This document shows positions 1 to 64,000 of a stretch of DNA of 64,000 bases, piece by piece (the first letter of the stretch is position 1; every line of letters starts with the position of its first letter). Source of the stretch: Intestinimonas butyriciproducens. GTDB taxonomy: Bacteria; Bacillota; Clostridia; Oscillospirales; Butyricicoccaceae. The stretch is taken from assembly GCF_016901775.1 (NCBI RefSeq), contig NZ_JACJKW010000006.1, positions 1-64,000 on the forward strand, in the 5' to 3' direction. A model generated the notes under the pieces. It worked only from the letters and a program-made list of their open reading frames with translations, did no database searches and was not told where the DNA came from. The position numbers and the translations under genes are program-made.

Positions 1-92
1 AGATGATTGACCGCTATATTCACTTCTACAACCATGAGCGCATTCAGCTAAAAACGGGAGAGGCGCCGCTGGCGCGACGCCTCTCCGCTTAA
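1..92 (+). CDS. IS3-family transposase OrfB, C-terminal end (partial)
   Basis: The reading frame starting at base 3 gives MIDRYIHFYNHERIQLKTG and ends in a stop at 90-92. The motif Y-I-H-F-Y-N-x-x-R-I-Q-L-K is the conserved C-terminal signature of the IS3-type DDE (rve) integrase domain, which catalyses cut-and-paste of the element. Only about 30 residues are in view, so the catalytic DDE triad cannot be checked and it is unknown whether the gene is intact. Confidence 0.75.
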   Translation, partial: MIDRYIHFYNHERIQLKTGEAPLARRLSA

Positions 93-153
93 AACTTCAT
101 GTTTTCCTACATCGGTGCCTTTTTGTGCTGTCCGCACAATCTGGGGCGGTTCA
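1..153 (+). mobile_element. 3' end of an IS3-family insertion sequence
   Basis: The window opens inside an insertion sequence. The last 29 residues of the transposase end at 92, and the sequence around 130-153 (TGTCCGCAC, then GGGGCGGTTCA) looks like the terminal inverted repeat of an IS3-group element, which typically ends in CA. The other end lies outside the window, so neither the inverted repeat nor a target duplication can be confirmed. It sits just past the stop of the neighbouring minus-strand phosphoesterase and does not interrupt a visible gene. Confidence 0.65.
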
Positions 154-175
154 AAGCATTCTCCAGGGCTTTTTC

Positions 176-1051
176 TTATTCTCCTTCGTGGGAAAGAATC
201 AGTTTGACGATCTCGGGCCTGTTGTTCAGACGCAGCGGAAATTCGCTGTTGCCCAGGCCCCGGCTGACCACCATGGCGGTACTTCCCTGCACATGGACAC
301 CGCCTGTGTATTTGGGAAGTACACCCTGCCCAGGTGCAAAAATTCCCTGATGAAGCAGGCGGAACTGCCCCCCATGGGCATGGCCGCAAAGCACCATGTC
401 CACGCCGCTCTTTTGATAAATGGGAAACAGCTCCGGCCGGTGGGAAAGCAGCAGGCGGAAAACATTTTCCTCGCCTTCGGTCAGCTGCTCCAGTTTCTTC
501 TCCAGCACCTGGCTGTTTTTTCTCTCTTCCGGAGGTAAGAACCGGGGATCCCGCAATCCGATCAGCTCGATAAAGCCGCCACGGTATGCCAGGCAGGCCT
601 TTTGATCTTCCAGCACACGGACACCGGCTTTGACCAGCTCTTCCCGCAAACGAGGATAGACGGCCAACCGCCCCTCATGGTTGCCGGGCGTATAGTACAC
701 CGGCGCCAGGCGCACCGCTCCCCGGACAAATTCCATGGCCTGGGCGATATTGGTCCGATGACAATCCACCAGGTCTCCGGTGATCAGGATGGCATTGGGT
801 TCTTCCGCAGCCAGCCGATCCAGCAAACCGTGCTGATGCCGGCCAAATCTTTTGTTGTGCAGATCGGACACCTGAAGCAGAACAAAATCCTCAAAAGAGG
901 AAGGCAGTTTATGGCTGCCGCAGCGGTAAGTGGTCACATCCAGGCTGCTGTTCTGCCACCGGCAGAAGGCGGCAAAGCCTGCGGCGGCGCCCAGGCCGCC
1001 GGCAACAGCAGCAGTCATTTTCCGCCACTGAGAAGGTCTGTTTTCTTTCAT
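176..1051 (-). CDS. Metallophosphoesterase, membrane-anchored (YkuE/YaeI-like)
   Basis: This 291-residue protein has the calcineurin-like metallophosphoesterase motifs in order: VSDLHN (about residue 62), GDLVD, GNHE and GHAHGGQ near residue 225. These supply the Asp, His and Asn ligands of a two-metal centre. A short hydrophobic stretch at residues 13-30 suggests an N-terminal membrane anchor with the catalytic domain outside or at the membrane face. The family includes YkuE and YaeI, linked to lipid or cell-wall phosphodiester hydrolysis; the substrate here is unknown. It lies 30 bases downstream of the DUF1847 gene on the same strand and may be co-transcribed with it. Confidence 0.85.
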   Translation of the reverse strand: MKENRPSQWRKMTAAVAGGLGAAAGFAAFCRWQNSSLDVTTYRCGSHKLPSSFEDFVLLQVSDLHNKRFGRHQHGLLDRLAAEEPNAILITGDLVDCHRTNIAQAMEFVRGAVRLAPVYYTPGNHEGRLAVYPRLREELVKAGVRVLEDQKACLAYRGGFIELIGLRDPRFLPPEERKNSQVLEKKLEQLTEGEENVFRLLLSHRPELFPIYQKSGVDMVLCGHAHGGQFRLLHQGIFAPGQGVLPKYTGGVHVQGSTAMVVSRGLGNSEFPLRLNNRPEIVKLILSHEGE

Positions 1052-1081
1052 CCATCGGCCTCCTTTTCCATCGGTAAGGGT

Positions 1082-1702
1082 TTATACCCGTGTCTTGAAA
1101 TAGGAACCGGCACAGTAAAGAGCACCGGCCGGGTTATGAGCCAGCACCCGATCCTTGGTGACCAAGGTGGTGCACATGGCCTCAGAATACTTGTAGAACA
1201 TGGAATCATGACCCACGCACAGGCCGATGACCACATTGAACTGGGTCTTCTGCTCATTGAGGAGCATGGCCTGGGCCACCGGATTGCACATCACTTCAAA
1301 AGTGCCGGGACGCACCTTTTCCTCTTCGGTGACTCCCACGGTCTCCTTGGGCATAGCACCGGTTTTGCACATCACCGACACCACTTCCAGTCCATGATTG
1401 CGGAAGATCTCACAAGCCGCTTTGGCCTCCTGACGCAAACCGGTGCAAAATGCCACGCCGATCTTTGTAAAGCCATTCTTCTTGCAAAATTCAGCGATCT
1501 CCTTCACCCGAGGCCACTGGCAATAGCCTTCCGATTCCACCAGGCAGGAATTTTTATAGAAGTCGCGGTATTCCGGCTTCACATATTCTGCCTTGGCCCG
1601 CTCCATCAGCTCTTCCTTGTGCATGGGGCAATTTTTGGGCATCTTTTCCTTATCGCCGGATACGCAAGCGTGTATCTGGCAGCTGGCACAAGTATACATC
1701 AT
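1082..1702 (-). CDS. DUF1847 metal-binding protein
   Basis: This roughly 206-residue protein opens with a Cys cluster (YTCASCQIHAC, then NCPMH) and has further conserved Cys and His (GYCQW, AFCTG, VMCKTG, GLCVGHDS), the pattern of the DUF1847 family of putative metal-binding proteins. Function is unknown. Three ATG codons follow the ribosome site AAAGGAGG; the second (1702) gives about 6 bases of spacing and was chosen over 1705 and 1699. An upstream in-frame start at 1732 lacks a ribosome site. A TTGTCC/TATAAT promoter lies near 1785-1812 on this strand, back to back with the patatin gene. Confidence 0.8.
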   Translation of the reverse strand: MMYTCASCQIHACVSGDKEKMPKNCPMHKEELMERAKAEYVKPEYRDFYKNSCLVESEGYCQWPRVKEIAEFCKKNGFTKIGVAFCTGLRQEAKAACEIFRNHGLEVVSVMCKTGAMPKETVGVTEEEKVRPGTFEVMCNPVAQAMLLNEQKTQFNVVIGLCVGHDSMFYKYSEAMCTTLVTKDRVLAHNPAGALYCAGSYFKTRV

Positions 1703-1877
1703 CATTTTCCTCCTTTGCGCCGGTCCATTCATACCCGGCTGTTTTTCTCATACAATAAGATGCAGTTATGCTTTTTTCTATTATAACACATCTTTCAAGG
1801 TGGACAAAGGGTATTTACATCCGCTCTATCAGATGATAGGATGAAACAAAATCACAACAGCGAAAGGAGGGTACGCT

Positions 1878-3062
1878 ATGTTCGGTCTTGCCTTGGAAGG
1901 CGGCGGCAGCCGGGGCGCCTATCACATTGGCGCTTACCAGGCTTTTATGGAAGCAGGAATCACCTTCGACGCCATCACCGGCACATCCATCGGAGCGGTC
2001 AACGCCGCCCTGCTGGCCCAGGGAGACTGGGAAAAGGCCCGGGAAAAGTGGCTCACTCTATCCAATGAAGATCTTTTTGACATCGACAATGCCCGTTATC
2101 AAAAGCTTTTCACCGGAAAGGTGGATTCCTCGGACCTTTCCTATTACAAAGATGCCCTGCGCCAAGTGCGGGAGGATGGCGGCGTGGACACCGGCCGGAT
2201 GCAAAAACTGCTCTCCCAGCTGGTGGATATCCAGCGGCTGCTGGATAGCCCGGTGGATTTCGGTCTGGTCACCGTTTCCATCCGGGATCTGAAGCCGGTG
2301 GAGGTATTCAAAGACCAGGTGCCGCCCCAGCTCCTTCTCTCCTATATTATGGCCAGCGCCACTTTTCCCGGCTTTCAGCCTACCCGCATCGGCCGCCGCT
2401 CTTTTATCGACGGCGGACTCTATGACAACTGCCCCATGCATATGCTGGTCTCCCGGGGTCATACTGACATCATAGCGGTGCGAATCTTCGGACCGGGAAT
2501 CTTCCGTCTGCCCAAAGACAAGAATGTACGGGTCCGGGTACTGGAGCCTTCCGAATCCCTGGGGCCCATCATGAATTTTGATCCCTCGGTCTCCGCCCGG
2601 AATCTGCGCATGGGCTATTATGATGCCCGGCGGATGCTGGAAAATCTGGCAGGGCAACTGTACTATATCCGGCGCCCGGCCGAAGATTGGGCCTTCCCCC
2701 GCTTCTGTGCCCTTTCCAGCCAAAGTATAGGCGAAGCTCTGCGCCTGCTGGGAGAAGAGGGAGAAAAGCCTTCTCTCCGGATGCTGTTTGAAAAGCTCCT
2801 CCCCCAAATTGCTCACGAGCTGGAAGTTTGCAACGATGCCGACTACACCGGCCTGCTCATTGCCATGCTGGAAAACCGGGCCCAGCGGGCTCAGATCCAT
2901 CGGTTTGCCATTTATTCGCTTACCGATTTCTTCCGCCTGGCATCGGCTGCATCGGCTCCGCCCCCTTCCCGCCCCCTGGGCCTGCTGCCCACAGCCCGAT
3001 CCCGGGCCACCCAGGCTTCGGATTTTCTCCTGAACCGGCTGCTGGCTGATTTCCACAGCTGA
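1878..3062 (+). CDS. Patatin-like phospholipase
   Basis: This 394-residue protein begins with the patatin oxyanion loop LEGGGSRGAYHIG, followed by the nucleophile elbow GTSIG (about residue 40) and the catalytic Asp in DGGLYDN (about residue 178). These form the Ser-Asp dyad of bacterial patatin-like serine lipases, which hydrolyse acyl esters of phospholipids. There is no signal peptide, so it is probably cytoplasmic or membrane-associated. The start follows GAAAGGAGGGTACGCT. Its C-terminal third is helical and family-specific. It stands alone and is followed by a terminator at 3235-3268. Confidence 0.88.
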   Translation: MFGLALEGGGSRGAYHIGAYQAFMEAGITFDAITGTSIGAVNAALLAQGDWEKAREKWLTLSNEDLFDIDNARYQKLFTGKVDSSDLSYYKDALRQVREDGGVDTGRMQKLLSQLVDIQRLLDSPVDFGLVTVSIRDLKPVEVFKDQVPPQLLLSYIMASATFPGFQPTRIGRRSFIDGGLYDNCPMHMLVSRGHTDIIAVRIFGPGIFRLPKDKNVRVRVLEPSESLGPIMNFDPSVSARNLRMGYYDARRMLENLAGQLYYIRRPAEDWAFPRFCALSSQSIGEALRLLGEEGEKPSLRMLFEKLLPQIAHELEVCNDADYTGLLIAMLENRAQRAQIHRFAIYSLTDFFRLASAASAPPPSRPLGLLPTARSRATQASDFLLNRLLADFHS

Positions 3063-3234
3063 ATACATTTTCCCAGCCTCCCAGAGGCCGGGGGAGCGCA
3101 TCAAAACCGTGGTAAGAGCACTGTTTCGGTTTTGGCAAGGAGCTGCACGCGGCCAACGGACCACCAGCTTTTGTAAATTGATTCAGAATGCAGGGAAAAA
3201 TTTTCTCACTCCATATCCTTTTTCCGTAATCTTT

Positions 3235-3268
3235 ATCCCCCAGCTTTTCAGAGCCCGGGGGATTTTTG
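3235..3268 (+). terminator. Rho-independent terminator after the patatin gene
   Basis: ATCCCCC at 3235-3241 pairs with GGGGGAT at 3257-3263, with further pairing inside, and is followed by TTTTTG. It separates the patatin transcript from the Crp/Fnr promoter at 3291. Confidence 0.7.
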
Positions 3269-3290
3269 TTAAACTTTTGTCATTTTTCTA

Positions 3291-3319
3291 TTGACACCCA
3301 TCATCTGGTGGGGTATACT
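3291..3319 (+). promoter_or_regulatory. Sigma-A promoter of the Crp/Fnr-ABC operon
   Basis: A consensus TTGACA at 3291-3296 and TATACT at 3314-3319 are separated by exactly 17 bases. Transcription would start near 3326, inside the palindrome described next. Confidence 0.8.
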
Positions 3320-3324
3320 CTATC

Positions 3325-3340
3325 TGTCTCATTTGAGACA
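3325..3340 (+). promoter_or_regulatory. Palindromic operator, TGTCTCA-TT-TGAGACA
   Basis: A perfect 16-base inverted repeat lies just downstream of the -10 box and 18 bases before the start codon. Its 5-6-5 spacing (TGTCT, six bases, AGACA) matches the geometry of Crp/Fnr-family sites, so it is the likely autoregulatory site of the regulator encoded directly downstream. The half-site differs from both classical Crp (TGTGA) and Fnr (TTGAT). Confidence 0.65.
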
Positions 3341-3357
3341 ATATCGGGAGGTTTGCC

Positions 3358-4014
3358 ATGGAGCTGACTGCGAAAGAACAAGAAATTCTCAGCCGGTGCT
3401 TTCTTTTTCAGGGTCTGGAGGAAAAACTGGGACGGGATTTGATGAACCAGGGAGAGAAACGGCTGTTTGCTCCTGGGGAAACCATCTATTCCGCCCATCA
3501 TTTCTGCCGGGCCATCGGGGTGATCCTGTATGGGAAAGTGCAGGTACACAATCCGGGGGGCGTACTTCTGAATACGCTGTATCCGGGAAGCTGTTTCGGG
3601 GTAGCTGCGCTGTTTCATCCCACCCAGCGGTATGTGAGCACTGTCACCGCCCAGGAGGAAAGCGGCATCCTGTTTTATTCCGGAGAAACGCTGGAAAAAA
3701 TGTTTGTCCGCTGTCCCCTCACTGCCCGGAATTATATTTCTTTTCTGTCCCAGCGCATCCAATTTCTCAATGACAAAATCGGCAGTTTCACCGCCCCTAC
3801 TGCCCAGGCCCGGCTGGCCCTGTGGCTTCTGGCCCATGGTCCTCAGCCCCAGGTGGAAAGCTACACCCAGCTTTCCCGGGAGCTCAACCTGGGCCGGGCT
3901 TCTCTTTACCGGGCGCTGGAATCCCTGGAGGGAGAAGGGATCATCCAGCGGCAGGGAAACTGCATCCAACTTTTGTCCCCGGAGATGCTGGAAACACTGG
4001 CCCATGCAAACTGA
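3358..4014 (+). CDS. Crp/Fnr-family transcriptional regulator
   Basis: This 218-residue protein has an N-terminal cyclic-nucleotide-binding-like beta-roll (about residues 15-130, with FAPGETIYSA and LYPGSCFGVAALF) and a C-terminal winged helix with ESYTQLSRELNLGRASLYR near residues 165-185. It lacks the N-terminal four-Cys cluster of FNR, so oxygen sensing by an iron-sulfur cluster is unlikely; the effector is unknown. It is the first gene of a likely operon with the ABC transporter at 4048-6438 (33-base gap) and probably controls it together with its own expression through the palindrome at 3325-3340. Confidence 0.85.
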   Translation: MELTAKEQEILSRCFLFQGLEEKLGRDLMNQGEKRLFAPGETIYSAHHFCRAIGVILYGKVQVHNPGGVLLNTLYPGSCFGVAALFHPTQRYVSTVTAQEESGILFYSGETLEKMFVRCPLTARNYISFLSQRIQFLNDKIGSFTAPTAQARLALWLLAHGPQPQVESYTQLSRELNLGRASLYRALESLEGEGIIQRQGNCIQLLSPEMLETLAHAN

Positions 4015-4047
4015 CCCCCTACACCATATCACAAAGGAGTTTATTCC

Positions 4048-5109
4048 ATGAAACGGAGATTTTTGTCCCTTTTCCTCGCTTTGCTGCTGCTTTTCACCCT
4101 GGCTGGATGCCAGAGTTCCTCTGAGCAGGAGGATGCCCAGAAGGATGCTGCCCAACAGGAGGAGCAGCAGAAGGAAGAAGAAAAGACCCCTGAAGAAAAC
4201 ACCGACGATGTAACCATCCGGGTGGCTGGGCTGAAAGGGCCCACAGCCATGGGCATGGTAAAGATGATGGACGACAGCGCCAAAGGAGAAACCCAGGGAA
4301 ACTATGACTTCACTCTGGCCGGCGCTCCGGAAGAGCTCACCGGCCCCATTGTCCAGGGTGAGTTCGACATTGCCGCTGTACCCACCAACCTGGCTTCCAC
4401 ACTCTATAACAAAACCCAGGGTAAAGTGCAGCTGGCTGCCCTCAACACACTGGGCGTTCTGTATATCGTGGAAACCGGCGACACCATCCAGTCGGTGGAG
4501 GATCTGCGCGGCCGTACCATTTACGCCACCGGCAAAGGCTCTACTCCGGAATATGCCCTCAATTATGTACTGAATCAAAACGGACTGACCCCTGGCACCG
4601 ATGTGCAGGTGGAATACAAAACCGAACACAGCGAACTGGCTGCTTTGCTGGCCGCCGGGCAGGCCGACCTGGCCCTTCTGCCCCAGCCCTTTGTCACCAG
4701 TGTTCTCACCCAGAATGAAAACGCCCGGGTTGCCCTGGATCTGACCCAGCTGTGGGAGGATGCCGCCCAGGGAGAAAGCATTCTGACCATGGGCTGTCTG
4801 CTGGTGCAGAAGTCCTTTGCCCAGGAGCATCCCCAGGCTCTGGCCACTTTCCTGAAAGAATACCAGGAGAGCGTAAACTATGTCACCGATGAAAACAATC
4901 TGGATGAAGCATCCACCCTGATCGAAGAACAGGGCATTGTTACAAAGGCCGTAGCCCAGAAGGCTCTGCCTCAGTGCAACATCGTCTGCATCACCGGCGA
5001 TGAAATGAAGACCATGACCCAGGGCTTCCTGGAAATTCTAATGAATGCCGATCCCACCTCGGTGGGCGGTGCTCTCCCCGGCGATGACTTCTACTACCTG
5101 GAAAGCTAA
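4048..5109 (+). CDS. ABC transporter substrate-binding lipoprotein (NitT/TauT-like)
   Basis: This 353-residue protein has a lipoprotein signal peptide (charged MKRR, hydrophobic core, lipobox LAGC with Cys21) followed by an acidic Glu/Gln-rich linker and a periplasmic-binding-like domain of the NMT1/NitT/TauT class (GLKGPTAMGMV, GEFDIAAVPTNLA, LRGRTIYATGKGSTPEY). It would be tethered to the outer face of the membrane and deliver a small solute to the permease encoded next. The solute is unknown; sulfonates, nitrate-like anions or thiamine precursors are usual for the class. The start follows CAAAGGAGTTTATTCC. Confidence 0.85.
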   Translation: MKRRFLSLFLALLLLFTLAGCQSSSEQEDAQKDAAQQEEQQKEEEKTPEENTDDVTIRVAGLKGPTAMGMVKMMDDSAKGETQGNYDFTLAGAPEELTGPIVQGEFDIAAVPTNLASTLYNKTQGKVQLAALNTLGVLYIVETGDTIQSVEDLRGRTIYATGKGSTPEYALNYVLNQNGLTPGTDVQVEYKTEHSELAALLAAGQADLALLPQPFVTSVLTQNENARVALDLTQLWEDAAQGESILTMGCLLVQKSFAQEHPQALATFLKEYQESVNYVTDENNLDEASTLIEEQGIVTKAVAQKALPQCNIVCITGDEMKTMTQGFLEILMNADPTSVGGALPGDDFYYLES

Positions 5110-5875
5110 ATCCCGCCTGCTGCGCTGGGGGCTGATTGCTCTGTTCTGGCTTCTGCTGTGGCAGATCGGGGCCTGGCGGCTGAATCAGCCCCTGCTGCTG
5201 CCCTCCCCGCTTCAAGTGGGACGGCGGCTGGGGGAACTTTGTCTGACCCACCCTTTCTGGCAGAGCATCGCTTTCAGCCTGCGGCGGATCGTGGCCGGAT
5301 TTCTGATGGGTTTTTTCGGTGCAGCCCTGCTGGCGGTGGCGGGATTCTTCCTGCCGCCGCTGGCCTCTCTTCTGGCGCCTCCATTGACCATCATCAAATC
5401 CACCCCGGTGGCCTCCTTTATCGTGCTGGCCCTTCTGTGGCTGCCCTCTCCCTGGCTGTCGGCCTTTATCGCCTTTCTGATGGTGCTGCCTTTGTGCTAT
5501 GAAAACCTGCTGGAAGGGCTGAAAAGCGCCGACCCGCTGCTTTTGGAAATGGGGAAAGTTTATGCCTTTACCCCCTTTCAGGTTTTTCGTTACATCTATC
5601 TCCCCGCCCTGGTGCCTTATGCCCTGGCGGCGGTGCGCACCGGCCTGGGTTTTGCCTGGAAAGCGGGGATCGCCGGCGAGGTGCTGGCCATTCCCATGGG
5701 GGCCATGGGAACCCAGCTTCACACCGCCAAAGTGACACTGGAGACCACCGACCTGTTTGCCTGGACGGCGGCCATCATCCTTTTGTCTCTCATTTTGGAA
5801 AAAGGGGCTGTGGCCCTGGTGAAGTGTCTTTCCCGCCGGTATACTCCCCCCAAAAAGGAGAACACGCCATGCTGA
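5084..5875 (+). CDS. ABC transporter permease (NitT/TauT-like, BPD type)
   Basis: This membrane protein of about 263 residues has five to six hydrophobic segments. The EAA loop region lies around the stretch reading LEMGKVYAFTPFQVFRYIYL, which contacts the ATPase. The start is uncertain: the ATG at 5084 overlaps the end of the binding-protein gene by 26 bases, and an earlier in-frame ATG at 5045 is possible; neither has a strong ribosome site, consistent with translational coupling. It overlaps the ATPase gene by 7 bases (ATGCTGA). Confidence 0.82.
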   Translation: MTSTTWKAKSRLLRWGLIALFWLLLWQIGAWRLNQPLLLPSPLQVGRRLGELCLTHPFWQSIAFSLRRIVAGFLMGFFGAALLAVAGFFLPPLASLLAPPLTIIKSTPVASFIVLALLWLPSPWLSAFIAFLMVLPLCYENLLEGLKSADPLLLEMGKVYAFTPFQVFRYIYLPALVPYALAAVRTGLGFAWKAGIAGEVLAIPMGAMGTQLHTAKVTLETTDLFAWTAAIILLSLILEKGAVALVKCLSRRYTPPKKENTPC

Positions 5876-6438
5876 ACGCCCGGAATATTTCGTTTTCCTA
5901 TGGAAACCGGCCGGTGCTGCAAAATCTGTCCTTTTCTTTGGAAAAGGGAGAACGGCTGCTTCTTTTAGGCCCTTCCGGTCAGGGAAAAACCACTTTTCTC
6001 CGGCTGCTCTGCGGTTTGCTGAAGCCCCAGCGGGGAACCATCCAGCGTCCTTCCCGCCTGGGTGTGGTCTTTCAGGAAGACCGGCTGCTGCCCACATTGA
6101 CTCTGGAGGAAAACCTGTGCCTTGTGAGCCGCACCCCGGCTCTGGCCCGGCAGATTGGAGAAGAGCTGGGCCTTGGGGAGTACTTTTCCCACTATCCTGC
6201 CGCCCTCAGCGGAGGTCAGCGGCGTCGGGGGGCTTTGGGGCGGGCACTGGCCTTCCCCTGTGATGCCCTTCTGATGGACGAACCCTTTCAGGGCCTGGAC
6301 GAAAAGAGCCGGAAAAAAGCAGCCCAGTGTATTCTGAAATACCAGGAGGGGCGGGCGCTTCTGGTGATCTCCCATGAACCAAAGGATGCGGAACGATTGA
6401 AAGCCCGGCCCATCACCTTGGAAAGTCTGATGATATAA
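5869..6438 (+). CDS. ABC transporter ATP-binding protein (NitT/TauT-like)
   Basis: This 189-residue ATPase carries Walker A (GPSGQGKTT, about residue 35), the signature LSGGQRRR, Walker B (ALLMDEPF) and an H-loop (VISHE). It is shorter than the usual 230-250 residues, ending soon after the H-loop, but every catalytic motif is present. The start ATG follows AAAAAGGAGAACACGCC inside the end of the permease gene, and a strong terminator follows at once. It completes a binding protein, permease and ATPase importer. Confidence 0.87.
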   Translation: MLNARNISFSYGNRPVLQNLSFSLEKGERLLLLGPSGQGKTTFLRLLCGLLKPQRGTIQRPSRLGVVFQEDRLLPTLTLEENLCLVSRTPALARQIGEELGLGEYFSHYPAALSGGQRRRGALGRALAFPCDALLMDEPFQGLDEKSRKKAAQCILKYQEGRALLVISHEPKDAERLKARPITLESLMI

Positions 6439-6472
6439 AAAATCCCTGCTTCAAAAGAAGCAGGGATTTTTT
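6437..6472 (+). terminator. Strong rho-independent terminator
   Basis: AATCCCTGCTTC at 6441-6452 pairs perfectly with GAAGCAGGGATT at 6457-6468 around an AAAA loop and is followed by TTTT. It overlaps the stop codon of the ABC ATPase. The left edge of a repeat element abuts it. Confidence 0.9.
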
Positions 6473-6473
6473 C

Positions 6474-6713
6474 GTGTCGCCAAAGTGACAAAAGCCATTT
6501 TGGCGAATTTTTGCAAGGGCCTGGCGGCGAGCCGCCGCTCCCATTTTTTCTTTGCTCCGGTAGGTTGTATACGCCCGGGCAAGGAATGTTTGCCTGCGAG
6601 GTCACCCCGCCCTTGAGAGGTGTCAAAAACGACGCACAGGCCGCCCTTTTTTACAGATTAATGAGGGATAGAACAAACAGTCTCCCCTAGCCAGATCAAT
6701 TTAGACAGCCTGA
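6474..6713. repeat. Intergenic repeat element, copy A (MITE-like)
   Basis: This 240-base noncoding segment matches the element at 20347-20533 in several blocks: a GTGTCG left end followed by a short hairpin, TTTTGCAAGG, a CCCTTGAKAGGTG block, ACGCACAGGYCGC, then CAGATTAATGAGRGATAG, and a right end GACAGYCTGA. It fills the gap between the ABC terminator and the YgiQ gene and holds no credible open frame. Repeated noncoding blocks with conserved ends suggest a small nonautonomous mobile element. Confidence 0.6.
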
Positions 6714-6721
6714 TTTTTCCT

Positions 6722-8671
6722 TTATCGGCCTTTTTTCCCCGAACGGGATGGCTGTTTTTTGCCTTTCGTGTGCTGGGGACGAGGCGCTTTCACACCACGC
6801 ACCTTTTTGTGCTCCCGCACCGGAGGCGGCGTCTCTCGCTTCCCCTTCCCCTCTTTTCGGCGGGAGTGGGTATCGTCCCACACCAGACAGTGCTTGCCAT
6901 GGCCAATGAGATCCTCTCTCCCGGCCTTTCGCAGCGCCTCCAGCACCAGTGCCCGGTTTTTCGGGTTCTTCCACTGGAGCAGCGCCCGCTGCATGGCCTT
7001 TTCATGGGGATCTTTGGCTACATACACCGGCTCCATGGTGCGAGGGTCCAGATCGGTATAATACATGGCGGTGGAAAGTGTGCCCGGCGTGGGATAAAAA
7101 TCCTGCACCTGTTCCGGCCGGTAGCCCGTCTGGTTCAGGTACTCCGCCAGATAGATGGCATCGTCCAGGCGGCTGCCCGGGTGGGAGGACATAAGGTAAG
7201 GCACCAGGTATTGTTCCAGACCGTATTTCTGGTTGAGCCGCTTGTATTTGTCGCAGAACCGCTCATAGATTTCCTTGGGTGGCTTGCCCATATAATAGAG
7301 CACATTGGGACTGATGTGCTCCGGGGCCACCTTCAGCTGGCCGCTCACATGATAGCGCACCAGGTCGGCGAAAAACTCACCGGAAGGGTCGCAGGCCATA
7401 TAGTCATACCGGATACCCGAGCGGATGAACACCTTTTTCACCCCGGGGATCGCCCGCAGCTTGCGCAAAAGAGCCAGATAATCGCTGTGGTCTCCCTTGA
7501 GAGCGGGACAGGGGGAGGGGAACAGACACTGTCTGTCCTTGCAAGCCCCCACCTTGGCCTGCTTGGGGCAGGCGGGCCCACGGAAATTGGCGGTGGGGCC
7601 GCCCACATCGTGGATATACCCTTTGAACCGGGGATTTTCCGTCATGCGCTGAGCTTCTTTTATCACCGATTGGTGACTGCGGCTGGTGACAAACCGGCCC
7701 TGGTGCATGGTGAGGGCGCAGAAATTGCAGGCGCCAAAACACCCCCGGTTGTGGATGATGGAAAACTCCACCTCCCGGATGGCATCCACGCCCCCCAGTT
7801 CTTCATAAGAAGGGTGATAGGTGCGGGTATAGGGCAGATCGGCCACCTGATCCAGTTCCTGGGTATTCAGCGGAATGGCCGGGGGATTCTGCACCAGAAA
7901 CCGGCCCTCATACCCCTGGATAATGGCCCGGCCCCGGACAAAGTCCTGCTCATCGTGCTCGATAAGGGCCGCTTTGGCATAGGCGTGCCTGTCCCGGCTG
8001 ACTTCCTCAAAGGAAGGCTCCTGCACAAAGGGGAAAACACAGTCCTCTGTGTCCTTGGTCATATAACAAGTGCCCCGCACATCCCGGATCTGGTGGATGT
8101 CCTCCCCTTTGGCCAGGCGATGGGCGATTTCCTTCATCTGATGCTCTCCCATGCCGTAGATCAGCAGATCGGCGGCGCTGTCCACCAGAATGGGACGGCG
8201 CACCTTGTCCTCCCAATAGTCATAGTGGGCAAACCGGCGCAAAGACGCTTCAATGCCGCCAATGACGATGGGAAGATCGGGCCAGGCCCGCTTCACCAGG
8301 TTGGAATAGACGATCACCGCCCGGTCAGGGCGTTTGCCGCCCATTCCGCCGGGAGTGTAGGCGTCCTTTTCCCGCCGCCGCTTGGCTACGGTGTAATGGG
8401 CCACCATGGAATCGATGTTGCCCGCATTGACCAGGGCCCCATAGCGGGGCCTTCCCATGGCCAACAGCTCCTTTGCCGAATGATAGTCCGGCTGGGACAG
8501 GATGGCCACCCGGAATCCTTCCTTTTCCAGCAGACGGGAAATCACCGCCGTACCGAAGGAAGGATGATCCACATAGGCATCCCCGGTGATCAGCAGGAAA
8601 TCATAATAATACCAGCCCCGCTCCACCATATCCTCTTTGGAGATGGGCAAAAATTCATAACGCTCCGCCAT
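6722..8671 (-). CDS. YgiQ-family radical SAM protein
   Basis: This 649-residue protein matches the YgiQ family: an N-terminal cobalamin-binding-like region (residues about 20-150, ITGDAYVDHPSFGTAVI, GGIEASLRRFAHYDYW), a central radical SAM domain with the [4Fe-4S] motif CFGACNFC, and a C-terminal extension that becomes very basic (RRKEGKGKR onward, ending SRSGKKGR). The family uses S-adenosylmethionine radical chemistry; its substrate has not been settled. The gene stands alone, with a bidirectional hairpin at 8696-8725 upstream. Confidence 0.92.
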   Translation of the reverse strand: MAERYEFLPISKEDMVERGWYYYDFLLITGDAYVDHPSFGTAVISRLLEKEGFRVAILSQPDYHSAKELLAMGRPRYGALVNAGNIDSMVAHYTVAKRRREKDAYTPGGMGGKRPDRAVIVYSNLVKRAWPDLPIVIGGIEASLRRFAHYDYWEDKVRRPILVDSAADLLIYGMGEHQMKEIAHRLAKGEDIHQIRDVRGTCYMTKDTEDCVFPFVQEPSFEEVSRDRHAYAKAALIEHDEQDFVRGRAIIQGYEGRFLVQNPPAIPLNTQELDQVADLPYTRTYHPSYEELGGVDAIREVEFSIIHNRGCFGACNFCALTMHQGRFVTSRSHQSVIKEAQRMTENPRFKGYIHDVGGPTANFRGPACPKQAKVGACKDRQCLFPSPCPALKGDHSDYLALLRKLRAIPGVKKVFIRSGIRYDYMACDPSGEFFADLVRYHVSGQLKVAPEHISPNVLYYMGKPPKEIYERFCDKYKRLNQKYGLEQYLVPYLMSSHPGSRLDDAIYLAEYLNQTGYRPEQVQDFYPTPGTLSTAMYYTDLDPRTMEPVYVAKDPHEKAMQRALLQWKNPKNRALVLEALRKAGREDLIGHGKHCLVWDDTHSRRKEGKGKRETPPPVREHKKVRGVKAPRPQHTKGKKQPSRSGKKGR

Positions 8672-8695
8672 GGTCCCGTTCCTTTCCTTGTGTAT

Positions 8696-8725
8696 AAAAG
8701 GACGGCTTTCAAGGCCGCCCTTTTG
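8696..8725 (-). terminator. Hairpin terminator of the flavin reductase gene
   Basis: AAAAGGACGGC and GCCGCCCTTTT form a stem with one mismatch around a six-base loop, with U-tracts possible on both strands. It lies between the stop of the flavin reductase gene and the start of the YgiQ gene. Confidence 0.65.
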
Positions 8726-8732
8726 CGCAGTT

Positions 8733-9236
8733 TTATTCTTTCACATAAACCGACAGCACCTGGCCGGTATAGATCCGGTGGTAATCCCCATCGCCGTAAA
8801 ATTTATCCTTCCACTGCTGGGGGATCTTTTCCGGCTTCAGATCGTCCACATAGATCTTCTTGCAGATGAGCACCACCTGGGCTTCTTCAAAGGCCACCTG
8901 CCCCTCCAGCTCCACCGGCGTCAGGCCGCTTTGGTGGATCTTATCCATATCCCGGCCGGATTTACTTCCCAGCACAGCCAGGGCCTGAGGGCGGGGCGTA
9001 CCGAAGAAGGAAACGGTAAAGCAATCGTTTTCCTCGGCAAACTGCCAGGTATAACGGCTGGGACGCACATAAGCGGTAAAAGCGGGCACATTCCACAGAT
9101 CTCCCATCAGTCCCCAGCCAATGGTCATGGTGTTGAAATGCTCTTTGGTTCCGGCGGTAAACAGCGCCGCCTGGTGCTCGATCATCTCAAAGGGGTTGCC
9201 CGGCATATCCCAGGCTTCCAGCTTTTTAAATCCCAT
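8733..9236 (-). CDS. Flavin reductase-like (flavoredoxin) FMN-binding protein
   Basis: This 167-residue protein has the flavin reductase-like split beta-barrel: FNTMTIGWGLMGDLWNVPAF near residues 34-53, YVRPSRYTW, and NDCFTVSFFG, the residues that cradle FMN. Related proteins move electrons between NAD(P)H or partner proteins and FMN. The start ATG at 9236 was chosen because it follows CAGGAGGGACTGTT; longer upstream frames have no ribosome site. It is monocistronic and partner proteins are unknown. Confidence 0.85.
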   Translation of the reverse strand: MGFKKLEAWDMPGNPFEMIEHQAALFTAGTKEHFNTMTIGWGLMGDLWNVPAFTAYVRPSRYTWQFAEENDCFTVSFFGTPRPQALAVLGSKSGRDMDKIHQSGLTPVELEGQVAFEEAQVVLICKKIYVDDLKPEKIPQQWKDKFYGDGDYHRIYTGQVLSVYVKE

Positions 9237-9343
9237 AACAGTCCCTCCTGAAAAACAGATTGTTCCGTTTTGAAAACGGCCGCAAAGGGCCGGCATCTGA
9301 GCTGCTTTTATTATAGCACGATGCAGGCCAATGGGAAAGAGGG

Positions 9344-10471
9344 TCAGGAAATATGGATATGTACTCCATTCACTGTTACTTCCTCGTCGGCCCGGATCAG
9401 GATATACTTCACCCCATCGATCACCCGGGTCTCAAGCAGCTCACTGCGCTGGGGATCCACCTGCACCGTCACCGCCGGTGTCTTTACCTGGATCTTGTTT
9501 TCTACTACATTTTTAGGAGACAGCAGGGTTTCCTGACCAAAAGACTGGGTGTAGCACTCTTCAAAATGATTGTCTTCCTCTTCCTCCAGACCGCAGCCCC
9601 GCAGCAGCATCCCCACTTCCTTCTTGGAAAAAGTGAGGGGCTCTTCCTGCTTTTCCTCCTTGTGCCGGGCGATGGTCTCCCGCAATTTCTGATCCACTTC
9701 CAGCACCCGCTCCATGCTGCACTGCTGCTGAAAACTCTCCTCCAAAAGGCCCTGGAAGGACTCCTTCTGCTGCATCGCCAGCATGGGCAGCTCCGTGGCA
9801 AAGAGCACATCGGCCAGGCTCTGACAGTTGTCCTCCGGGCTTTTGGTGTAATAAAGGGCGTTATAGATATTGGCCGTCCGCTCGTCAAAAGCGGGGAACA
9901 AGAAGCCCAGGGCCGGACGGGCGATCACCCAATCCAGCTTGCAGTTGTGAAACAGATTCTCATGGGGAGAATAAGAAAGGCCGGGCTTGGTCAGCTTGAC
10001 GGGGCAGATGGCACAGAGGATATACCGGTACACATCGGTGGAGCTGTCCTCCATCTCCTCCCCATCCTTGCCGTGACCGGGTACATCATAGGTATCATAG
10101 GCCAGCAGGATCAGGTAATTTTCCTCCAGCACCACACCTTCTATCACATTCTGGAAAAACCGCTCCGCCACATTTTCGTCCTGCAGCTGGCTTTCCCGCA
10201 GCTCCATCAGCAGCTTATGCTCTTCTCCTTCCATCACCTGTTCATTGGAAAAGGCCACATCCAGAAGATTCTTTCCCAGCGAGCCGGACAGGGCCCCTTT
10301 GAGAAGAGCCAGCATTTTTTCCTCTTCTTCCTGGCCCAGAGTGGACAAAGGCTGATCAAACTGGGCGAGGATCTCTCCCCGGTCATTGACATAGCAGCCT
10401 CTGATGTGGGTAATGCTGTTTTTATCCTGGCGAAACCGGCGGCGCAGCTCGGCCACTTCCTTTTCTGTCAT
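9344..10471 (-). CDS. DUF4317 family protein
   Basis: This 375-residue, mostly soluble and acidic protein matches the DUF4317 family found in gut Clostridia and Bacilli (MTEKEVAELRRRFRQDKNSI at the start, later ICPVKLTKPGLSY and DWVIARPALGFLFPAFDERT). It has no signal peptide, membrane segment or recognisable catalytic motif, and no function is known. The start at 10471 follows AAGGAGGAGCT. It lies 77 bases downstream of ftsK on the same strand. Confidence 0.8.
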   Translation of the reverse strand: MTEKEVAELRRRFRQDKNSITHIRGCYVNDRGEILAQFDQPLSTLGQEEEEKMLALLKGALSGSLGKNLLDVAFSNEQVMEGEEHKLLMELRESQLQDENVAERFFQNVIEGVVLEENYLILLAYDTYDVPGHGKDGEEMEDSSTDVYRYILCAICPVKLTKPGLSYSPHENLFHNCKLDWVIARPALGFLFPAFDERTANIYNALYYTKSPEDNCQSLADVLFATELPMLAMQQKESFQGLLEESFQQQCSMERVLEVDQKLRETIARHKEEKQEEPLTFSKKEVGMLLRGCGLEEEEDNHFEECYTQSFGQETLLSPKNVVENKIQVKTPAVTVQVDPQRSELLETRVIDGVKYILIRADEEVTVNGVHIHIS

Positions 10472-10548
10472 AGCTCCTCCTTCTTGGGGCACGATATGTA
10501 ACAATAAATCCTGGTTCTTCCTATGGTATCACATGGTTTGCGGGAAAA

Positions 10549-13479
10549 TCAGTCGCTTTGCCGCAGCACCATTTCCCGCCATTCATCCCGGGTGATCAGC
10601 ACCTGCCGGGGCTTGGAGCCTTCAAAAGGCCCTACGATGCCCCTCTCTTCCATCTGATCCACCAGCCGGGCCGCCCGGGAGTATCCCAGTTTCAGCCGGC
10701 GCTGGAGCATGGACACCGAAGCCTGTCCGGTTTCCACCACCACCTCGATGGCTTTGGGCAGCATTTCGTCCTCTTCTTCCTCCCCGCTGCCAGAAGCGGC
10801 TGCGCTGCCGTTGTCGGCGCCTTCGGCCTGGCGCTCGATGTGCTCCATGACCTCCTGGGAATAATCCGGCGTGCCGGTCTTTTTCACAAACTCCACCACC
10901 GCTTCGATCTCGCCGGTGGTGATGAAGCAGCCCTGCACACGCAAGGGTTTGGGCGCACCCAGGGGATTGTAGAGCATATCGCCCCGGCCCAGCAGTTTTT
11001 CCGCACCGGTGGTATCCAGAATGATACGGGACTCGATCTGGGACGCCACGGCAAAGCTGATGCGGGAGGGGATATTGGCCTTCATAATGCCGGTGATCAC
11101 ATCGGCGGAGGGCCGCTGGGTGGCGATGACCAGATGCATTCCGGCGGCCCGGGCCATCTGGGCAATACGCACGATGGCATTTTCCACTTCACTGGCCGCC
11201 ACAAACATCAGGTCGGCCAGCTCGTCGATGACGATGACGATCTGGGGCAGTTTTTCCCCATCTTTTTCCTGGGCTGCTTCGTTATAGGCCTCCAGGTCCC
11301 GCACATTGTATTCGGAAAACAGCTTATAGCGGCGCATCATTTCGGAAACCGCCCAGTTGAGGGCACCCGCTGCCTTCCGGGGATCGGTGACCACCGGGAT
11401 GAGCAGATGAGGAATGCCGTTATAGACCCCCAGCTCGATCATTTTGGGATCCACCATGATCAGGCGCACTTCCTGAGGGGTGGCCTTATAGATCAGACTG
11501 ATGAGCATGGAATTGATGCACACCGATTTACCGGAACCGGTGGTGCCGGCGATGAGCATATGGGGCATCTTCTTGATGTCGCCCACCACATTGTGGCCGG
11601 TGATATCCTTGCCCACCGAAAAGCTGATCTTGGATTTGCTGCCGGTAAACTCCGGCGAATCGATGATATCCCGGATGGGAACCAGTTCTACATTTTTATT
11701 GGGCACCTCAATGCCCACTGCCAATTTATCGGGAATCATGGCAATACGCACGCTGGCCGCTCCCAGAGACAGAGCAATATCATCGGACAGATTGGTCACC
11801 CGGGAGAACTTGGTCCCTCGTTTCAGCTGAAGCTCGTAACGGGTGACGGTGGGGCCGCGGGTGATATCCACCAGGGTGGCCTCCACGCCGAAGCTCTTCA
11901 AAGTATCCACCAGCCGGGCGGAATTTTCCGCCAGCTCCTGGGTGTGATCCATCTCCACAGTGCTGCCTTTGTTCAGCAGGCTCACAGGGGGATAGAGATA
12001 GATATCCTTGGGGGTGTATTCTTCCAGGGCCTCTTCCAGCACCTGCTGACGCTTGTCGGCCTGTTCCGGGTCTTTTTCGTCCCATTCCGGGCCTTCCCGG
12101 CCCAAGGATTCCCGGGGCGACTGAGTAGCCGCCATGGCCGCGGCGGCTGCCAGAGTCTCATCCCCACCAAAAGAAGGCTGGGCAGCTGGTTCTGCATCTG
12201 CGGAAAAAGACTCTTCCGGCATTTGGGAGCTTTCTCCTTCCGGCTCCTGAGAAACCGTTACAGAGGGAACGGTGCAAACTTCCTCTTCTGCCTTGTCCAC
12301 AGGCTCTGCCGTCCCTTCTTCTTCCCAGGGCAGGCTTACTGCCTGCTCGGCCTGGGAGGCCGTGGGGAACGGGATAGGAGCCTGCGCCTGGGTTTCCTCC
12401 TGCTTCCGCTCTTCTTTCTCCGCTGCGGCCTTGTACATCTGAGCTGCCTTTTTGGCAGCAAACTCCCGGGCTCTCTGGATGGCCGGGGGCACTACCGGCT
12501 CGCCCTGGGGCATCTCCGGAATCACCGGAGATGGCACTTCCCCGCTTTTCACCGGCTGGGCCACGGTGGCTTCCGGTCTCTGCCTGGGCTGAGCAGCGCC
12601 GATCACCTGATCCGGCGCCTGCACATTGGGCGGGGAGATGGAAATGGGCTCCCCTTTGGGATACTCCGGTTCCTGGGGTTTGCCCACAGGAATGTCGATG
12701 TTTTTCCGCTTTCCGCCGAACAACCCTCCCAGCACCGAAGAACGGGCCGGGGCAGTTTGCTGGGGCATAGGAGCCGGGGCGGGCGGAGGCGGAGGTGCCG
12801 CCTGAGCCTTTTTCCGGCTGCGGGGTCTTGTTTCCTCTTCGTCCTCTTCTTCCGGGGGCAGATCCCGCACCCGCTCAAAGAGCATGGAAAGGCTGGTGTT
12901 GGTGGAGATCAGCAGGCAAACCACTCCTGCAAGAAAAATCACCACAATGGCTCCTGCATCGGAGAGAGCCGCCGACAAAAACATAGCCAGACCACCGGAC
13001 AAAAGGCCACCAGAGGTGCGGGAAGCACCGGTAAGGCACAGATCGATGAGTCCATCCATGGTCAAGGGAAATTCCTTGGCACAGAGGAAAATATGGGCGG
13101 CGCTGCCCCACAGCACCGGAAGCAAAAGGGCGCAGAACACCCGCAAACGCACCTTTCCCCGGCGTTTTATGATAAAAAGCCCTGCAGCAAAAAGCAAGCA
13201 GAAAGGCAGAAGTACAAAGCCGGTGCCGATCAGCCCGCCGATGCCCTTTTCCAGCCACAAAAGCAAAAAGCCGGTGACCCGCAGCAGGCTGAGGAAACAG
13301 AGCACCGCCACAGCAGCACAGACGCCGGCATAGATCTCCCTCCGGGCCGCCACCTGCTGCCGGGTGGGCTTTTTCTTTTGGCTTCTGCTTCCGCTCCGGC
13401 TGGAGGAAGAAGAGGTGCTCCGCTTTTTTCCTCCGCTGGAGGAAGAGGATGAAGTTTTTCGATTCTGGGTATTGGCCAA
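10549..13479 (-). CDS. ftsK: DNA translocase FtsK/SpoIIIE
   Basis: This 976-residue protein has a Ser/Lys-rich start, a four-helix membrane region (about residues 50-190), a long Pro/Gln/Glu-rich linker (about 210-480), a motor domain with Walker A GTTGSGKSV and Walker B VIVIDELADLM, and a C-terminal gamma winged helix (VVVETGQASVSMLQRRLKLG). It pumps DNA through the division or sporulation septum. The start codon is TTG, preceded by AGGTGATCACAG, which fixes the start. The tepA-ylzJ-ftsK neighbourhood matches Bacillus, where the gene is spoIIIE; the two names cannot be told apart here. Confidence 0.95.
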   Translation of the reverse strand: MANTQNRKTSSSSSSGGKKRSTSSSSSRSGSRSQKKKPTRQQVAARREIYAGVCAAVAVLCFLSLLRVTGFLLLWLEKGIGGLIGTGFVLLPFCLLFAAGLFIIKRRGKVRLRVFCALLLPVLWGSAAHIFLCAKEFPLTMDGLIDLCLTGASRTSGGLLSGGLAMFLSAALSDAGAIVVIFLAGVVCLLISTNTSLSMLFERVRDLPPEEEDEEETRPRSRKKAQAAPPPPPAPAPMPQQTAPARSSVLGGLFGGKRKNIDIPVGKPQEPEYPKGEPISISPPNVQAPDQVIGAAQPRQRPEATVAQPVKSGEVPSPVIPEMPQGEPVVPPAIQRAREFAAKKAAQMYKAAAEKEERKQEETQAQAPIPFPTASQAEQAVSLPWEEEGTAEPVDKAEEEVCTVPSVTVSQEPEGESSQMPEESFSADAEPAAQPSFGGDETLAAAAAMAATQSPRESLGREGPEWDEKDPEQADKRQQVLEEALEEYTPKDIYLYPPVSLLNKGSTVEMDHTQELAENSARLVDTLKSFGVEATLVDITRGPTVTRYELQLKRGTKFSRVTNLSDDIALSLGAASVRIAMIPDKLAVGIEVPNKNVELVPIRDIIDSPEFTGSKSKISFSVGKDITGHNVVGDIKKMPHMLIAGTTGSGKSVCINSMLISLIYKATPQEVRLIMVDPKMIELGVYNGIPHLLIPVVTDPRKAAGALNWAVSEMMRRYKLFSEYNVRDLEAYNEAAQEKDGEKLPQIVIVIDELADLMFVAASEVENAIVRIAQMARAAGMHLVIATQRPSADVITGIMKANIPSRISFAVASQIESRIILDTTGAEKLLGRGDMLYNPLGAPKPLRVQGCFITTGEIEAVVEFVKKTGTPDYSQEVMEHIERQAEGADNGSAAASGSGEEEEDEMLPKAIEVVVETGQASVSMLQRRLKLGYSRAARLVDQMEERGIVGPFEGSKPRQVLITRDEWREMVLRQSD

Positions 13480-13568
13480 CTGTGATCACCTGTACTTTAT
13501 TTTTGCGTATAACATTGCAGGATACAGTATAGCACATTTGTTTCAAAAAAGACAGTCTGTCTTTGACG

Positions 13569-13606
13569 AAAAAAGTCCCGCCTGGCTGTGCCAAGCGGGA
13601 CTTTTT
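13569..13606 (-). terminator. Terminator of the tepA-ylzJ transcript
   Basis: AAAAAGTCCCGC and GCGGGACTTTTT form a 12-base stem around a 13-base loop, overlapping the ylzJ stop codon. T-tracts flank both sides. It separates ylzJ from ftsK. Confidence 0.85.
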
Positions 13607-13790
13607 ATTGAATTTCCAGCTGGGAAAGGGAAAGATAGGCACTGAGATCGGTGGTATAGAGTCTGCCCAGGCGGGGCCGTCCATACTGGTCCACATGGAT
13701 CTCTGCCATGGCTCCTCCATATCGGGCCTGCTCCGGCTTGCCGTACTCACTGGGGAAGATCTGATCCTCCGGAATGATGGTGTGCAGCAT
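13605..13790 (-). CDS. YlzJ-like small protein
   Basis: This 61-residue protein matches the YlzJ-like family (MLHTIIPEDQIF at the N terminus, and YGRPRLGRLYTTDLSAYL). Function is unknown. The start follows AAGGGAGGGAAACAG and lies inside the end of tepA (44-base overlap in another frame), so the two are translationally coupled. The family is recognised mainly by its constant position between the TepA protease and FtsK/SpoIIIE, as here. Confidence 0.8.
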   Translation of the reverse strand: MLHTIIPEDQIFPSEYGKPEQARYGGAMAEIHVDQYGRPRLGRLYTTDLSAYLSLSQLEIQ

Positions 13791-14463
13791 CTGTTTCCCT
13801 CCCTTTTTTCTCGTCGATCATGGCGTGGAGACACTCCAATGCATCGCTGAGGCTTCCCAGGCTGTCGATGAGACCGATGTCCACCGCGTCTTTGCCATAG
13901 ACCACGCTGCCCACATCGGTGGTCAGCTCTCCGGTTTTCATCATCAGCTTGCGGAAGTCCTCTGCGGACACATGGCTGTTTTCCACCACAAAATCCACGA
14001 TCCGATCCTGAATCTTTTCAAAATAGGTCATGGTCTGGGGCACGCCGATCACCGTGCCGCTGAGCCGCACCGGGTGCACCGTCATGGACGCCGTGGGCGC
14101 AATAAAGCTCTTCTGGGCCGAAACGGCCAGAGGCACCCCAATGGAGTGCCCTCCTCCCAGCACCAGGGAAACGGTGGGCTTTTTCATGCCGGCGATCAGC
14201 TCAGCGATGGCCAGCCCGGCCTCCACATCCCCGCCCACCGTGTTGAGCAGAATCAGCAAGCCGTCGATGTCATCGCTTTCCTCAATGGCCGCCAGTTGAG
14301 GCATCACATGCTCATATTTGGTGGTCTTGTTCTGGGGCGGTAGGATCATATGCCCCTCCACCTGCCCTACAATGGTAAGACAGTGGATGGATGACTTCTT
14401 TTTTTCGCTTTCCAAAGTGAGAGAGCCGATCTGACGGATGGCGTCCATCTGTTCTTCCGGCAC
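13747..14463 (-). CDS. tepA: ClpP-class serine protease TepA (translocation-enhancing)
   Basis: This 238-residue ClpP-like protein carries GGGHSIGVPLAVSA with the catalytic Ser and ATASMTVHPVRL with the catalytic His. In Bacillus the homologue TepA/YmfB helps degrade signal peptides or aid secretion, and neighbours ylzJ and spoIIIE. A longer frame runs up to 14571, but that part overlaps the upstream gene's terminator (14522-14556). The GTG at 14463 follows GCAGGAGGGAAAG with 5-base spacing and is preferred; a TTG at 14523 is the alternative. Confidence 0.87.
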   Translation of the reverse strand: MPEEQMDAIRQIGSLTLESEKKKSSIHCLTIVGQVEGHMILPPQNKTTKYEHVMPQLAAIEESDDIDGLLILLNTVGGDVEAGLAIAELIAGMKKPTVSLVLGGGHSIGVPLAVSAQKSFIAPTASMTVHPVRLSGTVIGVPQTMTYFEKIQDRIVDFVVENSHVSAEDFRKLMMKTGELTTDVGSVVYGKDAVDIGLIDSLGSLSDALECLHAMIDEKKGRETDAAHHHSGGSDLPQ

Positions 14464-14521
14464 CTTTCCCTCCTGCTCTTCCCCTTGCTGATGGTTTTTG
14501 ATGGTAAATTCTTTCTTGTTC

Positions 14522-14556
14522 AAAAAAACACCCCTGGGCTCAGTGTGCCCAGGGGT
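14522..14556 (-). terminator. Terminator of the Sua5-CoaE gene
   Basis: On the minus strand ACCCCTGGGC (14556-14547) pairs with GCCCAGGGGT (14539-14530), followed by seven T. It lies just after the fusion gene's stop and upstream of the tepA start, and argues against a tepA start inside it. Confidence 0.85.
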
Positions 14557-14571
14557 TGTCAAACTATGCAC

Positions 14572-16215
14572 TTATTTTTTCCCTGTCTCTTCTTCCATCT
14601 GGGGCAGGCTTTCCTTCAGATTCCGGAAAAGGGCTTCCTCGTCCCCGTCGTTTTCGATGAGGATATCGCACAGGGCCTCATAGAACTGCCGGTCCGGCTG
14701 GGAGGCCAGACGGATGCGGGCCTGTTCGGGGCTGATGCCGTCCCGGCGGACGATCCGCTCGGTGAGAGCCGGTTCGGGAGCCACCACGCCGATGACGAAA
14801 TCACACACATGGTCCAGGCCGCTTTCATACAGCAGCGGCACATCCAGACCAATGCGGCGGCAGCCCTGGCTGGTAAGCACCCGGATGCGGCGGCGGATCT
14901 CCCGTTTCACCGCCGGATGGGTGATGGCATTGAGCCGGCGCAGCTCCATCCGGTCTTCAAACACGATGCGGCTGAGAGCCTTCCGGTCCACATTCCCATC
15001 GGGCCCGGCCACGGCGGGGAACTGATTGAGCACCGTACGGGTCAGGTTCCGATCCAGCTTGAGCAGCTGATGATACACCTGGTCGGCATCAATGATCTGC
15101 CAGCCCATCTGCTGGAGGCAAGCGCCCACACTGCTTTTGCCGCTGCCCGAAGTGCCGGTGATGCCCACCACCTGGAATTTCACCGGATGCACCACCTGGA
15201 ACCCGGCCGCTTTGTGAATGCGGTTGCTCACCGCCAGCCCTTCCCCGAAGGGACGGGGGGCCTGGGCCAGGATCCGCTGACAGGAAGTGTCATCAAGATC
15301 CCGCAGGGCTGCAAAAAGCTGCTGGCCCTGGGCCTGTTTGTCGCAAGAGGGGCCATAGGTGCGCACAGGCCCCTTTTCGTCATCATAGAAATCGTGGTAT
15401 TCATCAAAGCACAGCACCGCATCGTGGGGCTGCATCTCCTGCTCGATAGCCCGGGCGGTCACATCAGGCGCACCCACAAAGAGCAGCACCGGAGCCTTGG
15501 GCGCATAGTGGCGGTATTTCATTCCAGGAGAGCGCACCGGCTGGCCGGGAGCCACCTCGTGGAACACCGCTTCGTCGATCTCCACATTCTTCCCCAGCAC
15601 CCGCTTCAGCTGTTTCTGGGTAATGGCGCCAGGTCGGAGAATGCGGGGCACTTCCCCGGTCATGTCCACCACGGTGGACTCCACACCCACCGAGCATTCG
15701 CCCCCATCCAGCACTGCCTCGATCCGGCCTTTCATGTCTTCCATCACATGGTGGGCCGTAGTGGGGCTGGGTTTTCCTGAGCGGTTGGCCGAAGGAGCCG
15801 CCAGAGGCACACCGGCCGCCCGGATCACATCCCGGGCTGCCGGATGCTGAGGCATCCGGATGGCAACTGTCTCCAGTCCGGCGGTGATCTCCTGAGGCAC
15901 CCGGGGGCTTTTGCGAAACACCATGGTCAAGGGGCCGGGCCAGAAGGACTGGGCCAGTTTTTCCGCCATGGGAGGCACCTGCTCCACCAGGGGCGGCAGA
16001 TCCTCCAAAGAGGCGATATGCACGATGAGAGGATTGTCCTGGGGCCGGCCTTTGGCTTCAAAAATTTTACTCACCGCCTGCCCGCTGGTAGCGTCGGCAG
16101 CCAGGCCATAAACTGTTTCGGTGGGGATGGCCACAATGCCTCCCCGGCGGAGGATCTCCCCCGCCCGCTGCACATCTTCCTGTTCATTTGCCTTCAAAAG
16201 CAGTGTTTCCATCAT
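14572..16215 (-). CDS. Fused threonylcarbamoyl-AMP synthase (Sua5) and dephospho-CoA kinase (CoaE)
   Basis: One 547-residue frame holds two normally separate enzymes. Residues 1 to about 340 form a full Sua5/TsaC protein: the YrdC domain with IPTETVYGLAADA and KGRPQDNPLIVH, the SxxN-like PSANRSGKPSPT, then the C-terminal Sua5 domain. It makes threonylcarbamoyl-AMP for tRNA t6A. Residues 347-547 form dephospho-CoA kinase: P-loop GITGTSGSGKSS, DADQVYH, and the LDVPLLYE lid. It performs the last CoA step. No stop or frame break separates them. The start follows GGAAGGAGTTAAAAC. The two pathways are unrelated, so the fusion probably reflects expression rather than channelling. Confidence 0.9.
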   Translation of the reverse strand: MMETLLLKANEQEDVQRAGEILRRGGIVAIPTETVYGLAADATSGQAVSKIFEAKGRPQDNPLIVHIASLEDLPPLVEQVPPMAEKLAQSFWPGPLTMVFRKSPRVPQEITAGLETVAIRMPQHPAARDVIRAAGVPLAAPSANRSGKPSPTTAHHVMEDMKGRIEAVLDGGECSVGVESTVVDMTGEVPRILRPGAITQKQLKRVLGKNVEIDEAVFHEVAPGQPVRSPGMKYRHYAPKAPVLLFVGAPDVTARAIEQEMQPHDAVLCFDEYHDFYDDEKGPVRTYGPSCDKQAQGQQLFAALRDLDDTSCQRILAQAPRPFGEGLAVSNRIHKAAGFQVVHPVKFQVVGITGTSGSGKSSVGACLQQMGWQIIDADQVYHQLLKLDRNLTRTVLNQFPAVAGPDGNVDRKALSRIVFEDRMELRRLNAITHPAVKREIRRRIRVLTSQGCRRIGLDVPLLYESGLDHVCDFVIGVVAPEPALTERIVRRDGISPEQARIRLASQPDRQFYEALCDILIENDGDEEALFRNLKESLPQMEEETGKK

Positions 16216-16250
16216 GTTTTAACTCCTTCCGCTGGCCCCGGTGATGGATG

Positions 16251-16790
16251 TTATTCCATTCTTCCGCAAAAATGACACTCGTAGGTATACAAAGTCTCCC
16301 GGATGATCTGCAAAGCCGCTTCCCGGCCCAGAGTGTTGCTCAAAGTGGTGTTTTTATGTTCCAGACTCTTATAGACCTCAAAGAAATTGGCGATCTCATT
16401 GAGGATATGGGGAGGAAGCTGGTTCACATCCTGATAGTAATTCCAGGTGGGATCCTCCAGAGGGATGGCGATGATCTTATCGTCATATTCCTCCCCGTCC
16501 ACCATGCGCACCACCCCGATGGGGTAGCACTCCACTTCCACCAGCGGATCCAGGGTCTCGCTGCACAGCACCAGCACATCCAGCGGGTCGCCGTCATCGG
16601 CATAGGTGCGGGGAATGAAGCCGTAGTTGGCCGGGTAGTGGGTGGAGGTATAAAGGATCCGATCCAGGCGCAGCAGACCGGTGCGCTTATCCAGCTCGTA
16701 CTTTTTCTTGCTGCCTGCCGGGATCTCGATCACCGCCATGAACTTTTCCGGTTTGATGCTGCTGGGGTCGATGTCATGCCAAATGTTCAT
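16251..16790 (-). CDS. ppa: Inorganic pyrophosphatase, class I
   Basis: This 179-residue soluble pyrophosphatase carries the family signature DDGDPLDVLVL (three metal-binding Asp), KYELDKRTG and THYPANYGFIPRTY. It hydrolyses pyrophosphate to phosphate and drives biosynthetic reactions. The ATG at 16790 follows AAGGAAGTGTATCAA; an in-frame GTG at 16799 would sit too close to that site. It lies between prfA and the Sua5-CoaE gene (35-base gap), probably in one transcript. Confidence 0.93.
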   Translation of the reverse strand: MNIWHDIDPSSIKPEKFMAVIEIPAGSKKKYELDKRTGLLRLDRILYTSTHYPANYGFIPRTYADDGDPLDVLVLCSETLDPLVEVECYPIGVVRMVDGEEYDDKIIAIPLEDPTWNYYQDVNQLPPHILNEIANFFEVYKSLEHKNTTLSNTLGREAALQIIRETLYTYECHFCGRME

Positions 16791-16843
16791 TTGATACACT
16801 TCCTTTATTCTATGCCGGCTCTGTCTCTTTCATCACCGGTTCT

Positions 16844-17914
16844 TTATTCTTCTGTCCCCGTCCGCAGCTTTTCCGCCTGATCGGCGGCGATGAGAGCGTC
16901 GATGATCTCGTCCAGATCCCCGTCCAGCACGGCATCCAGCCGGTGGAGCGTCAGTCCGATGCGGTGATCGGTGACCCGTCCCTGTGGATAGTTATAGGTG
17001 CGCACCCGCTCGCTCCGGTCGCCGGAACCAACCTGGCTGCGCCGCTCGCTGGCCCGCTCCTTGTCCAGGGCCTGCTGCTGCATTTCATACAGCTTGGTGC
17101 GCAGAATCTTCATGGCTCTGTCCCGGTTTTTGTGCTGGCTGCGCTCGTCCTGGCACTCCACCACCAGTCCGGTGGGCAGGTGGGTGATGCGAATGGCCGA
17201 TTCGGTCTTGTTCACATGCTGGCCGCCGGCGCCGCCGGAACGATAGGTATCGATCTGCAAATCACCGGGATCGATCTGCACTTCCACTTCCTCGGCTTCA
17301 GGCAGAACGGCCACTGTGGCCGCCGAGGTATGAATGCGCCCGGAGGACTCGGTCTCCGGCACCCGCTGCACCCGATGGGTGCCGCTTTCAAACTTGAAGC
17401 GGGAAAAGGCACCTGCGCCCCGCACCTCAAAACTGATTTCCTTGATGCCCCCCAGCTCGGTCTCATTGCTGCTGAGCACTTCCACTGTATAACGCTTCCG
17501 CTCGGCGTACATGGAGTACATCCGGAAGAGGGAATGGGCAAACAGCGCCGCTTCCTCTCCGCCCACGCCGCCGCGGATCTCTACGATGACATTCTTATCG
17601 TCGTTTTCATCTTTGGGCAAAAGGAGCAGGCGGATCTGCTGTTCCAGCTCTTCCAGACGGTCTTTGCTCTCTTCAAACTCCGCCTGACAAAGCTCCCGCA
17701 TCTCTCCCTCTTCGCTGTGCATCAGCTCCTGGGCATCCTCCATATCCTTCTGGGTGCGGCGCCAGGCCCGATAGGCCTCCACCACCGGGGTCAGCTCCTT
17801 CTGCTCTTTCAGCAGACGGGCCGCCTTTTCCGGATCGGCATACAGATCTCCCTGGGCCAGCGCTTCTTCCAGCTCGCCAAATCGTTTTTCCACAAGTTCC
17901 AGCTTTTCAAGCAT
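16844..17914 (-). CDS. prfA: Peptide chain release factor 1
   Basis: This 356-residue class I release factor has the codon-recognition loop [15 protein letters not shown] (the P-x-T tripeptide of RF1 that reads UAA and UAG) and the catalytic GGQ in [15 protein letters not shown]. Length is normal for RF1. It releases finished peptides at the ribosome. It starts 27 bases after the ECF S-component gene, in the same minus-strand run. Confidence 0.95.
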
Positions 17915-17941
17915 ATGTTTCGTTTTCCTTTATCTCTATGA

Positions 17942-18442
17942 TTATTTCACATATTTTCCGGCTGTGCGGCGCACCAGCTTCTGCAGCGCCAGGTAAAGGG
18001 CGGCCGCCACTGCGGATTGGATCAGATTGAGAGGAATGCCCGCTGCCGCGGCCCCCAGGCCGTACACCAGCCAGCTTCCCAGAAAATACCCGGCCACATT
18101 GATGAAAGAAGCCAGCAGCAGCCCCAGCACCATCCGCCAGGGACCGGCCTGCTTCCCTCCGGCCAGGCGGCACATGGTGTAGGCCATCAGCCCTTTGATC
18201 ACAAGGGACATGGGGGCCCAGGGCAGCATAGCGCCCAGGAAAATATCGGCCAGCGCAGCCCCGGCGGAAGCCGCCAGAATGGCATAGGGCGCGGGGAGAA
18301 TGACGCAGGCCAGATAGATCACCCCATCGCCAATATGGGCATACTCATTGAGAATACGCAGGAAAGGGAACATCACCGTGAGCAAGATCATGGCGGTAAA
18401 CACCGAAGCAATGACCAGCATACGCACATTGGTTTTTCCCAT
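17942..18442 (-). CDS. ECF transporter S component
   Basis: This 166-residue membrane protein has about six hydrophobic helices. The first helix (VRMLVIASVFTAMILLTV) and the loop EYAHIGDGVIYLACVILP are typical of ECF-type S components, which bind a vitamin or precursor and dock on the shared EcfAAT module. No EcfA or EcfT gene is nearby, consistent with a group II S component that uses a module encoded elsewhere. The substrate cannot be read from the sequence. It precedes prfA. Confidence 0.8.
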   Translation of the reverse strand: MGKTNVRMLVIASVFTAMILLTVMFPFLRILNEYAHIGDGVIYLACVILPAPYAILAASAGAALADIFLGAMLPWAPMSLVIKGLMAYTMCRLAGGKQAGPWRMVLGLLLASFINVAGYFLGSWLVYGLGAAAAGIPLNLIQSAVAAALYLALQKLVRRTAGKYVK

Positions 18443-18628
18443 TTTTGCTGTCTCCTTCCAGACTCCGGCTTTGTCTCTGGCCGGAAGCTACCTTAAATTA
18501 TAGACGAAAGCCCGCCTGCTTGCAAGGGGGAGCCTCCCCCTCTCTGCCCTGCTTTTCCAAAGATTTTACCCTTTTTCCACCGCTTTCGCCGCCGGAGATC
18601 TTCCTCCGCTGATCCTTTGGGAATATGA

Positions 18629-18668
18629 CAAAAAGGCCGCCGCAGAATCCCTTCCGCAACGGCCCTTT
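18629..18668 (-). terminator. Terminator of the cold-shock gene
   Basis: On the minus strand a GGCCGTTGCGG to CTGCGGCGGCC stem is followed by TTTTTG, 10 to 50 bases after the cold-shock stop codon. Confidence 0.75.
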
Positions 18669-18678
18669 TCACTGGCTC

Positions 18679-18888
18679 TTAGAGCACTACCACATTGGCA
18701 GCCCGCAGCTTTTCGCTGTTCTTGGGATCGGGCTCCACATCAAAGCTCACCTGCTGGCCTTCCTTCAGAGTGCGGAAGCCTTCAGCCTGGATAGCGGAGA
18801 AATGCACAAACACATCCTCGCCGCCCTCGTCGCAGGACAGGAAGCCGTAGCCCTTTTCGTCGTTGAACCATTTTACTGTACCGGTCAT
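18679..18888 (-). CDS. Cold-shock protein (CspA family)
   Basis: This 69-residue protein is a single OB-fold cold-shock domain with both RNA-binding motifs, KGYGFL (RNP1) and VFVHFS (RNP2), and starts [16 protein letters not shown]. It binds single-stranded nucleic acid and melts RNA structure. The start follows GGGAGGTACCTATC. A leader of up to about 100 bases may precede it, as is common for cold-regulated csp transcripts. Confidence 0.93.
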
Positions 18889-19189
18889 GATAGGTACCTC
18901 CCATTTCTGTTTTGAATAATTCCGGTGTAAAAAAATCTCACACCCTTTTGCAAATCATCAGGAGCAGGACAATGACTTACAAAAAAATGTGAGACGATCG
19001 TTCATTCCAGAATATTACGAGATGATTATACCAACAGAAAGCAGCCTTGTCAAACAAAACTTTCTCCCTGCATAGCGGGGTTTTTCCCGGGCAAAATACA
19101 GTCATTCCCCTCATCGATCTCCCATGATTGCAGGAATAGTATACGCATTTCCGGAGAAAATACAACTGCCTGCAAAGGAGGTTTTCCAC
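18889..19189. other. Intergenic region between divergent csp and small-protein genes
   Basis: This 301-base gap holds the minus-strand leader of the cold-shock gene (A/T-rich, with GTGAGATTTTTTTAC) and the plus-strand leader of the 55-residue protein, whose ribosome site CAAAGGAGGTTTTCCAC ends at 19189. I see no RNA gene, clear sigma-A promoter or strong hairpin in the middle. Confidence 0.5.
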
Positions 19190-19357
19190 ATGAATGAAAA
19201 ACAGCGCACCAATGGGGCCAAAAAGGTCCCGGTGAAAACGGTCTGCACATCCGCAGGAATGCGGCGGGACCGGGTGCGACCCCTCACTCACGCTCCTCTT
19301 CCCGATGAACAAAGCGTCCGGGAGGAAATGCACTGGGTGATGGAAAACCAGAAATAA
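19190..19357 (+). CDS. Small hypothetical basic protein (55 aa)
   Basis: A 55-residue frame, MNEKQRTNGAKKVPVKTV at the start and ending HWVMENQK, follows an ideal ribosome site (AAAGGAGG, 7 bases before ATG), which is why this ATG was chosen over 19124. It is hydrophilic and basic in its first half, with one Cys and no membrane segment. I recognise no family. It is followed 36 bases later by the first of two small lipoproteins and may be co-transcribed with it. Confidence 0.55.
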   Translation: MNEKQRTNGAKKVPVKTVCTSAGMRRDRVRPLTHAPLPDEQSVREEMHWVMENQK

Positions 19358-19393
19358 TGCGGCGGCGCCGCGAAAGAAAGGATCAATGCTTTT

Positions 19394-19693
19394 ATGAAAA
19401 AGAAGCTGTTTGCACTGATGATGGCCTGTGCCATGCTGATGATGGCCTCGGCCTGCTCCAGCAAAAACGATGCCAACACCGGCACCGATACCAATCAGGA
19501 TTCTGTCCAGGATGATAGGAACGACACCGAAAACGATCTCAATGACATGGGCGATGATCTGAAAGATGCCGGAGACGACATCGTGGACGAAGGCAAGGAT
19601 ATGGTGGACGAAGGCAAAGACATGGTGGATAACGCCATTGAAGAAGGCAAGGAAGCCACCGAAAGCAACACCGACAGCGCCCAGAAAAACTAA
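19394..19693 (+). CDS. Small acidic lipoprotein with internal repeats
   Basis: This 99-residue protein has a lipoprotein signal (MKKKLFALMMACAMLMMASAC, lipobox ASAC) and a mature part made almost wholly of Asp, Glu, Asn and Gly, including tandem VDEGKDM repeats and DDLKDAGDDIVD, which could form an amphipathic acidic helix. It is probably anchored outside the membrane. No enzymatic motif is visible. A paralogue-like gene follows at 19869. A ribosome site GAAAGGATCAATGCTTTT precedes the start. Confidence 0.75.
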   Translation: MKKKLFALMMACAMLMMASACSSKNDANTGTDTNQDSVQDDRNDTENDLNDMGDDLKDAGDDIVDEGKDMVDEGKDMVDNAIEEGKEATESNTDSAQKN

Positions 19694-19699
19694 CCGGGC

Positions 19700-19731
19700 A
19701 AAAGAAGGCGGTTTGTACCGCCTTCTTTTTA
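19700..19731 (+). terminator. Rho-independent terminator
   Basis: AAAGAAGGCGGT and ACCGCCTTCTTT pair around TTGT and run into TTTTT, just after the first small lipoprotein gene. Confidence 0.88.
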
Positions 19732-19868
19732 TGTAACAATTCTTTCATCCTTATTTCATATTTTGGAGGCTTTTTTGTTCATAAATCCCTGGTAAAGTGG
19801 GAACATCCTCAGGGGACGCCTTGAGGAACACACAACCCCCTTCAGCGAAGAAAGGATGAGAACACAGC

Positions 19869-20237
19869 ATGAAACGCTTTTTCGCCTTGCTGATGGCTTC
19901 CGCACTGCTTTTGTCGGCAGCGGCCTGTTCCAGCAAGGACGACACCCAGGACACTTCCAGTCAAACCAGTGATACCAGTGATGTGTCCGGCAATGTCTCC
20001 GACAATACCGAAAGCACAGATTCCTCCAGCATCACCGATACCGATGAGGATTCCTCCGGCACAGTATCCGATGATCTCAACGATGCAGATGACAGCACAG
20101 GCTCTCTGAGCGACGACAGCTCGTCCGATCTGGCAGATGACTCCAGCTCGGATACCACCGGTACCACTGACACCGGTGATTCCTCGCTGAACAATGATTC
20201 TTCCGCCACTACGGACGATACCACTGTGCAGCCCTAA
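19869..20237 (+). CDS. Small Ser/Asp/Thr-rich lipoprotein
   Basis: This 122-residue protein has a lipoprotein signal (MKRFFALLMASALLLSAAAC, followed by SSKDD as in its neighbour) and a mature region of low complexity made of Ser, Asp and Thr (such as DDSSSDLADDSSSD). It is predicted surface-tethered, disordered and highly acidic. The shared signal and CSSK start with the gene at 19394 suggest a common origin. Function is unknown; a spacer, metal-binding or cell-wall role would be guesswork. Confidence 0.75.
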   Translation: MKRFFALLMASALLLSAAACSSKDDTQDTSSQTSDTSDVSGNVSDNTESTDSSSITDTDEDSSGTVSDDLNDADDSTGSLSDDSSSDLADDSSSDTTGTTDTGDSSLNNDSSATTDDTTVQP

Positions 20238-20313
20238 CCAAGCCCTTTCTACCGACAGTGTCTTTCCCAGTGAAAGATTCTGTCCATTCCCTCTTTATAC
20301 CTCTCTTTTCAAA

Positions 20314-20347
20314 AGCAAGAGCCGCCCTCCCAGGGGCGGCTCTTGCT
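20314..20347. terminator. Terminator hairpin, left duplicate
   Basis: AGCAAGAGCCGCC and GGCGGCTCTTGCT form a perfect 13-base stem around an eight-base loop. An A-tract on its left makes it a terminator for minus-strand transcripts; there is no T-tract on the right, where a repeat element begins instead. The same arms recur at 20534-20565. Confidence 0.8.
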
Positions 20348-20533
20348 GAGCGTGTCGAAAAAAGTGACTTAGGTCACTTTTTCGAGGTTTTGCAAGGGGC
20401 TGCATGCACGCCTTCGGCGCACACTGGCCCCTTGATAGGTGCAAAAAGCCACGCACAGGTCGCGGCTTTTTGCGGATTGATGAGAGGTAGGGCAAACGAT
20501 CTTTTTCGTTATGTAGGTTTCTCGACAGTCTGA
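20347..20533. repeat. Intergenic repeat element, copy B (MITE-like)
   Basis: This 187-base noncoding element is bounded by related inverted ends: TGAGCGTGTCGAAAA on the left and the complement of TCAGACTGTCGAGAA on the right (about 11 of 15 match). An internal hairpin AAAAAGTGAC/GTCACTTTTT follows the left end. Blocks match copy A at 6474-6713, and fragments match 26984-27035. It encodes nothing credible and looks like a miniature inverted-repeat transposable element. Confidence 0.65.
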
Positions 20534-20570
20534 AGCAAGAGCCGCCTTCCGGGGCGGCTCTTGCTTTTTT
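20534..20570 (+). terminator. Terminator hairpin, right duplicate
   Basis: The same 13-base arms as at 20314-20347 surround a six-base loop and are followed by TTTTTT. Together with the left copy it brackets the repeat element, as if one bidirectional terminator had been duplicated by the insertion. On the minus strand it also lies directly after the trpS stop. Confidence 0.88.
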
Positions 20571-20571
20571 A

Positions 20572-22005
<1,434 letters not shown>

Positions 22006-22008
22006 TTC

Positions 22009-22037
22009 AGCATAGTCCTGTTTTCCCGCTTTGTCAA
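22009..22037 (-). promoter_or_regulatory. Promoter of the trpS T-box transcript
   Basis: On the minus strand TTGACA (22037-22032) and TATGCT (22014-22009) are separated by 17 bases. The transcript would begin near 22002, at the 5' edge of T-box stem I. Confidence 0.8.
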
Positions 22038-22057
22038 CCGGAAAACAGATTTATTTT

Positions 22058-23650
22058 TTAAAGCTGCTCATATTCCTCAGCGCCCTTTGTAAGGATCAGC
22101 CGCCACAGCAGGATACAACCCACCATCAGCACCACCAAGGCACAAAAGCAATAGACATGGTAGCTCATCACTTTCCGGGCCAAAAACCAGTAGCAAAGGC
22201 TCAAGGCCAGCATGGCCCCCATTCCTCCAAAGCTGGCCGCCATCACGCTGGCGCTCTGTTTGACCACAGCATTTTCACTGGTATAATCCAGCCGGGGCCA
22301 GAGCAGGTTGGCATACAGGCCAAACAGGGCGATGAGCAATCCCAGCAAACTGGGCACCAGGAAAAACAGCACCAGATCCAAAAGAGAAAATCCCTTCGAA
22401 AAGGCCAGAAGGATCACGCTGACCGCCACGGCCGGCAGAAGCAGGATCATGTTGACCGCCAGCTTCCCCAAGAACACATCCCGGGGCGAAAGGGGGCTGC
22501 TGCGCAGCACCCACAGCCGGTTCCCCTCCAGCGAGATGCTGGGGGATGTAGTGCAGGTGGTGGCGGCACAGAAGCACATGGCGGCCATGAGAGCCGGCGC
22601 AATCAGCTCCTGGATCTGAGGAACTGCACCCAAGGCCTGTAAGGCATCGGTCCCCTTCCAGACTACCATCACCGCCATGGCCACCATCAGCAAAGCGCCG
22701 ATGCCGCAGTTGAACAGATAGGTGGGCATGGACAAAAGCCGGGCGCCTTCTTTCCGGCACACCGCCACCCAAGGGCAGCTGACCCGCAAAGGCTTCTTCC
22801 GATAAACTGCTTTGACGCCGGATGTGCTCCGCAGGTCGAGAAACCCTTTCTGTACCAGCCACAAAAGCACGCCGGCCGGCAGGATGCCCCACAGCACTGC
22901 CCAGAGGAAGGAGGAAAAAGACCCCTGCTCCAAGGCAATGGCAAAATGGTAAAAAGGCGGCATGGCCTTGCGGAACACATGGGACAGCTCCTCTCCCCGC
23001 TGGATCAGCAGGGTGATATAGCTGTTGAGATTCATGCAGAAATAGAGATAGACCAGAAAGGCGGCGGCGGTGAGCAGCAGCATGATGATATTTTTGCCCC
23101 GGCCCAAAAGCCGTCCCACCTGCGCCAGCAGATACCCTACCGCCCCGGCCAGGGACAGCGGCAGCAGCGGCAGCGCCAGAAGAAGCACCAACAGCATGGG
23201 ATAAAAGGACAGCCCCGGCCGCACAAGATAACAATAGACGCCCACCGTGGGGATCATCACCAAAGCGTTATAGGCATATTCCAGCAAAAGCAGGCTGAGC
23301 AGACGGCTGGCGGCGATCTGCAAAGGGGTCACCGGCAAAGACAGCAGCAGATCTCCGTCTTTGGCCTGGAAGATCTGGGACTGCATACTGAATACCGTCA
23401 AAATAAAGCAAAGGGCCGCCGAAGAAAAAGCCCCTACGGCCAGCGCCATCCAGGACAAACCCAGGGGGGCCAGACTGGACACCAGTCCTGCGGTGGTAGC
23501 TCCGAACAGAGCCATCATCACCCCTATCACATAAAGGAACAGAAAGCCCATGAGGATCTTCCGCCCCAAAGAGGCTTTCTTTCCCCGGCGCCCGGGGGCA
23601 TACAGCGCCCCCCGCAGCTTGACAGCCAGCAATATCTTAAGATTTCTCAT
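22058..23650 (-). CDS. ABC transporter permease, large integral membrane protein
   Basis: This 530-residue protein has about ten to twelve hydrophobic segments, arranged in two halves around a loop of about 60 residues (residues 250-310). It starts MRNLKILLAVKLRGALYAPG and includes FSMQSQIFQAKDGDLLLSLPV, a motif seen in ABC-2-like permeases that pair with the ATPase encoded immediately upstream (14-base overlap). Together they form an exporter of unknown substrate. A soluble binding protein is absent. Confidence 0.8.
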   Translation of the reverse strand: MRNLKILLAVKLRGALYAPGRRGKKASLGRKILMGFLFLYVIGVMMALFGATTAGLVSSLAPLGLSWMALAVGAFSSAALCFILTVFSMQSQIFQAKDGDLLLSLPVTPLQIAASRLLSLLLLEYAYNALVMIPTVGVYCYLVRPGLSFYPMLLVLLLALPLLPLSLAGAVGYLLAQVGRLLGRGKNIIMLLLTAAAFLVYLYFCMNLNSYITLLIQRGEELSHVFRKAMPPFYHFAIALEQGSFSSFLWAVLWGILPAGVLLWLVQKGFLDLRSTSGVKAVYRKKPLRVSCPWVAVCRKEGARLLSMPTYLFNCGIGALLMVAMAVMVVWKGTDALQALGAVPQIQELIAPALMAAMCFCAATTCTTSPSISLEGNRLWVLRSSPLSPRDVFLGKLAVNMILLLPAVAVSVILLAFSKGFSLLDLVLFFLVPSLLGLLIALFGLYANLLWPRLDYTSENAVVKQSASVMAASFGGMGAMLALSLCYWFLARKVMSYHVYCFCALVVLMVGCILLWRLILTKGAEEYEQL

Positions 23651-24353
23651 CGTCTACCAGCTCCAAAAATACCTGTTCCAGAGATTCGTTCCCCTTCACT
23701 TCTTCCATGGTGCCGCAGGCAGCCAGTTTGCCTTCCTTGATGATGGCCACCTTGTGGCACAGCTTTTCCGCCACTTCCAGCACATGGGTGGAAAAGAAAA
23801 TGGCGCCGCCCTTTTGACAGATGTCTGTCATGATCATTTTCAGATCATGGGCGGCCTTGGGATCCAGTCCCACAAAAGGCTCGTCCATCAAAAGCAGCTT
23901 GGGCTCGTGAATCAGCGCGCCAATCAAAGCCAGCTTCTGCTTCATGCCATGGGAATAGGTGCTCACCGTGCTGCCCAGATCTCCGGTGAGGCCGAACAGA
24001 TCGCTGTATTTGCCGATCCGCTCTTCCCTCTCCCGTTTGGGAACCTGGAAAATATCAGCAATGAAATTCAAATACTGGATTCCTGTCAAAAACTCATAGA
24101 GATCCGGATTGTCTGGGATATAAGCCAGGCGTTTTTTGCATTCCAGCGGGTTTTCCCGCACCGAAATGCCATCCACCCGGATCTCTCCCTTCTGAAAGGG
24201 CAGAATGCCGGCCACGGCCTTGATGGTGGTGGTCTTTCCGGCTCCGTTGTGGCCGATGAATCCGAAAATCTCCCCGGAGCAGATCTCCAGAGACAAATCG
24301 TTCACCGCCACTTTGCTGCCATATTCTTTGGTAAAATGCTCAATCTGCAACAT
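23637..24353 (-). CDS. ABC transporter ATP-binding protein
   Basis: This 238-residue ATPase has Walker A GHNGAGKTT (about residue 35), signature YSHGMKQK (a common variant of LSGGQ in ABC-2 exporters), Walker B LLLMDEPFVGLDP and the H-loop FFSTH. It is co-translated with the permease gene at 22058 and starts 3 bases after the ABC-F gene ends, so the three probably share a transcript. Confidence 0.9.
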   Translation of the reverse strand: MLQIEHFTKEYGSKVAVNDLSLEICSGEIFGFIGHNGAGKTTTIKAVAGILPFQKGEIRVDGISVRENPLECKKRLAYIPDNPDLYEFLTGIQYLNFIADIFQVPKREREERIGKYSDLFGLTGDLGSTVSTYSHGMKQKLALIGALIHEPKLLLMDEPFVGLDPKAAHDLKMIMTDICQKGGAIFFSTHVLEVAEKLCHKVAIIKEGKLAACGTMEEVKGNESLEQVFLELVDDEKS

Positions 24354-24356
24354 GGT

Positions 24357-26258
24357 TTATTCCTCCGCCAAAAGCGCAAGTTCCTCCTGCTTTTCATAAA
24401 GCTCCAAAAGCTGGTTTTCCGTCTCTTCCTTTTCTTCATACAAAGCGGCCAGGCGCACATGGTCGCTGCCGCACTCTTCCATTTCCCCGTCCAGCTCTTC
24501 CAGCCGTTTTTCCAAAGCTCCGATGCGCTTTTCCACTTCCCGGCGCATTTTCCGGCTCTCCCGGGTCTCTTTTCCACCGCTGCGGCTCTTTTCTTTTTTC
24601 TCCGCCTTCTCCGGCTTTTCTGTCTTTTCCGGAATCATGCTCTGCATCTGGGCCTGCTGCCGCCTTTTGGCCTGCTGGTATTCCTCATAGGTGCCGATAT
24701 AATCCTGGATCTCTCCGTTTTCAAAGGCCCAGATCCGGGTGGCGAACCGGTTGATAAAATATCGGTCATGGGAAACGAAGATCATGGTCTCGCTAAAATC
24801 GTCGATGGCATCCTCAATCCATTCCTTGGTAAGGATATCCAAATGGTTGGTGGGTTCGTCCAGAAACAATGTGTTGATCTCGCTGTTCATAAAGATGCAC
24901 AGCTTCAGCCGGGCCTTTTCCCCGCCGGAGAGCACCGACACTTCCTTGAACACCGTCTCCCCCTGAAAGCCATAGGCCGCCAGCCGGTCCCGGCTGTCCT
25001 GCACATCCAGGTTGGTCTCATAAAGCATGGTATCCAGGATGTTCCGCTCCGGGTGGGCAAACTCCACCACCTGAGGCAGGTACCCCACCCGCAGTCCGGC
25101 CCCTTCATAGATCCGGCCGGCAAAGGGAGGCAGCTTGCCCAGAAGGGTGCTGACCAGGGTGGTTTTGCCGCAGCCATTGTCTCCGATCACCGCCACCCGT
25201 TCGCCCCGGAGGATGATCTTGTCCAAAGGCTGGTGGAAGGGATGGTCATAACCCGTCTGCAGGCCGGAGAGCTGATAGACTTCGTCCCCCGAACGGCCCG
25301 CTTCCTTGAAGCGGTTTTTCATCTTATGTTCCTGGCGGATGGTCTTGACCCGCTCGATCCGCTGGAGACGGCGCTCCATGGCAAAGGCCCGCTTCATCAG
25401 CTTGGCATTGCCCATGCCCCAGCCCTTCATCCGTTCCACGGTAAAGCTGAGACGGGCGATCTCTTTGTCCTGGCGGCGTTTTGCGGCCTCCAGCTGCTCC
25501 ATCAGCTCCTGCTTTTTGTCCACATAATAGCTATAATTGCCGGAATAGACTGTCAGCTTTCCCTCCTGGATCTCAAAGATTTTCTGGGCCACCCGGTCGA
25601 GAAAATACCGGTCATGGGAGATGATGAGCACGGCGCCTTTGAAAGAATTGAGGTATTCCTCCAACCATTCGATGGAATGGAGATCCAGGTGGTTGGTGGG
25701 CTCGTCCAAAAGCAGGATGTCGGTTTCCATCAAAATGACCCGGGCCAGATTTACTCTGGTCTTTTCCCCGCCGGACAGGCTCATGAAGGATCGCTCCTGC
25801 ATCTCGGGAGGAATGTCCAGACCGTTTGTCATCCGGTTGTATTTGACCTCCAGCTCATAACCCCCGGCGGTCTCAAAGGCAGTTTGCAGCCGGGCGTACT
25901 GATCCAGCTCCTGAGGAGTGGCTGTGCCCTCGGCCATGCGCCCTTCCAGCTGCCGCAGCTTTTCCCCCATATTCAGGATATCCTCAAAGGCCTGCATGAG
26001 CACCTGGCGCACGGTGACAGACGGTGCATACTCCGGCAGCTGATCCAAAAGGGCAATCCGGGCCCCATCCCGGATATTTACTTCGCCAGTGTCATAGCCC
26101 TCTTTGCCCATGAGGATGTTGAACAGGGTGGTTTTACCGCAGCCGTTGGGGCCGACGATCCCCACCCGCTGGCCGGGATATAGCTCAAAGGAAATATCCT
26201 CCAGAAGGTGAAAATCGCTGTAATATTTGTTCAGTTGATTGACTGTGATCTCTGCCAT
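24357..26258 (-). CDS. ABC-F family ATPase (Uup/YdiF-like)
   Basis: This 633-residue protein has two ABC domains in one chain, each with Walker A (GPNGCGKTT and GDNGCGKTT), signature (LSGGEKTR and LSGGEKAR) and Walker B (LLLDEPTNHLD and LFLDEPTNHLD), and no membrane segment. They are joined by a charged linker and followed by a Lys/Glu-rich coiled coil (about residues 530-633). ABC-F proteins act on the ribosome, some as translation factors and some as antibiotic-protection proteins; the coiled-coil C terminus resembles Uup/YdiF. Resistance cannot be claimed from sequence. The start follows GGAGGAAATGCT. Confidence 0.9.
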   Translation of the reverse strand: MAEITVNQLNKYYSDFHLLEDISFELYPGQRVGIVGPNGCGKTTLFNILMGKEGYDTGEVNIRDGARIALLDQLPEYAPSVTVRQVLMQAFEDILNMGEKLRQLEGRMAEGTATPQELDQYARLQTAFETAGGYELEVKYNRMTNGLDIPPEMQERSFMSLSGGEKTRVNLARVILMETDILLLDEPTNHLDLHSIEWLEEYLNSFKGAVLIISHDRYFLDRVAQKIFEIQEGKLTVYSGNYSYYVDKKQELMEQLEAAKRRQDKEIARLSFTVERMKGWGMGNAKLMKRAFAMERRLQRIERVKTIRQEHKMKNRFKEAGRSGDEVYQLSGLQTGYDHPFHQPLDKIILRGERVAVIGDNGCGKTTLVSTLLGKLPPFAGRIYEGAGLRVGYLPQVVEFAHPERNILDTMLYETNLDVQDSRDRLAAYGFQGETVFKEVSVLSGGEKARLKLCIFMNSEINTLFLDEPTNHLDILTKEWIEDAIDDFSETMIFVSHDRYFINRFATRIWAFENGEIQDYIGTYEEYQQAKRRQQAQMQSMIPEKTEKPEKAEKKEKSRSGGKETRESRKMRREVEKRIGALEKRLEELDGEMEECGSDHVRLAALYEEKEETENQLLELYEKQEELALLAEE

Positions 26259-26390
26259 AGCATTTCCTCCATAATCAGAGACATTATACGCTGTTTTACA
26301 GTATTAAGTCAATTCTTTGCCGCCTTCTCCTCTTTTATTATAAAGATTATAAAGAGAAAAAGCGGCGCAGACTGCACCGCTTTTCCATTC

Positions 26391-26888
26391 TTATTTTTTT
26401 GCCGGATCCCAGAACAGAGGCAGAGCGGGACTTTCCCTGGTGAACACCACAAGGGAAAGGGCCAGAAAGCACAGAATCCCCACTCCCAAGGCTCCCTGCC
26501 ACAAAGGCCGGGGCTGACCCAGGAGCCGATATCCCATCCGCAGCCCTCCGGCCGAAGCCAGCAGATAGATCAGGATATCCACCGGCAGGCAGCTTGTGAT
26601 GCCCAGGGCGCTGGTATAGGCATAAAATGCCCCGATCTGATGCACCAGATAAAACAAAGTACCGCAGGCCATGGCCCAGGCCAATGTGGCCCAATTTGCC
26701 CCCGCTCCCTTTCCCAGCCACAAAATCACCAGACACAACGGCCAGAATCCCAGCTTGCTGTGCTCCCACACGCTTTCGCTGCTGGCAAACAGCAGTCCCA
26801 CCAGGGGATTTTCTCCCGACCATTCGTAAAAGAAATGGGAGGCGCTTCCCACCACCCACACAAAGAGCAAAGACCACAGCATTTTCAT
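26391..26888 (-). CDS. DUF6512 membrane protein
   Basis: This 165-residue protein has five hydrophobic helices and the family stretch HFFYEWSGENPLVGLLFAS then ESVWEHSKLGFWP, matching DUF6512 proteins of gut Firmicutes. Function is unknown. The start follows GAGGTGATGGA. It stands alone between the ABC-F gene and a hairpin at 26936-26967. Confidence 0.7.
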   Translation of the reverse strand: MKMLWSLLFVWVVGSASHFFYEWSGENPLVGLLFASSESVWEHSKLGFWPLCLVILWLGKGAGANWATLAWAMACGTLFYLVHQIGAFYAYTSALGITSCLPVDILIYLLASAGGLRMGYRLLGQPRPLWQGALGVGILCFLALSLVVFTRESPALPLFWDPAKK

Positions 26889-26935
26889 TCCATCACCTCA
26901 AAAGAAGTGTATGCCCTCTTCCCCTCTCACATACA

Positions 26936-26967
26936 AACCCCCGGCCGGAAAATTCCGGCCGGGGGTT
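26936..26967. terminator. Long hairpin, probable bidirectional terminator
   Basis: AACCCCCGGCCGGAA and TTCCGGCCGGGGGTT form a perfect 15-base stem with an AA loop. The flanking T-tract is weak (TTTG on the minus strand). It lies between the DUF3592-like gene and the DUF6512 gene and would end the former. Confidence 0.7.
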
Positions 26968-26983
26968 ACATCGAAACAGCAGC

Positions 26984-27035
26984 AAAAGCGGCTTTTTGCA
27001 GATTGTTGAAGGATAAAGCAAATTTTTCCCTTTTC
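26984..27035. repeat. Fragment of the intergenic repeat (copy C)
   Basis: AGCGGCTTTTTGCAGATTG followed by a TGAAGGATAAAGCAAAT block resembles the right half of copy B (GCGGCTTTTTGCGGATTGAT, then GAGAGGTAGGGCAAAC). Only this block is preserved, so it is probably a decayed remnant. Confidence 0.45.
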
Positions 27036-27067
27036 TCTTCTTTCTTCACGCTGATCCGGCAGGCTTT

Positions 27068-27472
27068 CTAGCTCAGCAACGCAATGCCCAGGCAAATGAG
27101 AATGGGTATGGCCCCCATCACCCCAAAACAGACGCTGAGGGCCCGATACACTCTGCTGTCATACCCTTTGATATAGGATCGTTGAGGGCGGCGAGGATCG
27201 TAACAAACCGTGATTCGATCCCCCTGTTTCAAAGGCATAGGGGATCTTCCCGCTCCTTTTCCCTGGCAGACCATCCCTTCCGTTTCATATTGATACACCG
27301 GATAAAAAGTCAGCCCGTCAGAGGTGCTTCTGCTTTTGATGTCCACCACCACGCCCTGGGCCAACGCAGTGCAGTTTCTCCTTCTTTTTGCCGCAATAAA
27401 AGTCAATAGCAACCCGGGGATCCAAAAGGCACCTCCCAAGGTACACAGAGTCAAACAGAGCCCCAACTCCAT
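27068..27472 (-). CDS. DUF3592-like membrane protein
   Basis: This 134-residue protein has two hydrophobic helices (residues about 5-25 and 110-130) flanking a beta-rich region: ALAQGVVVDIKSRST, YPVYQYETEG, LKQGDRITVCYDPRRPQRSY. That layout matches DUF3592-type membrane proteins of unknown function. The start follows AAAGGGGAAAACAG, 15 bases after the D-cysteine desulfhydrase gene, so the two are probably co-transcribed. Confidence 0.65.
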   Translation of the reverse strand: MELGLCLTLCTLGGAFWIPGLLLTFIAAKRRRNCTALAQGVVVDIKSRSTSDGLTFYPVYQYETEGMVCQGKGAGRSPMPLKQGDRITVCYDPRRPQRSYIKGYDSRVYRALSVCFGVMGAIPILICLGIALLS

Positions 27473-27487
27473 CTGTTTTCCCCTTTC

Positions 27488-28513
27488 TTACAGCAGGTGG
27501 AGACCCGCTTTCAATTCCTGCTCCATAGCCCTGCGGTGCTTGGGATTGTAAAGGGCCGGCGTGCCGCCGGTGTGGAGGAAGAGCACCTTGCTGCCCTTGG
27601 GGATCTTTCCCGTCTCCGCCATATCCAGAAGGCCGCCGAAAGCTTTTCCGGTATAACAAGGATCCAGCAGAATAGCTTCCTTCTGACCCATGGTGTAAAT
27701 GGCCTGGCGGGCCCTCTCGTCCACCGAGTTGTACCCTTCTCCCACATAGCCCTTTTCAATGAAGAAATCTTCCCGTTTGGCATCTTCCGGCAAACCGAAC
27801 TCCTGGCAGGCTTCCCGGTAATATTCCATCAGCCGCTTCTCCTTAGGCTCACCAAAGGGAGAGATGGCCACACCCAGCACTTTAGAAGAAAGACCTGCAT
27901 ACCGTGCCCCCATGAAAAGCCCCAGGTAAGTGCCCAGGCTTCCGGCGGCACAGGCGATATAGTCCGGAGAAAGATCCATCTTTGCCAGCTGATCCTTCAT
28001 CTCCAGAGCGCACTCAAAATACCCCCGCAGTCCCACGGTATTGGAACCGCCCACCGGGATCTCATAAACCTTTTCTCCCTGCTTTTCATAGTGCTCCCGC
28101 ACCTGCTGGCCAAAGAGTTTGTTCTGCTCTCCTTCATCGGAACCATCGCTGGGCTTGACCCATACCTCGGCCCCCATGATCCGGTCCAGCAAAATATTGG
28201 CATTGATGCCTTCCGGATGATCGTCCAGGCAGAGGATGGCGCATTTCATGCCATATCTGGCGGCCACTGCCGCTGTGAGCCGGCCGTGGTTGGTCTGGGC
28301 TCCGCCGTAGGTGAGAAGCAGTGTGGCCCCTTGCCTTTTGGCATCCCACAAAAGGTATTCCAGCTTCCGCAGCTTGTTGCCGCCCATCCCCAGATCGGTC
28401 ATATCGTCCCGCTTGATGAAAAACTCGCAGCCGGTCATGGCCGAAATGGCAGGCAGATGCTGGATGGGTGTGGGAAGTGTGATAAAATGTTCCTTATCGT
28501 ATCCGAACAGCAT
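27488..28513 (-). CDS. D-cysteine desulfhydrase / ACC deaminase family PLP enzyme
   Basis: This 341-residue fold-type II PLP enzyme has the Lys in GMGGNKLRKLEYLL (about residue 50) that binds the cofactor, YGGAQTNHGR, and the phosphate loop CAAGSLGTYLGL. The family converts D-cysteine to pyruvate, ammonia and sulfide, or deaminates 1-aminocyclopropane-1-carboxylate or other D-amino acids; bacterial members with this sequence style are usually D-cysteine desulfhydrases. Its neighbours at 28607-30861 also suggest D-amino-acid handling. The start follows AAAAGGAGGAATGCGCC. Confidence 0.85.
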   Translation of the reverse strand: MLFGYDKEHFITLPTPIQHLPAISAMTGCEFFIKRDDMTDLGMGGNKLRKLEYLLWDAKRQGATLLLTYGGAQTNHGRLTAAVAARYGMKCAILCLDDHPEGINANILLDRIMGAEVWVKPSDGSDEGEQNKLFGQQVREHYEKQGEKVYEIPVGGSNTVGLRGYFECALEMKDQLAKMDLSPDYIACAAGSLGTYLGLFMGARYAGLSSKVLGVAISPFGEPKEKRLMEYYREACQEFGLPEDAKREDFFIEKGYVGEGYNSVDERARQAIYTMGQKEAILLDPCYTGKAFGGLLDMAETGKIPKGSKVLFLHTGGTPALYNPKHRRAMEQELKAGLHLL

Positions 28514-28565
28514 GGCGCATTCCTCCTTTTCTGATTACAATCAGTGTACTCCGAACCCTTACCAA

Positions 28566-28605
28566 AAAGCAAGAGCGCCGGGAACTTTCGGCGCCCTTTT
28601 TCTCA
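28566..28605 (-). terminator. Terminator between the DUF1445 and D-cysteine desulfhydrase genes
   Basis: GGGCGCCG and CGGCGCTC pair on the minus strand around a short loop and are followed by TTGCTTTTT. It ends the DUF4392-DUF1445 transcript. Confidence 0.75.
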
Positions 28606-28606
28606 T

Positions 28607-29401
28607 TCAATCTTTCAGCTGGCTGTTTTTGACGTCGGTGATGAGCATATGCCCGGGAGCATGGGTGATGGCAAAGGGCAGTCTGGCCTCCTCCAGCACA
28701 TTCTGCGGGGTAACGCCGCAGGGCCAGAACACCGGCACTTCCCCAGGGGCGATATCCACCGCCTGGCCGTAATCAGGCCGAGTAATATCCGCAATGCCGA
28801 TCTCCGCCGGAGAACCGATGTGAACCGGCGCACCGTGGACCCGGGGCATGGCGGCGGTGACGGTCACCGCCCGCACCACCTGGGAAGGAGGCATGGGACG
28901 CATACTCACCACCATATTCCCATGAAAAACCCCGGCGCTATGACAAGGGATGTTGGTGCGGTACATGGGCACATTCCGCCCTTGCTCAATATGGCGTACC
29001 GGCACTCCGGCCTCCAGCAGGGCCGCTTCAAAGGAAAAACTGCACCCGATGAGAAAGCTCACCAGATCATCCCGCCAAAGATCCTCCACCTGGGTGTATT
29101 CCCCGGCCAGTTCCCCGTTCCGATACAGCCGGTATCGGGGAAAATCCCGGGCAATATCCACATCCTGCGCCAAAAAGGACAAGCTGCGGCTTCCCGCCTC
29201 GCTGACCTCCAGCACCGGGCAGGCCCGGCTGTTCCTCTGGGCAAAGAGCAAAAAATCGTAGGCGTACTCTTTGGGCAGCACCACCAGATTGCACTGGGCA
29301 TATCCCATGCACAGTCCTGCCGTGGGGCCGTCATACTCCCCCCGCCGGATGATCCGGCGTACCTGCTGGGGCGTCAGGCCTTCCATTTCTTCCAGTCTCA
29401 T
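28607..29401 (-). CDS. Putative hydro-lyase, DUF1445 family
   Basis: This 264-residue protein matches the DUF1445 putative hydro-lyase family: YDGPTAGLCMGYAQCNLVVL near the N terminus, FLIGCSFSFEAALLEAG, FWPCGVTPQNVL and a C-terminal ITHAPGHMLITD. Related proteins are often found beside or fused to D-glutamate cyclase, as here (27 bases downstream of the DUF4392 gene). The reaction is not established. The start follows AAAGGAGTGGGGAAAA. Confidence 0.82.
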   Translation of the reverse strand: MRLEEMEGLTPQQVRRIIRRGEYDGPTAGLCMGYAQCNLVVLPKEYAYDFLLFAQRNSRACPVLEVSEAGSRSLSFLAQDVDIARDFPRYRLYRNGELAGEYTQVEDLWRDDLVSFLIGCSFSFEAALLEAGVPVRHIEQGRNVPMYRTNIPCHSAGVFHGNMVVSMRPMPPSQVVRAVTVTAAMPRVHGAPVHIGSPAEIGIADITRPDYGQAVDIAPGEVPVFWPCGVTPQNVLEEARLPFAITHAPGHMLITDVKNSQLKD

Positions 29402-29428
29402 TTTTCCCCACTCCTTTCCCTTTCTGGG

Positions 29429-30286
29429 TTACAGCGCCGCCTGAACCGGCTGGATCGCCTGACGCAGCTGCCGGAGCACCTGGAGATTTTCATCCAGACT
29501 CAGTCCGTCCACACTGCTCTGCCGTTTCCCGGTAACCCCGTCCACTCCCCCGGCTTCCACCACCCGGGAAAGCAGCTGCTCTTCCTGCTCGTCGTCGGGA
29601 AGCAGCCACCGGCCGGTGCGGCGGCTGAGCAGGGCTTCCACACCCCATCCCCACCAGTTGGACACACCGGAGGCCAGGGCATGATCGGCCCTCACCTTGG
29701 CACAGATTTTTTCCCCATGGGGCACTCCCTCCCGGATCTGCCGGGAGAATGTGCCCATCCCCAGTTCATTGCCCCCATCGCCAATGGCAATGGAGCGGGG
29801 AGCCTTTTCCAGCAGCAGATCGGTGTCGGCCACCAGATGATCGATCACCTGACCCCGCATATTGTGGTAATGGCCATCCTCTCCCTTGCCGGGCCGCTCG
29901 ATGGCAATGACCAGATCAGGCTTTTCTGAAAGGAGCTTTTCACAGTCTTCCCTGGCCCGCTCCTGCTCTACACAGCGGCAGGAGGCCCCGGGCGCTCTAT
30001 GGCGGCAGGCCGCTTCCACCAAAGGCATACTCCACCGGTCGGTGACCACCGTCACTTCTTTTCCCAGCTGGGTCAGGCCATGGGCAATATGAGCTGCCCC
30101 CACCGGGCCGTCGGTCTCCCCCACCTCTGCTGCCGCCACGGGAAATCCGGTGAGGATCATCACCTTTTTGGCGTCTATCATCTCGTCTACCATGGCGTCC
30201 AGATCGGCCAGAGGCAATTTCCCCAAAAGCCCCCGCTCTCCCGGGTCCCAGGTGAGAATCTGCGCCAGTTCTTCGCTCTTTTCCAT
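29429..30286 (-). CDS. D-glutamate cyclase domain protein (DUF4392)
   Basis: This protein of about 285 residues has the DUF4392 / D-glutamate cyclase features: RGLLGKLPLADLDAM, VMILTGFPV, ETDGPVGAAHIAHGL, IAIERPGKGEDGHYHNMRG, and IGDGGNELGMG. The family converts D-glutamate to 5-oxo-D-proline. An open frame extends upstream to a TTG at 30385, but the ATG at 30286 matches the usual family N terminus and follows a GGGGGATATTGGT ribosome-like stretch. It is first in the operon with the DUF1445 gene. Confidence 0.8.
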   Translation of the reverse strand: MEKSEELAQILTWDPGERGLLGKLPLADLDAMVDEMIDAKKVMILTGFPVAAAEVGETDGPVGAAHIAHGLTQLGKEVTVVTDRWSMPLVEAACRHRAPGASCRCVEQERAREDCEKLLSEKPDLVIAIERPGKGEDGHYHNMRGQVIDHLVADTDLLLEKAPRSIAIGDGGNELGMGTFSRQIREGVPHGEKICAKVRADHALASGVSNWWGWGVEALLSRRTGRWLLPDDEQEEQLLSRVVEAGGVDGVTGKRQSSVDGLSLDENLQVLRQLRQAIQPVQAAL

Positions 30287-30426
30287 ACCAATATCCCCCA
30301 TATTTCGCAAAAAAAGATCCGCCAAAAACGCCTGGTCGCCCAGACGCTTCCAACGGATCTTACCGCCGTTGGGCAGAGCCGGCAAAGGCCCGCCCCAGCG
30401 GTAAAACTCTATTTGATTCTGCCGTT

Positions 30427-30479
30427 ATTATAGCCCCCGCAAAAGACCTTTGTCAAGGAGGGAAAGATGGTGGTATACT
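30427..30479. promoter_or_regulatory. Divergent promoters sharing one -35 region
   Basis: On the minus strand TTGACA (30456-30451) and TATAAT (30432-30427) are 18 bases apart and drive the DUF4392 gene. On the plus strand TTGTCA (30450-30455) and TATACT (30474-30479) are also 18 bases apart and drive DUF3870. The two -35 hexamers are the same DNA read in both directions, so RNA polymerase can occupy only one at a time. Confidence 0.75.
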
Positions 30480-30525
30480 ATATCTGATTTTTCCCGGCCC
30501 TGCCGGGGTTTGGAGGGCATTTTGT

Positions 30526-30861
30526 ATGGACTATTCCCCTGATACCGTTTTCATCACCGGCCAGGCCCGCCCCGCCAAGGAGGACGCCATCTCCCTGGTT
30601 CACGGCGTCTTTTACCTGGGACTGATCGTCAACCGGAAAACAGGGCGCATTGAAGACGCCCAGTGCAACACCATTCTGCCCATGACCGACCGGTTTGTCC
30701 ACTCCCTCATCGTGGGCAAGCGCCTGGGTGAGGACATGGATGAATTGGAAAAAATCATCCGCTGCCGGTACTTTGCCCTGACCCAGCGCGCCCTGCTGGC
30801 CAGCCTGAAAGACGCCCGCAACCAATATCTGAATCTGTGCCGCAGAGAAGAAAAAATCTGA
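30526..30861 (+). CDS. DUF3870 family protein
   Basis: This 111-residue protein matches DUF3870: TVFITGQARPAKEDAIS at the start, VNRKTGRIEDAQCNTILPMT in the middle, and a C-terminal helix ending LCRREEKI. No function is known. It is divergent from the DUF4392/DUF1445 operon through an overlapping promoter, which ties it to the same D-amino-acid theme by context only. The start follows GGAGGGCATTTTGT. Confidence 0.8.
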   Translation: MDYSPDTVFITGQARPAKEDAISLVHGVFYLGLIVNRKTGRIEDAQCNTILPMTDRFVHSLIVGKRLGEDMDELEKIIRCRYFALTQRALLASLKDARNQYLNLCRREEKI

Positions 30862-30887
30862 TTTTTCTTCCTTATATAATACCGATG

Positions 30888-30917
30888 CCGCCCCTCCTTC
30901 GGGAGAGGCGGTTTTTT
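30888..30917 (+). terminator. Rho-independent terminator after DUF3870
   Basis: CCGCCCCTCC and GGAGAGGCGG pair around a stable TTCG tetraloop, followed by TTTTTT. It isolates the DUF3870 gene from the fatty-acid operon promoter 12 bases later. Confidence 0.92.
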
Positions 30918-30928
30918 CTTTTTTCCCC

Positions 30929-30956
30929 TTGACATTTTGCTTCCTTCTGTTAGAAT
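30929..30956 (+). promoter_or_regulatory. Promoter of the fatty-acid synthesis operon
   Basis: TTGACA at 30929-30934 and TAGAAT at 30951-30956 are separated by 16 bases. Transcription would start near 30963, at the first AT-rich palindrome. Confidence 0.78.
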
Positions 30957-30962
30957 ATTGCT

Positions 30963-31001
30963 TAAAATATTTTATTTAAAATTTTTTAACTAAAATATTT
31001 G
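30963..31001 (+). promoter_or_regulatory. AT-rich repeated operator candidates upstream of acpP
   Basis: A perfect 12-base palindrome TAAAATATTTTA (30963-30974) lies at the predicted transcription start, and TAAAATATTT recurs at 30991-31000, 28 bases apart, with a third similar block TTTAAAATTTTT between. In related Firmicutes a MarR-type repressor (FabT) or FapR controls fab operons. The MarR gene at 41361 at the operon's far end is the obvious candidate binder. The assignment rests on position. Confidence 0.5.
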
Positions 31002-31034
31002 AACCAATTTATGAAAAGAAATGAGGATTTTATC

Positions 31035-31259
31035 ATGTTTGACAAAGTGAAAGAGATCATTGTGGACACCCTGGATTGCAGCGCCGACGATGTGACCATG
31101 GAGGCCTCCCTCACCGAGACTCTGGGCGCCGACAGCCTGGACGCCGTGGAGCTGCAGCTGGCTCTGGAGGATTCCCTGGGCGTTTCCATCCCCGATGATG
31201 CCCTCACCCAGATGAAAACAGTGGGCGATATCGTCAGCTACCTGGAAGCCAATCACTAA
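31035..31259 (+). CDS. acpP: Acyl carrier protein
   Basis: This 74-residue acidic protein has the phosphopantetheine site GADSLDAVEL (Ser about residue 36) and the four-helix ACP pattern. It carries growing acyl chains for the enzymes encoded downstream. The ATG at 31035 follows ATGAGGATTTTATC; an earlier frame start at 30999 would add a basic extension foreign to ACPs. It is the first gene of the fab operon. Confidence 0.94.
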   Translation: MFDKVKEIIVDTLDCSADDVTMEASLTETLGADSLDAVELQLALEDSLGVSIPDDALTQMKTVGDIVSYLEANH

Positions 31260-31280
31260 ATCTCCCGGGAGGGAACACCC

Positions 31281-31736
31281 ATGACCCAAGCTGAACTGTT
31301 CGCTCTCATGGACCGCTTTGATCAAAGCGGTCTTTGGGAGCTTTGTTACCGAACAGGGGAAGAAAAGATCACCCTGCGGAAAGGTCCGGCGGCTCCCCTG
31401 CCCCCGGCTCCCCCGGCGGCCGTCCCCATGGCCCCGGCCGCTCCTGCCATTCAGAACACCGCCCCCGCAGCCCCGGCTCCCGCTCCTGAGAAAGAGGGCA
31501 AGGAAGTCACCGCCCCTCTGGTGGGCACTTTTTATGTAGCTCCCGCCCCGGGAGAGGAACCTTTCGCTCCGGTGGGAAAACATTTGCAAAAAGGCGATAC
31601 CCTTTGCCTGATCGAGGCCATGAAAATGATCAACCAGGTCCCCGCTCCCTTCGACTGCCAGGTGCTGGAGGTTCTGGGAGAAAACGGCCAGCTGGTCTCC
31701 TTTGGCCAGAGCCTGTTCCGCCTCAAGGAGTGCTGA
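31281..31736 (+). CDS. accB: Acetyl-CoA carboxylase biotin carboxyl carrier protein
   Basis: This 151-residue protein has an N-terminal domain, an Ala/Pro-rich flexible linker (about residues 38-72) and a C-terminal biotinyl domain with EAMKM, whose Lys is biotinylated. It ferries carboxyl groups between AccC and AccAD. The start follows CGGGAGGGAACACCC, 21 bases after acpP. Confidence 0.95.
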   Translation: MTQAELFALMDRFDQSGLWELCYRTGEEKITLRKGPAAPLPPAPPAAVPMAPAAPAIQNTAPAAPAPAPEKEGKEVTAPLVGTFYVAPAPGEEPFAPVGKHLQKGDTLCLIEAMKMINQVPAPFDCQVLEVLGENGQLVSFGQSLFRLKEC

Positions 31737-31737
31737 T

Positions 31738-33117
31738 ATGTTCAAGCGTATTCTGATTTGCAACCGGGGAGAGATCGCCCTTCGCATCATCCGGGCCTGC
31801 CGGGAGATGGGCATCGAAACGGTAGCCGCCTATTCCCAGGCCGACGAAGGCAGCCTGCCCGCTCAGCTGGCCACCCAGGCGGTGTGCATCGGACCGGCCA
31901 AGGCTGCGGACAGCTATCTCAATGCCTGCGCCTTGCTCACCGCCGCCCAGCTCACCGGCTGTCAGGCCATCCACCCCGGCTACGGCTTTCTGTCGGAAAA
32001 CGCCGAGTTTTCCGATCTGTGCCGGGACTGCGGCATTCAGTTCATCGGCCCTTCGGGCCATGTGATCCGCCAGATGGGAAACAAAGCCGCCGCCCGAAAG
32101 CTGGTTTCCCAGAAAGGCGTGCCGGTGGTGCCCGGCTCCCCCGGTCCGGTGGCCGATGTGGAGGAAGCCCGCCAGGCGGCAGAAAAGGCCGGCTACCCGG
32201 TGCTCATCAAAGCCAGCGCCGGAGGGGGCGGCCGGGGGATGCGCCGTGTGAACGCGCCGGAAGAGCTGGAAAGCGCTTTCCAGGCCGCCCAGGCCGAATC
32301 CATGGCCTGTTTCGGCTCCGATGAAATGTATGTGGAAAAGCTGATCCTCCATCCCCGGCATATTGAAGTGCAGATCCTGGCCGACTCCCAGGGGCATGTG
32401 ATTCATCTGGGCGAACGGGACTGCTCCATCCAGCGGAAAAACCAGAAGCTGATGGAAGAATCCCCCGCCCGGGGCCTGACCCCCGCTCTGCGGGAGCAAA
32501 TGGGCCGGGATGCCGTGCTGGCCGCCCAGGCGGCAGGCTATGTGGGGGCCGGCACCATTGAGTTCGTCATGGACCAGGAAGACCACTATTATTTCATCGA
32601 AATGAACACCCGTATCCAGGTGGAGCATCCGGTGACCGAAATGGTCACCGGGGTGGACCTGGTGCAGGAACAGATCCGCATTGCGGCCGGACTGCCCCTG
32701 TCCTATTCCCAGGAGGACATCCACCTGGAAGGCCACGCCATCGAGTGCCGCATCAATGCAGAGGATTTCCGCCGGGGCTTTCTTCCCTGTCCGGGAAAAA
32801 CGGAATTTCTCCATCTGCCCGGCGGCCCGGGTGTACGGGTAGATACCGCCCTTTACACCGGCTATGAACTGAGCCCCTATTATGACTCTCTGGCCGCCAA
32901 AGTCATTGCACACGCCCCCACCCGGCTGGGAGCCATCCGGCGGATGCGCCGGGCCTTGGAGGAACTGGTGATCGAAGGCTATTCCACCACCGCCCCCCTG
33001 GCCCATCTGATCCTGTATCACCCCGACTACATCCGCGGCCATTATGACACCGGTTTTCTGGAACAGAATCTCGACACTCTGCTTCAGTGGGAGCCCCGGG
33101 TCGAGAAGGAGATGTGA
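31738..33117 (+). CDS. accC: Acetyl-CoA carboxylase biotin carboxylase subunit
   Basis: This 459-residue ATP-grasp enzyme has MFKRILICNRGEIALRIIRA, the glycine-rich loop ASAGGGGRGMR, and the C-terminal catalytic MNTRIQVEHPVTE. It carboxylates the biotin of AccB with bicarbonate and ATP. The ATG at 31738 lies 1 base after the accB stop; an upstream in-frame start inside accB was rejected because homologues begin at MFKRI. Confidence 0.95.
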   Translation: MFKRILICNRGEIALRIIRACREMGIETVAAYSQADEGSLPAQLATQAVCIGPAKAADSYLNACALLTAAQLTGCQAIHPGYGFLSENAEFSDLCRDCGIQFIGPSGHVIRQMGNKAAARKLVSQKGVPVVPGSPGPVADVEEARQAAEKAGYPVLIKASAGGGGRGMRRVNAPEELESAFQAAQAESMACFGSDEMYVEKLILHPRHIEVQILADSQGHVIHLGERDCSIQRKNQKLMEESPARGLTPALREQMGRDAVLAAQAAGYVGAGTIEFVMDQEDHYYFIEMNTRIQVEHPVTEMVTGVDLVQEQIRIAAGLPLSYSQEDIHLEGHAIECRINAEDFRRGFLPCPGKTEFLHLPGGPGVRVDTALYTGYELSPYYDSLAAKVIAHAPTRLGAIRRMRRALEELVIEGYSTTAPLAHLILYHPDYIRGHYDTGFLEQNLDTLLQWEPRVEKEM

Positions 33118-33124
33118 TTGACCC

Positions 33125-34009
33125 ATGACAAACTTTTTTTCTTCTCAACGCCAGCGGCTGTTTCAGCTGAAGGCCATGCGGGACGGCGCTGCCCCCCAGA
33201 ATCCAGGCTCCCAGCCGGTGAATGAGTCCCATCCCTTTATCCAATGTCCCGGCTGCGGCTCCGCCCTCACCCGGCGGCAGCTGGCCGAGACCATGTGGGT
33301 CTGCCCTTCCTGCGGCCACCATTTCCCTATGGATGCCTATTACCGCCTGAAAACCATTCTGGACGATCACAGCTTCCGGGAACTGGATCGGGATCTCACC
33401 GCCCGGGACCCTCTCCACTTTCCCGGCTACGCCAAAAAGCTGCTGAACAAGCAGCAAAGCACCGGCCTGAGTGAAGGCATTGTCACCGCCAAAGGCCGCA
33501 TCGGCGGCCATGGGGTCATTGTGGGCGTGATGGACAGCCGCTTCTTTATGGGCAGCATGGGTGTGGCTTTGGGAGAGAAAGTCGCCCGGTGTGCCGAAAA
33601 AGCCCAGAAGTATAAATTGCCCCTCATCCTCTTCACCGCCAGCGGCGGAGCCCGGATGCAGGAAGGCATTCTGTCTTTGATGCAGATGGCCAAAACCAGC
33701 GCCGCCATAGAGCGATTCTCTCAGGCCGGCGGACTTCTGATCGTCTGCCTCACCCACCCCACCACCGGAGGCGTCACCGCCAGCTTTGCCTCCCTGGGGG
33801 ATATCACCCTGGCTGAGCCAGGGGCCCTCATCGGCTTTGCCGGCCCCCGGGTCATTCAGCAGACCATCGGTCAAAGCCTGCCCCAGGGCTTTCAGCAGGC
33901 GGAATTTTTGCAGGAGCACGGCTTTGTGGATCAGGTGGTGCCCCGATCCCAGATGCGCCCCACCCTCATCAGACTGCTTGACCTGCACCGGGGAAGGAGA
34001 AAACGATGA
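33125..34009 (+). CDS. accD: Acetyl-CoA carboxylase carboxyltransferase beta subunit
   Basis: This 294-residue protein has the N-terminal zinc ribbon typical of AccD (CPGC, then CPSC, residues about 41-63), followed by the carboxyltransferase fold with [12 protein letters not shown] (oxyanion loop). With AccA it transfers the carboxyl group to acetyl-CoA, making malonyl-CoA. The start follows GAAGGAGATGTGATTGACCC. It overlaps accA by 4 bases. Confidence 0.95.
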
Positions 34010-34962
34010 ACTGTATGATGGAACAAACCGAGCGTCAGCTCCAATCCCTCCGTGCCCAGATCGGTCAGCTGGGGGACGATGCCGCCAGCCAGATCCGCCG
34101 GGAGCAGCTGCGGCGGGACATGAAGCAGCTGCTGGAAGCCTGCCGCACCCTTTCTCCCGCCGACAAGGTCTATCTGGCCCGTCACCCTTCCCGCCCCGGA
34201 ACCGCCGACTATATCTCTGCTCTGTTCACCGATTTTTTTGAACAGCAGGGAGACCGTCTGTCCGCCGAGGACGGCAGTATTTATGGGGGCATTGCTCTGT
34301 TTCACGGCAAGCCGGTGACCGTGATGGGCCACCGGAAAGGAAAAGACCTGCAGGAAAACCTAAGGTGCAATTTCGGCATGCCCAACCCGGAGGGCTACCG
34401 GAAGGCCCTGCGCCTGATGGAAGGGGCGGAAAAATTCCGCCGCCCCATCATCACCTTTATCGACACTCCGGGAGCCTATCCGGGCATGGCCGCCGAGGAA
34501 AAGGGCCAAGGCAGCGCCATTGCCCACTGTCTGGCCGCCATGAGCCGTCTGACCGTTCCCTTCATTGCGGTGGTCACCGGCGAAGGGGGCAGCGGCGGCG
34601 CTTTGGCCCTGGGCATGGGCAACAGTGTGCTCATGCTGGAGCACGCTATTTATTCGGTGCTCTCCCCCGAGGGTTTCGCCTCCATTCTGTGGAAGGATTC
34701 CTCCCGCAGCGGAGAAGCCGCCCAAGTGATGGGCCTTACCGCCCAGGATCTTCTGAACCTGGGCGTTATCGATGAAATCATCCCCGAGCCTCTGGGAGGC
34801 GCCCACCAGAACCCCAAGCAGATATACCGCCGCCTGGACGCCGCTCTGACAGAGCAGCTGGAGCGTCTTTCCAAGATCAAAGACCTGCAGCGCCACCGGT
34901 TCGGCAAATACCGGGCCATGGGCAATGGATTTTTATATGATGCCGGGAGGGACAGCCAATGA
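34006..34962 (+). CDS. accA: Acetyl-CoA carboxylase carboxyltransferase alpha subunit
   Basis: This 318-residue protein has [36 protein letters not shown] and [17 protein letters not shown], the AccA carboxyltransferase motifs. It pairs with AccD. An ATGA overlap joins it to accD upstream and to fabH downstream, so the genes are translationally coupled. Confidence 0.95.
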
Positions 34963-35897
34963 CCGGACTTCAGATTTTAGGCACCGGCCGGAGCCTTCCC
35001 CGAAAGGTGCTCACAAACGAGGATATGCGCCAGTTTGTGGACACCAGTGACGAGTGGATCACAAGCCGTACCGGCATCCACACCCGGCATCTGTGCCAGG
35101 AGGAAACCTGTACCACCCTGGCCGCCCAGGCCGGGCAAAAGGCTCTGGAAGCATCCGGAATCTCACCCGACGAGATCGGCCTTTGCATTGTAGCCACCTT
35201 TACCCCCCAGTGGGCCACCCCTTCTGTGGCCTGCCTGGTGCAAAAGGAACTGGGACTTCCCTACGGTATCCCCTGTTTTGACTTAAACGCCGCCTGCAGC
35301 GGCTTTTTATACGCTTTGGATACCGCCCGGGCTCTGCTGACAGCCCACGACACCAAATACGCCCTGGTCATCGGCGCCGAGCAGATCAGCCAGGTGCTGG
35401 ATTTCTCCGACCGGAGCACCTGCGTGCTCTTCGGAGACGGGGCCGGTGCGGCGGTGGTCACTCTTTCCCCGGAGCATCCCTATGCCAGTCTGCTGGGCTC
35501 CGATGGCGCCCAGAGCTGCATCTGGGCAGAAGGCCCCGGCCCTCACCCCAGCCATCTGCAGATGGACGGCAAAGCGGTGTTCCGCTTCGCTGTGGACATC
35601 ATTCCCCGGGCCGTTCATGGGCTTTTGGAGAAAACCGACCTTTCCCTCTCCCAGATCCACCATGTGGTGTGCCATCAGGCCAACAGCCGCATTCTGGATT
35701 ACGCCGCCAAAAAACTTCAGGCTCCGGAAGGGCTTTTTTATCAGAACATCGGCTGCTACGGCAACACCAGCGCCGCCAGCATCCCCATCTGTCTGGACGA
35801 AATGGCCCGTGACGGGCTGCTCTCCCCGGGCAAACGGGTGCTCTGCGTGGGCTTTGGCGCCGGGCTGACCTGGGGCGCCTGTCTCCTCACCTTTTAA
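34959..35897 (+). CDS. fabH: 3-oxoacyl-ACP synthase III
   Basis: This 312-residue thiolase-fold enzyme has the Cys-His-Asn triad: [10 protein letters not shown] (Cys about 112), VCHQANSRI (His) and GNTSAASIP (Asn). It condenses acetyl-CoA (or branched acyl-CoA) with malonyl-ACP to start fatty-acid synthesis. It starts inside accA (4-base overlap). Confidence 0.95.
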
Positions 35898-35918
35898 ACA
35901 CAGAGAAAGGATCACACC

Positions 35919-36854
35919 ATGAAACTCAATGCACTTCTGGGAACTGAGTTCCCCATCATTCAGGGCGGTATGGCCAACATCGCCACCGCTCCCTTTGCCG
36001 CCGCCGTCTCGAGTGCCGGGGCCCTGGGGCTCATCGGCGCAGGCGGCATGGACGCCCACACCCTGCGCCAGCACATCCGCCAGTGCCGTGAGCTCACCGA
36101 CAAGCCCTTCGGCGTCAACATCATGCTGATGAACCCCGCCGCTGCGGAAATGGCCCAGGTGGTGGTGGAAGAGCAGGTGCCCGTGGTGACCACCGGCGCC
36201 GGAAGCCCGGCTCCCTATATGGACGCCTGGAAAAAGGCGGGTATCAAGGTCATCCCGGTGGTGGCCGCTCCCCTGCTGGCCAAGCGCCTGGAAAACTATG
36301 GCGCCGATGCCATCGTGGCCGAGGGTACCGAAAGTGGCGGCCACGTGGGCGAAATGACCACCATGGCCCTGGTTCCCCAGGTTGTGGACGCCGTAAACAT
36401 CCCGGTGATCGCCGCCGGCGGCATTGCCGATGGCCGTCAGCTGCTGGCCGCCTTTGCTCTGGGGGCCTGCGGCGTGCAAGTGGGCACCTGTCTGCTGGCC
36501 AGCCAGGAATGCCCCATCCACCAAAACTACAAGGAAGCCGTGCTGGGAGCCAAGGGCAGCGACACCGTGGTCACTGGACGCATTGCCGGCACACCGGTGC
36601 GCATTCTGAAAAACAAGATGGCCCGGGAATATGTCACCCAGGAAAAGGCAGGCGCCGACAAGATGGAGCTGGAAAAGTACACCCTGGGCAGTCTGCGCCG
36701 GGCGGTCTTTGAAGGAGACACCGACTATGGCAGCCTGATGGCCGGACAAGTGGTGGGTCAGCTCCACGAAATCCGCCCCCTGCGTCAAATCTTTGAAGAA
36801 CTGATGGCAGGTTATAACCGGCAGCTTCAGGCTTTGGCGGAGGAAACAAAATGA
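35919..36854 (+). CDS. fabK: Enoyl-ACP reductase II (FMN-dependent)
   Basis: This 311-residue TIM-barrel flavoprotein opens IIQGGMANIATAPFAAAVS and has the FMN phosphate site AAGGIADGRQLLAAFALGA, with the catalytic-type ESGGHVG. FabK reduces trans-2-enoyl-ACP with NAD(P)H and FMN, replacing FabI. Placement between fabH and fabD supports the FabK role rather than nitronate monooxygenase. The start follows AGAAAGGATCACACC. Confidence 0.9.
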   Translation: MKLNALLGTEFPIIQGGMANIATAPFAAAVSSAGALGLIGAGGMDAHTLRQHIRQCRELTDKPFGVNIMLMNPAAAEMAQVVVEEQVPVVTTGAGSPAPYMDAWKKAGIKVIPVVAAPLLAKRLENYGADAIVAEGTESGGHVGEMTTMALVPQVVDAVNIPVIAAGGIADGRQLLAAFALGACGVQVGTCLLASQECPIHQNYKEAVLGAKGSDTVVTGRIAGTPVRILKNKMAREYVTQEKAGADKMELEKYTLGSLRRAVFEGDTDYGSLMAGQVVGQLHEIRPLRQIFEELMAGYNRQLQALAEETK

Positions 36855-37924
36855 GCACCCTTTCTCTTGCCGGACACACCCTTTCCCTCCCCATCGCCCA
36901 GGGCGGTATGGGAGTGGGCGTCTCTCTGGGGCGGCTGGCTGGCCATGTGGCAGCCTTGGGCGGACTGGGCACCATCAGCACCGCCGTCGCCGGTTTTCAG
37001 GAGCCGGATTTTGAAACCGATCCCAATGGAGCCAATCTGCGGGCGCTGAAAAACCATGTACAACAGGCCCTCTCCCTGGCCAAAGGGGCCGGGGTCGTGG
37101 CCATCAACGCCATGGTAGCCACCCGGCAATATGCCGACAGCATCCGCGCCTCGGTGGAAGCCGGTGTGCAGGCGGTGATCTCCGGCGCTGGTTTGCCCAT
37201 GGATCTGCCCGGCATCGTTCCCGAGGAAAAGGTGGCCCTGGGACCCATCGTCTCTTCCGGGCGGGCCGCGTCTCTCATCTGCCGGGCCTGGGACAAACGG
37301 TTCCATCGCACTCCCGACCTGGTGGTGGTGGAGGGCAGCCAGGCCGGCGGACATCTGGGCTTTTCTCATGAGCAAATGGCACGGCACACCGCCCCCTCTT
37401 TGGAAACCATTGTGAAGGAAGTGAGCGATGCCCTGGCTCCCTTCCGGGAAAAATACAAAAAAGCCATTCCGGTATTTGCCGCCGGAGGGGTGTGGGGCCG
37501 GGAAAAGATGGCCAAATTGCGCCAGGCCGGAGCCGACGGCGTGCAGCTTGCCACTCCCTTTATCGCCACCGAGGAATGTGATGCCAGCCAGGGCTTCAAG
37601 AATGTGATCCTGAAGGCCCGGGACGAGGATGTGTGCATCATCCCCAGTCCGGTGGGCATGCCTGGCCGGGCGGTGCGCACCCCCCTGCTTCAGCGGCTGG
37701 AAAAGGAAAAGCGGCTGAAGCCGGAAAAGTGCATTTCCTGTCTCACCCCCTGCGATCCCAAAACCGCCCCCTACTGCATCTCCCGGGCGCTGATCCGTGC
37801 CGTACAGGGAGACCGGGAAAACGGTCTGTTTTTCTGCGGCGGCCAGGTAGGACAGATCAATAAAATGACCACCGTTTCCCAGCTGATGGAGCAGCTGATG
37901 AGGGATTGGAGGAACGAAGAATGA
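36851..37924 (+). CDS. Second FabK-like / nitronate monooxygenase-family flavoprotein with Cys motif
   Basis: This 357-residue protein shares the FabK fold (PIAQGGMGVGVSLGRLAG, VVEGSQAGGHLGFS, VFAAGGVWGREKMAKL) but is longer by about 50 residues and carries a C-terminal Cys cluster, KCISCLTPCDPKTAPYCI, which could bind a metal or an iron-sulfur cluster. It overlaps fabK and fabD by 4 bases each, so it is made with the fab enzymes. Whether it reduces enoyl-ACP, handles another enoyl substrate or detoxifies nitronates is not decided by the sequence. Confidence 0.8.
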   Translation: MSTLSLAGHTLSLPIAQGGMGVGVSLGRLAGHVAALGGLGTISTAVAGFQEPDFETDPNGANLRALKNHVQQALSLAKGAGVVAINAMVATRQYADSIRASVEAGVQAVISGAGLPMDLPGIVPEEKVALGPIVSSGRAASLICRAWDKRFHRTPDLVVVEGSQAGGHLGFSHEQMARHTAPSLETIVKEVSDALAPFREKYKKAIPVFAAGGVWGREKMAKLRQAGADGVQLATPFIATEECDASQGFKNVILKARDEDVCIIPSPVGMPGRAVRTPLLQRLEKEKRLKPEKCISCLTPCDPKTAPYCISRALIRAVQGDRENGLFFCGGQVGQINKMTTVSQLMEQLMRDWRNEE

Positions 37925-38853
37925 AACTGGCTTTTTTATACGCCGGACAGGGCAGCCAGCACGCCGGAATGGGGCAGGATCTCTATGAGACCTATCCCCT
38001 CTTCCGCCAGATCCTGGACGATGCGCCGGTGGATTTTGATTTGAAAAAATTGTGCTTCCATGGGCCGGAGGACCAGTTGTCCCAGACCCGGTACACCCAG
38101 CCCTGCATGGTGGCCTTTGCTGTCGGGATCACTGCCCTTTTGAAAGAGCGGGGCATTGTTCCCCAGGCCGCCGCCGGACTGAGTCTGGGCGAATATTCCG
38201 CCCTCCAGGCCGCCGGGGTCTTTACTCCCCGGGAGGCCATCGCCCTGGCCGCTTTCCGGGGCAAGGCTATGGAAGAAGCCGCCCAGGGCATGGAAAGCGC
38301 CATGTATGCCGTGCTGAACCTAGATCGGAACACCCTGGAAGAAGTGTGCCGGAAAGCCTCTGAGAAAGGCCCTGTTTATCTGGCCAACTACAACTGCCCC
38401 GGCCAGATCGTCATCGGCGGCAGCCGGGAAGGGGCGGAGGAAGCCTGCCGTCTGGCGCTGGAAGCCGGCGCTCGCCGCTGCCTGCCTTTGAAGGTCAGCG
38501 GCCCCTTCCACACCCCTCTCATGGCCCCCGCCGGAAAGGCTCTGGAAGAGCATTTTGCCGGTCTTTCCTTTGGCGAAATGGCTTTCCCCGTCTATTTCAA
38601 CTGCCTGGGACGGCCCAAAACAGCAGAGGAAACCATTCCCCAGCTTCTGGTGCGCCAGGTGCAGACCAGCGTCTACATGGAAGACACCATCCGCCATATG
38701 GCCGATGCAGGCATTGATACCATTGTGGAAGCGGGGCCGGGCAAAGCCCTGTCCGGCTTTGTGAAAAAGACCGCCCCCCAGATCAGAACCATCCCGGTGG
38801 AAACAGCCCAGCAGCTGGAGGACGCCGTGACACTGTTGAAAAAGGAGAATTGA
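37921..38853 (+). CDS. fabD: Malonyl-CoA:ACP transacylase
   Basis: This 310-residue acyltransferase has the start FLYAGQGSQHAGMG, the nucleophile motif GLSLGEYSAL (Ser about residue 85) and the catalytic His in SGPFHTPLM. It loads malonyl groups onto ACP. The ATG at 37921 follows GATTGGAGGAACGAAG and overlaps the previous stop by 4 bases. Confidence 0.95.
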   Translation: MKLAFLYAGQGSQHAGMGQDLYETYPLFRQILDDAPVDFDLKKLCFHGPEDQLSQTRYTQPCMVAFAVGITALLKERGIVPQAAAGLSLGEYSALQAAGVFTPREAIALAAFRGKAMEEAAQGMESAMYAVLNLDRNTLEEVCRKASEKGPVYLANYNCPGQIVIGGSREGAEEACRLALEAGARRCLPLKVSGPFHTPLMAPAGKALEEHFAGLSFGEMAFPVYFNCLGRPKTAEETIPQLLVRQVQTSVYMEDTIRHMADAGIDTIVEAGPGKALSGFVKKTAPQIRTIPVETAQQLEDAVTLLKKEN

Positions 38854-38854
38854 C

Positions 38855-39598
38855 ATGGATCTCAAGGGAAAAAATGCCCTGGTCACCGGCGGCAGCCGGG
38901 GAATCGGCCGGGCCATCTGCCTGGAACTGGCCGCCCGGGGCGCCAATGTGCTGGCAGGCTACGCCGGGAGAGAAGACGCCGCTTTGGAGACCGTCCGCCT
39001 CTGCCGGGAAAAAGGCGTGGAAGCCGAAGCTATTCAAGGCGATGTGTCTAAGGCCGCCGATGTTCAGGCCATGGTGGACAAAGTGCTCAAAACCTGGGGC
39101 ACATTGGATATCCTGGTGTGCAACGCCGGCATCACCCGGGACAATTTGGCCATGCGCATGAGCGAAGAGGACTTTGACGCCGTGCTGGACGCCAACCTGA
39201 AAGGAGCGTTCCTGTGCATGAAAGCTGCCTGCCGTCCCATGATGAAGCAGCGCTTTGGACGGATCATCTGCCTGTCCAGCATTGTGGGCCTGCGTGGCAA
39301 TGCCGGCCAGGCCAACTACGCCGCCAGCAAGGCAGGGCTCATCGGCATGAGCAAATCCTTTGCCAAAGAACTGGCCGCCCGGGGCATCACCGTCAATCTG
39401 GTGGCCCCTGGCTTTATCGAAACCGATATGACCGCCGTTTTGCCGGAAAAGGTCCGGGAAGGCCTGCTGTCCTCCATCCCAATGGGCAAGCTGGGCCAGG
39501 CGGAGGATGTGGCCCGGGCGGCTGTCTTTTTCGCCCAGCCGGATGCCGGCTACATCACCGGTCAGGTGCTGTGCGTCGACGGCGGCATGGCCGTTTAA
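38855..39598 (+). CDS. fabG: 3-oxoacyl-ACP reductase
   Basis: This 247-residue short-chain dehydrogenase has the NADPH loop TGGSRGIGRA, NAG (VCNAGITRDNL), and the catalytic Ser-Tyr-Lys (SSIVGLRGNAGQANYAASK). It ends in the usual ITGQVLCVDGGMAV. It reduces 3-oxoacyl-ACP. The start follows AAAAAGGAGAATTGAC, 1 base after the fabD stop. Confidence 0.95.
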   Translation: MDLKGKNALVTGGSRGIGRAICLELAARGANVLAGYAGREDAALETVRLCREKGVEAEAIQGDVSKAADVQAMVDKVLKTWGTLDILVCNAGITRDNLAMRMSEEDFDAVLDANLKGAFLCMKAACRPMMKQRFGRIICLSSIVGLRGNAGQANYAASKAGLIGMSKSFAKELAARGITVNLVAPGFIETDMTAVLPEKVREGLLSSIPMGKLGQAEDVARAAVFFAQPDAGYITGQVLCVDGGMAV

Positions 39599-39612
39599 AG
39601 GAGGAAAACACC

Positions 39613-40866
39613 ATGGATCAGAACAGAAGAGTGGTCGTCACCGGCATGGGCATCATCAGCCCCCTGGGCTGCGGCCTTACAGCCTCCTGGCAGGGCGCCA
39701 AAGAGGGCAAATGCGGCATCGGCCCCATCACTTTGTATGACACCGAAGGCCAGAAGGTCAAGCTGGCCGGCGAAGCCCACGGCTTTGAAGCAGAAAACCA
39801 CATGGACAAACGGGAAGCCCGGAAAATGGATCGGTGCAACCAAATGGCCATTGCCGCCGCCCAGGAAGCCTTTCAGATGAGCGGTCTCGACATGGAGAAA
39901 GAAGATCCTCTCCGCTGCGGCGTACTGGTTTCCAGCGGCATCGGCGGGCTGACCACCATTCAAAGCGAATGCCTTAAGGGCAATGAAAAGGGCTGGGACC
40001 GGGTATCTCCCTATTTTATCCCCATGTCCATCGCCAACATGAGCGCCGGGCATATCGCCATCCAGCTGGGCTTCCAGGGAATGTGCTCCTGTTCGGTTAC
40101 GGCCTGCGCTTCGGGCACCAATGCCATCGGCGACGCCATGCGTTACATCCGCCACGGCTATGCCGATGTGATGCTCTGCGGCGGTACCGAAGCCAGCATC
40201 ACCCCTCTGGGCATGGGCGGCTTCACCTCCCTCAAGGCCCTGTGCGTAAATCCCGATCCTGCCCGGGCCTCCATTCCCTTTGACAAAGAACGCAGCGGTT
40301 TTGTCATGGGCGAAGGCGCCGGTATGCTGATGCTGGAAAGCTATGAACACGCCAAAGCCCGGGGCGCCGTCATTCTGGGCGAGGTGGCCGGCTACGGCGC
40401 CACCTGCGACGCCCACCACATCACCGCTCCCTGCCCCGACGGCCGGGGCGCTGCCCAGGCCATGACCATGGCCCTGGAAGATGCGGGCATCAAACCGGAG
40501 CAAATCGGCTATATCAATGCCCACGGCACCTCCACTTCCCTCAATGACGCCGGTGAAACCCTGGCGGTGAAAAAGGCCTTTGGCGATCACGCCTACAAGC
40601 TGGCCATGAGCTCCACCAAGTCTATGACCGGCCATCTGCTGGGCGCTTCCGGCGCCGTGGAAGCCATCTTCACCCTGATGGCTCTGAAGGAAGGCTTCCT
40701 GCCCCCCACCATCCATTACCAGGTACCCGATGAACAGTGCGATCTGGACATCGTCCCCAACACCGGACGAAATCAAAGCATCTCCTATGCCATGTCCAAT
40801 TCTCTGGGCTTTGGCGGTCACAACGCCAGCCTGGTTTTTCACGCCTTTGAGGAGGAACAACAATAA
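39613..40866 (+). CDS. fabF: 3-oxoacyl-ACP synthase II
   Basis: This 417-residue condensing enzyme has the Cys-His-His triad: [23 protein letters not shown] and [12 protein letters not shown]. It elongates acyl-ACP with malonyl-ACP. The ATG at 39613 follows AAAGGAGGAAAACACC; a longer open frame upstream lies inside fabG and was rejected. It overlaps fabZ by 1 base (TAATG). Confidence 0.95.
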
Positions 40867-41291
40867 TGGAACTGGATATCAATCAGATCAAAGAAATTCT
40901 GCCCCACCGCTACCCCTTTCTCCTGGTAGACCGGATCACCCATCTGGAACCGGGGGTGCGGGCCGTGGGCCGCAAATGCGTCAGCGCCAACGAGGCCTTT
41001 TTCCAGGGCCACTTTCCCCAGAAACCGGTGATGCCCGGTGTTCTCATCATCGAAGCCATGGCCCAGGTGGGCGCTGTCATCCTTTTGTGTGAAGAGGAAT
41101 ACAAAGGCCGCATTGCCCTGTTCGGCGGCATCAAAAAAGCCCGTTTCAAGCGCCAGGTGGTGCCGGGGGATGTGTTGGAGCTGGAGTGCGTTCTCACCCA
41201 GATCCGGGGCTCGGTGGGCATTGGCCAGGCTACGGCCAAGGTGGACGGCCAGCTGGCCGCCACTGCCGAACTTCTCTTCGCCGTGGAATAA
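40866..41291 (+). CDS. fabZ: 3-hydroxyacyl-ACP dehydratase
   Basis: This 141-residue hot-dog fold enzyme has [13 protein letters not shown] and the catalytic His and Glu in [20 protein letters not shown]. It dehydrates 3-hydroxyacyl-ACP, the step before FabK. It is the last biosynthetic gene of the operon. No fabA, fabM, plsX or fapR gene is seen nearby. Confidence 0.95.
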
Positions 41292-41297
41292 GGCCCA

Positions 41298-41326
41298 TTG
41301 ATGCCTCGCCCCAAATCTGATATAGT
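41298..41326 (+). promoter_or_regulatory. Promoter of the MarR-type regulator gene
   Basis: TTGATG (41298-41303) and TATAGT (41321-41326) are separated by 17 bases, directly after fabZ. It would let the regulator be made independently of the fab operon. Confidence 0.65.
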
Positions 41327-41360
41327 TTAAAAAAGGTTCGCAAGAAAGGGGCCACAGGGC

Positions 41361-41822
41361 ATGCTGCAGCAAAGTTTTTCCGAAGTGTATACCAAATTCA
41401 AGCTTCATTTTTATCAGAAGGTTTTCAGCAAATTCGGCAGCCGGGAAGCCACTCTTACCACGGTGGAGACCTTCTGCATGGAGATCATCCAGGCTATGGG
41501 GTCTCCCACCGTCAACGAGTTTGCCAGTTTTGTGCACATTTCTCCCCCCAATGCCGCCTATAAGGTGAACAGCCTGATCCAAAAGGGCTATCTGAAAAAG
41601 GTCCAGTCCCAAAGCGACCGGCGGGAATACCACATCGTTCCTACCCAGAAATATATGGACTATTACAATGTAAGCTATACTTATCTGTCCACCGTGCTTC
41701 AGCGGGTGGAAAAACGCTTTCCTCCGGAGGATGTGAAGAAGCTGGAGGAAATGCTCCAGGTGATCTCCCGGGAGCTGATGCCGGAGATCCCCATTCAGGT
41801 GCAGAACTCCGTACCGGAATAA
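41361..41822 (+). CDS. MarR-family regulator, probable fab operon repressor
   Basis: This 153-residue winged-helix protein has a helical N terminus and a DNA-binding domain (TVNEFASFVHISPPNAAYKV as recognition helix, then IQKGYLKKVQSQSDRREYHI wing), the MarR layout. Its place at the end of a complete fab cluster suggests a FabT-like role in which acyl-ACP or a lipid signal modulates binding; similarity to FabT itself was not tested. It has its own promoter and a terminator follows at 41829. Confidence 0.75.
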   Translation: MLQQSFSEVYTKFKLHFYQKVFSKFGSREATLTTVETFCMEIIQAMGSPTVNEFASFVHISPPNAAYKVNSLIQKGYLKKVQSQSDRREYHIVPTQKYMDYYNVSYTYLSTVLQRVEKRFPPEDVKKLEEMLQVISRELMPEIPIQVQNSVPE

Positions 41823-41828
41823 AAAGAA

Positions 41829-41865
41829 AACCTCCCCGAAAACCAGTTTTCGGGGAGGTTCTTTT
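41829..41865 (+). terminator. Terminator at the end of the fab region
   Basis: AACCTCCCCGAAAA and TTTTCGGGGAGGTT form a 14-base stem, followed by CTTTTCTT. It also lies just after the stop of the minus-strand binding protein and may serve both strands. Confidence 0.9.
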
Positions 41866-41884
41866 CTTATAATCGCTTTTGCAA

Positions 41885-43423
41885 TCAGGCCTTCCAGCTG
41901 ATATCCTCAAACCGGATATGGCCGCCGGCATTGATAGCCACGCCCTGCAGATCGCTGTCATAGGCCCGCAGCAGCACGCTCTGATACAGGGAAACCTGGG
42001 AGCACAGCTCGTTGAGCCGCACAGTGGCCTGCTTCAGAATCACTTCTCTGGCCGCAGGATCCACAGTGGCCGCCGCCTGATCGATGAGAGCATCCACCTC
42101 GGGATCGTTCAGCCGGGTGGTATTGGCCCCGCCGATGGACTTGCTGTGGTACACACCCACCAGATAGGAGACCATGTCGCTGGGGGAATAACCGCCGATG
42201 GAAGCGGTGTAGTTGCCGTCCGCTGTGGCGGAAAGATAGGTGGCCAGGTCCATGCTCTCGATCTCGCAGTTGATGCCGATCTCGCTCAGGTTGGCCTGGA
42301 TGACTTCGGCGGCTCGCTTCTTGGTATCATTGGAGCAGATGATGCTCATTTCCACAGAAGCCGGGTCCACACCGGAAGCATCCATATATTCCTGGGCCTT
42401 CTTCACATCAAAGGTATCGGCGCCTTCATCAGTGGAGCCCAGCATGCCCATGGGGCTGGCGGAATATACCGGGGTGGCGATGCCGTTGAGAGCTGCAGCG
42501 ATGATATCGTCACGGTTGATGGCCGAGTTGATGGCATGACGCACATTCTGATTGTCCAGGCCGGGCTTCTCGTTGTTGAGCATCAGCCAGTTGATATTGG
42601 TGGAATCATGCTTCAGCAAAGTGAATTCATCGCTGCTTTCGATGCGCTCCACATCCATGGCTTCCACTTCGATGATCATATCCACTTCTCCGGCTTCCAG
42701 AGCAATGGTGCGGGAGGAGCCTTCAGGGATGATCTTCCAAGTCATGCTCTTGATGGCCGGAGCGCCGCCGAAGTAGTCCTCAAAGGCCTTGAATTCCACG
42801 CTGTCGCCCCGCTTCCACTCTACAAACTGGAAGGGGCCGGAACCGATGGGGTTTTCGTTGAAATCATTGCCGCTGTCCAGCAGCTTCTTGGGCAGGATGG
42901 CATTGGCGTGATGGCACAGATCGTACAGCAGGGTTGCAGACGGACCGTCGGTGACGATCTTGACGGTGTAATTGTCCACCGCTTCCACAGTGAGAATGCA
43001 CCGGTTGTACAGATTGACTTCCGGGCAGGTTTTGGAATAGGTGATGGAAGCGGCCACATCCTCAGCAGTCAGCTCACTGCCGTCGTGGAACTTGACACCC
43101 TGCTTCAGATGGAAGAGCCACTCGGTATCGCTGGTGTTCTCATAAGTATCCACCAGGCTGGGCTCCGGGTTCAGGTCGGCATCGGTGCGGAAGAGCGTGC
43201 TATAAGTCAGCTTGTTCATATAGTCGCCTGCCACCGAGTTGTGATCGTAGGCTCCCAGGGTGGGAGTCTCGCTCATGGTGGCCACCACCAGGCTGTCCTT
43301 GCCCTTTTCCTCCGATTCTCCCTTGTCTGTGCCTCCGCCTTGCTGGCTGCATCCGGCCAGCAGAGACAGGCTGATGGAAAGCACCGTCACAAGGCTGATC
43401 AGATGTTTCTTTCCCATTTTCAT
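41885..43423 (-). CDS. ABC transporter substrate-binding lipoprotein (SBP family 5), copy 1
   Basis: This 512-residue lipoprotein has a signal peptide ending in LLAGC and the SBP_bac_5 fold used for peptides, nickel or other solutes: YSTLFRTDADLNPEPSLVDT, WLFHLKQGVKFHDGSELTAEDV, NPIGSGPFQFVEWKRGDSV. It would capture a ligand outside the membrane. No permease or ATPase gene is adjacent, so its transporter is elsewhere. It is nearly the same length and sequence as the divergent gene at 43847. The promoter is at 43489-43517. Confidence 0.88.
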   Translation of the reverse strand: MKMGKKHLISLVTVLSISLSLLAGCSQQGGGTDKGESEEKGKDSLVVATMSETPTLGAYDHNSVAGDYMNKLTYSTLFRTDADLNPEPSLVDTYENTSDTEWLFHLKQGVKFHDGSELTAEDVAASITYSKTCPEVNLYNRCILTVEAVDNYTVKIVTDGPSATLLYDLCHHANAILPKKLLDSGNDFNENPIGSGPFQFVEWKRGDSVEFKAFEDYFGGAPAIKSMTWKIIPEGSSRTIALEAGEVDMIIEVEAMDVERIESSDEFTLLKHDSTNINWLMLNNEKPGLDNQNVRHAINSAINRDDIIAAALNGIATPVYSASPMGMLGSTDEGADTFDVKKAQEYMDASGVDPASVEMSIICSNDTKKRAAEVIQANLSEIGINCEIESMDLATYLSATADGNYTASIGGYSPSDMVSYLVGVYHSKSIGGANTTRLNDPEVDALIDQAAATVDPAAREVILKQATVRLNELCSQVSLYQSVLLRAYDSDLQGVAINAGGHIRFEDISWKA

Positions 43424-43846
43424 TGTCTACACCTCTTACTCTCTGTTCTTCTCCTGCAAATTGCGAACGCTTTGCATTTTGCTCCCTAATTATATTTTCC
43501 ATTTTCTCATTTTGCAATAGTTTTTTCATTTTTTAGTAATATTATTCAATAAATCCCGGAATCCGCCTGTTGTTATGGTCTATTTATTTATATTTATTCA
43601 TCCCCTTTGCTGTTTTTCCCACTTTACAGGTCCACCGTTATTTGTCTATAATGTGAAAAATATAACGATTATTTATGTACAAAATAGATAATAACCTCCC
43701 CCTCTTTTCGGCAAAGCTCCATGGTTCTTACGAAATATTACGATTTGATAAAATAAATATTGCAAAAATATTTCTTGCAAAATATAATTTAATCTGTAAA
43801 AGACATTTCCCCTGGTGGAATGCAAATTCTCAAATGAGGTGAAACC
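43424..43846. other. AT-rich spacer between the two divergent binding-protein genes
   Basis: This 423-base region is much richer in A and T than its surroundings. It holds two promoters of identical design, TTGCAA-N17-TATAAT: one on the minus strand (43517-43512 and 43494-43489) and one on the plus strand (43760-43765 and 43783-43788). TTGCAA or TTTTGCA words recur about six times, near both promoters (around 43455, 43471, 43512, 43760, 43774 and 43820), which may mark a shared regulator. I see no gene or RNA structure in the middle. Confidence 0.65.
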
Positions 43847-45379
43847 ATGACAAACCGCAAGACCCGTTTGCTCAGCCTGCTGCTGGCCTCGGTGATGACC
43901 CTGGCTCTGCTGTCCGGCTGCAGCAAAGATACAGGCAGCTCCTCCGGAAACGGCGGAGAAGGAAAGGACAGCCTGGTGGTAGCCACCATGAGCGAAACTC
44001 CTTCCATGGGCCCCTATGACCACAACGCCGTGGCCGGGGACTATATGAACCAGCTGGTTTACAGCAGCCTGTTTGAAACAGATGCCGATCTGAACCCTGT
44101 CCCTGAACTGGTGGACACATACGAGAACACCAGCGACACCGAATGGCTCTTCCATCTGAAGCAGGGCGTCAAGTTCCACGACGGCAGCGACCTGACCTCG
44201 GAAGATGTGGTGGCTTCCATCACTTACGCCAAGACCTGCCCGGAAGTCAATCTGTACAACGGCTCCATCCTCACCGTGGAAGCGGTGGATGAGTACACCG
44301 TGAAAATGACCACCGATGGCCCCTCTGCCACCCTGCTGTACGATCTGTGCCATCATGGCAACTCCATCGTGCCCAAGGAGCTGTTGGACAACGGCAACGA
44401 CTTCAACGAAAACCCCATCGGTTCCGGCCCCTACAAGTTTGTAGAGTGGAAGCGGGGCGACAGCATCCAGTTCGAAGCTTTTGAGGACTTTTATGAGGGC
44501 GCCCCCTCCATCAAGAGCATGACCTGGAAGATCATTCCCGAAGGCTCCTCCCGTACCATCGCCCTGGAAGCCGGAGAAGTGGACATGATCATCGAAGTGG
44601 AAGCCATGGATGCTGAGCGTATCGAAAGCAACAGCGACCTGACTCTGCTGAAGCACGATTCCACTGCCATCAACTGGCTGATGCTCAACAACGAGAAGCC
44701 CGGCCTGGACAATCAGAATGTGCGCCACGCCATCAACTCGGCCATCAACCGTGATGACCTGGTGACTGTTGCCATGAACGGCATGGCTACTCCGGCTTAT
44801 TCCTCCACTCCCCTTGGCATGCTGGGCTCCACTGACGAAGGTGCCGACACCTTTGATGTGAAGAAAGCCCAGGAATATATGGACGCTTCCGGTATGGATC
44901 CTGCCTCTGTGGAAATGAGCATCATCTGCTCCAACGACACCAAGAAGCGGGCTGCCGAAGTAATCCAGTCCAATCTGAGCGAAATCGGTATCAACTGCGA
45001 GATCGAAAGCATGGACCTGGCCACTTACCTGTCCACCACTGCGGAAGGCAACTTCACCGCTTCCATCGGCGGCTATTCCTCCAGCGACATGGTCTCCTAT
45101 CTGGTGGGCGTGTACCACAGTAAGTCCATCGGCGCTTCCAACAAGACCCGTCTGAACAACCCGGAAATCGACGCCCTCATCGATGAGGCGGCCGCTACCG
45201 TGGATTCTGCGGCTAGAGAAGTCGTTCTGAAGGAAGTCACCGTGCAGCTCAATGAGCTGTGCCCCCAGGTCTCCCTGTATCAGGATCTGTATCTGCGGGC
45301 TTACAACGCAAACCTGGAAGGCGTGGACATCAACGCCGGCGGCAACATCCGCTTCCAGGATATCAGCTGGAAGGCCTAA
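43847..45379 (+). CDS. ABC transporter substrate-binding lipoprotein (SBP family 5), copy 2
   Basis: This 510-residue paralogue of the gene at 41885 has its own signal peptide (LLSGC lipobox) and the same family 5 motifs (DTEWLFHLKQGVKFHDGSDL, NPIGSGPYKFVEWKRGDSI, DMIIEVEAMDAERIES). Long stretches are identical between the two, with changes scattered, so duplication is fairly recent and both copies are intact. The signal peptides differ most. The start follows AAATGAGGTGAAACC. Confidence 0.88.
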   Translation: MTNRKTRLLSLLLASVMTLALLSGCSKDTGSSSGNGGEGKDSLVVATMSETPSMGPYDHNAVAGDYMNQLVYSSLFETDADLNPVPELVDTYENTSDTEWLFHLKQGVKFHDGSDLTSEDVVASITYAKTCPEVNLYNGSILTVEAVDEYTVKMTTDGPSATLLYDLCHHGNSIVPKELLDNGNDFNENPIGSGPYKFVEWKRGDSIQFEAFEDFYEGAPSIKSMTWKIIPEGSSRTIALEAGEVDMIIEVEAMDAERIESNSDLTLLKHDSTAINWLMLNNEKPGLDNQNVRHAINSAINRDDLVTVAMNGMATPAYSSTPLGMLGSTDEGADTFDVKKAQEYMDASGMDPASVEMSIICSNDTKKRAAEVIQSNLSEIGINCEIESMDLATYLSTTAEGNFTASIGGYSSSDMVSYLVGVYHSKSIGASNKTRLNNPEIDALIDEAAATVDSAAREVVLKEVTVQLNELCPQVSLYQDLYLRAYNANLEGVDINAGGNIRFQDISWKA

Positions 45380-45402
45380 ACTGCCTATCACCCGATCAAA
45401 AC

Positions 45403-45441
45403 AAAAGAGTGGGATTTCAATATGAAATCCCACTCTTTTTC
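45403..45441 (+). terminator. Terminator after binding-protein copy 2
   Basis: AAAAGAGTGGGATTTCA pairs perfectly with TGAAATCCCACTCTTTT around ATA, followed by T residues. The A-tract on the left lets it also serve the minus-strand flavodoxin-like fragment. Confidence 0.92.
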
Positions 45442-45452
45442 TATTTCTCCTT

Positions 45453-45827
45453 TTAATAAATGCCCTTTCCAAACTCATAGGCCTGCCGAAGATAATCGGT
45501 CTCCCCGATCTGCGGTCTGCCATTGGTGCTGCCGCAGCCCCCTGCCAGCAGCATTCCCCTGTCCCGGAAACCGATATACCGCACCAGGGTAAACCGGTAA
45601 TAGGCCACGGCCTGCTCAAAGGTCCAGAAGAAATTGTCCGCAGAGGTCATGAGCAGGGCACAGTCCCGGAAGGGATATTTTTCATACCGGCCCATAGGCG
45701 GCTGCGGGTCCTCCTGGGCCAAGGAATAGAACCGCTCGATCACCGCTTTGAGCTGGGATGAGATGGTCCAGAAATACAAAGGTGATGCAAACACGATCAG
45801 ATCGGCTTCCAGCAGTCTGGGTACCAA
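45453..45827 (-). pseudogene. Flavodoxin-family / NADPH-dependent FMN reductase, 5' part removed by island insertion
   Basis: The surviving C-terminal 124 residues (LLEADLIVFASPLYFWTIS, YYRFTLVRYIGFRDRGMLLAGG, QIGETDYLRQAYEFGKGIY) are the second half of a flavodoxin-like FMN reductase. The N-terminal Rossmann segment with the FMN phosphate loop (usually GSPRKNGNT-like) is missing: homology stops at about 45821-45830, exactly where the serine recombinase gene begins. The rest should lie at the far junction of the island. The fragment is presumably non-functional. Confidence 0.8.
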
Positions 45828-47311
45828 CTGTCAAGGAAGTCCGGGCCATCATTCAAGATTTCCATCAGCTCTCTTGTTTGGGCGATGGTGTTGTCGCCAT
45901 CGACGGTCAGAAGACGCTCCTTTTTCAGCTTTACAGCGCGGAGCTGCTCGGTCAACTCATTGCTCTGGGATATAAAAATGTCAGGATCAATGAGGCCCTG
46001 TTGTTTCAGCGTGGCCAACATTTGATTCTGACTGGTAAGATCGGATATTTGCTTGTTGAGTTCAATGACATCCAGGCTCCAGAGCATCCGGCGGTTGCGG
46101 ATGGCTTGGAGCGAGGTGGCCATTCCCATGAGGATGGGTTCGCCATGGTGCTTGAGTTTATAGTATAGGCGGATGAAAGCATTTGTTATTTCATCTTCTG
46201 CAATTGGTGTAATGCCGCATTTGAGGTCATGTCTCTTTTTATCGTGTCCTATACATACCCAGTATGTGATGCCGCGCACAACCTTGCGACGAAATAGTGA
46301 CTGGCAGTCGCCGCATACTATCTTTTTTCGAAACGCATACGGACTGTTTTTCGTTAATGTAATCTTCTGCGCACGAAATTTCATCAAAGCATTTGCTTTC
46401 TCAAAATCTTCTTTTGATACAATTCCTTCATGTGTCCCGTGTGCATAGTAAGAAACCTTCTGCCCACGGTTTAGTCGGCACTTATAGGGAAGCGTATCTG
46501 TTGAGAAGTATTTTTGCCACACAGAATCGCCAATGTATTTTTCATTTGAGATGATATATCGAATTGCGGTCGAATCCCATGCAGCTTCGCCTGATTTACA
46601 TGGAACGCCTTCTTTTCGTAGGTCAGAAGCTATCCGCTCTGTACTCTTGCCGGAAAGATACTCTTGGAATATTCGTTGAACGATAGCGGCCTGTTCCTCC
46701 ACAATTTGTATGCAGCGGTCCTGTAGTGTATATCCATAAGGCAGCCTCGCAGGTATGTATGTTCCAGCCTGTATTCGTTTTTGAATTCCCCAGCGCATAT
46801 TACCGGAGATGGACTCGCTCTCTGCCTGGGCGAAGGATGCGAACAGTGCGGTCATCATTTCGCCGGACATGGTTGCGGTGTCGATGTTCTCTTTTTCGAA
46901 GCACACCCCAACCCCCAGCGATTTCAGCTCTCGAATCGTCTCCAGACATTCCTTGGTATTGCGGGCAAAGCGGGAGATGGACTTTACCAGCACTCGGTCG
47001 ATCAGACCTCTGCGGCAATCTGCCAAGAGCCGCTGGAAGTCTCCACGCTTCTCAGCCGATGTGCCGGTGATGCCCTCGTCGGCGTATATGTCCACCATGC
47101 TCCAATTTTCCTTGCTGGAGATCAGGATGGTGTAGTACGAATTCTGTGCGGCGAAGGAGTTGAGCTGGTCATCCGAGGCCAAACTGACACGGGCGTAGGC
47201 AGCGACCCGCAGTTTCACATCCTTTGGCTTTTCCGTGGCCTCAATGGTTATGACCCGATACTTTTTTTCCTGCAGTGCCATGCTGCCGTCCGTCATTCGC
47301 TTTTCTGCCAT
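45797..47311 (-). CDS. Large serine recombinase (integrase of the island)
   Basis: This 504-residue protein has an N-terminal resolvase domain (AAYARVS with catalytic Ser43, DIYADEGITGTSAEKRGDF, VKSISRFARNTKE), a recombinase domain (IPARLPYGY, STAIRYIISNEKYIGD), a zinc ribbon (CGDC, CIGH, CG; about residues 335-370) and a C-terminal coiled coil, as in TndX/TnpX integrases. Its last residues, SWYPDCWKPI, and stop are read through the junction into flavodoxin-gene DNA. The start follows GAAGGAGGTGAACTGAC. It would catalyse integration and, with a partner factor, excision. Confidence 0.92.
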   Translation of the reverse strand: MAEKRMTDGSMALQEKKYRVITIEATEKPKDVKLRVAAYARVSLASDDQLNSFAAQNSYYTILISSKENWSMVDIYADEGITGTSAEKRGDFQRLLADCRRGLIDRVLVKSISRFARNTKECLETIRELKSLGVGVCFEKENIDTATMSGEMMTALFASFAQAESESISGNMRWGIQKRIQAGTYIPARLPYGYTLQDRCIQIVEEQAAIVQRIFQEYLSGKSTERIASDLRKEGVPCKSGEAAWDSTAIRYIISNEKYIGDSVWQKYFSTDTLPYKCRLNRGQKVSYYAHGTHEGIVSKEDFEKANALMKFRAQKITLTKNSPYAFRKKIVCGDCQSLFRRKVVRGITYWVCIGHDKKRHDLKCGITPIAEDEITNAFIRLYYKLKHHGEPILMGMATSLQAIRNRRMLWSLDVIELNKQISDLTSQNQMLATLKQQGLIDPDIFISQSNELTEQLRAVKLKKERLLTVDGDNTIAQTRELMEILNDGPDFLDSWYPDCWKPI

Positions 47312-47414
47312 GTCAGTTCACCTCCTTCGGCAACACAAACAATACCACAACACCCTTGAAATAGCTATGGTAGAACGATACGGTCTGATACAATCCTCCC
47401 CTTTCTTTCATGAG

Positions 47415-47430
47415 GTTAGCTATGGCTAAC
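47415..47430. promoter_or_regulatory. Iron-box-like palindrome in the recombinase leader
   Basis: GTTAGC-TATG-GCTAAC is a perfect inverted repeat of the type repeated through the island. It lies about 104 bases before the recombinase start and downstream of the promoter at 47500-47530, so a bound regulator could block transcription of the recombinase. Confidence 0.65.
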
Positions 47431-47499
47431 TACTTTGCGAAAAAAGATGCGCAGCGGCGATTGGACTTACCATGCATCACGCACTGCGCATCGTGGGCT

Positions 47500-47530
47500 T
47501 ATTATAGCACATGGAGTTAGCCATGTGCAA
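47500..47530 (-). promoter_or_regulatory. Promoter with an operator in its spacer, upstream of the recombinase
   Basis: On the minus strand TTGCAC (47530-47525) and TATAAT (47506-47501) are 18 bases apart. A perfect inverted repeat GCACATGG/CCATGTGC (47507-47528) with an AGTTAG centre fills the spacer; that centre also contains one GTTAGC half-site. It is well placed to be a repressor target. Confidence 0.7.
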
Positions 47531-47573
47531 CCGCGCAAAAAGCACAAGCTACCAAGCGGAAAGAAATCTTTTT

Positions 47574-49688
47574 TTATCCATTCTGCAAATTGTTGCCCCG
47601 AGTGGACTGCGTCTGAGTAGTCAGCCGGCTCATGCTCCGCAGACTGACACCCAGAGTGGAGAGGTTGTGCAGCGTGGCGGAGGTGGCTGGCGGCAGGACT
47701 CCGGCTACGCCCAGAGCGATCAAAGCACCATTGAAGCCAATGACAAAACGATAATTGGAGTGGATGCGCGCCATTAGAGCCATGGCGATCTGGCGCAGCT
47801 CTACCAGTTCCCAGAGGCTGTCGGCGGCAATGGTGATGTCCGCGATTTCCCGGGCGATGGCGGCGCCGTCGCTGATGGCGATGCCCGCGTCCGCCTCGGA
47901 CAAGGCCGGCGAGTCGTTGATGCCGTCGCCCACCATCAGGACAGTATGCCCCTCCCGGCGGAGCCTTGCCACATACTCCGCCTTGTCCGCCGGCAGGACT
48001 CCGGCGCGGAAGTCATCCACTCCCACCTGGGCGGCAACGGCTGCGGCGGTGCGGTAACTGTCGCCGGTAAGCATGACGGTACTGGTGATCCCCAGGGCGC
48101 GGAGGGCGGACAGGACTTCCTTCGCCTCCTCCCGCAGCGGGTCGGAGATGCAGATCACGGCGGCCAGCTGTCCGCCTACGGCCAGATACAGGTGAGAATA
48201 TTCCGGCGGCAGGGCGTCAAAGCGTTCCTGTTCGCCCTCTGGAATGACGCAGCCCTCATCCTCAAAGACAAAGTGGGCGCTGCCGATGAGGACCTGCTCC
48301 CCATCGACGGTGCTGGCGATGCCGTGAGCCACCAGATACTCCACCTTGGAGTGGTACTCCTCGTGACGCAGGCCCCGGCGCTTCGCCTCCTCCACCACGG
48401 CGTTGGCCATGGAATGGGGGAAGTGCTCCTCCAGACAGGCAGCCAGCCGCAGCATTTCGGCTTCCTCCTTGGTGCCGAAAGATACCACCTGAGCCACCCG
48501 GGGGCAGGCGTGGGTCAGAGTGCCGGTCTTGTCGAAAACGATGGTGTCGGCGGCAGCCACCGCCTCCAGGAACTTGCCGCCCTTGACGGTGATATGGGCC
48601 CGTCCCGCCTCCCGCATGGCGGAGAGGACGGCCAGAGGCATGGCCAGCTTCAGTGCGCAGGAGAAGTCCACCATCAGCACCGACAGGGCCCGTGCCACAT
48701 TCCGGGTGAGGGCAAAGCTGATGAGGCTCCCGGCAAAGGTATAGGGCACCAGCTTGTCCGCCAGATTGGCGGCCTTGCTCTCAGCCTCCGACTTCATCTG
48801 CTCCGACTGCTCGATCATGTGAACGATCTGGTCATAGCGGCTCTGGCCGGAGGCTTGCTTCACTTCCAGCACACATTCGCCCTCCTCTACCACGGTGCCG
48901 GCATAGACCGCGCCTCCGGGGCGCTTGGGTACCGGGATGGATTCGCCGGTGAGGGACGCCTGATTGACAGTGACCTCCCCCTCCAGCACCAGGCCGTCCA
49001 CGGGGACGATGCCGCCGGCGCGGACGACTACCGCATCCCCCGGCTGGATCTGGGACACAGGGACCAGCACTTCGCCTTGGGCCGTGCGCAGCCAGACCCG
49101 ATCCACATTCAGCGACATACACCGGGCCAGATCCGCCACAGATTTCTTCCTTGTCCACTCCTCCAGCAGTTCACCTACCTCCAGCAGGAACATGACCATT
49201 CCGGCGGTTCCAAAGTCCCTTCTGCAGGCAGAAATGGAAATAGACAGGGCATCCAGCAGCTCCACCTTGATGCGGCGGCGCAGCAGGCAGTGCAGTCCTC
49301 GCCGTACAAAGGGGATCATGTGCCAGAGAATGCGGGCAATCCGCAATGGAGACGGGAGAAACAGGGTACAGGCAGCTTTGCACACTACCTTAGTTACCAG
49401 CTTCTCCTCAAATTCCCGGTTCAGCGCCCGGCTGCTGTGGGCGGGCAGCGCGGTGGTCCGCTCCGCCTCCTGCCAGGAAAAATGCCGAATTTCGTTCAGC
49501 ACGGCTTGGCGAGTCCCATCGTAGTACAGGATGACGCAGCAGGTTCGCTCATGGACGGTGACCTGCCGGCACCAGGACTTTCCCTGAATCCATGCCTCCA
49601 GCAGATCCGCCTGAGCGAGTGTCATCTGTTTTTGCCGCAGCCGGAACCGGATGCGCCCCCGGCTTTCGTGCAATATGGTTGCGTTCAT
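47574..49688 (-). CDS. Heavy-metal translocating P-type ATPase with atypical FSC motif
   Basis: This 704-residue P1B-type ATPase has an N-terminal HMA-like domain (SRGRIRFRL), the actuator TGES (about 248), the phosphorylation site DKTGT (about 386) and GDGINDSPAL. The usual transmembrane metal motif CPC or SPC reads FSC here (DFSCALKLAMP, about 341-351), lacking the conserved Pro, so the transported metal cannot be assigned by the normal rules; Fe, Mn or Zn export are candidates. The start ATG at 49688 follows GAAGGAGGAACCT. It follows the DUF6110 gene through an attenuator-like hairpin. Confidence 0.88.
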   Translation of the reverse strand: MNATILHESRGRIRFRLRQKQMTLAQADLLEAWIQGKSWCRQVTVHERTCCVILYYDGTRQAVLNEIRHFSWQEAERTTALPAHSSRALNREFEEKLVTKVVCKAACTLFLPSPLRIARILWHMIPFVRRGLHCLLRRRIKVELLDALSISISACRRDFGTAGMVMFLLEVGELLEEWTRKKSVADLARCMSLNVDRVWLRTAQGEVLVPVSQIQPGDAVVVRAGGIVPVDGLVLEGEVTVNQASLTGESIPVPKRPGGAVYAGTVVEEGECVLEVKQASGQSRYDQIVHMIEQSEQMKSEAESKAANLADKLVPYTFAGSLISFALTRNVARALSVLMVDFSCALKLAMPLAVLSAMREAGRAHITVKGGKFLEAVAAADTIVFDKTGTLTHACPRVAQVVSFGTKEEAEMLRLAACLEEHFPHSMANAVVEEAKRRGLRHEEYHSKVEYLVAHGIASTVDGEQVLIGSAHFVFEDEGCVIPEGEQERFDALPPEYSHLYLAVGGQLAAVICISDPLREEAKEVLSALRALGITSTVMLTGDSYRTAAAVAAQVGVDDFRAGVLPADKAEYVARLRREGHTVLMVGDGINDSPALSEADAGIAISDGAAIAREIADITIAADSLWELVELRQIAMALMARIHSNYRFVIGFNGALIALGVAGVLPPATSATLHNLSTLGVSLRSMSRLTTQTQSTRGNNLQNG

Positions 49689-49703
49689 AGGTTCCTCCTT
49701 CAC

Positions 49704-49733
49704 GAAAAGAGGGAGCCGCTGGCGGCTCCCTCT
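49704..49733 (-). terminator. Attenuator-like hairpin between DUF6110 and the ATPase gene
   Basis: AGAGGGAGCCGC and GCGGCTCCCTCT form a 12-base stem with a 2-base loop, followed on the minus strand by TTTTCG. It sits just after the DUF6110 stop and 15 bases before the ATPase start, and probably lowers ATPase expression relative to the small proteins upstream. Confidence 0.7.
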
Positions 49734-49740
49734 GGGTCAA

Positions 49741-50013
49741 TCAGGCTTCTTCGCTCTCCAGATTGGCAGCGGCGGCTTCCTCCGCTTCCTTTGCAGCCCG
49801 GTCCTCATTCAGCTCCTTGGCGGAGGCCAGAATGTCCGCGGCGTTTTCCTGCACCGTGGTCACAGTCCCCATGACCGAATCCTTCATCCGCAGGCCGGCG
49901 GCCGTGACATGGACATAGGCTTTCTTGGCGTCCTTGCTGGACAGCAGCTTGATGCCAAAAGAACCAAACAACGCACCACCCGCAAAGCAGGCCAGTTTCG
50001 TATAAACGCTCAT
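49741..50013 (-). CDS. DUF6110 family protein
   Basis: This 90-residue protein has one N-terminal hydrophobic helix with glycine motifs (CFAGGALFGSFGIKLLSSKDAKKAYVHVTA, split across residues 9-38), a middle helix and an Ala/Glu-rich acidic tail. DUF6110 proteins typically sit beside this type of P-type ATPase and are probably membrane-anchored partners; the mechanism is unknown. The start follows AAGGAAGGATCACA. Confidence 0.75.
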   Translation of the reverse strand: MSVYTKLACFAGGALFGSFGIKLLSSKDAKKAYVHVTAAGLRMKDSVMGTVTTVQENAADILASAKELNEDRAAKEAEEAAAANLESEEA

Positions 50014-50031
50014 TGTGATCCTTCCTTTCCC

Positions 50032-50112
50032 TTATTTCCGTTTGTAGCCGGTGACCATGACCATAATCATGCAGATCACAGCGCCCCACGCCCAAAAACG
50101 ATGCTGTTTCAT
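50032..50112 (-). CDS. 26-residue membrane peptide in the ATPase operon
   Basis: A short frame, MKQHRFWAWGAVICMIMVMV followed by TGYKRK, has an ideal ribosome site (AAGGAGTGACAGCG before ATG) and is the shape of a single-pass membrane peptide with positive ends. It lies 18 bases before DUF6110 in the same direction. A weak promoter, GCGACA-N18-TACAAT, lies upstream at about 50140-50170. Function is unknown; it may assist the ATPase. Confidence 0.6.
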   Translation of the reverse strand: MKQHRFWAWGAVICMIMVMVTGYKRK

Positions 50113-50181
50113 CGCTGTCACTCCTTTGAATGCTTTGGAATGTCTGATTATTGTAGCAGAAAAGGTGGGTGTTTGTCGCTG

Positions 50182-51102
50182 TCAAAACGGACGCAGAGTT
50201 GCGGTTTCCGACATTTTTCTGTACTGGCCGGGAGTCATGCCATACTCCCGCTTGAACGCTGCATTGAACTGGCTCATACCCTCATACCCCACAGCCTGCG
50301 CAATTTGCTGAATGGGCATCCGGGTGGTGCAGATCAGCTCCTGTGCCCGTCGGAGGCGCTGTTGAACCAAAAAGCTGTGAATCGGCATGCCATAGGCGCG
50401 GCGGAACCCTTCTTTCAAGAAGGTCGGGGAAAGGGAAAACTGTTTGCAGAGGAACGCAATGGTAAGCTTATCAGACAGATGCGTCTGGATGTATGCCTTG
50501 ACTTTCAACAGACTGTGGGATACTGGGCAGCCTGAGCCGGAGAGAGAGCCATTCGATTCAGATACCTCGGTGCAGAGCAGATACAGCAGTTCCACCGACT
50601 TGAAAACACAGTAGCGTTCCTGCTCCTGCTCAGACAGATAGCGAACCGTTTCAAAAAATGACTGCGTCCAAGGTGTGCCGCACAGGGCCATGCAGCCGTT
50701 CCTCGCCGTCATCTTCTCCTTGACGATCCTGGTGTCCAACCTCATCCCCAGGGTGGAGCAGACCGTCACAAGGCTTTCTTTTGCGGCTTTGGCGTCTACG
50801 GCAATCAAAACGCCGCCCAGGTTTCCGCTACACTGACACGAGCGGAGAGCGGAGCTGTCGGAGAGGAGGAAGATCCCCGGAGCCTCCACCGTATAGGAAG
50901 TCCCCTGTAATGGCCGGACGGCAAGGCGGCCGGTCAAACAGAACAGCACCTCAAACTGGAGCGGTGCGCCGCACACTGGGATGGGCCGCAAGGGCTCCTG
51001 CACCGGCTCAGGCAGGGAAAAGCGGCAGATCTGCACCCCCGGCATACCGTGGCTCCAGCGGCCCGTGCCGGAGCCCTGGCTCAATAAATATTCCTTCAGC
51101 AT
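50182..51102 (-). CDS. AraC-family transcriptional regulator
   Basis: This 306-residue protein has an N-terminal effector region (about residues 1-190) and a C-terminal double helix-turn-helix: KLTIAFLCKQFSLSPTFLKE and PIQQIAQAVGYEGMSQFNAA then FKREYGMTPGQYR. AraC regulators of this shape often control siderophore or metallophore loci, sensing the ligand itself (as YbtA does). Here it lies between the flavodoxin and the ATPase genes. No GTTAGC box is seen in front of it. Confidence 0.85.
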   Translation of the reverse strand: MLKEYLLSQGSGTGRWSHGMPGVQICRFSLPEPVQEPLRPIPVCGAPLQFEVLFCLTGRLAVRPLQGTSYTVEAPGIFLLSDSSALRSCQCSGNLGGVLIAVDAKAAKESLVTVCSTLGMRLDTRIVKEKMTARNGCMALCGTPWTQSFFETVRYLSEQEQERYCVFKSVELLYLLCTEVSESNGSLSGSGCPVSHSLLKVKAYIQTHLSDKLTIAFLCKQFSLSPTFLKEGFRRAYGMPIHSFLVQQRLRRAQELICTTRMPIQQIAQAVGYEGMSQFNAAFKREYGMTPGQYRKMSETATLRPF

Positions 51103-51168
51103 GATTTCTCACGACCTGTTTCTCTGAGTTCGAAATTGGTTTCGCCTATGCTGGCTGGGGAACCAGAG

Positions 51169-51200
51169 AGAAGGCAGGAGACAATCGCCTCCTGCCTTCT
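51169..51200 (-). terminator. Hairpin terminator after the flavodoxin gene
   Basis: AGAAGGCAGGAG and CTCCTGCCTTCT form a perfect 12-base stem around an eight-base loop, 13 bases after the flavodoxin stop. A strong U-tract is lacking. Confidence 0.7.
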
Positions 51201-51212
51201 GCGGTGCTTTTG

Positions 51213-51635
51213 TCAGGCCAGTGACGCGCCCAGCTCGCGGCAGGCCGCCAGAGCGTCATCGTCCGGAGTCTCGTTGCAGATCACGCTTTCGCAGGCCAGA
51301 TTGGCGCCGTCGTTGTTGCAGCGGGACTCCCAGCTGCGCATCCATTCGCCGTCGCCCCAGCCGTAGGAGCCAAACAGAGCGATGTTCTTCCCGCTCAGCC
51401 TGCCCTCACAGGCGGTGAACATGGGCTCGAACTCGCTCTCCTCCAGCTGCTCCGACCCCATGGAGGGGCAGCCAAAGGCGATGGCGGAATACTCGCCGAC
51501 CTGCCCCGGCGAGAACTCTGCGGCGGTAATCACAGACACCTCAGCGCCCTTGCCCTTGGCGCCTTCGGCCACCGCCATTGCCATGGCCTCGGTGTTTCCC
51601 GTGCCGCTCCAATACACAACCGCAACTTTACTCAT
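51213..51635 (-). CDS. Flavodoxin
   Basis: This 140-residue protein starts with the FMN phosphate loop VVYWSGTGNTEAMA and has the later isoalloxazine loops (GCPSMGSEQLEESEFEP, FGSYGWGDGEW). It is a short-chain electron carrier that commonly replaces ferredoxin when iron is scarce, which fits the iron-box context upstream. It starts 45 bases after the DUF3793 gene and is probably in its operon. Confidence 0.9.
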   Translation of the reverse strand: MSKVAVVYWSGTGNTEAMAMAVAEGAKGKGAEVSVITAAEFSPGQVGEYSAIAFGCPSMGSEQLEESEFEPMFTACEGRLSGKNIALFGSYGWGDGEWMRSWESRCNNDGANLACESVICNETPDDDALAACRELGASLA

Positions 51636-51680
51636 AAGACTTTAGCGACCTTTCTTTCTGGATTTGTTATGGTAGAAACA

Positions 51681-52232
51681 TCAACCAGCCACGGTGAGCT
51701 GCTCGATGGATTTCCCTTGCTGCCACTGCCGGGAGTAGATTTTGCTGCACATCTCGTATTTTTCAAAGATGCTCCTGGCGGCCTGTTCGTCGCCGTAGAC
51801 CTTCCAGCAGCCCACGCACTTGTGATTGCACGCCCGATTGCAGATAAAGCCCAGCACATCCTCCGGCGGATAGCTCAAAAACAGGCCGATCTCATGGGGG
51901 AATTCCCCCTCGCTCCGGAGCCGGTGGATCAGGTGAACCACACAGCTATTGGGATTTTCCGGCACATAGCCGTATTTGAGAAGCAAGGCTCTGGCGCGGT
52001 GATCGGTCAGATCGCTCTCCAGCGCATTGGGCCGGTAGGCGTAAATCAAAGCGCGGCCTTTGCAAACCCGGAGCGGCAGAACGCGGATGCCCTTGGGCAC
52101 CAGTTTCTTGTTCAGCCGGCACAAGTCTCGCGTCAGATCCTTCCGGCTGGGGCAGGCGCAGGAAAAGAGGTTTCCCGTCTTGATCCCGGCCAGGGTGGGA
52201 GAACAATGGCGAATCAGCAGATCCTCTGACAT
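51681..52232 (-). CDS. DUF3793 family protein
   Basis: This 183-residue Cys-rich protein has the DUF3793 pattern: HCSPTLAGIKTGNLFSC near the N terminus, YRPNALESDL, FPHEIGLFLSYPPEDVLGFI and a C-terminal HKCVGCWKVYGD. Such proteins in Clostridia often occur beside flavodoxins and ferrous-iron (Feo) transport genes, pointing to iron or redox handling; the biochemical role is unknown. The start at 52232 follows GAGGGAAACGCCT; a longer upstream frame runs through the operator region and is unlikely. Confidence 0.75.
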   Translation of the reverse strand: MSEDLLIRHCSPTLAGIKTGNLFSCACPSRKDLTRDLCRLNKKLVPKGIRVLPLRVCKGRALIYAYRPNALESDLTDHRARALLLKYGYVPENPNSCVVHLIHRLRSEGEFPHEIGLFLSYPPEDVLGFICNRACNHKCVGCWKVYGDEQAARSIFEKYEMCSKIYSRQWQQGKSIEQLTVAG

Positions 52233-52300
52233 AGGCGTTTCCCTCACAAAATCATGTCCATGCGAAGACTGTACGGCAAAATGAAAAAACGGACAGTAAA

Positions 52301-52324
52301 TGTGGTTAGCAATAGCTAACCACA
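52301..52324. promoter_or_regulatory. Iron-box palindrome 1 in the DUF3793/dtxR intergenic region
   Basis: TGTGGTTAGC and GCTAACCACA are 10-base perfect arms around AATA, the best match in the island. It lies between the divergent DUF3793 and DtxR-type genes, close to a minus-strand TATATA, so it should control the DUF3793-flavodoxin transcript. Confidence 0.75.
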
Positions 52325-52349
52325 TTGCCAAATATATAGCTGCCGCCTC

Positions 52350-52371
52350 TTGGTTAGCGGTAGCCAACTAA
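52350..52371. promoter_or_regulatory. Iron-box palindrome 2 in the same intergenic region
   Basis: TTGGTTAGC and GCCAACTAA around GGTA match the complementary arm at 7 of 9 positions. The centre is 48 bases from the first box, so two regulator dimers could bind between the divergent genes. Confidence 0.6.
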
Positions 52372-52454
52372 TGCAATTATATACAGGGCAAATTCGCTTG
52401 TCAAGAGGACGGATGGATTTTGTTGACAGAAAAAAATGGCGCTTGTCGGACTCC

Positions 52455-52465
52455 TGTGTTATAAT
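52455..52465 (+). promoter_or_regulatory. Extended -10 promoter of the DtxR-type gene
   Basis: TGTGTTATAAT contains TG-T-TATAAT, an extended -10 element, about 31 bases before the start codon. A TTGACA at 52423-52428 is too far upstream (31-base spacer) to serve as its -35. Confidence 0.5.
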
Positions 52466-52495
52466 AAGCAAAACGCCCGTTTTTTGGAGGTTCCT

Positions 52496-52891
52496 ATGGC
52501 GATTCACGAGTCTGGCCAGATGTATCTGGAAACCATCTATATTCTTTCACAGAACAGCACCTTCGTTCGAGCTATCGATGTGGGAGCGCAGTTGGGCTTT
52601 ACCAAGCCCAGCGTCAGCAGAGCCATGTCCATTCTGAAAAAGGACGGATATGTGAATGTGGATGCTGACGGTGCGATCACCCTGACGGAGACCGGGCTTG
52701 CCATTGCTAAGACGATGTACACCCGCCACACGGTGTTGAGCCAGATGCTGATGGAATTAGGCGTGGACGAAGAGACTGCGACCGAAGATGCCTGCCGGAT
52801 CGAGCATGTGATCAGCGAAAAATCCTTTGCGGCGGTGCAGGCGCACTTGGAGCAGGTAATGAAAATGCGGGAAGATGCGCACGGGCAATGA
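52496..52891 (+). CDS. DtxR-family metalloregulator (iron-type ligand set)
   Basis: This 131-residue protein has the DtxR/MntR winged helix (VRAIDVGAQLGFTKPSVSRA) and dimerisation domain, with no SH3 domain. The predicted primary ligands are Met9 (QMYLETIY), Cys100, Glu103 and His104 (ACRIEHVIS), matching the DtxR/IdeR Met-Cys-Glu-His iron set rather than the MntR Glu at the Cys position. It should bind Fe(II) and repress through the GTTAGC boxes around it. The start follows TTTTGGAGGTTCCT; a longer frame upstream was rejected. Confidence 0.88.
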   Translation: MAIHESGQMYLETIYILSQNSTFVRAIDVGAQLGFTKPSVSRAMSILKKDGYVNVDADGAITLTETGLAIAKTMYTRHTVLSQMLMELGVDEETATEDACRIEHVISEKSFAAVQAHLEQVMKMREDAHGQ

Positions 52892-52968
52892 GCCTATGCA
52901 AATTTGGCGGACTTTGCTATCGAGCGGCAACGCGATAAGTGAATACCTGCCATTTGGCACGGAATATC

Positions 52969-53008
52969 AAATGCGGTGGAGCCTGGATATGGCCTCCACC
53001 GCATTTTA
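52969..53008 (+). terminator. Terminator after the DtxR-type gene
   Basis: AAATGCGGTGGAG and CTCCACCGCATTT form a 13-base stem with a 12-base loop, running into TTAT. The region 52892-53088 otherwise shows no gene. Confidence 0.75.
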
Positions 53009-53088
53009 TGTGATCTGCGCTTTTAAATCAGGAGCGACCTGCTGTGTAAGTTCACCGCCAAGCGTACCTGCTCCATAGCTCCAAACGC

Positions 53089-53232
53089 TTACGGCAGTTC
53101 ATCCTTATGTGTCTGCTGGCTTTTCAAAAACTTTCGGGCGGCTTTTTTGATATTATGGCACACGCCAAGAATAGCGATGCAAAACAGCAGAGCCGCTAAT
53201 CCATATCCAAACGACTGCATTGCCGTGTTCAT
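53089..53232 (-). CDS. Small single-pass membrane protein (47 aa)
   Basis: The frame MNTAMQSFGYGLAALLFCIA continues ILGVCHNIKKAARKFLKSQ and ends HKDELP: one hydrophobic helix with two Cys, then a basic tail. It lies 37 bases after the HMA-domain pseudogene in the methyltransferase operon. The frame extends to 53325, but that part is the HMA gene's DNA in another frame; the ATG at 53232 follows AAAAGAGGCGTGAAT. No family was recognised. Confidence 0.5.
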   Translation of the reverse strand: MNTAMQSFGYGLAALLFCIAILGVCHNIKKAARKFLKSQQTHKDELP

Positions 53233-53269
53233 ATTCACGCCTCTTTTCTGACCGCTGCCGCCAATGAAC

Positions 53270-53511
53270 TCAACCGAATAGTCCTCTTTTTTTATACGGC
53301 TCTTTCTGGATCGCTCCGACCTCATACCCCGTGCCGCGAATGGCGTTCATGAGCACCTCCGTGTCCAGCTCTGTTTCAGAGAGGTCACGGTCTGGTTTTT
53401 GCTCCGGGAAGAACTCACCTTTTTGACCGGGCAGGCTTTGCGCACAGCGTCATTGACATGAGCCTCGCACATCCCGCACATCATTCCATTGACTTCCCTG
53501 TGTACTTCCAC
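53270..53511 (-). pseudogene. HMA (heavy-metal-associated) domain protein, frameshifted
   Basis: From the GTG at 53511 the frame reads VNGMMCGMCEAHVNDAVRKA then CPVKKVSSSRSKNQTV, with the metal-binding MxCxxC of an HMA domain. It then loses similarity and stops, while the next frame continues with LSETELDTEVLMNAIRGTGY and EVGAIQKEPYKKRGLFG to a stop at 53270. The total is 242 bases, one short of a multiple of three, so a single base is missing near 53395. The start overlaps the ribosome site at the methyltransferase stop. It could be decay or a sequencing error. Confidence 0.8.
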
Positions 53512-53519
53512 ATGTTCTC

Positions 53520-54206
53520 TCACTCCTTCTTGACTTTTGGATCATCGAGCTGCGCGGACCGGACGGCGGTCTGCCGTGCCGCGGTCCGTTCATCGGGGAT
53601 CTTCCTGGCCATCAGACAGCACAGCGGCGCCAACGAGCTTCCGAGAAGTGGATGGCGAACGATGGAATAGCCGCGCTCGGACAGGTAGGCCATCAGCTCC
53701 CCGGCAGTCCAGACATGATACACCCGAAAGCCTGAAAGCCCCATGAACCAGAGCCGGAGTCTGGCGCTTCGGCTTTTGCCCCAGACAAAGGTGGGGGCGA
53801 ACAGCCATCCCCCCGGCTTCAGAACCCGCCAGGCTTCCGCCAGAGCTTTTTCCGGGTGAGGCATGACATGGAGGGCGTTGGAGATCACCACCGCATCGAA
53901 GCTCTCCGGGCCGTAGGGCAGCTTGGTAGCGTCCTGGACGGAGAAATGGAGCCGGGACGAATGCACCTGCTTTTTGGCCTGACGGATCATTTCAGCTGAA
54001 AAGTCGGTTGCCTCCCAGCTCCGGACACATGGAGACAGCGGCACGGACAGCTGGCCTGTTCCGCAGGCCAACTCCAGCACATCCATGTCCCGTTTCAGAA
54101 AAGGGCGCATTGCTTTGCAGATCTGCTGATAGGTCGCCTGAGAGCGGCGCATGAAGCCGGCGTAATGCCGTGAAAACCGCTCCCAAAACTGCTTGTTGTC
54201 ATCCAT
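53520..54206 (-). CDS. Class I SAM-dependent methyltransferase (UbiE-like)
   Basis: This 228-residue enzyme has the SAM-binding motif VLELACGTGQLS (about residue 43), acidic ATDFSAEM, motif II-like DATKLPYGPESFDAVV and LKPGGWLFAPTF. The substrate is unknown; the UbiE/Coq5 type methylates C or O on small molecules. It is controlled by an iron-box at 54230-54245 and its own promoter, and heads an operon with the HMA pseudogene and a small membrane protein. In the mirror-image cassette at the window end the matching position is taken by an unrelated methyltransferase. Confidence 0.85.
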   Translation of the reverse strand: MDDNKQFWERFSRHYAGFMRRSQATYQQICKAMRPFLKRDMDVLELACGTGQLSVPLSPCVRSWEATDFSAEMIRQAKKQVHSSRLHFSVQDATKLPYGPESFDAVVISNALHVMPHPEKALAEAWRVLKPGGWLFAPTFVWGKSRSARLRLWFMGLSGFRVYHVWTAGELMAYLSERGYSIVRHPLLGSSLAPLCCLMARKIPDERTAARQTAVRSAQLDDPKVKKE

Positions 54207-54229
54207 ACAGTATGGTCACCTCAATGATG

Positions 54230-54277
54230 GTTAGCGCCTGCTAACTACATCATACTCTTTGTCGCAAGAAATTGCAA
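54230..54277 (-). promoter_or_regulatory. Promoter and iron-box of the UbiE-like methyltransferase
   Basis: On the minus strand TTGCAA (54277-54272) and TATGAT (54254-54249) are 17 bases apart. The box GTTAGC-AGGC-GCTAAC (minus strand, 54245-54230) follows immediately, covering the start of transcription. A bound regulator would block initiation. Confidence 0.72.
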
Positions 54278-54338
54278 GATGCCGCCATATTGGTTTTGTA
54301 TGCTCTTCGGGATCAATCAAGGGAAGAAGCTGGAACGA

Positions 54339-54374
54339 AGAATGACCGGGACACGCATCCCGGTCATTCTTTTC
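54339..54374. terminator. Hairpin between the ABC and methyltransferase genes
   Basis: AGAATGACCGGG and CCCGGTCATTCT form a 12-base stem with an eight-base loop. The T-tract (TTTTCTTT) is on the plus strand, but the hairpin also lies 20 bases after the ABC gene stop on the minus strand. Confidence 0.7.
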
Positions 54375-54390
54375 TTTCGCACCTCTGCCT

Positions 54391-56130
54391 TTACCGGCAC
54401 CAACCGGTGGGATTGGAGCGGGCGGTGATGAAGCGGCGGTAAATGCCCTCCTCCGCCATCAGTGTGTCATGGTCGCCGGCCTGAACGATGCGCCCCTGGT
54501 CGATAACCAGGATCTCATCGGCGTGGCGGATGGTATTGAGTCGGTGGGCAATGACCAGCAGGGTCTTGCCCCGGCACAGTTGGGTGATGGCCTCCTGGAT
54601 GTAGCTCTCGTTGTCGGCGTCCACGCTGGCAGTGGCCTCATCCAGAATGACGATGGGCGCGTCCTTCAGAATGCAGCGGGCGATGGAGATCCGCTGCCGC
54701 TCTCCGCCGGACAGGCTGGCCCCGCCTTCCCCGATGACCGTGTCAAAGCCGTCGGGCAGTTCCATGATGAAGTCATAGCATCGGGCTTTTCTGGCCGCCT
54801 CATAGACCTCCTCCCGTGTGGCGTCTGTCCGTCCCATGGCGATGTTGTTGTAGACGGTATCCTGGAAGAGATAGACCCGCTGAAACACCATGGAGATCTG
54901 ATCCATCAGATCAGAGAGAGGAATATCGCGGATGTCCCTGCCCCGTACCAGGATCTGTCCCTGTTTGACATCCCAAAACCGGGAGAGCAGGTTGGCTACC
55001 GTACTCTTGCCGCCGCCGGAGGGCCCCACCAGGGCCAGCATCCGGTTTTTCTCCAGCGTGAAAGAGACATCATGCAGCACCTCTTTCTCCCCGTAGGCAA
55101 AGGTGACATTCCGGAACTCCACCTCCGGGGCACCGCCGGCTTTGGGTAAGGATTCCCGGCCCCGGTCGGGCAGCTCCGGCTGGGCCAGTACCGCCTCGAT
55201 CCGGTCCATGCAGGCGTTCATCACCGTCAGGCGGGTGGCCTGGCTGTAGAGCGCCTTCATGGGGCCGAAGAGGTCAAAGACGAAGAGCAGGACACCCAGC
55301 AGGAAGGTGATGGAGAGCTGCCCACGGCCATAGAGCCAGAGGGACAGGGGAATTATCAGCACCGAGCCCAGACCGCACACCAGATAGAGAGCCCGCATCC
55401 AGGGGGCCTGGCTTTCCTCGAACGCAATGCTGACCTTGCGGCTCCGGGCGAAATTCTCGGTGAGCTCCGCGGAACGCTCTCCCAGCAGATTGAAGGTCTT
55501 TGCGATGCCGATGCCCTCCACATAATCCAGCACTGCCCGCGTGAGAGCCTCGCTCTGCTCCTGTCGGACATCAGAGTGAGCCAGGGTGCTCCCCAGGGAA
55601 GCGCGGCCCAGCTGCCAAATGATCCCTACCACCGCCAGGGCGGCCAGTCCCAGCCAGGGATTCAGGAAGGCCAGCCACAGCACAAGAATGGCTTGGGCAA
55701 AGGTATAGCTCATCATGTTGGCAATGTCGTGCATACAGTTCTCCTCAATGAACACCATGTCGGTGGACAGAACGGAACTGATTTTGCCGATGTTGCCCTC
55801 TGTGAAATAGCCCATGGGCAGGCGGCGCAAATGCCGTCCCAGCTCCATGCGCAGATCGGCGAATACCATATAGCCCGCCGCGGCCTGGAGCCGGTCGGCG
55901 ATGTTCTGGCACAGGCACTCCAGCAGAACGCAGCCCACCGTGCCCACCGCCAGCCACAGGCACAGCCGTGCCGTCATGGTTCCCTGGAGAAAAGCGCTCA
56001 GGGCCAGGAAGGACAGACCGATGGGGGCCTTGGACAGCATGGCCTTCAGGAACGCAAAGACAAAGGCCAGCTTGATCCGCCCCTGATAGGGGCCGGATAC
56101 GGACAGGATTCGTTTCATCAGCGCGATCAT
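54391..56130 (-). CDS. ABC half-transporter (YbtQ-like), second of the left pair
   Basis: This 579-residue protein fuses a six-helix ABC exporter-fold membrane domain (about residues 15-310) to an ATPase domain: Walker A GPSGGGKST, signature LSGGERQR, Walker B IVILDEAT, H-loop IAHR. It overlaps its partner by 4 bases and should form a heterodimer with it. Paired half-transporters of this type import siderophore-iron (YbtPQ) in some bacteria and export drugs or peptides in others; the iron-box upstream favours a metallophore role. Direction of transport is not visible in sequence. Confidence 0.88.
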   Translation of the reverse strand: MIALMKRILSVSGPYQGRIKLAFVFAFLKAMLSKAPIGLSFLALSAFLQGTMTARLCLWLAVGTVGCVLLECLCQNIADRLQAAAGYMVFADLRMELGRHLRRLPMGYFTEGNIGKISSVLSTDMVFIEENCMHDIANMMSYTFAQAILVLWLAFLNPWLGLAALAVVGIIWQLGRASLGSTLAHSDVRQEQSEALTRAVLDYVEGIGIAKTFNLLGERSAELTENFARSRKVSIAFEESQAPWMRALYLVCGLGSVLIIPLSLWLYGRGQLSITFLLGVLLFVFDLFGPMKALYSQATRLTVMNACMDRIEAVLAQPELPDRGRESLPKAGGAPEVEFRNVTFAYGEKEVLHDVSFTLEKNRMLALVGPSGGGKSTVANLLSRFWDVKQGQILVRGRDIRDIPLSDLMDQISMVFQRVYLFQDTVYNNIAMGRTDATREEVYEAARKARCYDFIMELPDGFDTVIGEGGASLSGGERQRISIARCILKDAPIVILDEATASVDADNESYIQEAITQLCRGKTLLVIAHRLNTIRHADEILVIDQGRIVQAGDHDTLMAEEGIYRRFITARSNPTGWCR

Positions 56131-57923
56131 GCCTCGTCACCTCCTTTCTCCGCAGAGACACGCCAGGCAGCGGCTCCCTCGGCAGCCCGCCACAGTTTTT
56201 CATAGGCGGGGCAAGTCTTTCGCAATGTATCGTGGCGGCCGATCCCTGCCACATTGCCCTGGTCCAGCACCACGATCTGATCGGCGCCTGCAATGGACTG
56301 AAGCCGGTGGGCGATGACGATGACCGTCTTGCCCCGGATCACCTCGGCAATGGCGGCGTTCATTTTCTCCTCATTCTCCGGGTCCAAAAAAGCGGTGGCC
56401 TCATCCAGCACCACGATGGGAGCGTCCTTCAAAATCGCCCGGGCCAGGGCGATCCGCTGCCGCTCTCCGCCGGAAAGCCCCTTGCCTCCGTCACCGGCCA
56501 TGGTATAGATTCCTTTTTCCAGCCGTTTCAGAAACTCTCCGCATTGAGCCCGTTCCGCCGCCGCCAGCACCTCCTCGTCGGTGGCGCCGGGTCTTCCCAG
56601 CCGGATGTTCTCCAACAGGCTGGTGTTGAACAGGAACTGCTCCTGCGCCACGAAGGAGATCTGCTCATTCAGAGAGGCGAGGGACATCTCTCGCAGGTCT
56701 TGCCCCCCCAGCGTGATGCGTCCGTCGGTCACATCGTAAAAGTGGACCAGCAGCTTGGCAAGGGTCGATTTCCCGCTGCCGGATTCTCCCACCAAAGCAG
56801 TGAGGCTCCCCTGTGGGACAGAGAAGGAGATGCCGTGGAGGACTTCGTCCTTTTCGCGGCCCAGGCCGCCTTCTCTTCCGCCTTCGGCGGAATTCACCTT
56901 GTAAGAAAACCGCACATTCTCAAAGCGGATCTGCAAATCGTTTCCGTTGAACTCCGTTTTTCCTTCTTTCAGGGGCGGAATATTGAACAGAGATTCCATT
57001 TGGTCAATCTTGTAGCTCAGCTGGGGCAGCACCGACATAAAGTTCATGGCCCGGACCAAAGGCGGCCCCACGGAAAAGGACATGCACAATACCAGCGCGT
57101 AATCCGGCAAGGTGGAGGCGCCGGCGAGCACCAGATAGCCGCCGGCTGGCAGCAGCACCAGCGCCACGCAGGGCAAAATGCTGGTGTAGAGGGCCATCCA
57201 CAGCCAGCAGGCCCGGAACCAATCCAGAGTAAAATCCCGGTAGTTTTTTACATCGGTCTCAAAGCGGTGATAGGACTCTCCGTCCCGGTTGAAGACTTTC
57301 ACGACTTCCATGCCGTTGATGTACTCCACGATGGTGTTGTTCATTTTCTGCCCGGCGGCGTAGTAGTCCCCCATCTTGCTCATGCCGGAGCGGTACATCA
57401 TGCCCATGGCCAGCACGCCCAGGGGGAGGGAGCAGAGGGAAAGCAGACCAAGCTTCCAGTCCGTGAGGAACATAGCCGCAAATACCACCACCGGCACCGC
57501 CAGATTGGACAGCCCTTCCGGCAGGGCGTGGGCCAGCAGAAGTTCCATGCTCTCAATGTCGTCAATGAACATCTTCTTCCAGACTCCAACACCTTTCTCC
57601 TGGATTGCGCCCAGGGGCTGCTTTTCCAGTTTGCTCTGGAGATGGAGCCGGAGGTTTTCCAAAGTATGATAGGCGGAACGGTGGGACAGTGCCAGTCCCT
57701 CCACATAGAGAAGGCCGTAGAGGGCCATGCACAGAGCCATGGCCCCGGCGCTCGTCAGGGTTTCCTCCAATGTGAGACTGCCCCCAGTCAGCAGGGGTCT
57801 CAGCAGGCGGTAGAGGAAGAAATAGGGCAGCACGCTCATGGCCACGCCGGCCACCAGCACCAGAATGGAGGCGTAGGTGGTCTTCCGGTGGCGTCCAGTG
57901 TAGCGCAGGACTTTTTGAAACAC
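56127..57923 (-). CDS. ABC half-transporter (YbtP-like), first of the left pair
   Basis: This 598-residue protein has the same six-helix plus ATPase layout (Walker A GESGSGKST, LSGGERQR, IVVLDEATAF). A 15-residue Gly/Glu insertion (NSAEGGREGGLGREKD) lies just before the Walker A strand and is absent from the other three. The start is GTG, after AAAGGAGTGATACT. The iron-box at 57941-57956 lies directly before that ribosome site. Confidence 0.88.
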   Translation of the reverse strand: MFQKVLRYTGRHRKTTYASILVLVAGVAMSVLPYFFLYRLLRPLLTGGSLTLEETLTSAGAMALCMALYGLLYVEGLALSHRSAYHTLENLRLHLQSKLEKQPLGAIQEKGVGVWKKMFIDDIESMELLLAHALPEGLSNLAVPVVVFAAMFLTDWKLGLLSLCSLPLGVLAMGMMYRSGMSKMGDYYAAGQKMNNTIVEYINGMEVVKVFNRDGESYHRFETDVKNYRDFTLDWFRACWLWMALYTSILPCVALVLLPAGGYLVLAGASTLPDYALVLCMSFSVGPPLVRAMNFMSVLPQLSYKIDQMESLFNIPPLKEGKTEFNGNDLQIRFENVRFSYKVNSAEGGREGGLGREKDEVLHGISFSVPQGSLTALVGESGSGKSTLAKLLVHFYDVTDGRITLGGQDLREMSLASLNEQISFVAQEQFLFNTSLLENIRLGRPGATDEEVLAAAERAQCGEFLKRLEKGIYTMAGDGGKGLSGGERQRIALARAILKDAPIVVLDEATAFLDPENEEKMNAAIAEVIRGKTVIVIAHRLQSIAGADQIVVLDQGNVAGIGRHDTLRKTCPAYEKLWRAAEGAAAWRVSAEKGGDEA

Positions 57924-57940
57924 AGTATCACTCCTTTTTA

Positions 57941-57956
57941 GTTAGTTATTGCTAAC
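57941..57956. promoter_or_regulatory. Iron-box in the leader of the left ABC operon
   Basis: On the minus strand GTTAGC-AATA-ACTAAC lies 8 bases before the ribosome site of the ABC gene. The 19-base stretch 57956-57938 is identical to 59453-59471 of the right cassette, so the leader was copied along with the genes. Confidence 0.72.
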
Positions 57957-57971
57957 TCATTGGCGAGAAAA

Positions 57972-57990
57972 AAGCCTCCGCAGAGGCATT
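57972..57990 (-). terminator. Terminator after left TetR gene
   Basis: GCCTC and GAGGC form a short stem around TGCG on the minus strand, followed by TTTTTTC. It separates the TetR gene from the ABC genes; some readthrough is needed unless there is a promoter I cannot see. Confidence 0.6.
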
Positions 57991-57992
57991 TT

Positions 57993-58613
57993 TCACCCCT
58001 TGGGGAATCCCAGGGCGGCATACCAGTCAAAGAGACGGCAGACCAAAGTGCAGTGGCGCTGGATCTCCGGCCAGGCGAAGGCGTGGATAAAGGGCTCGTA
58101 AATGGTGGTCCAGAAGGCGGACAGGACCACATGAAGCTCCTCCCGCGTCATGTCCACCGTACACAAGCCCCGGCGTCTGGCCTCGGCGTAGTAGGTCCAG
58201 GTGCCTTCCGTCATTTTCTCCACCCAGTCGTGCTGAAAGTTGGCGTAGGCGGTGCCCTCCGCTCCGGTGAGCAGCAGCACAAAGCCATCCCGCCGCTCAT
58301 TGAGAAAGCGGAACCACCACAGCATGTATTCCTCATCCATATACCACGCCCGGATCAGATCTTCGTCGGAGAGAGCGGATGCCGGCACCGCCGTCCGCTC
58401 CTCATAAACAGCATCCAAATCCGCCACCGTATCCGCCACCACAGCGCGAAACAGCTCCTCTTTTCCGGCGTAACGCTTATAAAGAGCCCCGGTTGTCACC
58501 CCAGCCCGCTGGCAGATGGATTTCAGGGAAGCCTTCTCAAAGCCCAGCGTCCGGAACTCCTCTTTGGCGCTGTCCATGATCCGAGGGTCAATGGAAGTAT
58601 CCGGTTTTGCCAT
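57993..58613 (-). CDS. TetR-family regulator, left cassette
   Basis: This 206-residue protein has an N-terminal TetR helix-turn-helix (ASLKSICQRAGVTTGALYKR then YAGKEELFRAVV) and a helical ligand domain. The start at 58613 follows TTGGGAGGGATGTT. It heads the left cassette and is divergent from the right TetR gene. The palindrome at 58631-58664 is the likely autoregulatory site. The effector could be the substrate of the neighbouring ABC pair. Confidence 0.88.
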   Translation of the reverse strand: MAKPDTSIDPRIMDSAKEEFRTLGFEKASLKSICQRAGVTTGALYKRYAGKEELFRAVVADTVADLDAVYEERTAVPASALSDEDLIRAWYMDEEYMLWWFRFLNERRDGFVLLLTGAEGTAYANFQHDWVEKMTEGTWTYYAEARRRGLCTVDMTREELHVVLSAFWTTIYEPFIHAFAWPEIQRHCTLVCRLFDWYAALGFPKG

Positions 58614-58630
58614 AACATCCCTCCCAATGA

Positions 58631-58664
58631 TTGATAATTTGATTACCGATAATCTAATTATCAA
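58631..58664. promoter_or_regulatory. Operator palindrome of the left TetR gene
   Basis: TTGATAATTTGATTA and TAATCTAATTATCAA are 15-base arms (14 of 15 complementary) around CCGA. It starts at the -10 box of the left TetR promoter and covers the start of transcription. Confidence 0.75.
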
Positions 58665-58734
58665 TATAGCATCCCTTTCTGCCCCTGTCAAGGGGAAATC
58701 CTCTCTTGACAAACTTGCTTTTTGGTTGTATATT
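58663..58734. promoter_or_regulatory. Divergent TetR promoters
   Basis: Minus strand: TTGACA (58691-58686) and TATATT (58668-58663), 17 bases apart, for the left TetR. Plus strand: TTGACA (58706-58711) and TATATT (58729-58734), 17 bases apart, for the right TetR. The hexamers are identical on both sides, and the -35 boxes are 14 bases apart, so this is the symmetry centre of the mirrored cassettes. Confidence 0.82.
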
Positions 58735-58765
58735 CAAAACATCGTTATAAAACAGTGTTTTGAAT
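58732..58765. promoter_or_regulatory. Operator palindrome of the right TetR gene
   Basis: ATTCAAAACA and TGTTTTGAAT are perfect 10-base arms around 14 bases. It overlaps the -10 box of the right TetR promoter. Its sequence differs completely from the left operator, so the two TetR proteins probably have separate specificities. Confidence 0.72.
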
Positions 58766-58779
58766 TGTGAGGCGATACC

Positions 58780-59409
58780 ATGGCAAAGCAGATCGAAGGG
58801 GTCTATGAAAATGTACTTCGCTGCGCCCGTCGGGAATTTTTGGAAAAAGGCTTTGCTCTGACCTCCCTGCGGGACATCGCCAAGGCGGCGGGAACCAGCA
58901 CCGGCTCCATCTATACCCGCTTTACCGACAAGGCGGGATTGTTCCGGGCCTTGGTGGAGCCTGCTGCCGGAGAGCTGAAGCGCCGTTTTTTGGAGATTCA
59001 GGAGTCTTTTCACCGGTTTGACGGCCAAACCCAGCAGGAGGAGATGGGGCGTTACACTGCCCATGCCCAGGAGGGACTGTTTGACTACATCTATGAGCAC
59101 CTGCCGGAGTTTGAACTGCTGCTCCGCCGGGCCGCCGGGACGGAATATGCCCACTATATTGACGAGTTGGTGGAGATCGAAGTCAGTTACACCTACAAAT
59201 ACATGGAGGTCATCGGCTGTGAGAGCGTCCGCTCCGGTCAGGTCACCGAGGACTTGATCCATATCGTTACCACCGCCTACTTCAACGGAATGTTTGAGCC
59301 GGTGCGGCACCGCATGGATAAGGCCCGGGCGCTCCACTATATCCGCCAGCTCAACCGCTATCACATGGCGGGATTTGAGACGATTTTTCATCCCGAAAAC
59401 TTCCAGTAG
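58780..59409 (+). CDS. TetR-family regulator, right cassette
   Basis: This 209-residue protein has a TetR helix-turn-helix (TSLRDIAKAAGTSTGSIYTR then FTDKAGLFRAL) and a helical ligand-binding domain. It is clearly diverged from its left counterpart. The start follows TTGTGAGGCGATACC. A terminator at 59411-59440 and an iron-box separate it from the ABC pair. Confidence 0.88.
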   Translation: MAKQIEGVYENVLRCARREFLEKGFALTSLRDIAKAAGTSTGSIYTRFTDKAGLFRALVEPAAGELKRRFLEIQESFHRFDGQTQQEEMGRYTAHAQEGLFDYIYEHLPEFELLLRRAAGTEYAHYIDELVEIEVSYTYKYMEVIGCESVRSGQVTEDLIHIVTTAYFNGMFEPVRHRMDKARALHYIRQLNRYHMAGFETIFHPENFQ

Positions 59410-59410
59410 T

Positions 59411-59440
59411 GCAAAAGGCCGCTTTCCCGGCGGCCTTTTC
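59411..59440 (+). terminator. Terminator after right TetR gene
   Basis: AAAAGGCCGC and GCGGCCTTTT pair around a short loop just after the TetR stop, with T residues following. Confidence 0.85.
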
Positions 59441-59452
59441 ATAGAACCAAAG

Positions 59453-59468
59453 GTTAGCAATAACTAAC
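59453..59468. promoter_or_regulatory. Iron-box in the leader of the right ABC operon
   Basis: GTTAGC-AATA-ACTAAC lies immediately before the ribosome site AAGGAGG of the ABC gene. The 19 bases 59453-59471 are identical to the left cassette's leader on the opposite strand. Confidence 0.72.
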
Positions 59469-59483
59469 TAAGGAGGCTTATTT

Positions 59484-61229
59484 ATGCGTCAAACGCAAAG
59501 CCCACTGCTGCGGTTGTGGCAGCTGGGCAAGGATCATCACGGTGGCCTGATTGCCGCCATCTTCTGCGCGGTGGCGGGTGTCCTGCTGGGTCTGCTGCCG
59601 TATCTCGCGGCAGGGCGTATCCTGGTAGCGCTTCTCACCGGGCAGCGGGACTGGAACTTCTATCTTCTGTGGTGCATGGTGGCCCTTGGTGGCTATCTGG
59701 CCAAAACCCTGCTTTACAATCTGGCGCTCTCCCTCTCCCACAAGGCCACCTTCCAGATCCTGCGGGACATCCGGAAGACGGTTCTGTCCAAAATGCCCCG
59801 CCTGCCTCTGGGAGACATTCTGGACACCTCCAGCGGACGGCTCAAACAGATCGTGGTAGATCAGGTGGAGAGTATGGAGACGACATTGGCCCACCTGCTG
59901 CCCGAAATGACCTCCAATCTGCTGGCGCCGGTATGCGTTCTGGTGTATCTGTTTACGCTGGACTGGCGCATGGCATTGCTGAGTCTGGTGTCCATTCCTG
60001 TGGGCATGGCTTTTATGATGGCCATCATGGGCAGCTATGGCAAGGACTATCAGGGTGCGGTGGAGACGACCCAGGCTATGAATGAGACCATTGTGGAGTA
60101 CATCGGCGGCATTGAGGTCATCAAGGCTTTCAATCAGGGAAAGAACTCCTATGAGAAGTTCTCCTCCCGGGTACGAGCCAATGCTGCCTACTACTACAAC
60201 TGGATGAAGAAATGCCAGTTTGGAATGGCGCTGGCCTATGCCATCGCTCCCACCACGCTTATTACGGTGCTGCCTGTGGGCTGGATCTTCTACACGGACG
60301 GCAGCTTGTCCGCAGAGGTATTTCTCACCACCATCATCCTGTCCATGAGCATTGTGGGACCTCTCATTGCCGCCATGGGCTTTGTGGATAATCTTGCCAA
60401 GGTAGGGACCATCGTAGGTTCGGTGGACGAGATCCTCCTGAAGCCGGAGCAGGATCACGGAACACAGCCGGCACAGCTGGGAAGACCGGATATCGCCTTG
60501 GATCATGTCTCCTTTGGGTATGCCCAGGACAAGGAGATCCTCCACAACATCTCCCTCACCATTCCGGCCGGCAGCCTCACCGCTTTGGTTGGTCCCTCCG
60601 GTTCGGGCAAGTCCACCATTGCCAAGCTCATCGCCGGTTTCTGGGATGTGACCGAGGGCCGCATTACCCTGGGCGGCGTGGAGGAAAGCCGTATCCCGCT
60701 CAAGCAACTCTATGACCAGGTGGCCTTTGTTTCTCAGGACAATTACCTCTTTGACGATACCATCCGGGAAAACATCCGCATGGGCCGGGTAAATGCCACG
60801 GATCAAGAAGTGGAACAAGTCGCCAAAGCCGCCGGATGCGACGGCTTCATCCGCCAGTTGGAGCATAGCTATGACACCCGGGTGGGCGGCGGAGGCGCCC
60901 ATCTCTCCGGAGGAGAGCGGCAGCGTATCTCCATCGCCCGGGCTATGCTGAAAAACGCCCCCGTGGTGATTCTGGACGAGGCCACCGCCTACATTGATCC
61001 GGAGAATGAAGCAGTGGTCCAGCGGGCAGTGGCAAAACTGGTGGAGGGTAAGACGGTCATCGTCATTGCCCACCGCCTGTCCACCATCACCGGCGCGGAT
61101 CAGATCGTGGTGGTGAAGGATGGAAGCATCGAGGCGCAGGGCAGGCATGAAGACCTGCTGCGCCATTGTCCGTTGTACGCCGATCTGTGGCAGGCTCACA
61201 TGGGCGCAAAGGAGGGAGAAACGGTATGA
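59484..61229 (+). CDS. ABC half-transporter (YbtP-like), first of the right pair
   Basis: This 581-residue protein has a six-helix membrane domain and an ATPase domain with Walker A GPSGSGKST, signature LSGGERQR, Walker B VVILDEATAY and H-loop IAHR. It aligns with the 56127 gene in organisation (EYIGGIEVIKAFNQ against EYINGMEVVKVFNR). The start follows AAGGAGGCTTATTT. It overlaps its partner by 4 bases. Confidence 0.88.
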   Translation: MRQTQSPLLRLWQLGKDHHGGLIAAIFCAVAGVLLGLLPYLAAGRILVALLTGQRDWNFYLLWCMVALGGYLAKTLLYNLALSLSHKATFQILRDIRKTVLSKMPRLPLGDILDTSSGRLKQIVVDQVESMETTLAHLLPEMTSNLLAPVCVLVYLFTLDWRMALLSLVSIPVGMAFMMAIMGSYGKDYQGAVETTQAMNETIVEYIGGIEVIKAFNQGKNSYEKFSSRVRANAAYYYNWMKKCQFGMALAYAIAPTTLITVLPVGWIFYTDGSLSAEVFLTTIILSMSIVGPLIAAMGFVDNLAKVGTIVGSVDEILLKPEQDHGTQPAQLGRPDIALDHVSFGYAQDKEILHNISLTIPAGSLTALVGPSGSGKSTIAKLIAGFWDVTEGRITLGGVEESRIPLKQLYDQVAFVSQDNYLFDDTIRENIRMGRVNATDQEVEQVAKAAGCDGFIRQLEHSYDTRVGGGGAHLSGGERQRISIARAMLKNAPVVILDEATAYIDPENEAVVQRAVAKLVEGKTVIVIAHRLSTITGADQIVVVKDGSIEAQGRHEDLLRHCPLYADLWQAHMGAKEGETV

Positions 61230-62956
61230 TCGAGACATTCAGAGGTATCTGGCGGTTTGCCGGTGAGGAACAGCGCAACATCCGGCGCTCGGTGATCGCC
61301 TGCTTTTTGGGTGCGGTGTTCCATATGTTTGAGATCGCCGCCATTTACTACACCATCCTGGCTCTGCTGGATGGAAAGACCGGCCCTGCCACGGCGTGGC
61401 AGGCGCTGGGCCTGTTGGCAGTCAGTATTCTGGGCAGCGCCGTGACCAGATATTTCTCCCAGCTTGAGCAGACCCACGCCGGGTACTTCATGGCGGCAAA
61501 TAAGCGCGTTGTCATCGGGCAGCGGATGAAATCCGTCCCCATGGGCTACTTCAACGACAACAGCCTGGGAGAGCTCACCGGGGTCTGCACCACCGTGCTG
61601 GACAATGTGGAGTCTGTGGCTCCTATGGTACTGGTGACCATGTTGGGCGGGCTGCTCAACGCTCTGGTCTTTACGGTGATGATCCTGATTTTTGACTGGC
61701 GGATCGGTCTTATTGTGGTGGCGACCACAGCAGTTTATTTGTTCATCACCTCCGCCATGGAGCAAAAATCCGCCGCCCTCGCCCCGCACCGTCAGAAGTC
61801 CGAGGCCAAGCTGGTGGAGGCGGTACTGGAGTATGTGCAGGGCATGAGCGTGGTGAAGTCCTTCAACCTCACCGGACGGGGTGACCGCACCTTGCAGGAA
61901 GCACTGGAATACAACTGCCGCAGCAACCTGAACATCGAAAAGATGTTCACCCCTTATATTATGGCGCAGGGGATCGCGCTCCAGCTGGGAAGCGTGGCCA
62001 TGATGCTTGCGGCGGTATGGTTCTATCTCTCCGGAACGATGATTCTGGCCAACGCTCTGATGGTGGTCATCATGTCCTTCCTGGTCTTTGCTCAGATCTC
62101 CTCGGCGGGCAGCGGCATGTCCCTGCTGCGTATCGTCAGCAGCTGCATGGCCCATGCCGATGAGACGGACGCCATGCCCCAGCTGGCAGAGACCGGTCGG
62201 GCCGGCACGCCCAGGGAGCACAGCATTACCTTCGACCATGTTTCGTTCTCTTATGACCAGCGGCCTATCCTGCGGGATGTATCCTTCGCCATCCCGGACA
62301 GAACCACCACCGCCATCGTGGGCCCCAGCGGTTCCGGGAAAACCACACTGTGTAATCTCATCGCCCGGTTCTGGGATGTGGAGAGCGGCGCCGTCCTGGT
62401 GGGCGGTCAGAATGTAAAGGACTATACTCTGGAGGACCTGATGGATCAGATCTCCATGGTATTTCAGAAGGTCTATCTCTTTGCCGACACGGTGGAAAAC
62501 AACATCAAGTTTGGACGCCCCAATGCCACCCACGAGGAAGTGGTGGCTGCGGCGAAGAAAGCCTGTTGCCACGACTTCATTCTCACCCTGCCCCAAGGCT
62601 ATAACACCGTCATCGGCGAGGGTGGTTCCAGCCTTTCCGGCGGCGAGAAGCAGCGCATCTCCATTGCTCGGGCTATCCTGAAGGATGCTCCCATCGTGAT
62701 TCTGGATGAAGCCACCGCCAATGTAGACCCGGAGAATGAGGACCGGTTGCAAAAGGCCATTGAAGCCCTGACTCGGAACAAGACCATTCTGATGATCGCT
62801 CACCGGCTGAAGACGGTCCGCAACGCCGACCAGATCCTGGTGCTGGACGGCGGACAGATCGTTCAGCGGGGCACCCACAGCCAGCTCATGGCCCAGGAGG
62901 GCCTGTATCAAGCGTTCGTATCCGGCCGTAAAGAGTCCGGCCAGTGGAAGCTCTAA
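61226..62956 (+). CDS. ABC half-transporter (YbtQ-like), second of the right pair
   Basis: This 576-residue protein has the same layout: Walker A GPSGSGKTT, signature LSGGEKQR, Walker B IVILDEATAN. It parallels the 54391 gene (EYVQGMSVVKSFNLTG against DYVEGIGIAKTFNLLG; DLMDQISMVFQKVYLF against DLMDQISMVFQRVYLF). The ATG at 61226 lies in the ATGA overlap after GCAAAGGAGGGAGAAACGGT; a longer upstream frame was rejected. It should pair with the 59484 product. Confidence 0.88.
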   Translation: MIETFRGIWRFAGEEQRNIRRSVIACFLGAVFHMFEIAAIYYTILALLDGKTGPATAWQALGLLAVSILGSAVTRYFSQLEQTHAGYFMAANKRVVIGQRMKSVPMGYFNDNSLGELTGVCTTVLDNVESVAPMVLVTMLGGLLNALVFTVMILIFDWRIGLIVVATTAVYLFITSAMEQKSAALAPHRQKSEAKLVEAVLEYVQGMSVVKSFNLTGRGDRTLQEALEYNCRSNLNIEKMFTPYIMAQGIALQLGSVAMMLAAVWFYLSGTMILANALMVVIMSFLVFAQISSAGSGMSLLRIVSSCMAHADETDAMPQLAETGRAGTPREHSITFDHVSFSYDQRPILRDVSFAIPDRTTTAIVGPSGSGKTTLCNLIARFWDVESGAVLVGGQNVKDYTLEDLMDQISMVFQKVYLFADTVENNIKFGRPNATHEEVVAAAKKACCHDFILTLPQGYNTVIGEGGSSLSGGEKQRISIARAILKDAPIVILDEATANVDPENEDRLQKAIEALTRNKTILMIAHRLKTVRNADQILVLDGGQIVQRGTHSQLMAQEGLYQAFVSGRKESGQWKL

Positions 62957-62988
62957 GAGGAGGAGCGCCTAAACCATCATGAAAAGAG

Positions 62989-63025
62989 GAGTGCCGCCAC
63001 CGGATACATTCCGGTGGCGGCACTC
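62989..63025 (+). terminator. Terminator after the right ABC pair
   Basis: GAGTGCCGCCACCGGA and TCCGGTGGCGGCACTC form a perfect 16-base stem around TACAT, followed by TTGTTGTG. It separates the ABC genes from the methyltransferase promoter. Confidence 0.88.
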
Positions 63026-63084
63026 TTGTTGTGTCCGGGGGATTGCGCTTGAAGGGGCAATTGATACTGAAAATGGAAAATCAC

Positions 63085-63113
63085 TTGACTGGTTAGCATT
63101 TGCTAACTATAAT
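63085..63113 (+). promoter_or_regulatory. Methyltransferase promoter with the iron-box in its spacer
   Basis: TTGACT (63085-63090) and TATAAT (63108-63113) are 17 bases apart. The spacer is almost wholly the box GTTAGC-ATTT-GCTAAC (63092-63107), so regulator and RNA polymerase cannot bind together. This is the clearest evidence that the box is a DNA operator. Confidence 0.85.
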
Positions 63114-63148
63114 CAAGCGTAGAGTACCGTGTCTTTTGAGGAGGGCCT

Positions 63149-64000
63149 ATGGAGAAGTACAAAATCGAGAAGGACTCCGTGCAGGAGACGCTCATCATCC
63201 CGCTGTATGGCCGGTGGATCTGCTCGCGGCGGTTCCCCGGACTGTATCAGGATGCCGCGGCGGCCATACTGATGGAGAAGGTGGACTACGACTTCTCCCC
63301 TTTGGAGCGGCGGGCAAACGGTCTGATGCAGACCTTCGGCGCGCTGGAGGTGGCCATGCGCCAGAATGACCTCGCCTGGGAGGTGCGGGACTATCTGAAT
63401 GCCCATCCCAGAGCCGCCGTCATCAATCTGGGCTGCGGCCTGGACAACACCGGGAGGGCCTGTGACAATGGCCGGTGCAGCATCTGGAACATCGACCTGC
63501 CGGATGTGATCGAGCTGCGGGATCGCCTGCTTCCCGCCGGGGAACGGGAGAAAAACCTGTCCTTTGATCTGAAAGACCCGCGCTGGATGGATGCCGTCCG
63601 TGCTGATCCTGATGATGGAGCGGTGCTGTTTGCCGCCGGGGTCTTCTATTACTTCACGACAGAAGAGGTCAAAGCTCTGGTCACAGGCATCGCAAAACGC
63701 TTCCCAGGAGGGCGGCTGGTCTTTGACGCGGCCGGGCAAACGGCTGTCCAGTTGATGCTGAAAACCTGGGTGAAGCAGGCGGGCATCCGGGATGTGGGGG
63801 CCTATTTCTCCGTCAAGGACGCCAAGGGGGAGCTGGAGCCCTGGTCGCCGCTGTTTTCTATTTCCAGCCGGGGCTATATGCTGGGCTATCAATCGCTTCA
63901 TGATCCGGCGGTCCGGCCTATCCACCGGCTGCTGGCGAAGCTGGCCGACGGACCGATGCACCTGCAGATCGTCCGGATCGACTTTACAGAATACAGTCAC
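63149..64000 (+). CDS. Class I SAM methyltransferase, LCMT/TcmP-like (runs off the window)
   Basis: The frame from ATG 63149 (after TTTTGAGGAGGGCCT) stays open to the window end, 284 codons. It reads MEKYKIEKDSVQETLIIPLY, LEVAMRQNDLAWEVRDYL, VINLGCGLDNTGRACDN (SAM loop), IWNIDLPDVIELRDRLLP and ALVTGIAKRFPGGRLVFDAA, which match the leucine carboxyl methyltransferase / TcmP O-methyltransferase group. It occupies the position that mirrors the UbiE-like gene at 53520 but belongs to another family. An O-methyl transfer to a small acid is plausible but unproven. Confidence 0.85.
   Translation, partial: MEKYKIEKDSVQETLIIPLYGRWICSRRFPGLYQDAAAAILMEKVDYDFSPLERRANGLMQTFGALEVAMRQNDLAWEVRDYLNAHPRAAVINLGCGLDNTGRACDNGRCSIWNIDLPDVIELRDRLLPAGEREKNLSFDLKDPRWMDAVRADPDDGAVLFAAGVFYYFTTEEVKALVTGIAKRFPGGRLVFDAAGQTAVQLMLKTWVKQAGIRDVGAYFSVKDAKGELEPWSPLFSISSRGYMLGYQSLHDPAVRPIHRLLAKLADGPMHLQIVRIDFTEYSH

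Follow-up and report, generated by a model that had tools for sequence, protein, structure and literature searches.

Comparison with other genomes indicates that the box and promoter lying in front of a large serine recombinase gene in the window (the whole stretch of 64,000 nucleotides analysed here) are a control region left behind by an iron-transport operon. According to the reading that we prefer, with a probability of roughly 0.85, positions 47365-47573 hold an intact fec leader whose operon was cut after eight codons and joined through the letters ATAG to an internal fragment of the first serine recombinase gene of an element; a metal-dependent repressor and a hairpin would govern this leader, a mechanism that we infer. 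Sequence comparison established what the leader is, that its layout recurs, that the recombinase is truncated and that both junctions are present in the assembly. The coordinates of the features are collected in Table 1.

Table 1. Features of the fec leader, the recombinase fragment and the surrounding box-bearing region in the window.
Feature	Position	Strand	Remarks
Flavoprotein gene, 3' part	45453-45827	-	lacks about the first 70 residues; intact homologues (L112, L114) have 196 aa
Large serine recombinase	45797-47311	-	has Resolvase, Recombinase and zinc-ribbon domains; in relatives the first of three genes in a module
Recombinase's own upstream DNA	47312-47368	-	candidate extended -10 at 47347-47339, Shine-Dalgarno at 47326-47321
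Junction ATAG	47365-47368	-	common to fecCD and the sequence native to the recombinase's upstream side
First 8 codons of fecCD	47365-47389	-	ATC at the likely start (47389-47387); same as G072 down to 47365
Shine-Dalgarno GGGGAGG of the fecCD remnant	47401-47395	-	
Operator 2, perfect box GTTAGCTATGGCTAAC	47415-47430	-	0 mismatches to GTTAGCN4GCTAAC
Terminator-like hairpin followed by T6	47440-47492	-	-28.3 kcal/mol, z -4.14
Promoter TTGCAC-N18-TATAAT, formerly of the fec operon	47501-47530	-	read by eye; like layout in 22/37 fec loci (see text)
Operator 1, degenerate site GTTGCACATGGCTAAC	47516-47531	-	3 mismatches to GTTAGCN4GCTAAC; overlaps the -35 and the spacer
Heavy-metal P-type ATPase	47574-49703	-	upstream of the leader
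Two boxes between the regulator and a DUF3793 gene	52305-52320 and 52353-52368		just upstream of the regulator
DtxR/MntR-family regulator	52436-52891	+	one candidate reader of the boxes
Box before a methyltransferase gene (53520-54206)	54230-54245		
Box before an ABC transporter gene (56127-57923)	57941-57956		
Box before an ABC transporter gene (59484-61229)	59453-59468		
Box past an ABC transporter gene ending at 62956	63092-63107		

A search of 99 genomes with 47300-47575 returned matches in four, the window's own genome included. In one of them (G072) the identity to the window spans the ATPase gene and the leader and ends at 47365, and over the leader 207 of 209 positions are identical, with two differences. 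There the leader opens an operon for FecCD, a second FecCD, an ABC ATPase and a periplasmic binding protein, which together would form a ferric-siderophore-type ABC transporter. The fecCD frame of the window keeps eight codons and ends at ATAG, where recombinase DNA starts, and no intact fecCD stands behind a leader in the window's genome. Neither the rest of fecCD nor the second permease was found in that genome; an empty search result of this kind proves little by itself. The original prediction had regarded the signals as the leader of the recombinase, an assignment that fails, because recombinase-family DNA begins only at ATAG and the leader in G072 precedes fecCD. The sole other fecCD match in the window's genome is on contig C16 and is itself cut, at about residue 176. 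This remnant (G000:C16:18533-19057, L035) has kept its leader and is fused to a Cthe_2159 carbohydrate-binding domain; a fecCD cut at about residue 126 in another genome (G177:C179:63954-64328, L067) has likewise kept its leader.

The promoter was confirmed by reading on the minus strand, with the hexamers TTGCAC at 47530-47525 and TATAAT at 47506-47501, and a promoter scan returned an overlapping version of it, TGCACA-17-TATAAT, with a 10/12 match. Between the promoter and operator 2, and absent from the original prediction, is a GC-rich hairpin followed by a run of T's on the coding strand, as in an intrinsic terminator, which begins a few bases from the expected transcription start. Short reading frames inside the hairpin, seen by eye and without a Shine-Dalgarno sequence, make a candidate leader peptide. 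The loop motif GTAAGTCC(A/G)AT is common to the hairpins of the window (47438-47500), L051 and L060 despite their differing stems, and may be a putative binding site. We considered whether the hairpin could be the terminator of the upstream ATPase gene and excluded this, since it sits downstream of the promoter and is also present in G058, where no ATPase was seen on the contig. With Rfam at gathering thresholds no match was found in the 45-64 kb part of the window. The P-type ATPase next to a DUF6110 protein (47574-50013) appears to resemble the ferrosome pair FezB/FezA. A review describes FezA and FezB in C. difficile.

The palindrome proposed for the promoter spacer (47507-47528) does have 8-bp arms (GCACATGG/CCATGTGC), but its 6-nt centre is not palindromic, so that it is not perfect, and the exact arms recur in only 1 of 37 fec leaders, the near-identical copy of G072. 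As an operator by itself it was rejected for the latter reason. The GTTAGC half-site described in the spacer is present as well; judged by the sequences it fits better as the right half of the degenerate full operator GTTGCACATGGCTAAC, in place of which relatives show GTTGCCTATGGCTAAC and similar sequences over the -35.

How far this layout recurs was assessed with fecCD homologues from two overlapping searches (E <=1e-60), which gave hits in 25 of 394 genomes of the order and in 19 of 250 genomes of G072's family and combined to 37 loci; three of these (L068, L108 and L109, with 38-39% identity and no box) are retained in counts of 37 and dropped from counts of 34. An equivalent of operator 2 (<=2 mismatches) was found at -63 to -86 from the reference codon in 31/37 loci and is absent in 6/37, compared with 0/37 in the reversed control. 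An upstream operator (<=3 mismatches) at -190 to -100 was seen in 23/37 loci (reversed control 1/37). Thirteen of the 23 begin with GTTG, with the left half over the -35, and ten do not; several loci have an ordinary box as their upstream operator, and the layout is not uniform. The order GTTG..CTAAC followed by a -10 occurs in 22/37 loci when weaker sites are included, a pattern that was devised after the sequences had been seen and is given without a control. A hairpin of -8 kcal/mol or better plus a T-run stands just before operator 2 in 24/34 leaders, where 3.3 were expected from 20 shuffles of each, and no such hairpin was found in 10/34. Such a hairpin is present in half or more of the members in 13 of the 18 sequence clusters, between which the stem sequences vary. 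A covariance model built from 14 similar sequences (the window and 13 of the 34 leaders) gave eight strong matches in 295 genomes (E <1e-7), all of them in fecCD-bearing genomes, together with weaker matches at E 1.6e-6 to 0.01; the fecCD genomes G019, G034, G043 and G047 of the same sample gave no match. Covariation is thin, with two-sided change in 3 of 11 pairs. A literature search, thin on subscription papers, found no description of such a fec leader.

The start of fecCD is unusual too. Ten codons before the reference codon, at the likely start, the 34 loci (L028, L045-L067, L069, L100-L107 and L110) have ATC in 18 cases, ATA in 4, ATG in 7 and other codons in 5. Among the 22 loci with ATC or ATA, ten have no in-frame ATG, GTG or TTG upstream as far as the preceding stop and 12 have one, which is very close in two: a GTG directly before in L059 and an ATG two codons before in L058. 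ATC/ATA is thus a recurring candidate for a non-standard start codon at this position.

The window holds seven sites with at most one mismatch to the box, all between 47415 and 63107, whereas the average over 100 dinucleotide shuffles was 0.02 and the maximum 1. The full iron-type box of the original prediction is one of them and, as operator 2, matches perfectly. Perfect boxes occur at eight places in the genome, four of them in the window; at <=2 mismatches the genome counts are uninformative (49 vs 43 in the reversed control). Because this set is far above chance and two boxes lie just upstream of a DtxR/MntR-family gene, metal-dependent transcription across the region appears plausible. 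Control by an iron sensor, as originally proposed, is tenable to that extent, but with seven DtxR-like matches in the genome the 52436 protein is one candidate binder among several. Its top NCBIfam matches are MntR models, below the cut-off, and a metal other than iron is therefore possible. Of the 30 regulator loci that matched best, 8 have boxes in the 400 bp upstream and 22 have none; the reversed control gave 0/30. Several of the DtxR-like matches of the window's genome share contigs with boxes.

Taking the leader as the control region of a fec operon, we propose that a metal-loaded DtxR-type repressor would occupy both operators, the first lying over the -35 and the second about 65-80 bp past the expected transcription start, and would prevent initiation and probably also elongation. 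Under metal shortage the repressor would leave and RNA would be made from the TATAAT promoter, part of it ending at the hairpin and T-run before the downstream gene is reached. The place of that gene is taken in the window by the recombinase fragment, whose transcription may therefore respond to metal, perhaps by accident.

Alternatively, the promoter and hairpin could give rise to an independent small RNA, about 55-60 nt long and regulated by iron, with operator 2 serving a second promoter. Several observations fit: the hairpin starts near the expected transcription start, the stretch from the -10 to T6 is identical to G072 at 69/69 positions while third codon positions of the ATPase differ at 95/710, and the leader persists where fecCD is cut (in the window, on C16 and in G177). 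IsrR of staphylococci is an iron-repressed small RNA with two Fur boxes (PMC9410917). One intergenic stretch differs from G072 at 16 of 168 positions; the 37-nt gap between the DUF6110 and ATPase genes is also identical, so that the leader is not the sole unchanged stretch. A free RNA is made doubtful by the covariance model, whose eight strong matches all fall in fecCD genomes and never apart from fec and which misses the four fecCD genomes named above, by stems that differ between clusters, and by truncations that may be recent. A broader proposal, which we put forward as speculative and rate slightly lower still, is a conserved device with three locks, in which two metal-repressor operators surround an intrinsic terminator ahead of a non-standard ATC/ATA start, and the part with promoter and hairpin makes a short RNA under metal regulation, retained even where the transporter is lost, as in the window.

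On its other side the leader meets a recombinase that is itself broken. Aligned with four full-length relatives, the gene is cut short at about residue 494 of about 535, so that about 40 C-terminal residues are missing; six of seven close relatives have 533-535 residues and the frame of the seventh, L006, is broken. The recombinase frame runs into the flavoprotein gene, with the junction somewhere in 45813-45830. In relatives such as L001-L004 the first recombinase gene is followed by two more; both are absent in the window, which thus has one truncated gene in place of three adjacent ones. The seven close relatives (L001-L006 and L020) match the window only from ATAGCTATT on, which is present in 7/7, while GTTGTGGTATTGTTTGTG is found in 5/7. 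The candidate extended -10, TGG-TATTGT, is identical in 5/7 and, lying nearer the gene, could drive the recombinase if it acts as a promoter; a promoter nearer the gene is what the original prediction had itself named as counting against it. The relatives' DNA stays conserved farther upstream, up to a point that varies from -580 to about -1256 (L002 and L020 have gaps), and this DNA is absent in the window; hence the ATAG junction is internal to the recombinase module. The conserved part includes a small gene in 7/7 relatives and an HTH gene in L003, L004, L006 and L020. A small conserved protein before the recombinase was considered and rejected; an open frame exists, and its end differs among the relatives. 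At <=1 mismatch no box was found anywhere in the seven closest recombinase loci. Among the 52 related loci, 49 have at least 300 nt of DNA upstream, and in none of these does that stretch contain a box at <=2 mismatches; the other three have less DNA. In a scan of all 52, L019 alone had 2-mismatch sites, one about 1.7 kb upstream and one beyond the gene. In plasmid and phage collections the recombinase had partial matches only (1 and 8 records), all of them spanning less than 80% of the query. Other recombinases of low identity in the window's genome do not belong to this element; they include four serine recombinase matches in a row (G000:C9:61536-67336), with 28-30% identity, as a separate mobile-element module.

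The ATAG overlap could instead mark site-specific insertion of a three-integrase element into fecCD at an ATAG target, followed by deletion of most of the element and of the rest of fecCD. One gene is indeed disrupted here and a second is truncated on the other side, and a report on streptococcal integrative and conjugative elements (ICEs) with triplet serine integrases states that these enter genes and leave repeats of 2-8 bp (PMC4701971), compared with the 4-bp overlap in the window. The relatives' conserved DNA directly upstream of their first recombinase, with its small gene and HTH gene, means that ATAG is not at the end of the element in these loci, and the overlap was seen at one junction, with no second copy of an attachment site found. 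We therefore consider this order of events unlikely.

Both junctions come from a single assembly, and an error of sequencing or assembly could explain them: three gene fragments are fused within 2 kb, and each junction was seen once, with no second copy found by exact letters in viral contigs. An overlap of 4 bp is, however, too short for an assembler to join reads by sequence overlap, and fecCD truncated with its leader kept is seen twice more, on C16 and in G177, at other positions, so that an artefact appears improbable. Least credible by far is a functional element in which iron switches excision or transfer through operators in the recombinase leader: the box and promoter are real, on the same strand as and upstream of a recombinase whose 504-aa frame is open and includes the catalytic domain, but the leader is that of fecCD, the recombinase is cut short and without its relatives' partner genes, 49 related recombinase loci have no box in the 300 nt in front, the junction lies inside the recombinase module and, a weak point if taken alone, the rest of fecCD and the second permease were not found in the genome.

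Taken together, the stranded fec leader leaves an ordinary link to the recombinase, that of a captured promoter before a broken gene. The tie between excision or transfer and metal starvation drawn in the original prediction was attractive but is not supported, and an operator before a recombinase can be a stranded remnant. The fec leader, to which the mechanism proposed above applies, is the more interesting object: it turns up repeatedly in the iron-transport operons of this order, with a terminator enclosed by two operators and with an unusual start codon.

Several known systems share parts of this arrangement. The streptococcal ICE triplets (PMC4701971) are like the loci of the relatives of the window recombinase, where the corresponding gene is likewise the first of three adjacent recombinase genes; the window has the truncated first gene only, and the likeness noted here is one of gene arrangement. 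DtxR/IdeR operators of corynebacteria (PMC524172) have, as here, a GTTAG/CTAAC half-site core before iron-uptake genes, with DtxR-family genes nearby. The sites listed in that report are 19 bp long with halves about 1 nt apart, e.g. TTAGGTTAGCCAAACCTTT, whereas the palindromic halves here are 6 nt apart (GTTAG-CNNNNG-CTAAC), both in the window and in the operator of 31/37 fec loci. YtgR, a DtxR-like repressor, binds downstream of a promoter in the Chlamydia trpRBA intergenic region and inhibits readthrough (PMC7755916), as we propose for operator 2; this is another operon in another organism, where the operator also serves an alternative promoter, and two operators around a hairpin, as in the fec leader, are not described in the part of that report we refer to. 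Staphylococcal IsrR (PMC9410917) resembles the leader in its rho-independent terminator and its two iron-repressor boxes, of which the first lies in the promoter and the second past the start; there the repressor is Fur and the product a free small RNA of 174 nt, whereas here the site is of the DtxR type and belongs to the leader of a transporter operon.
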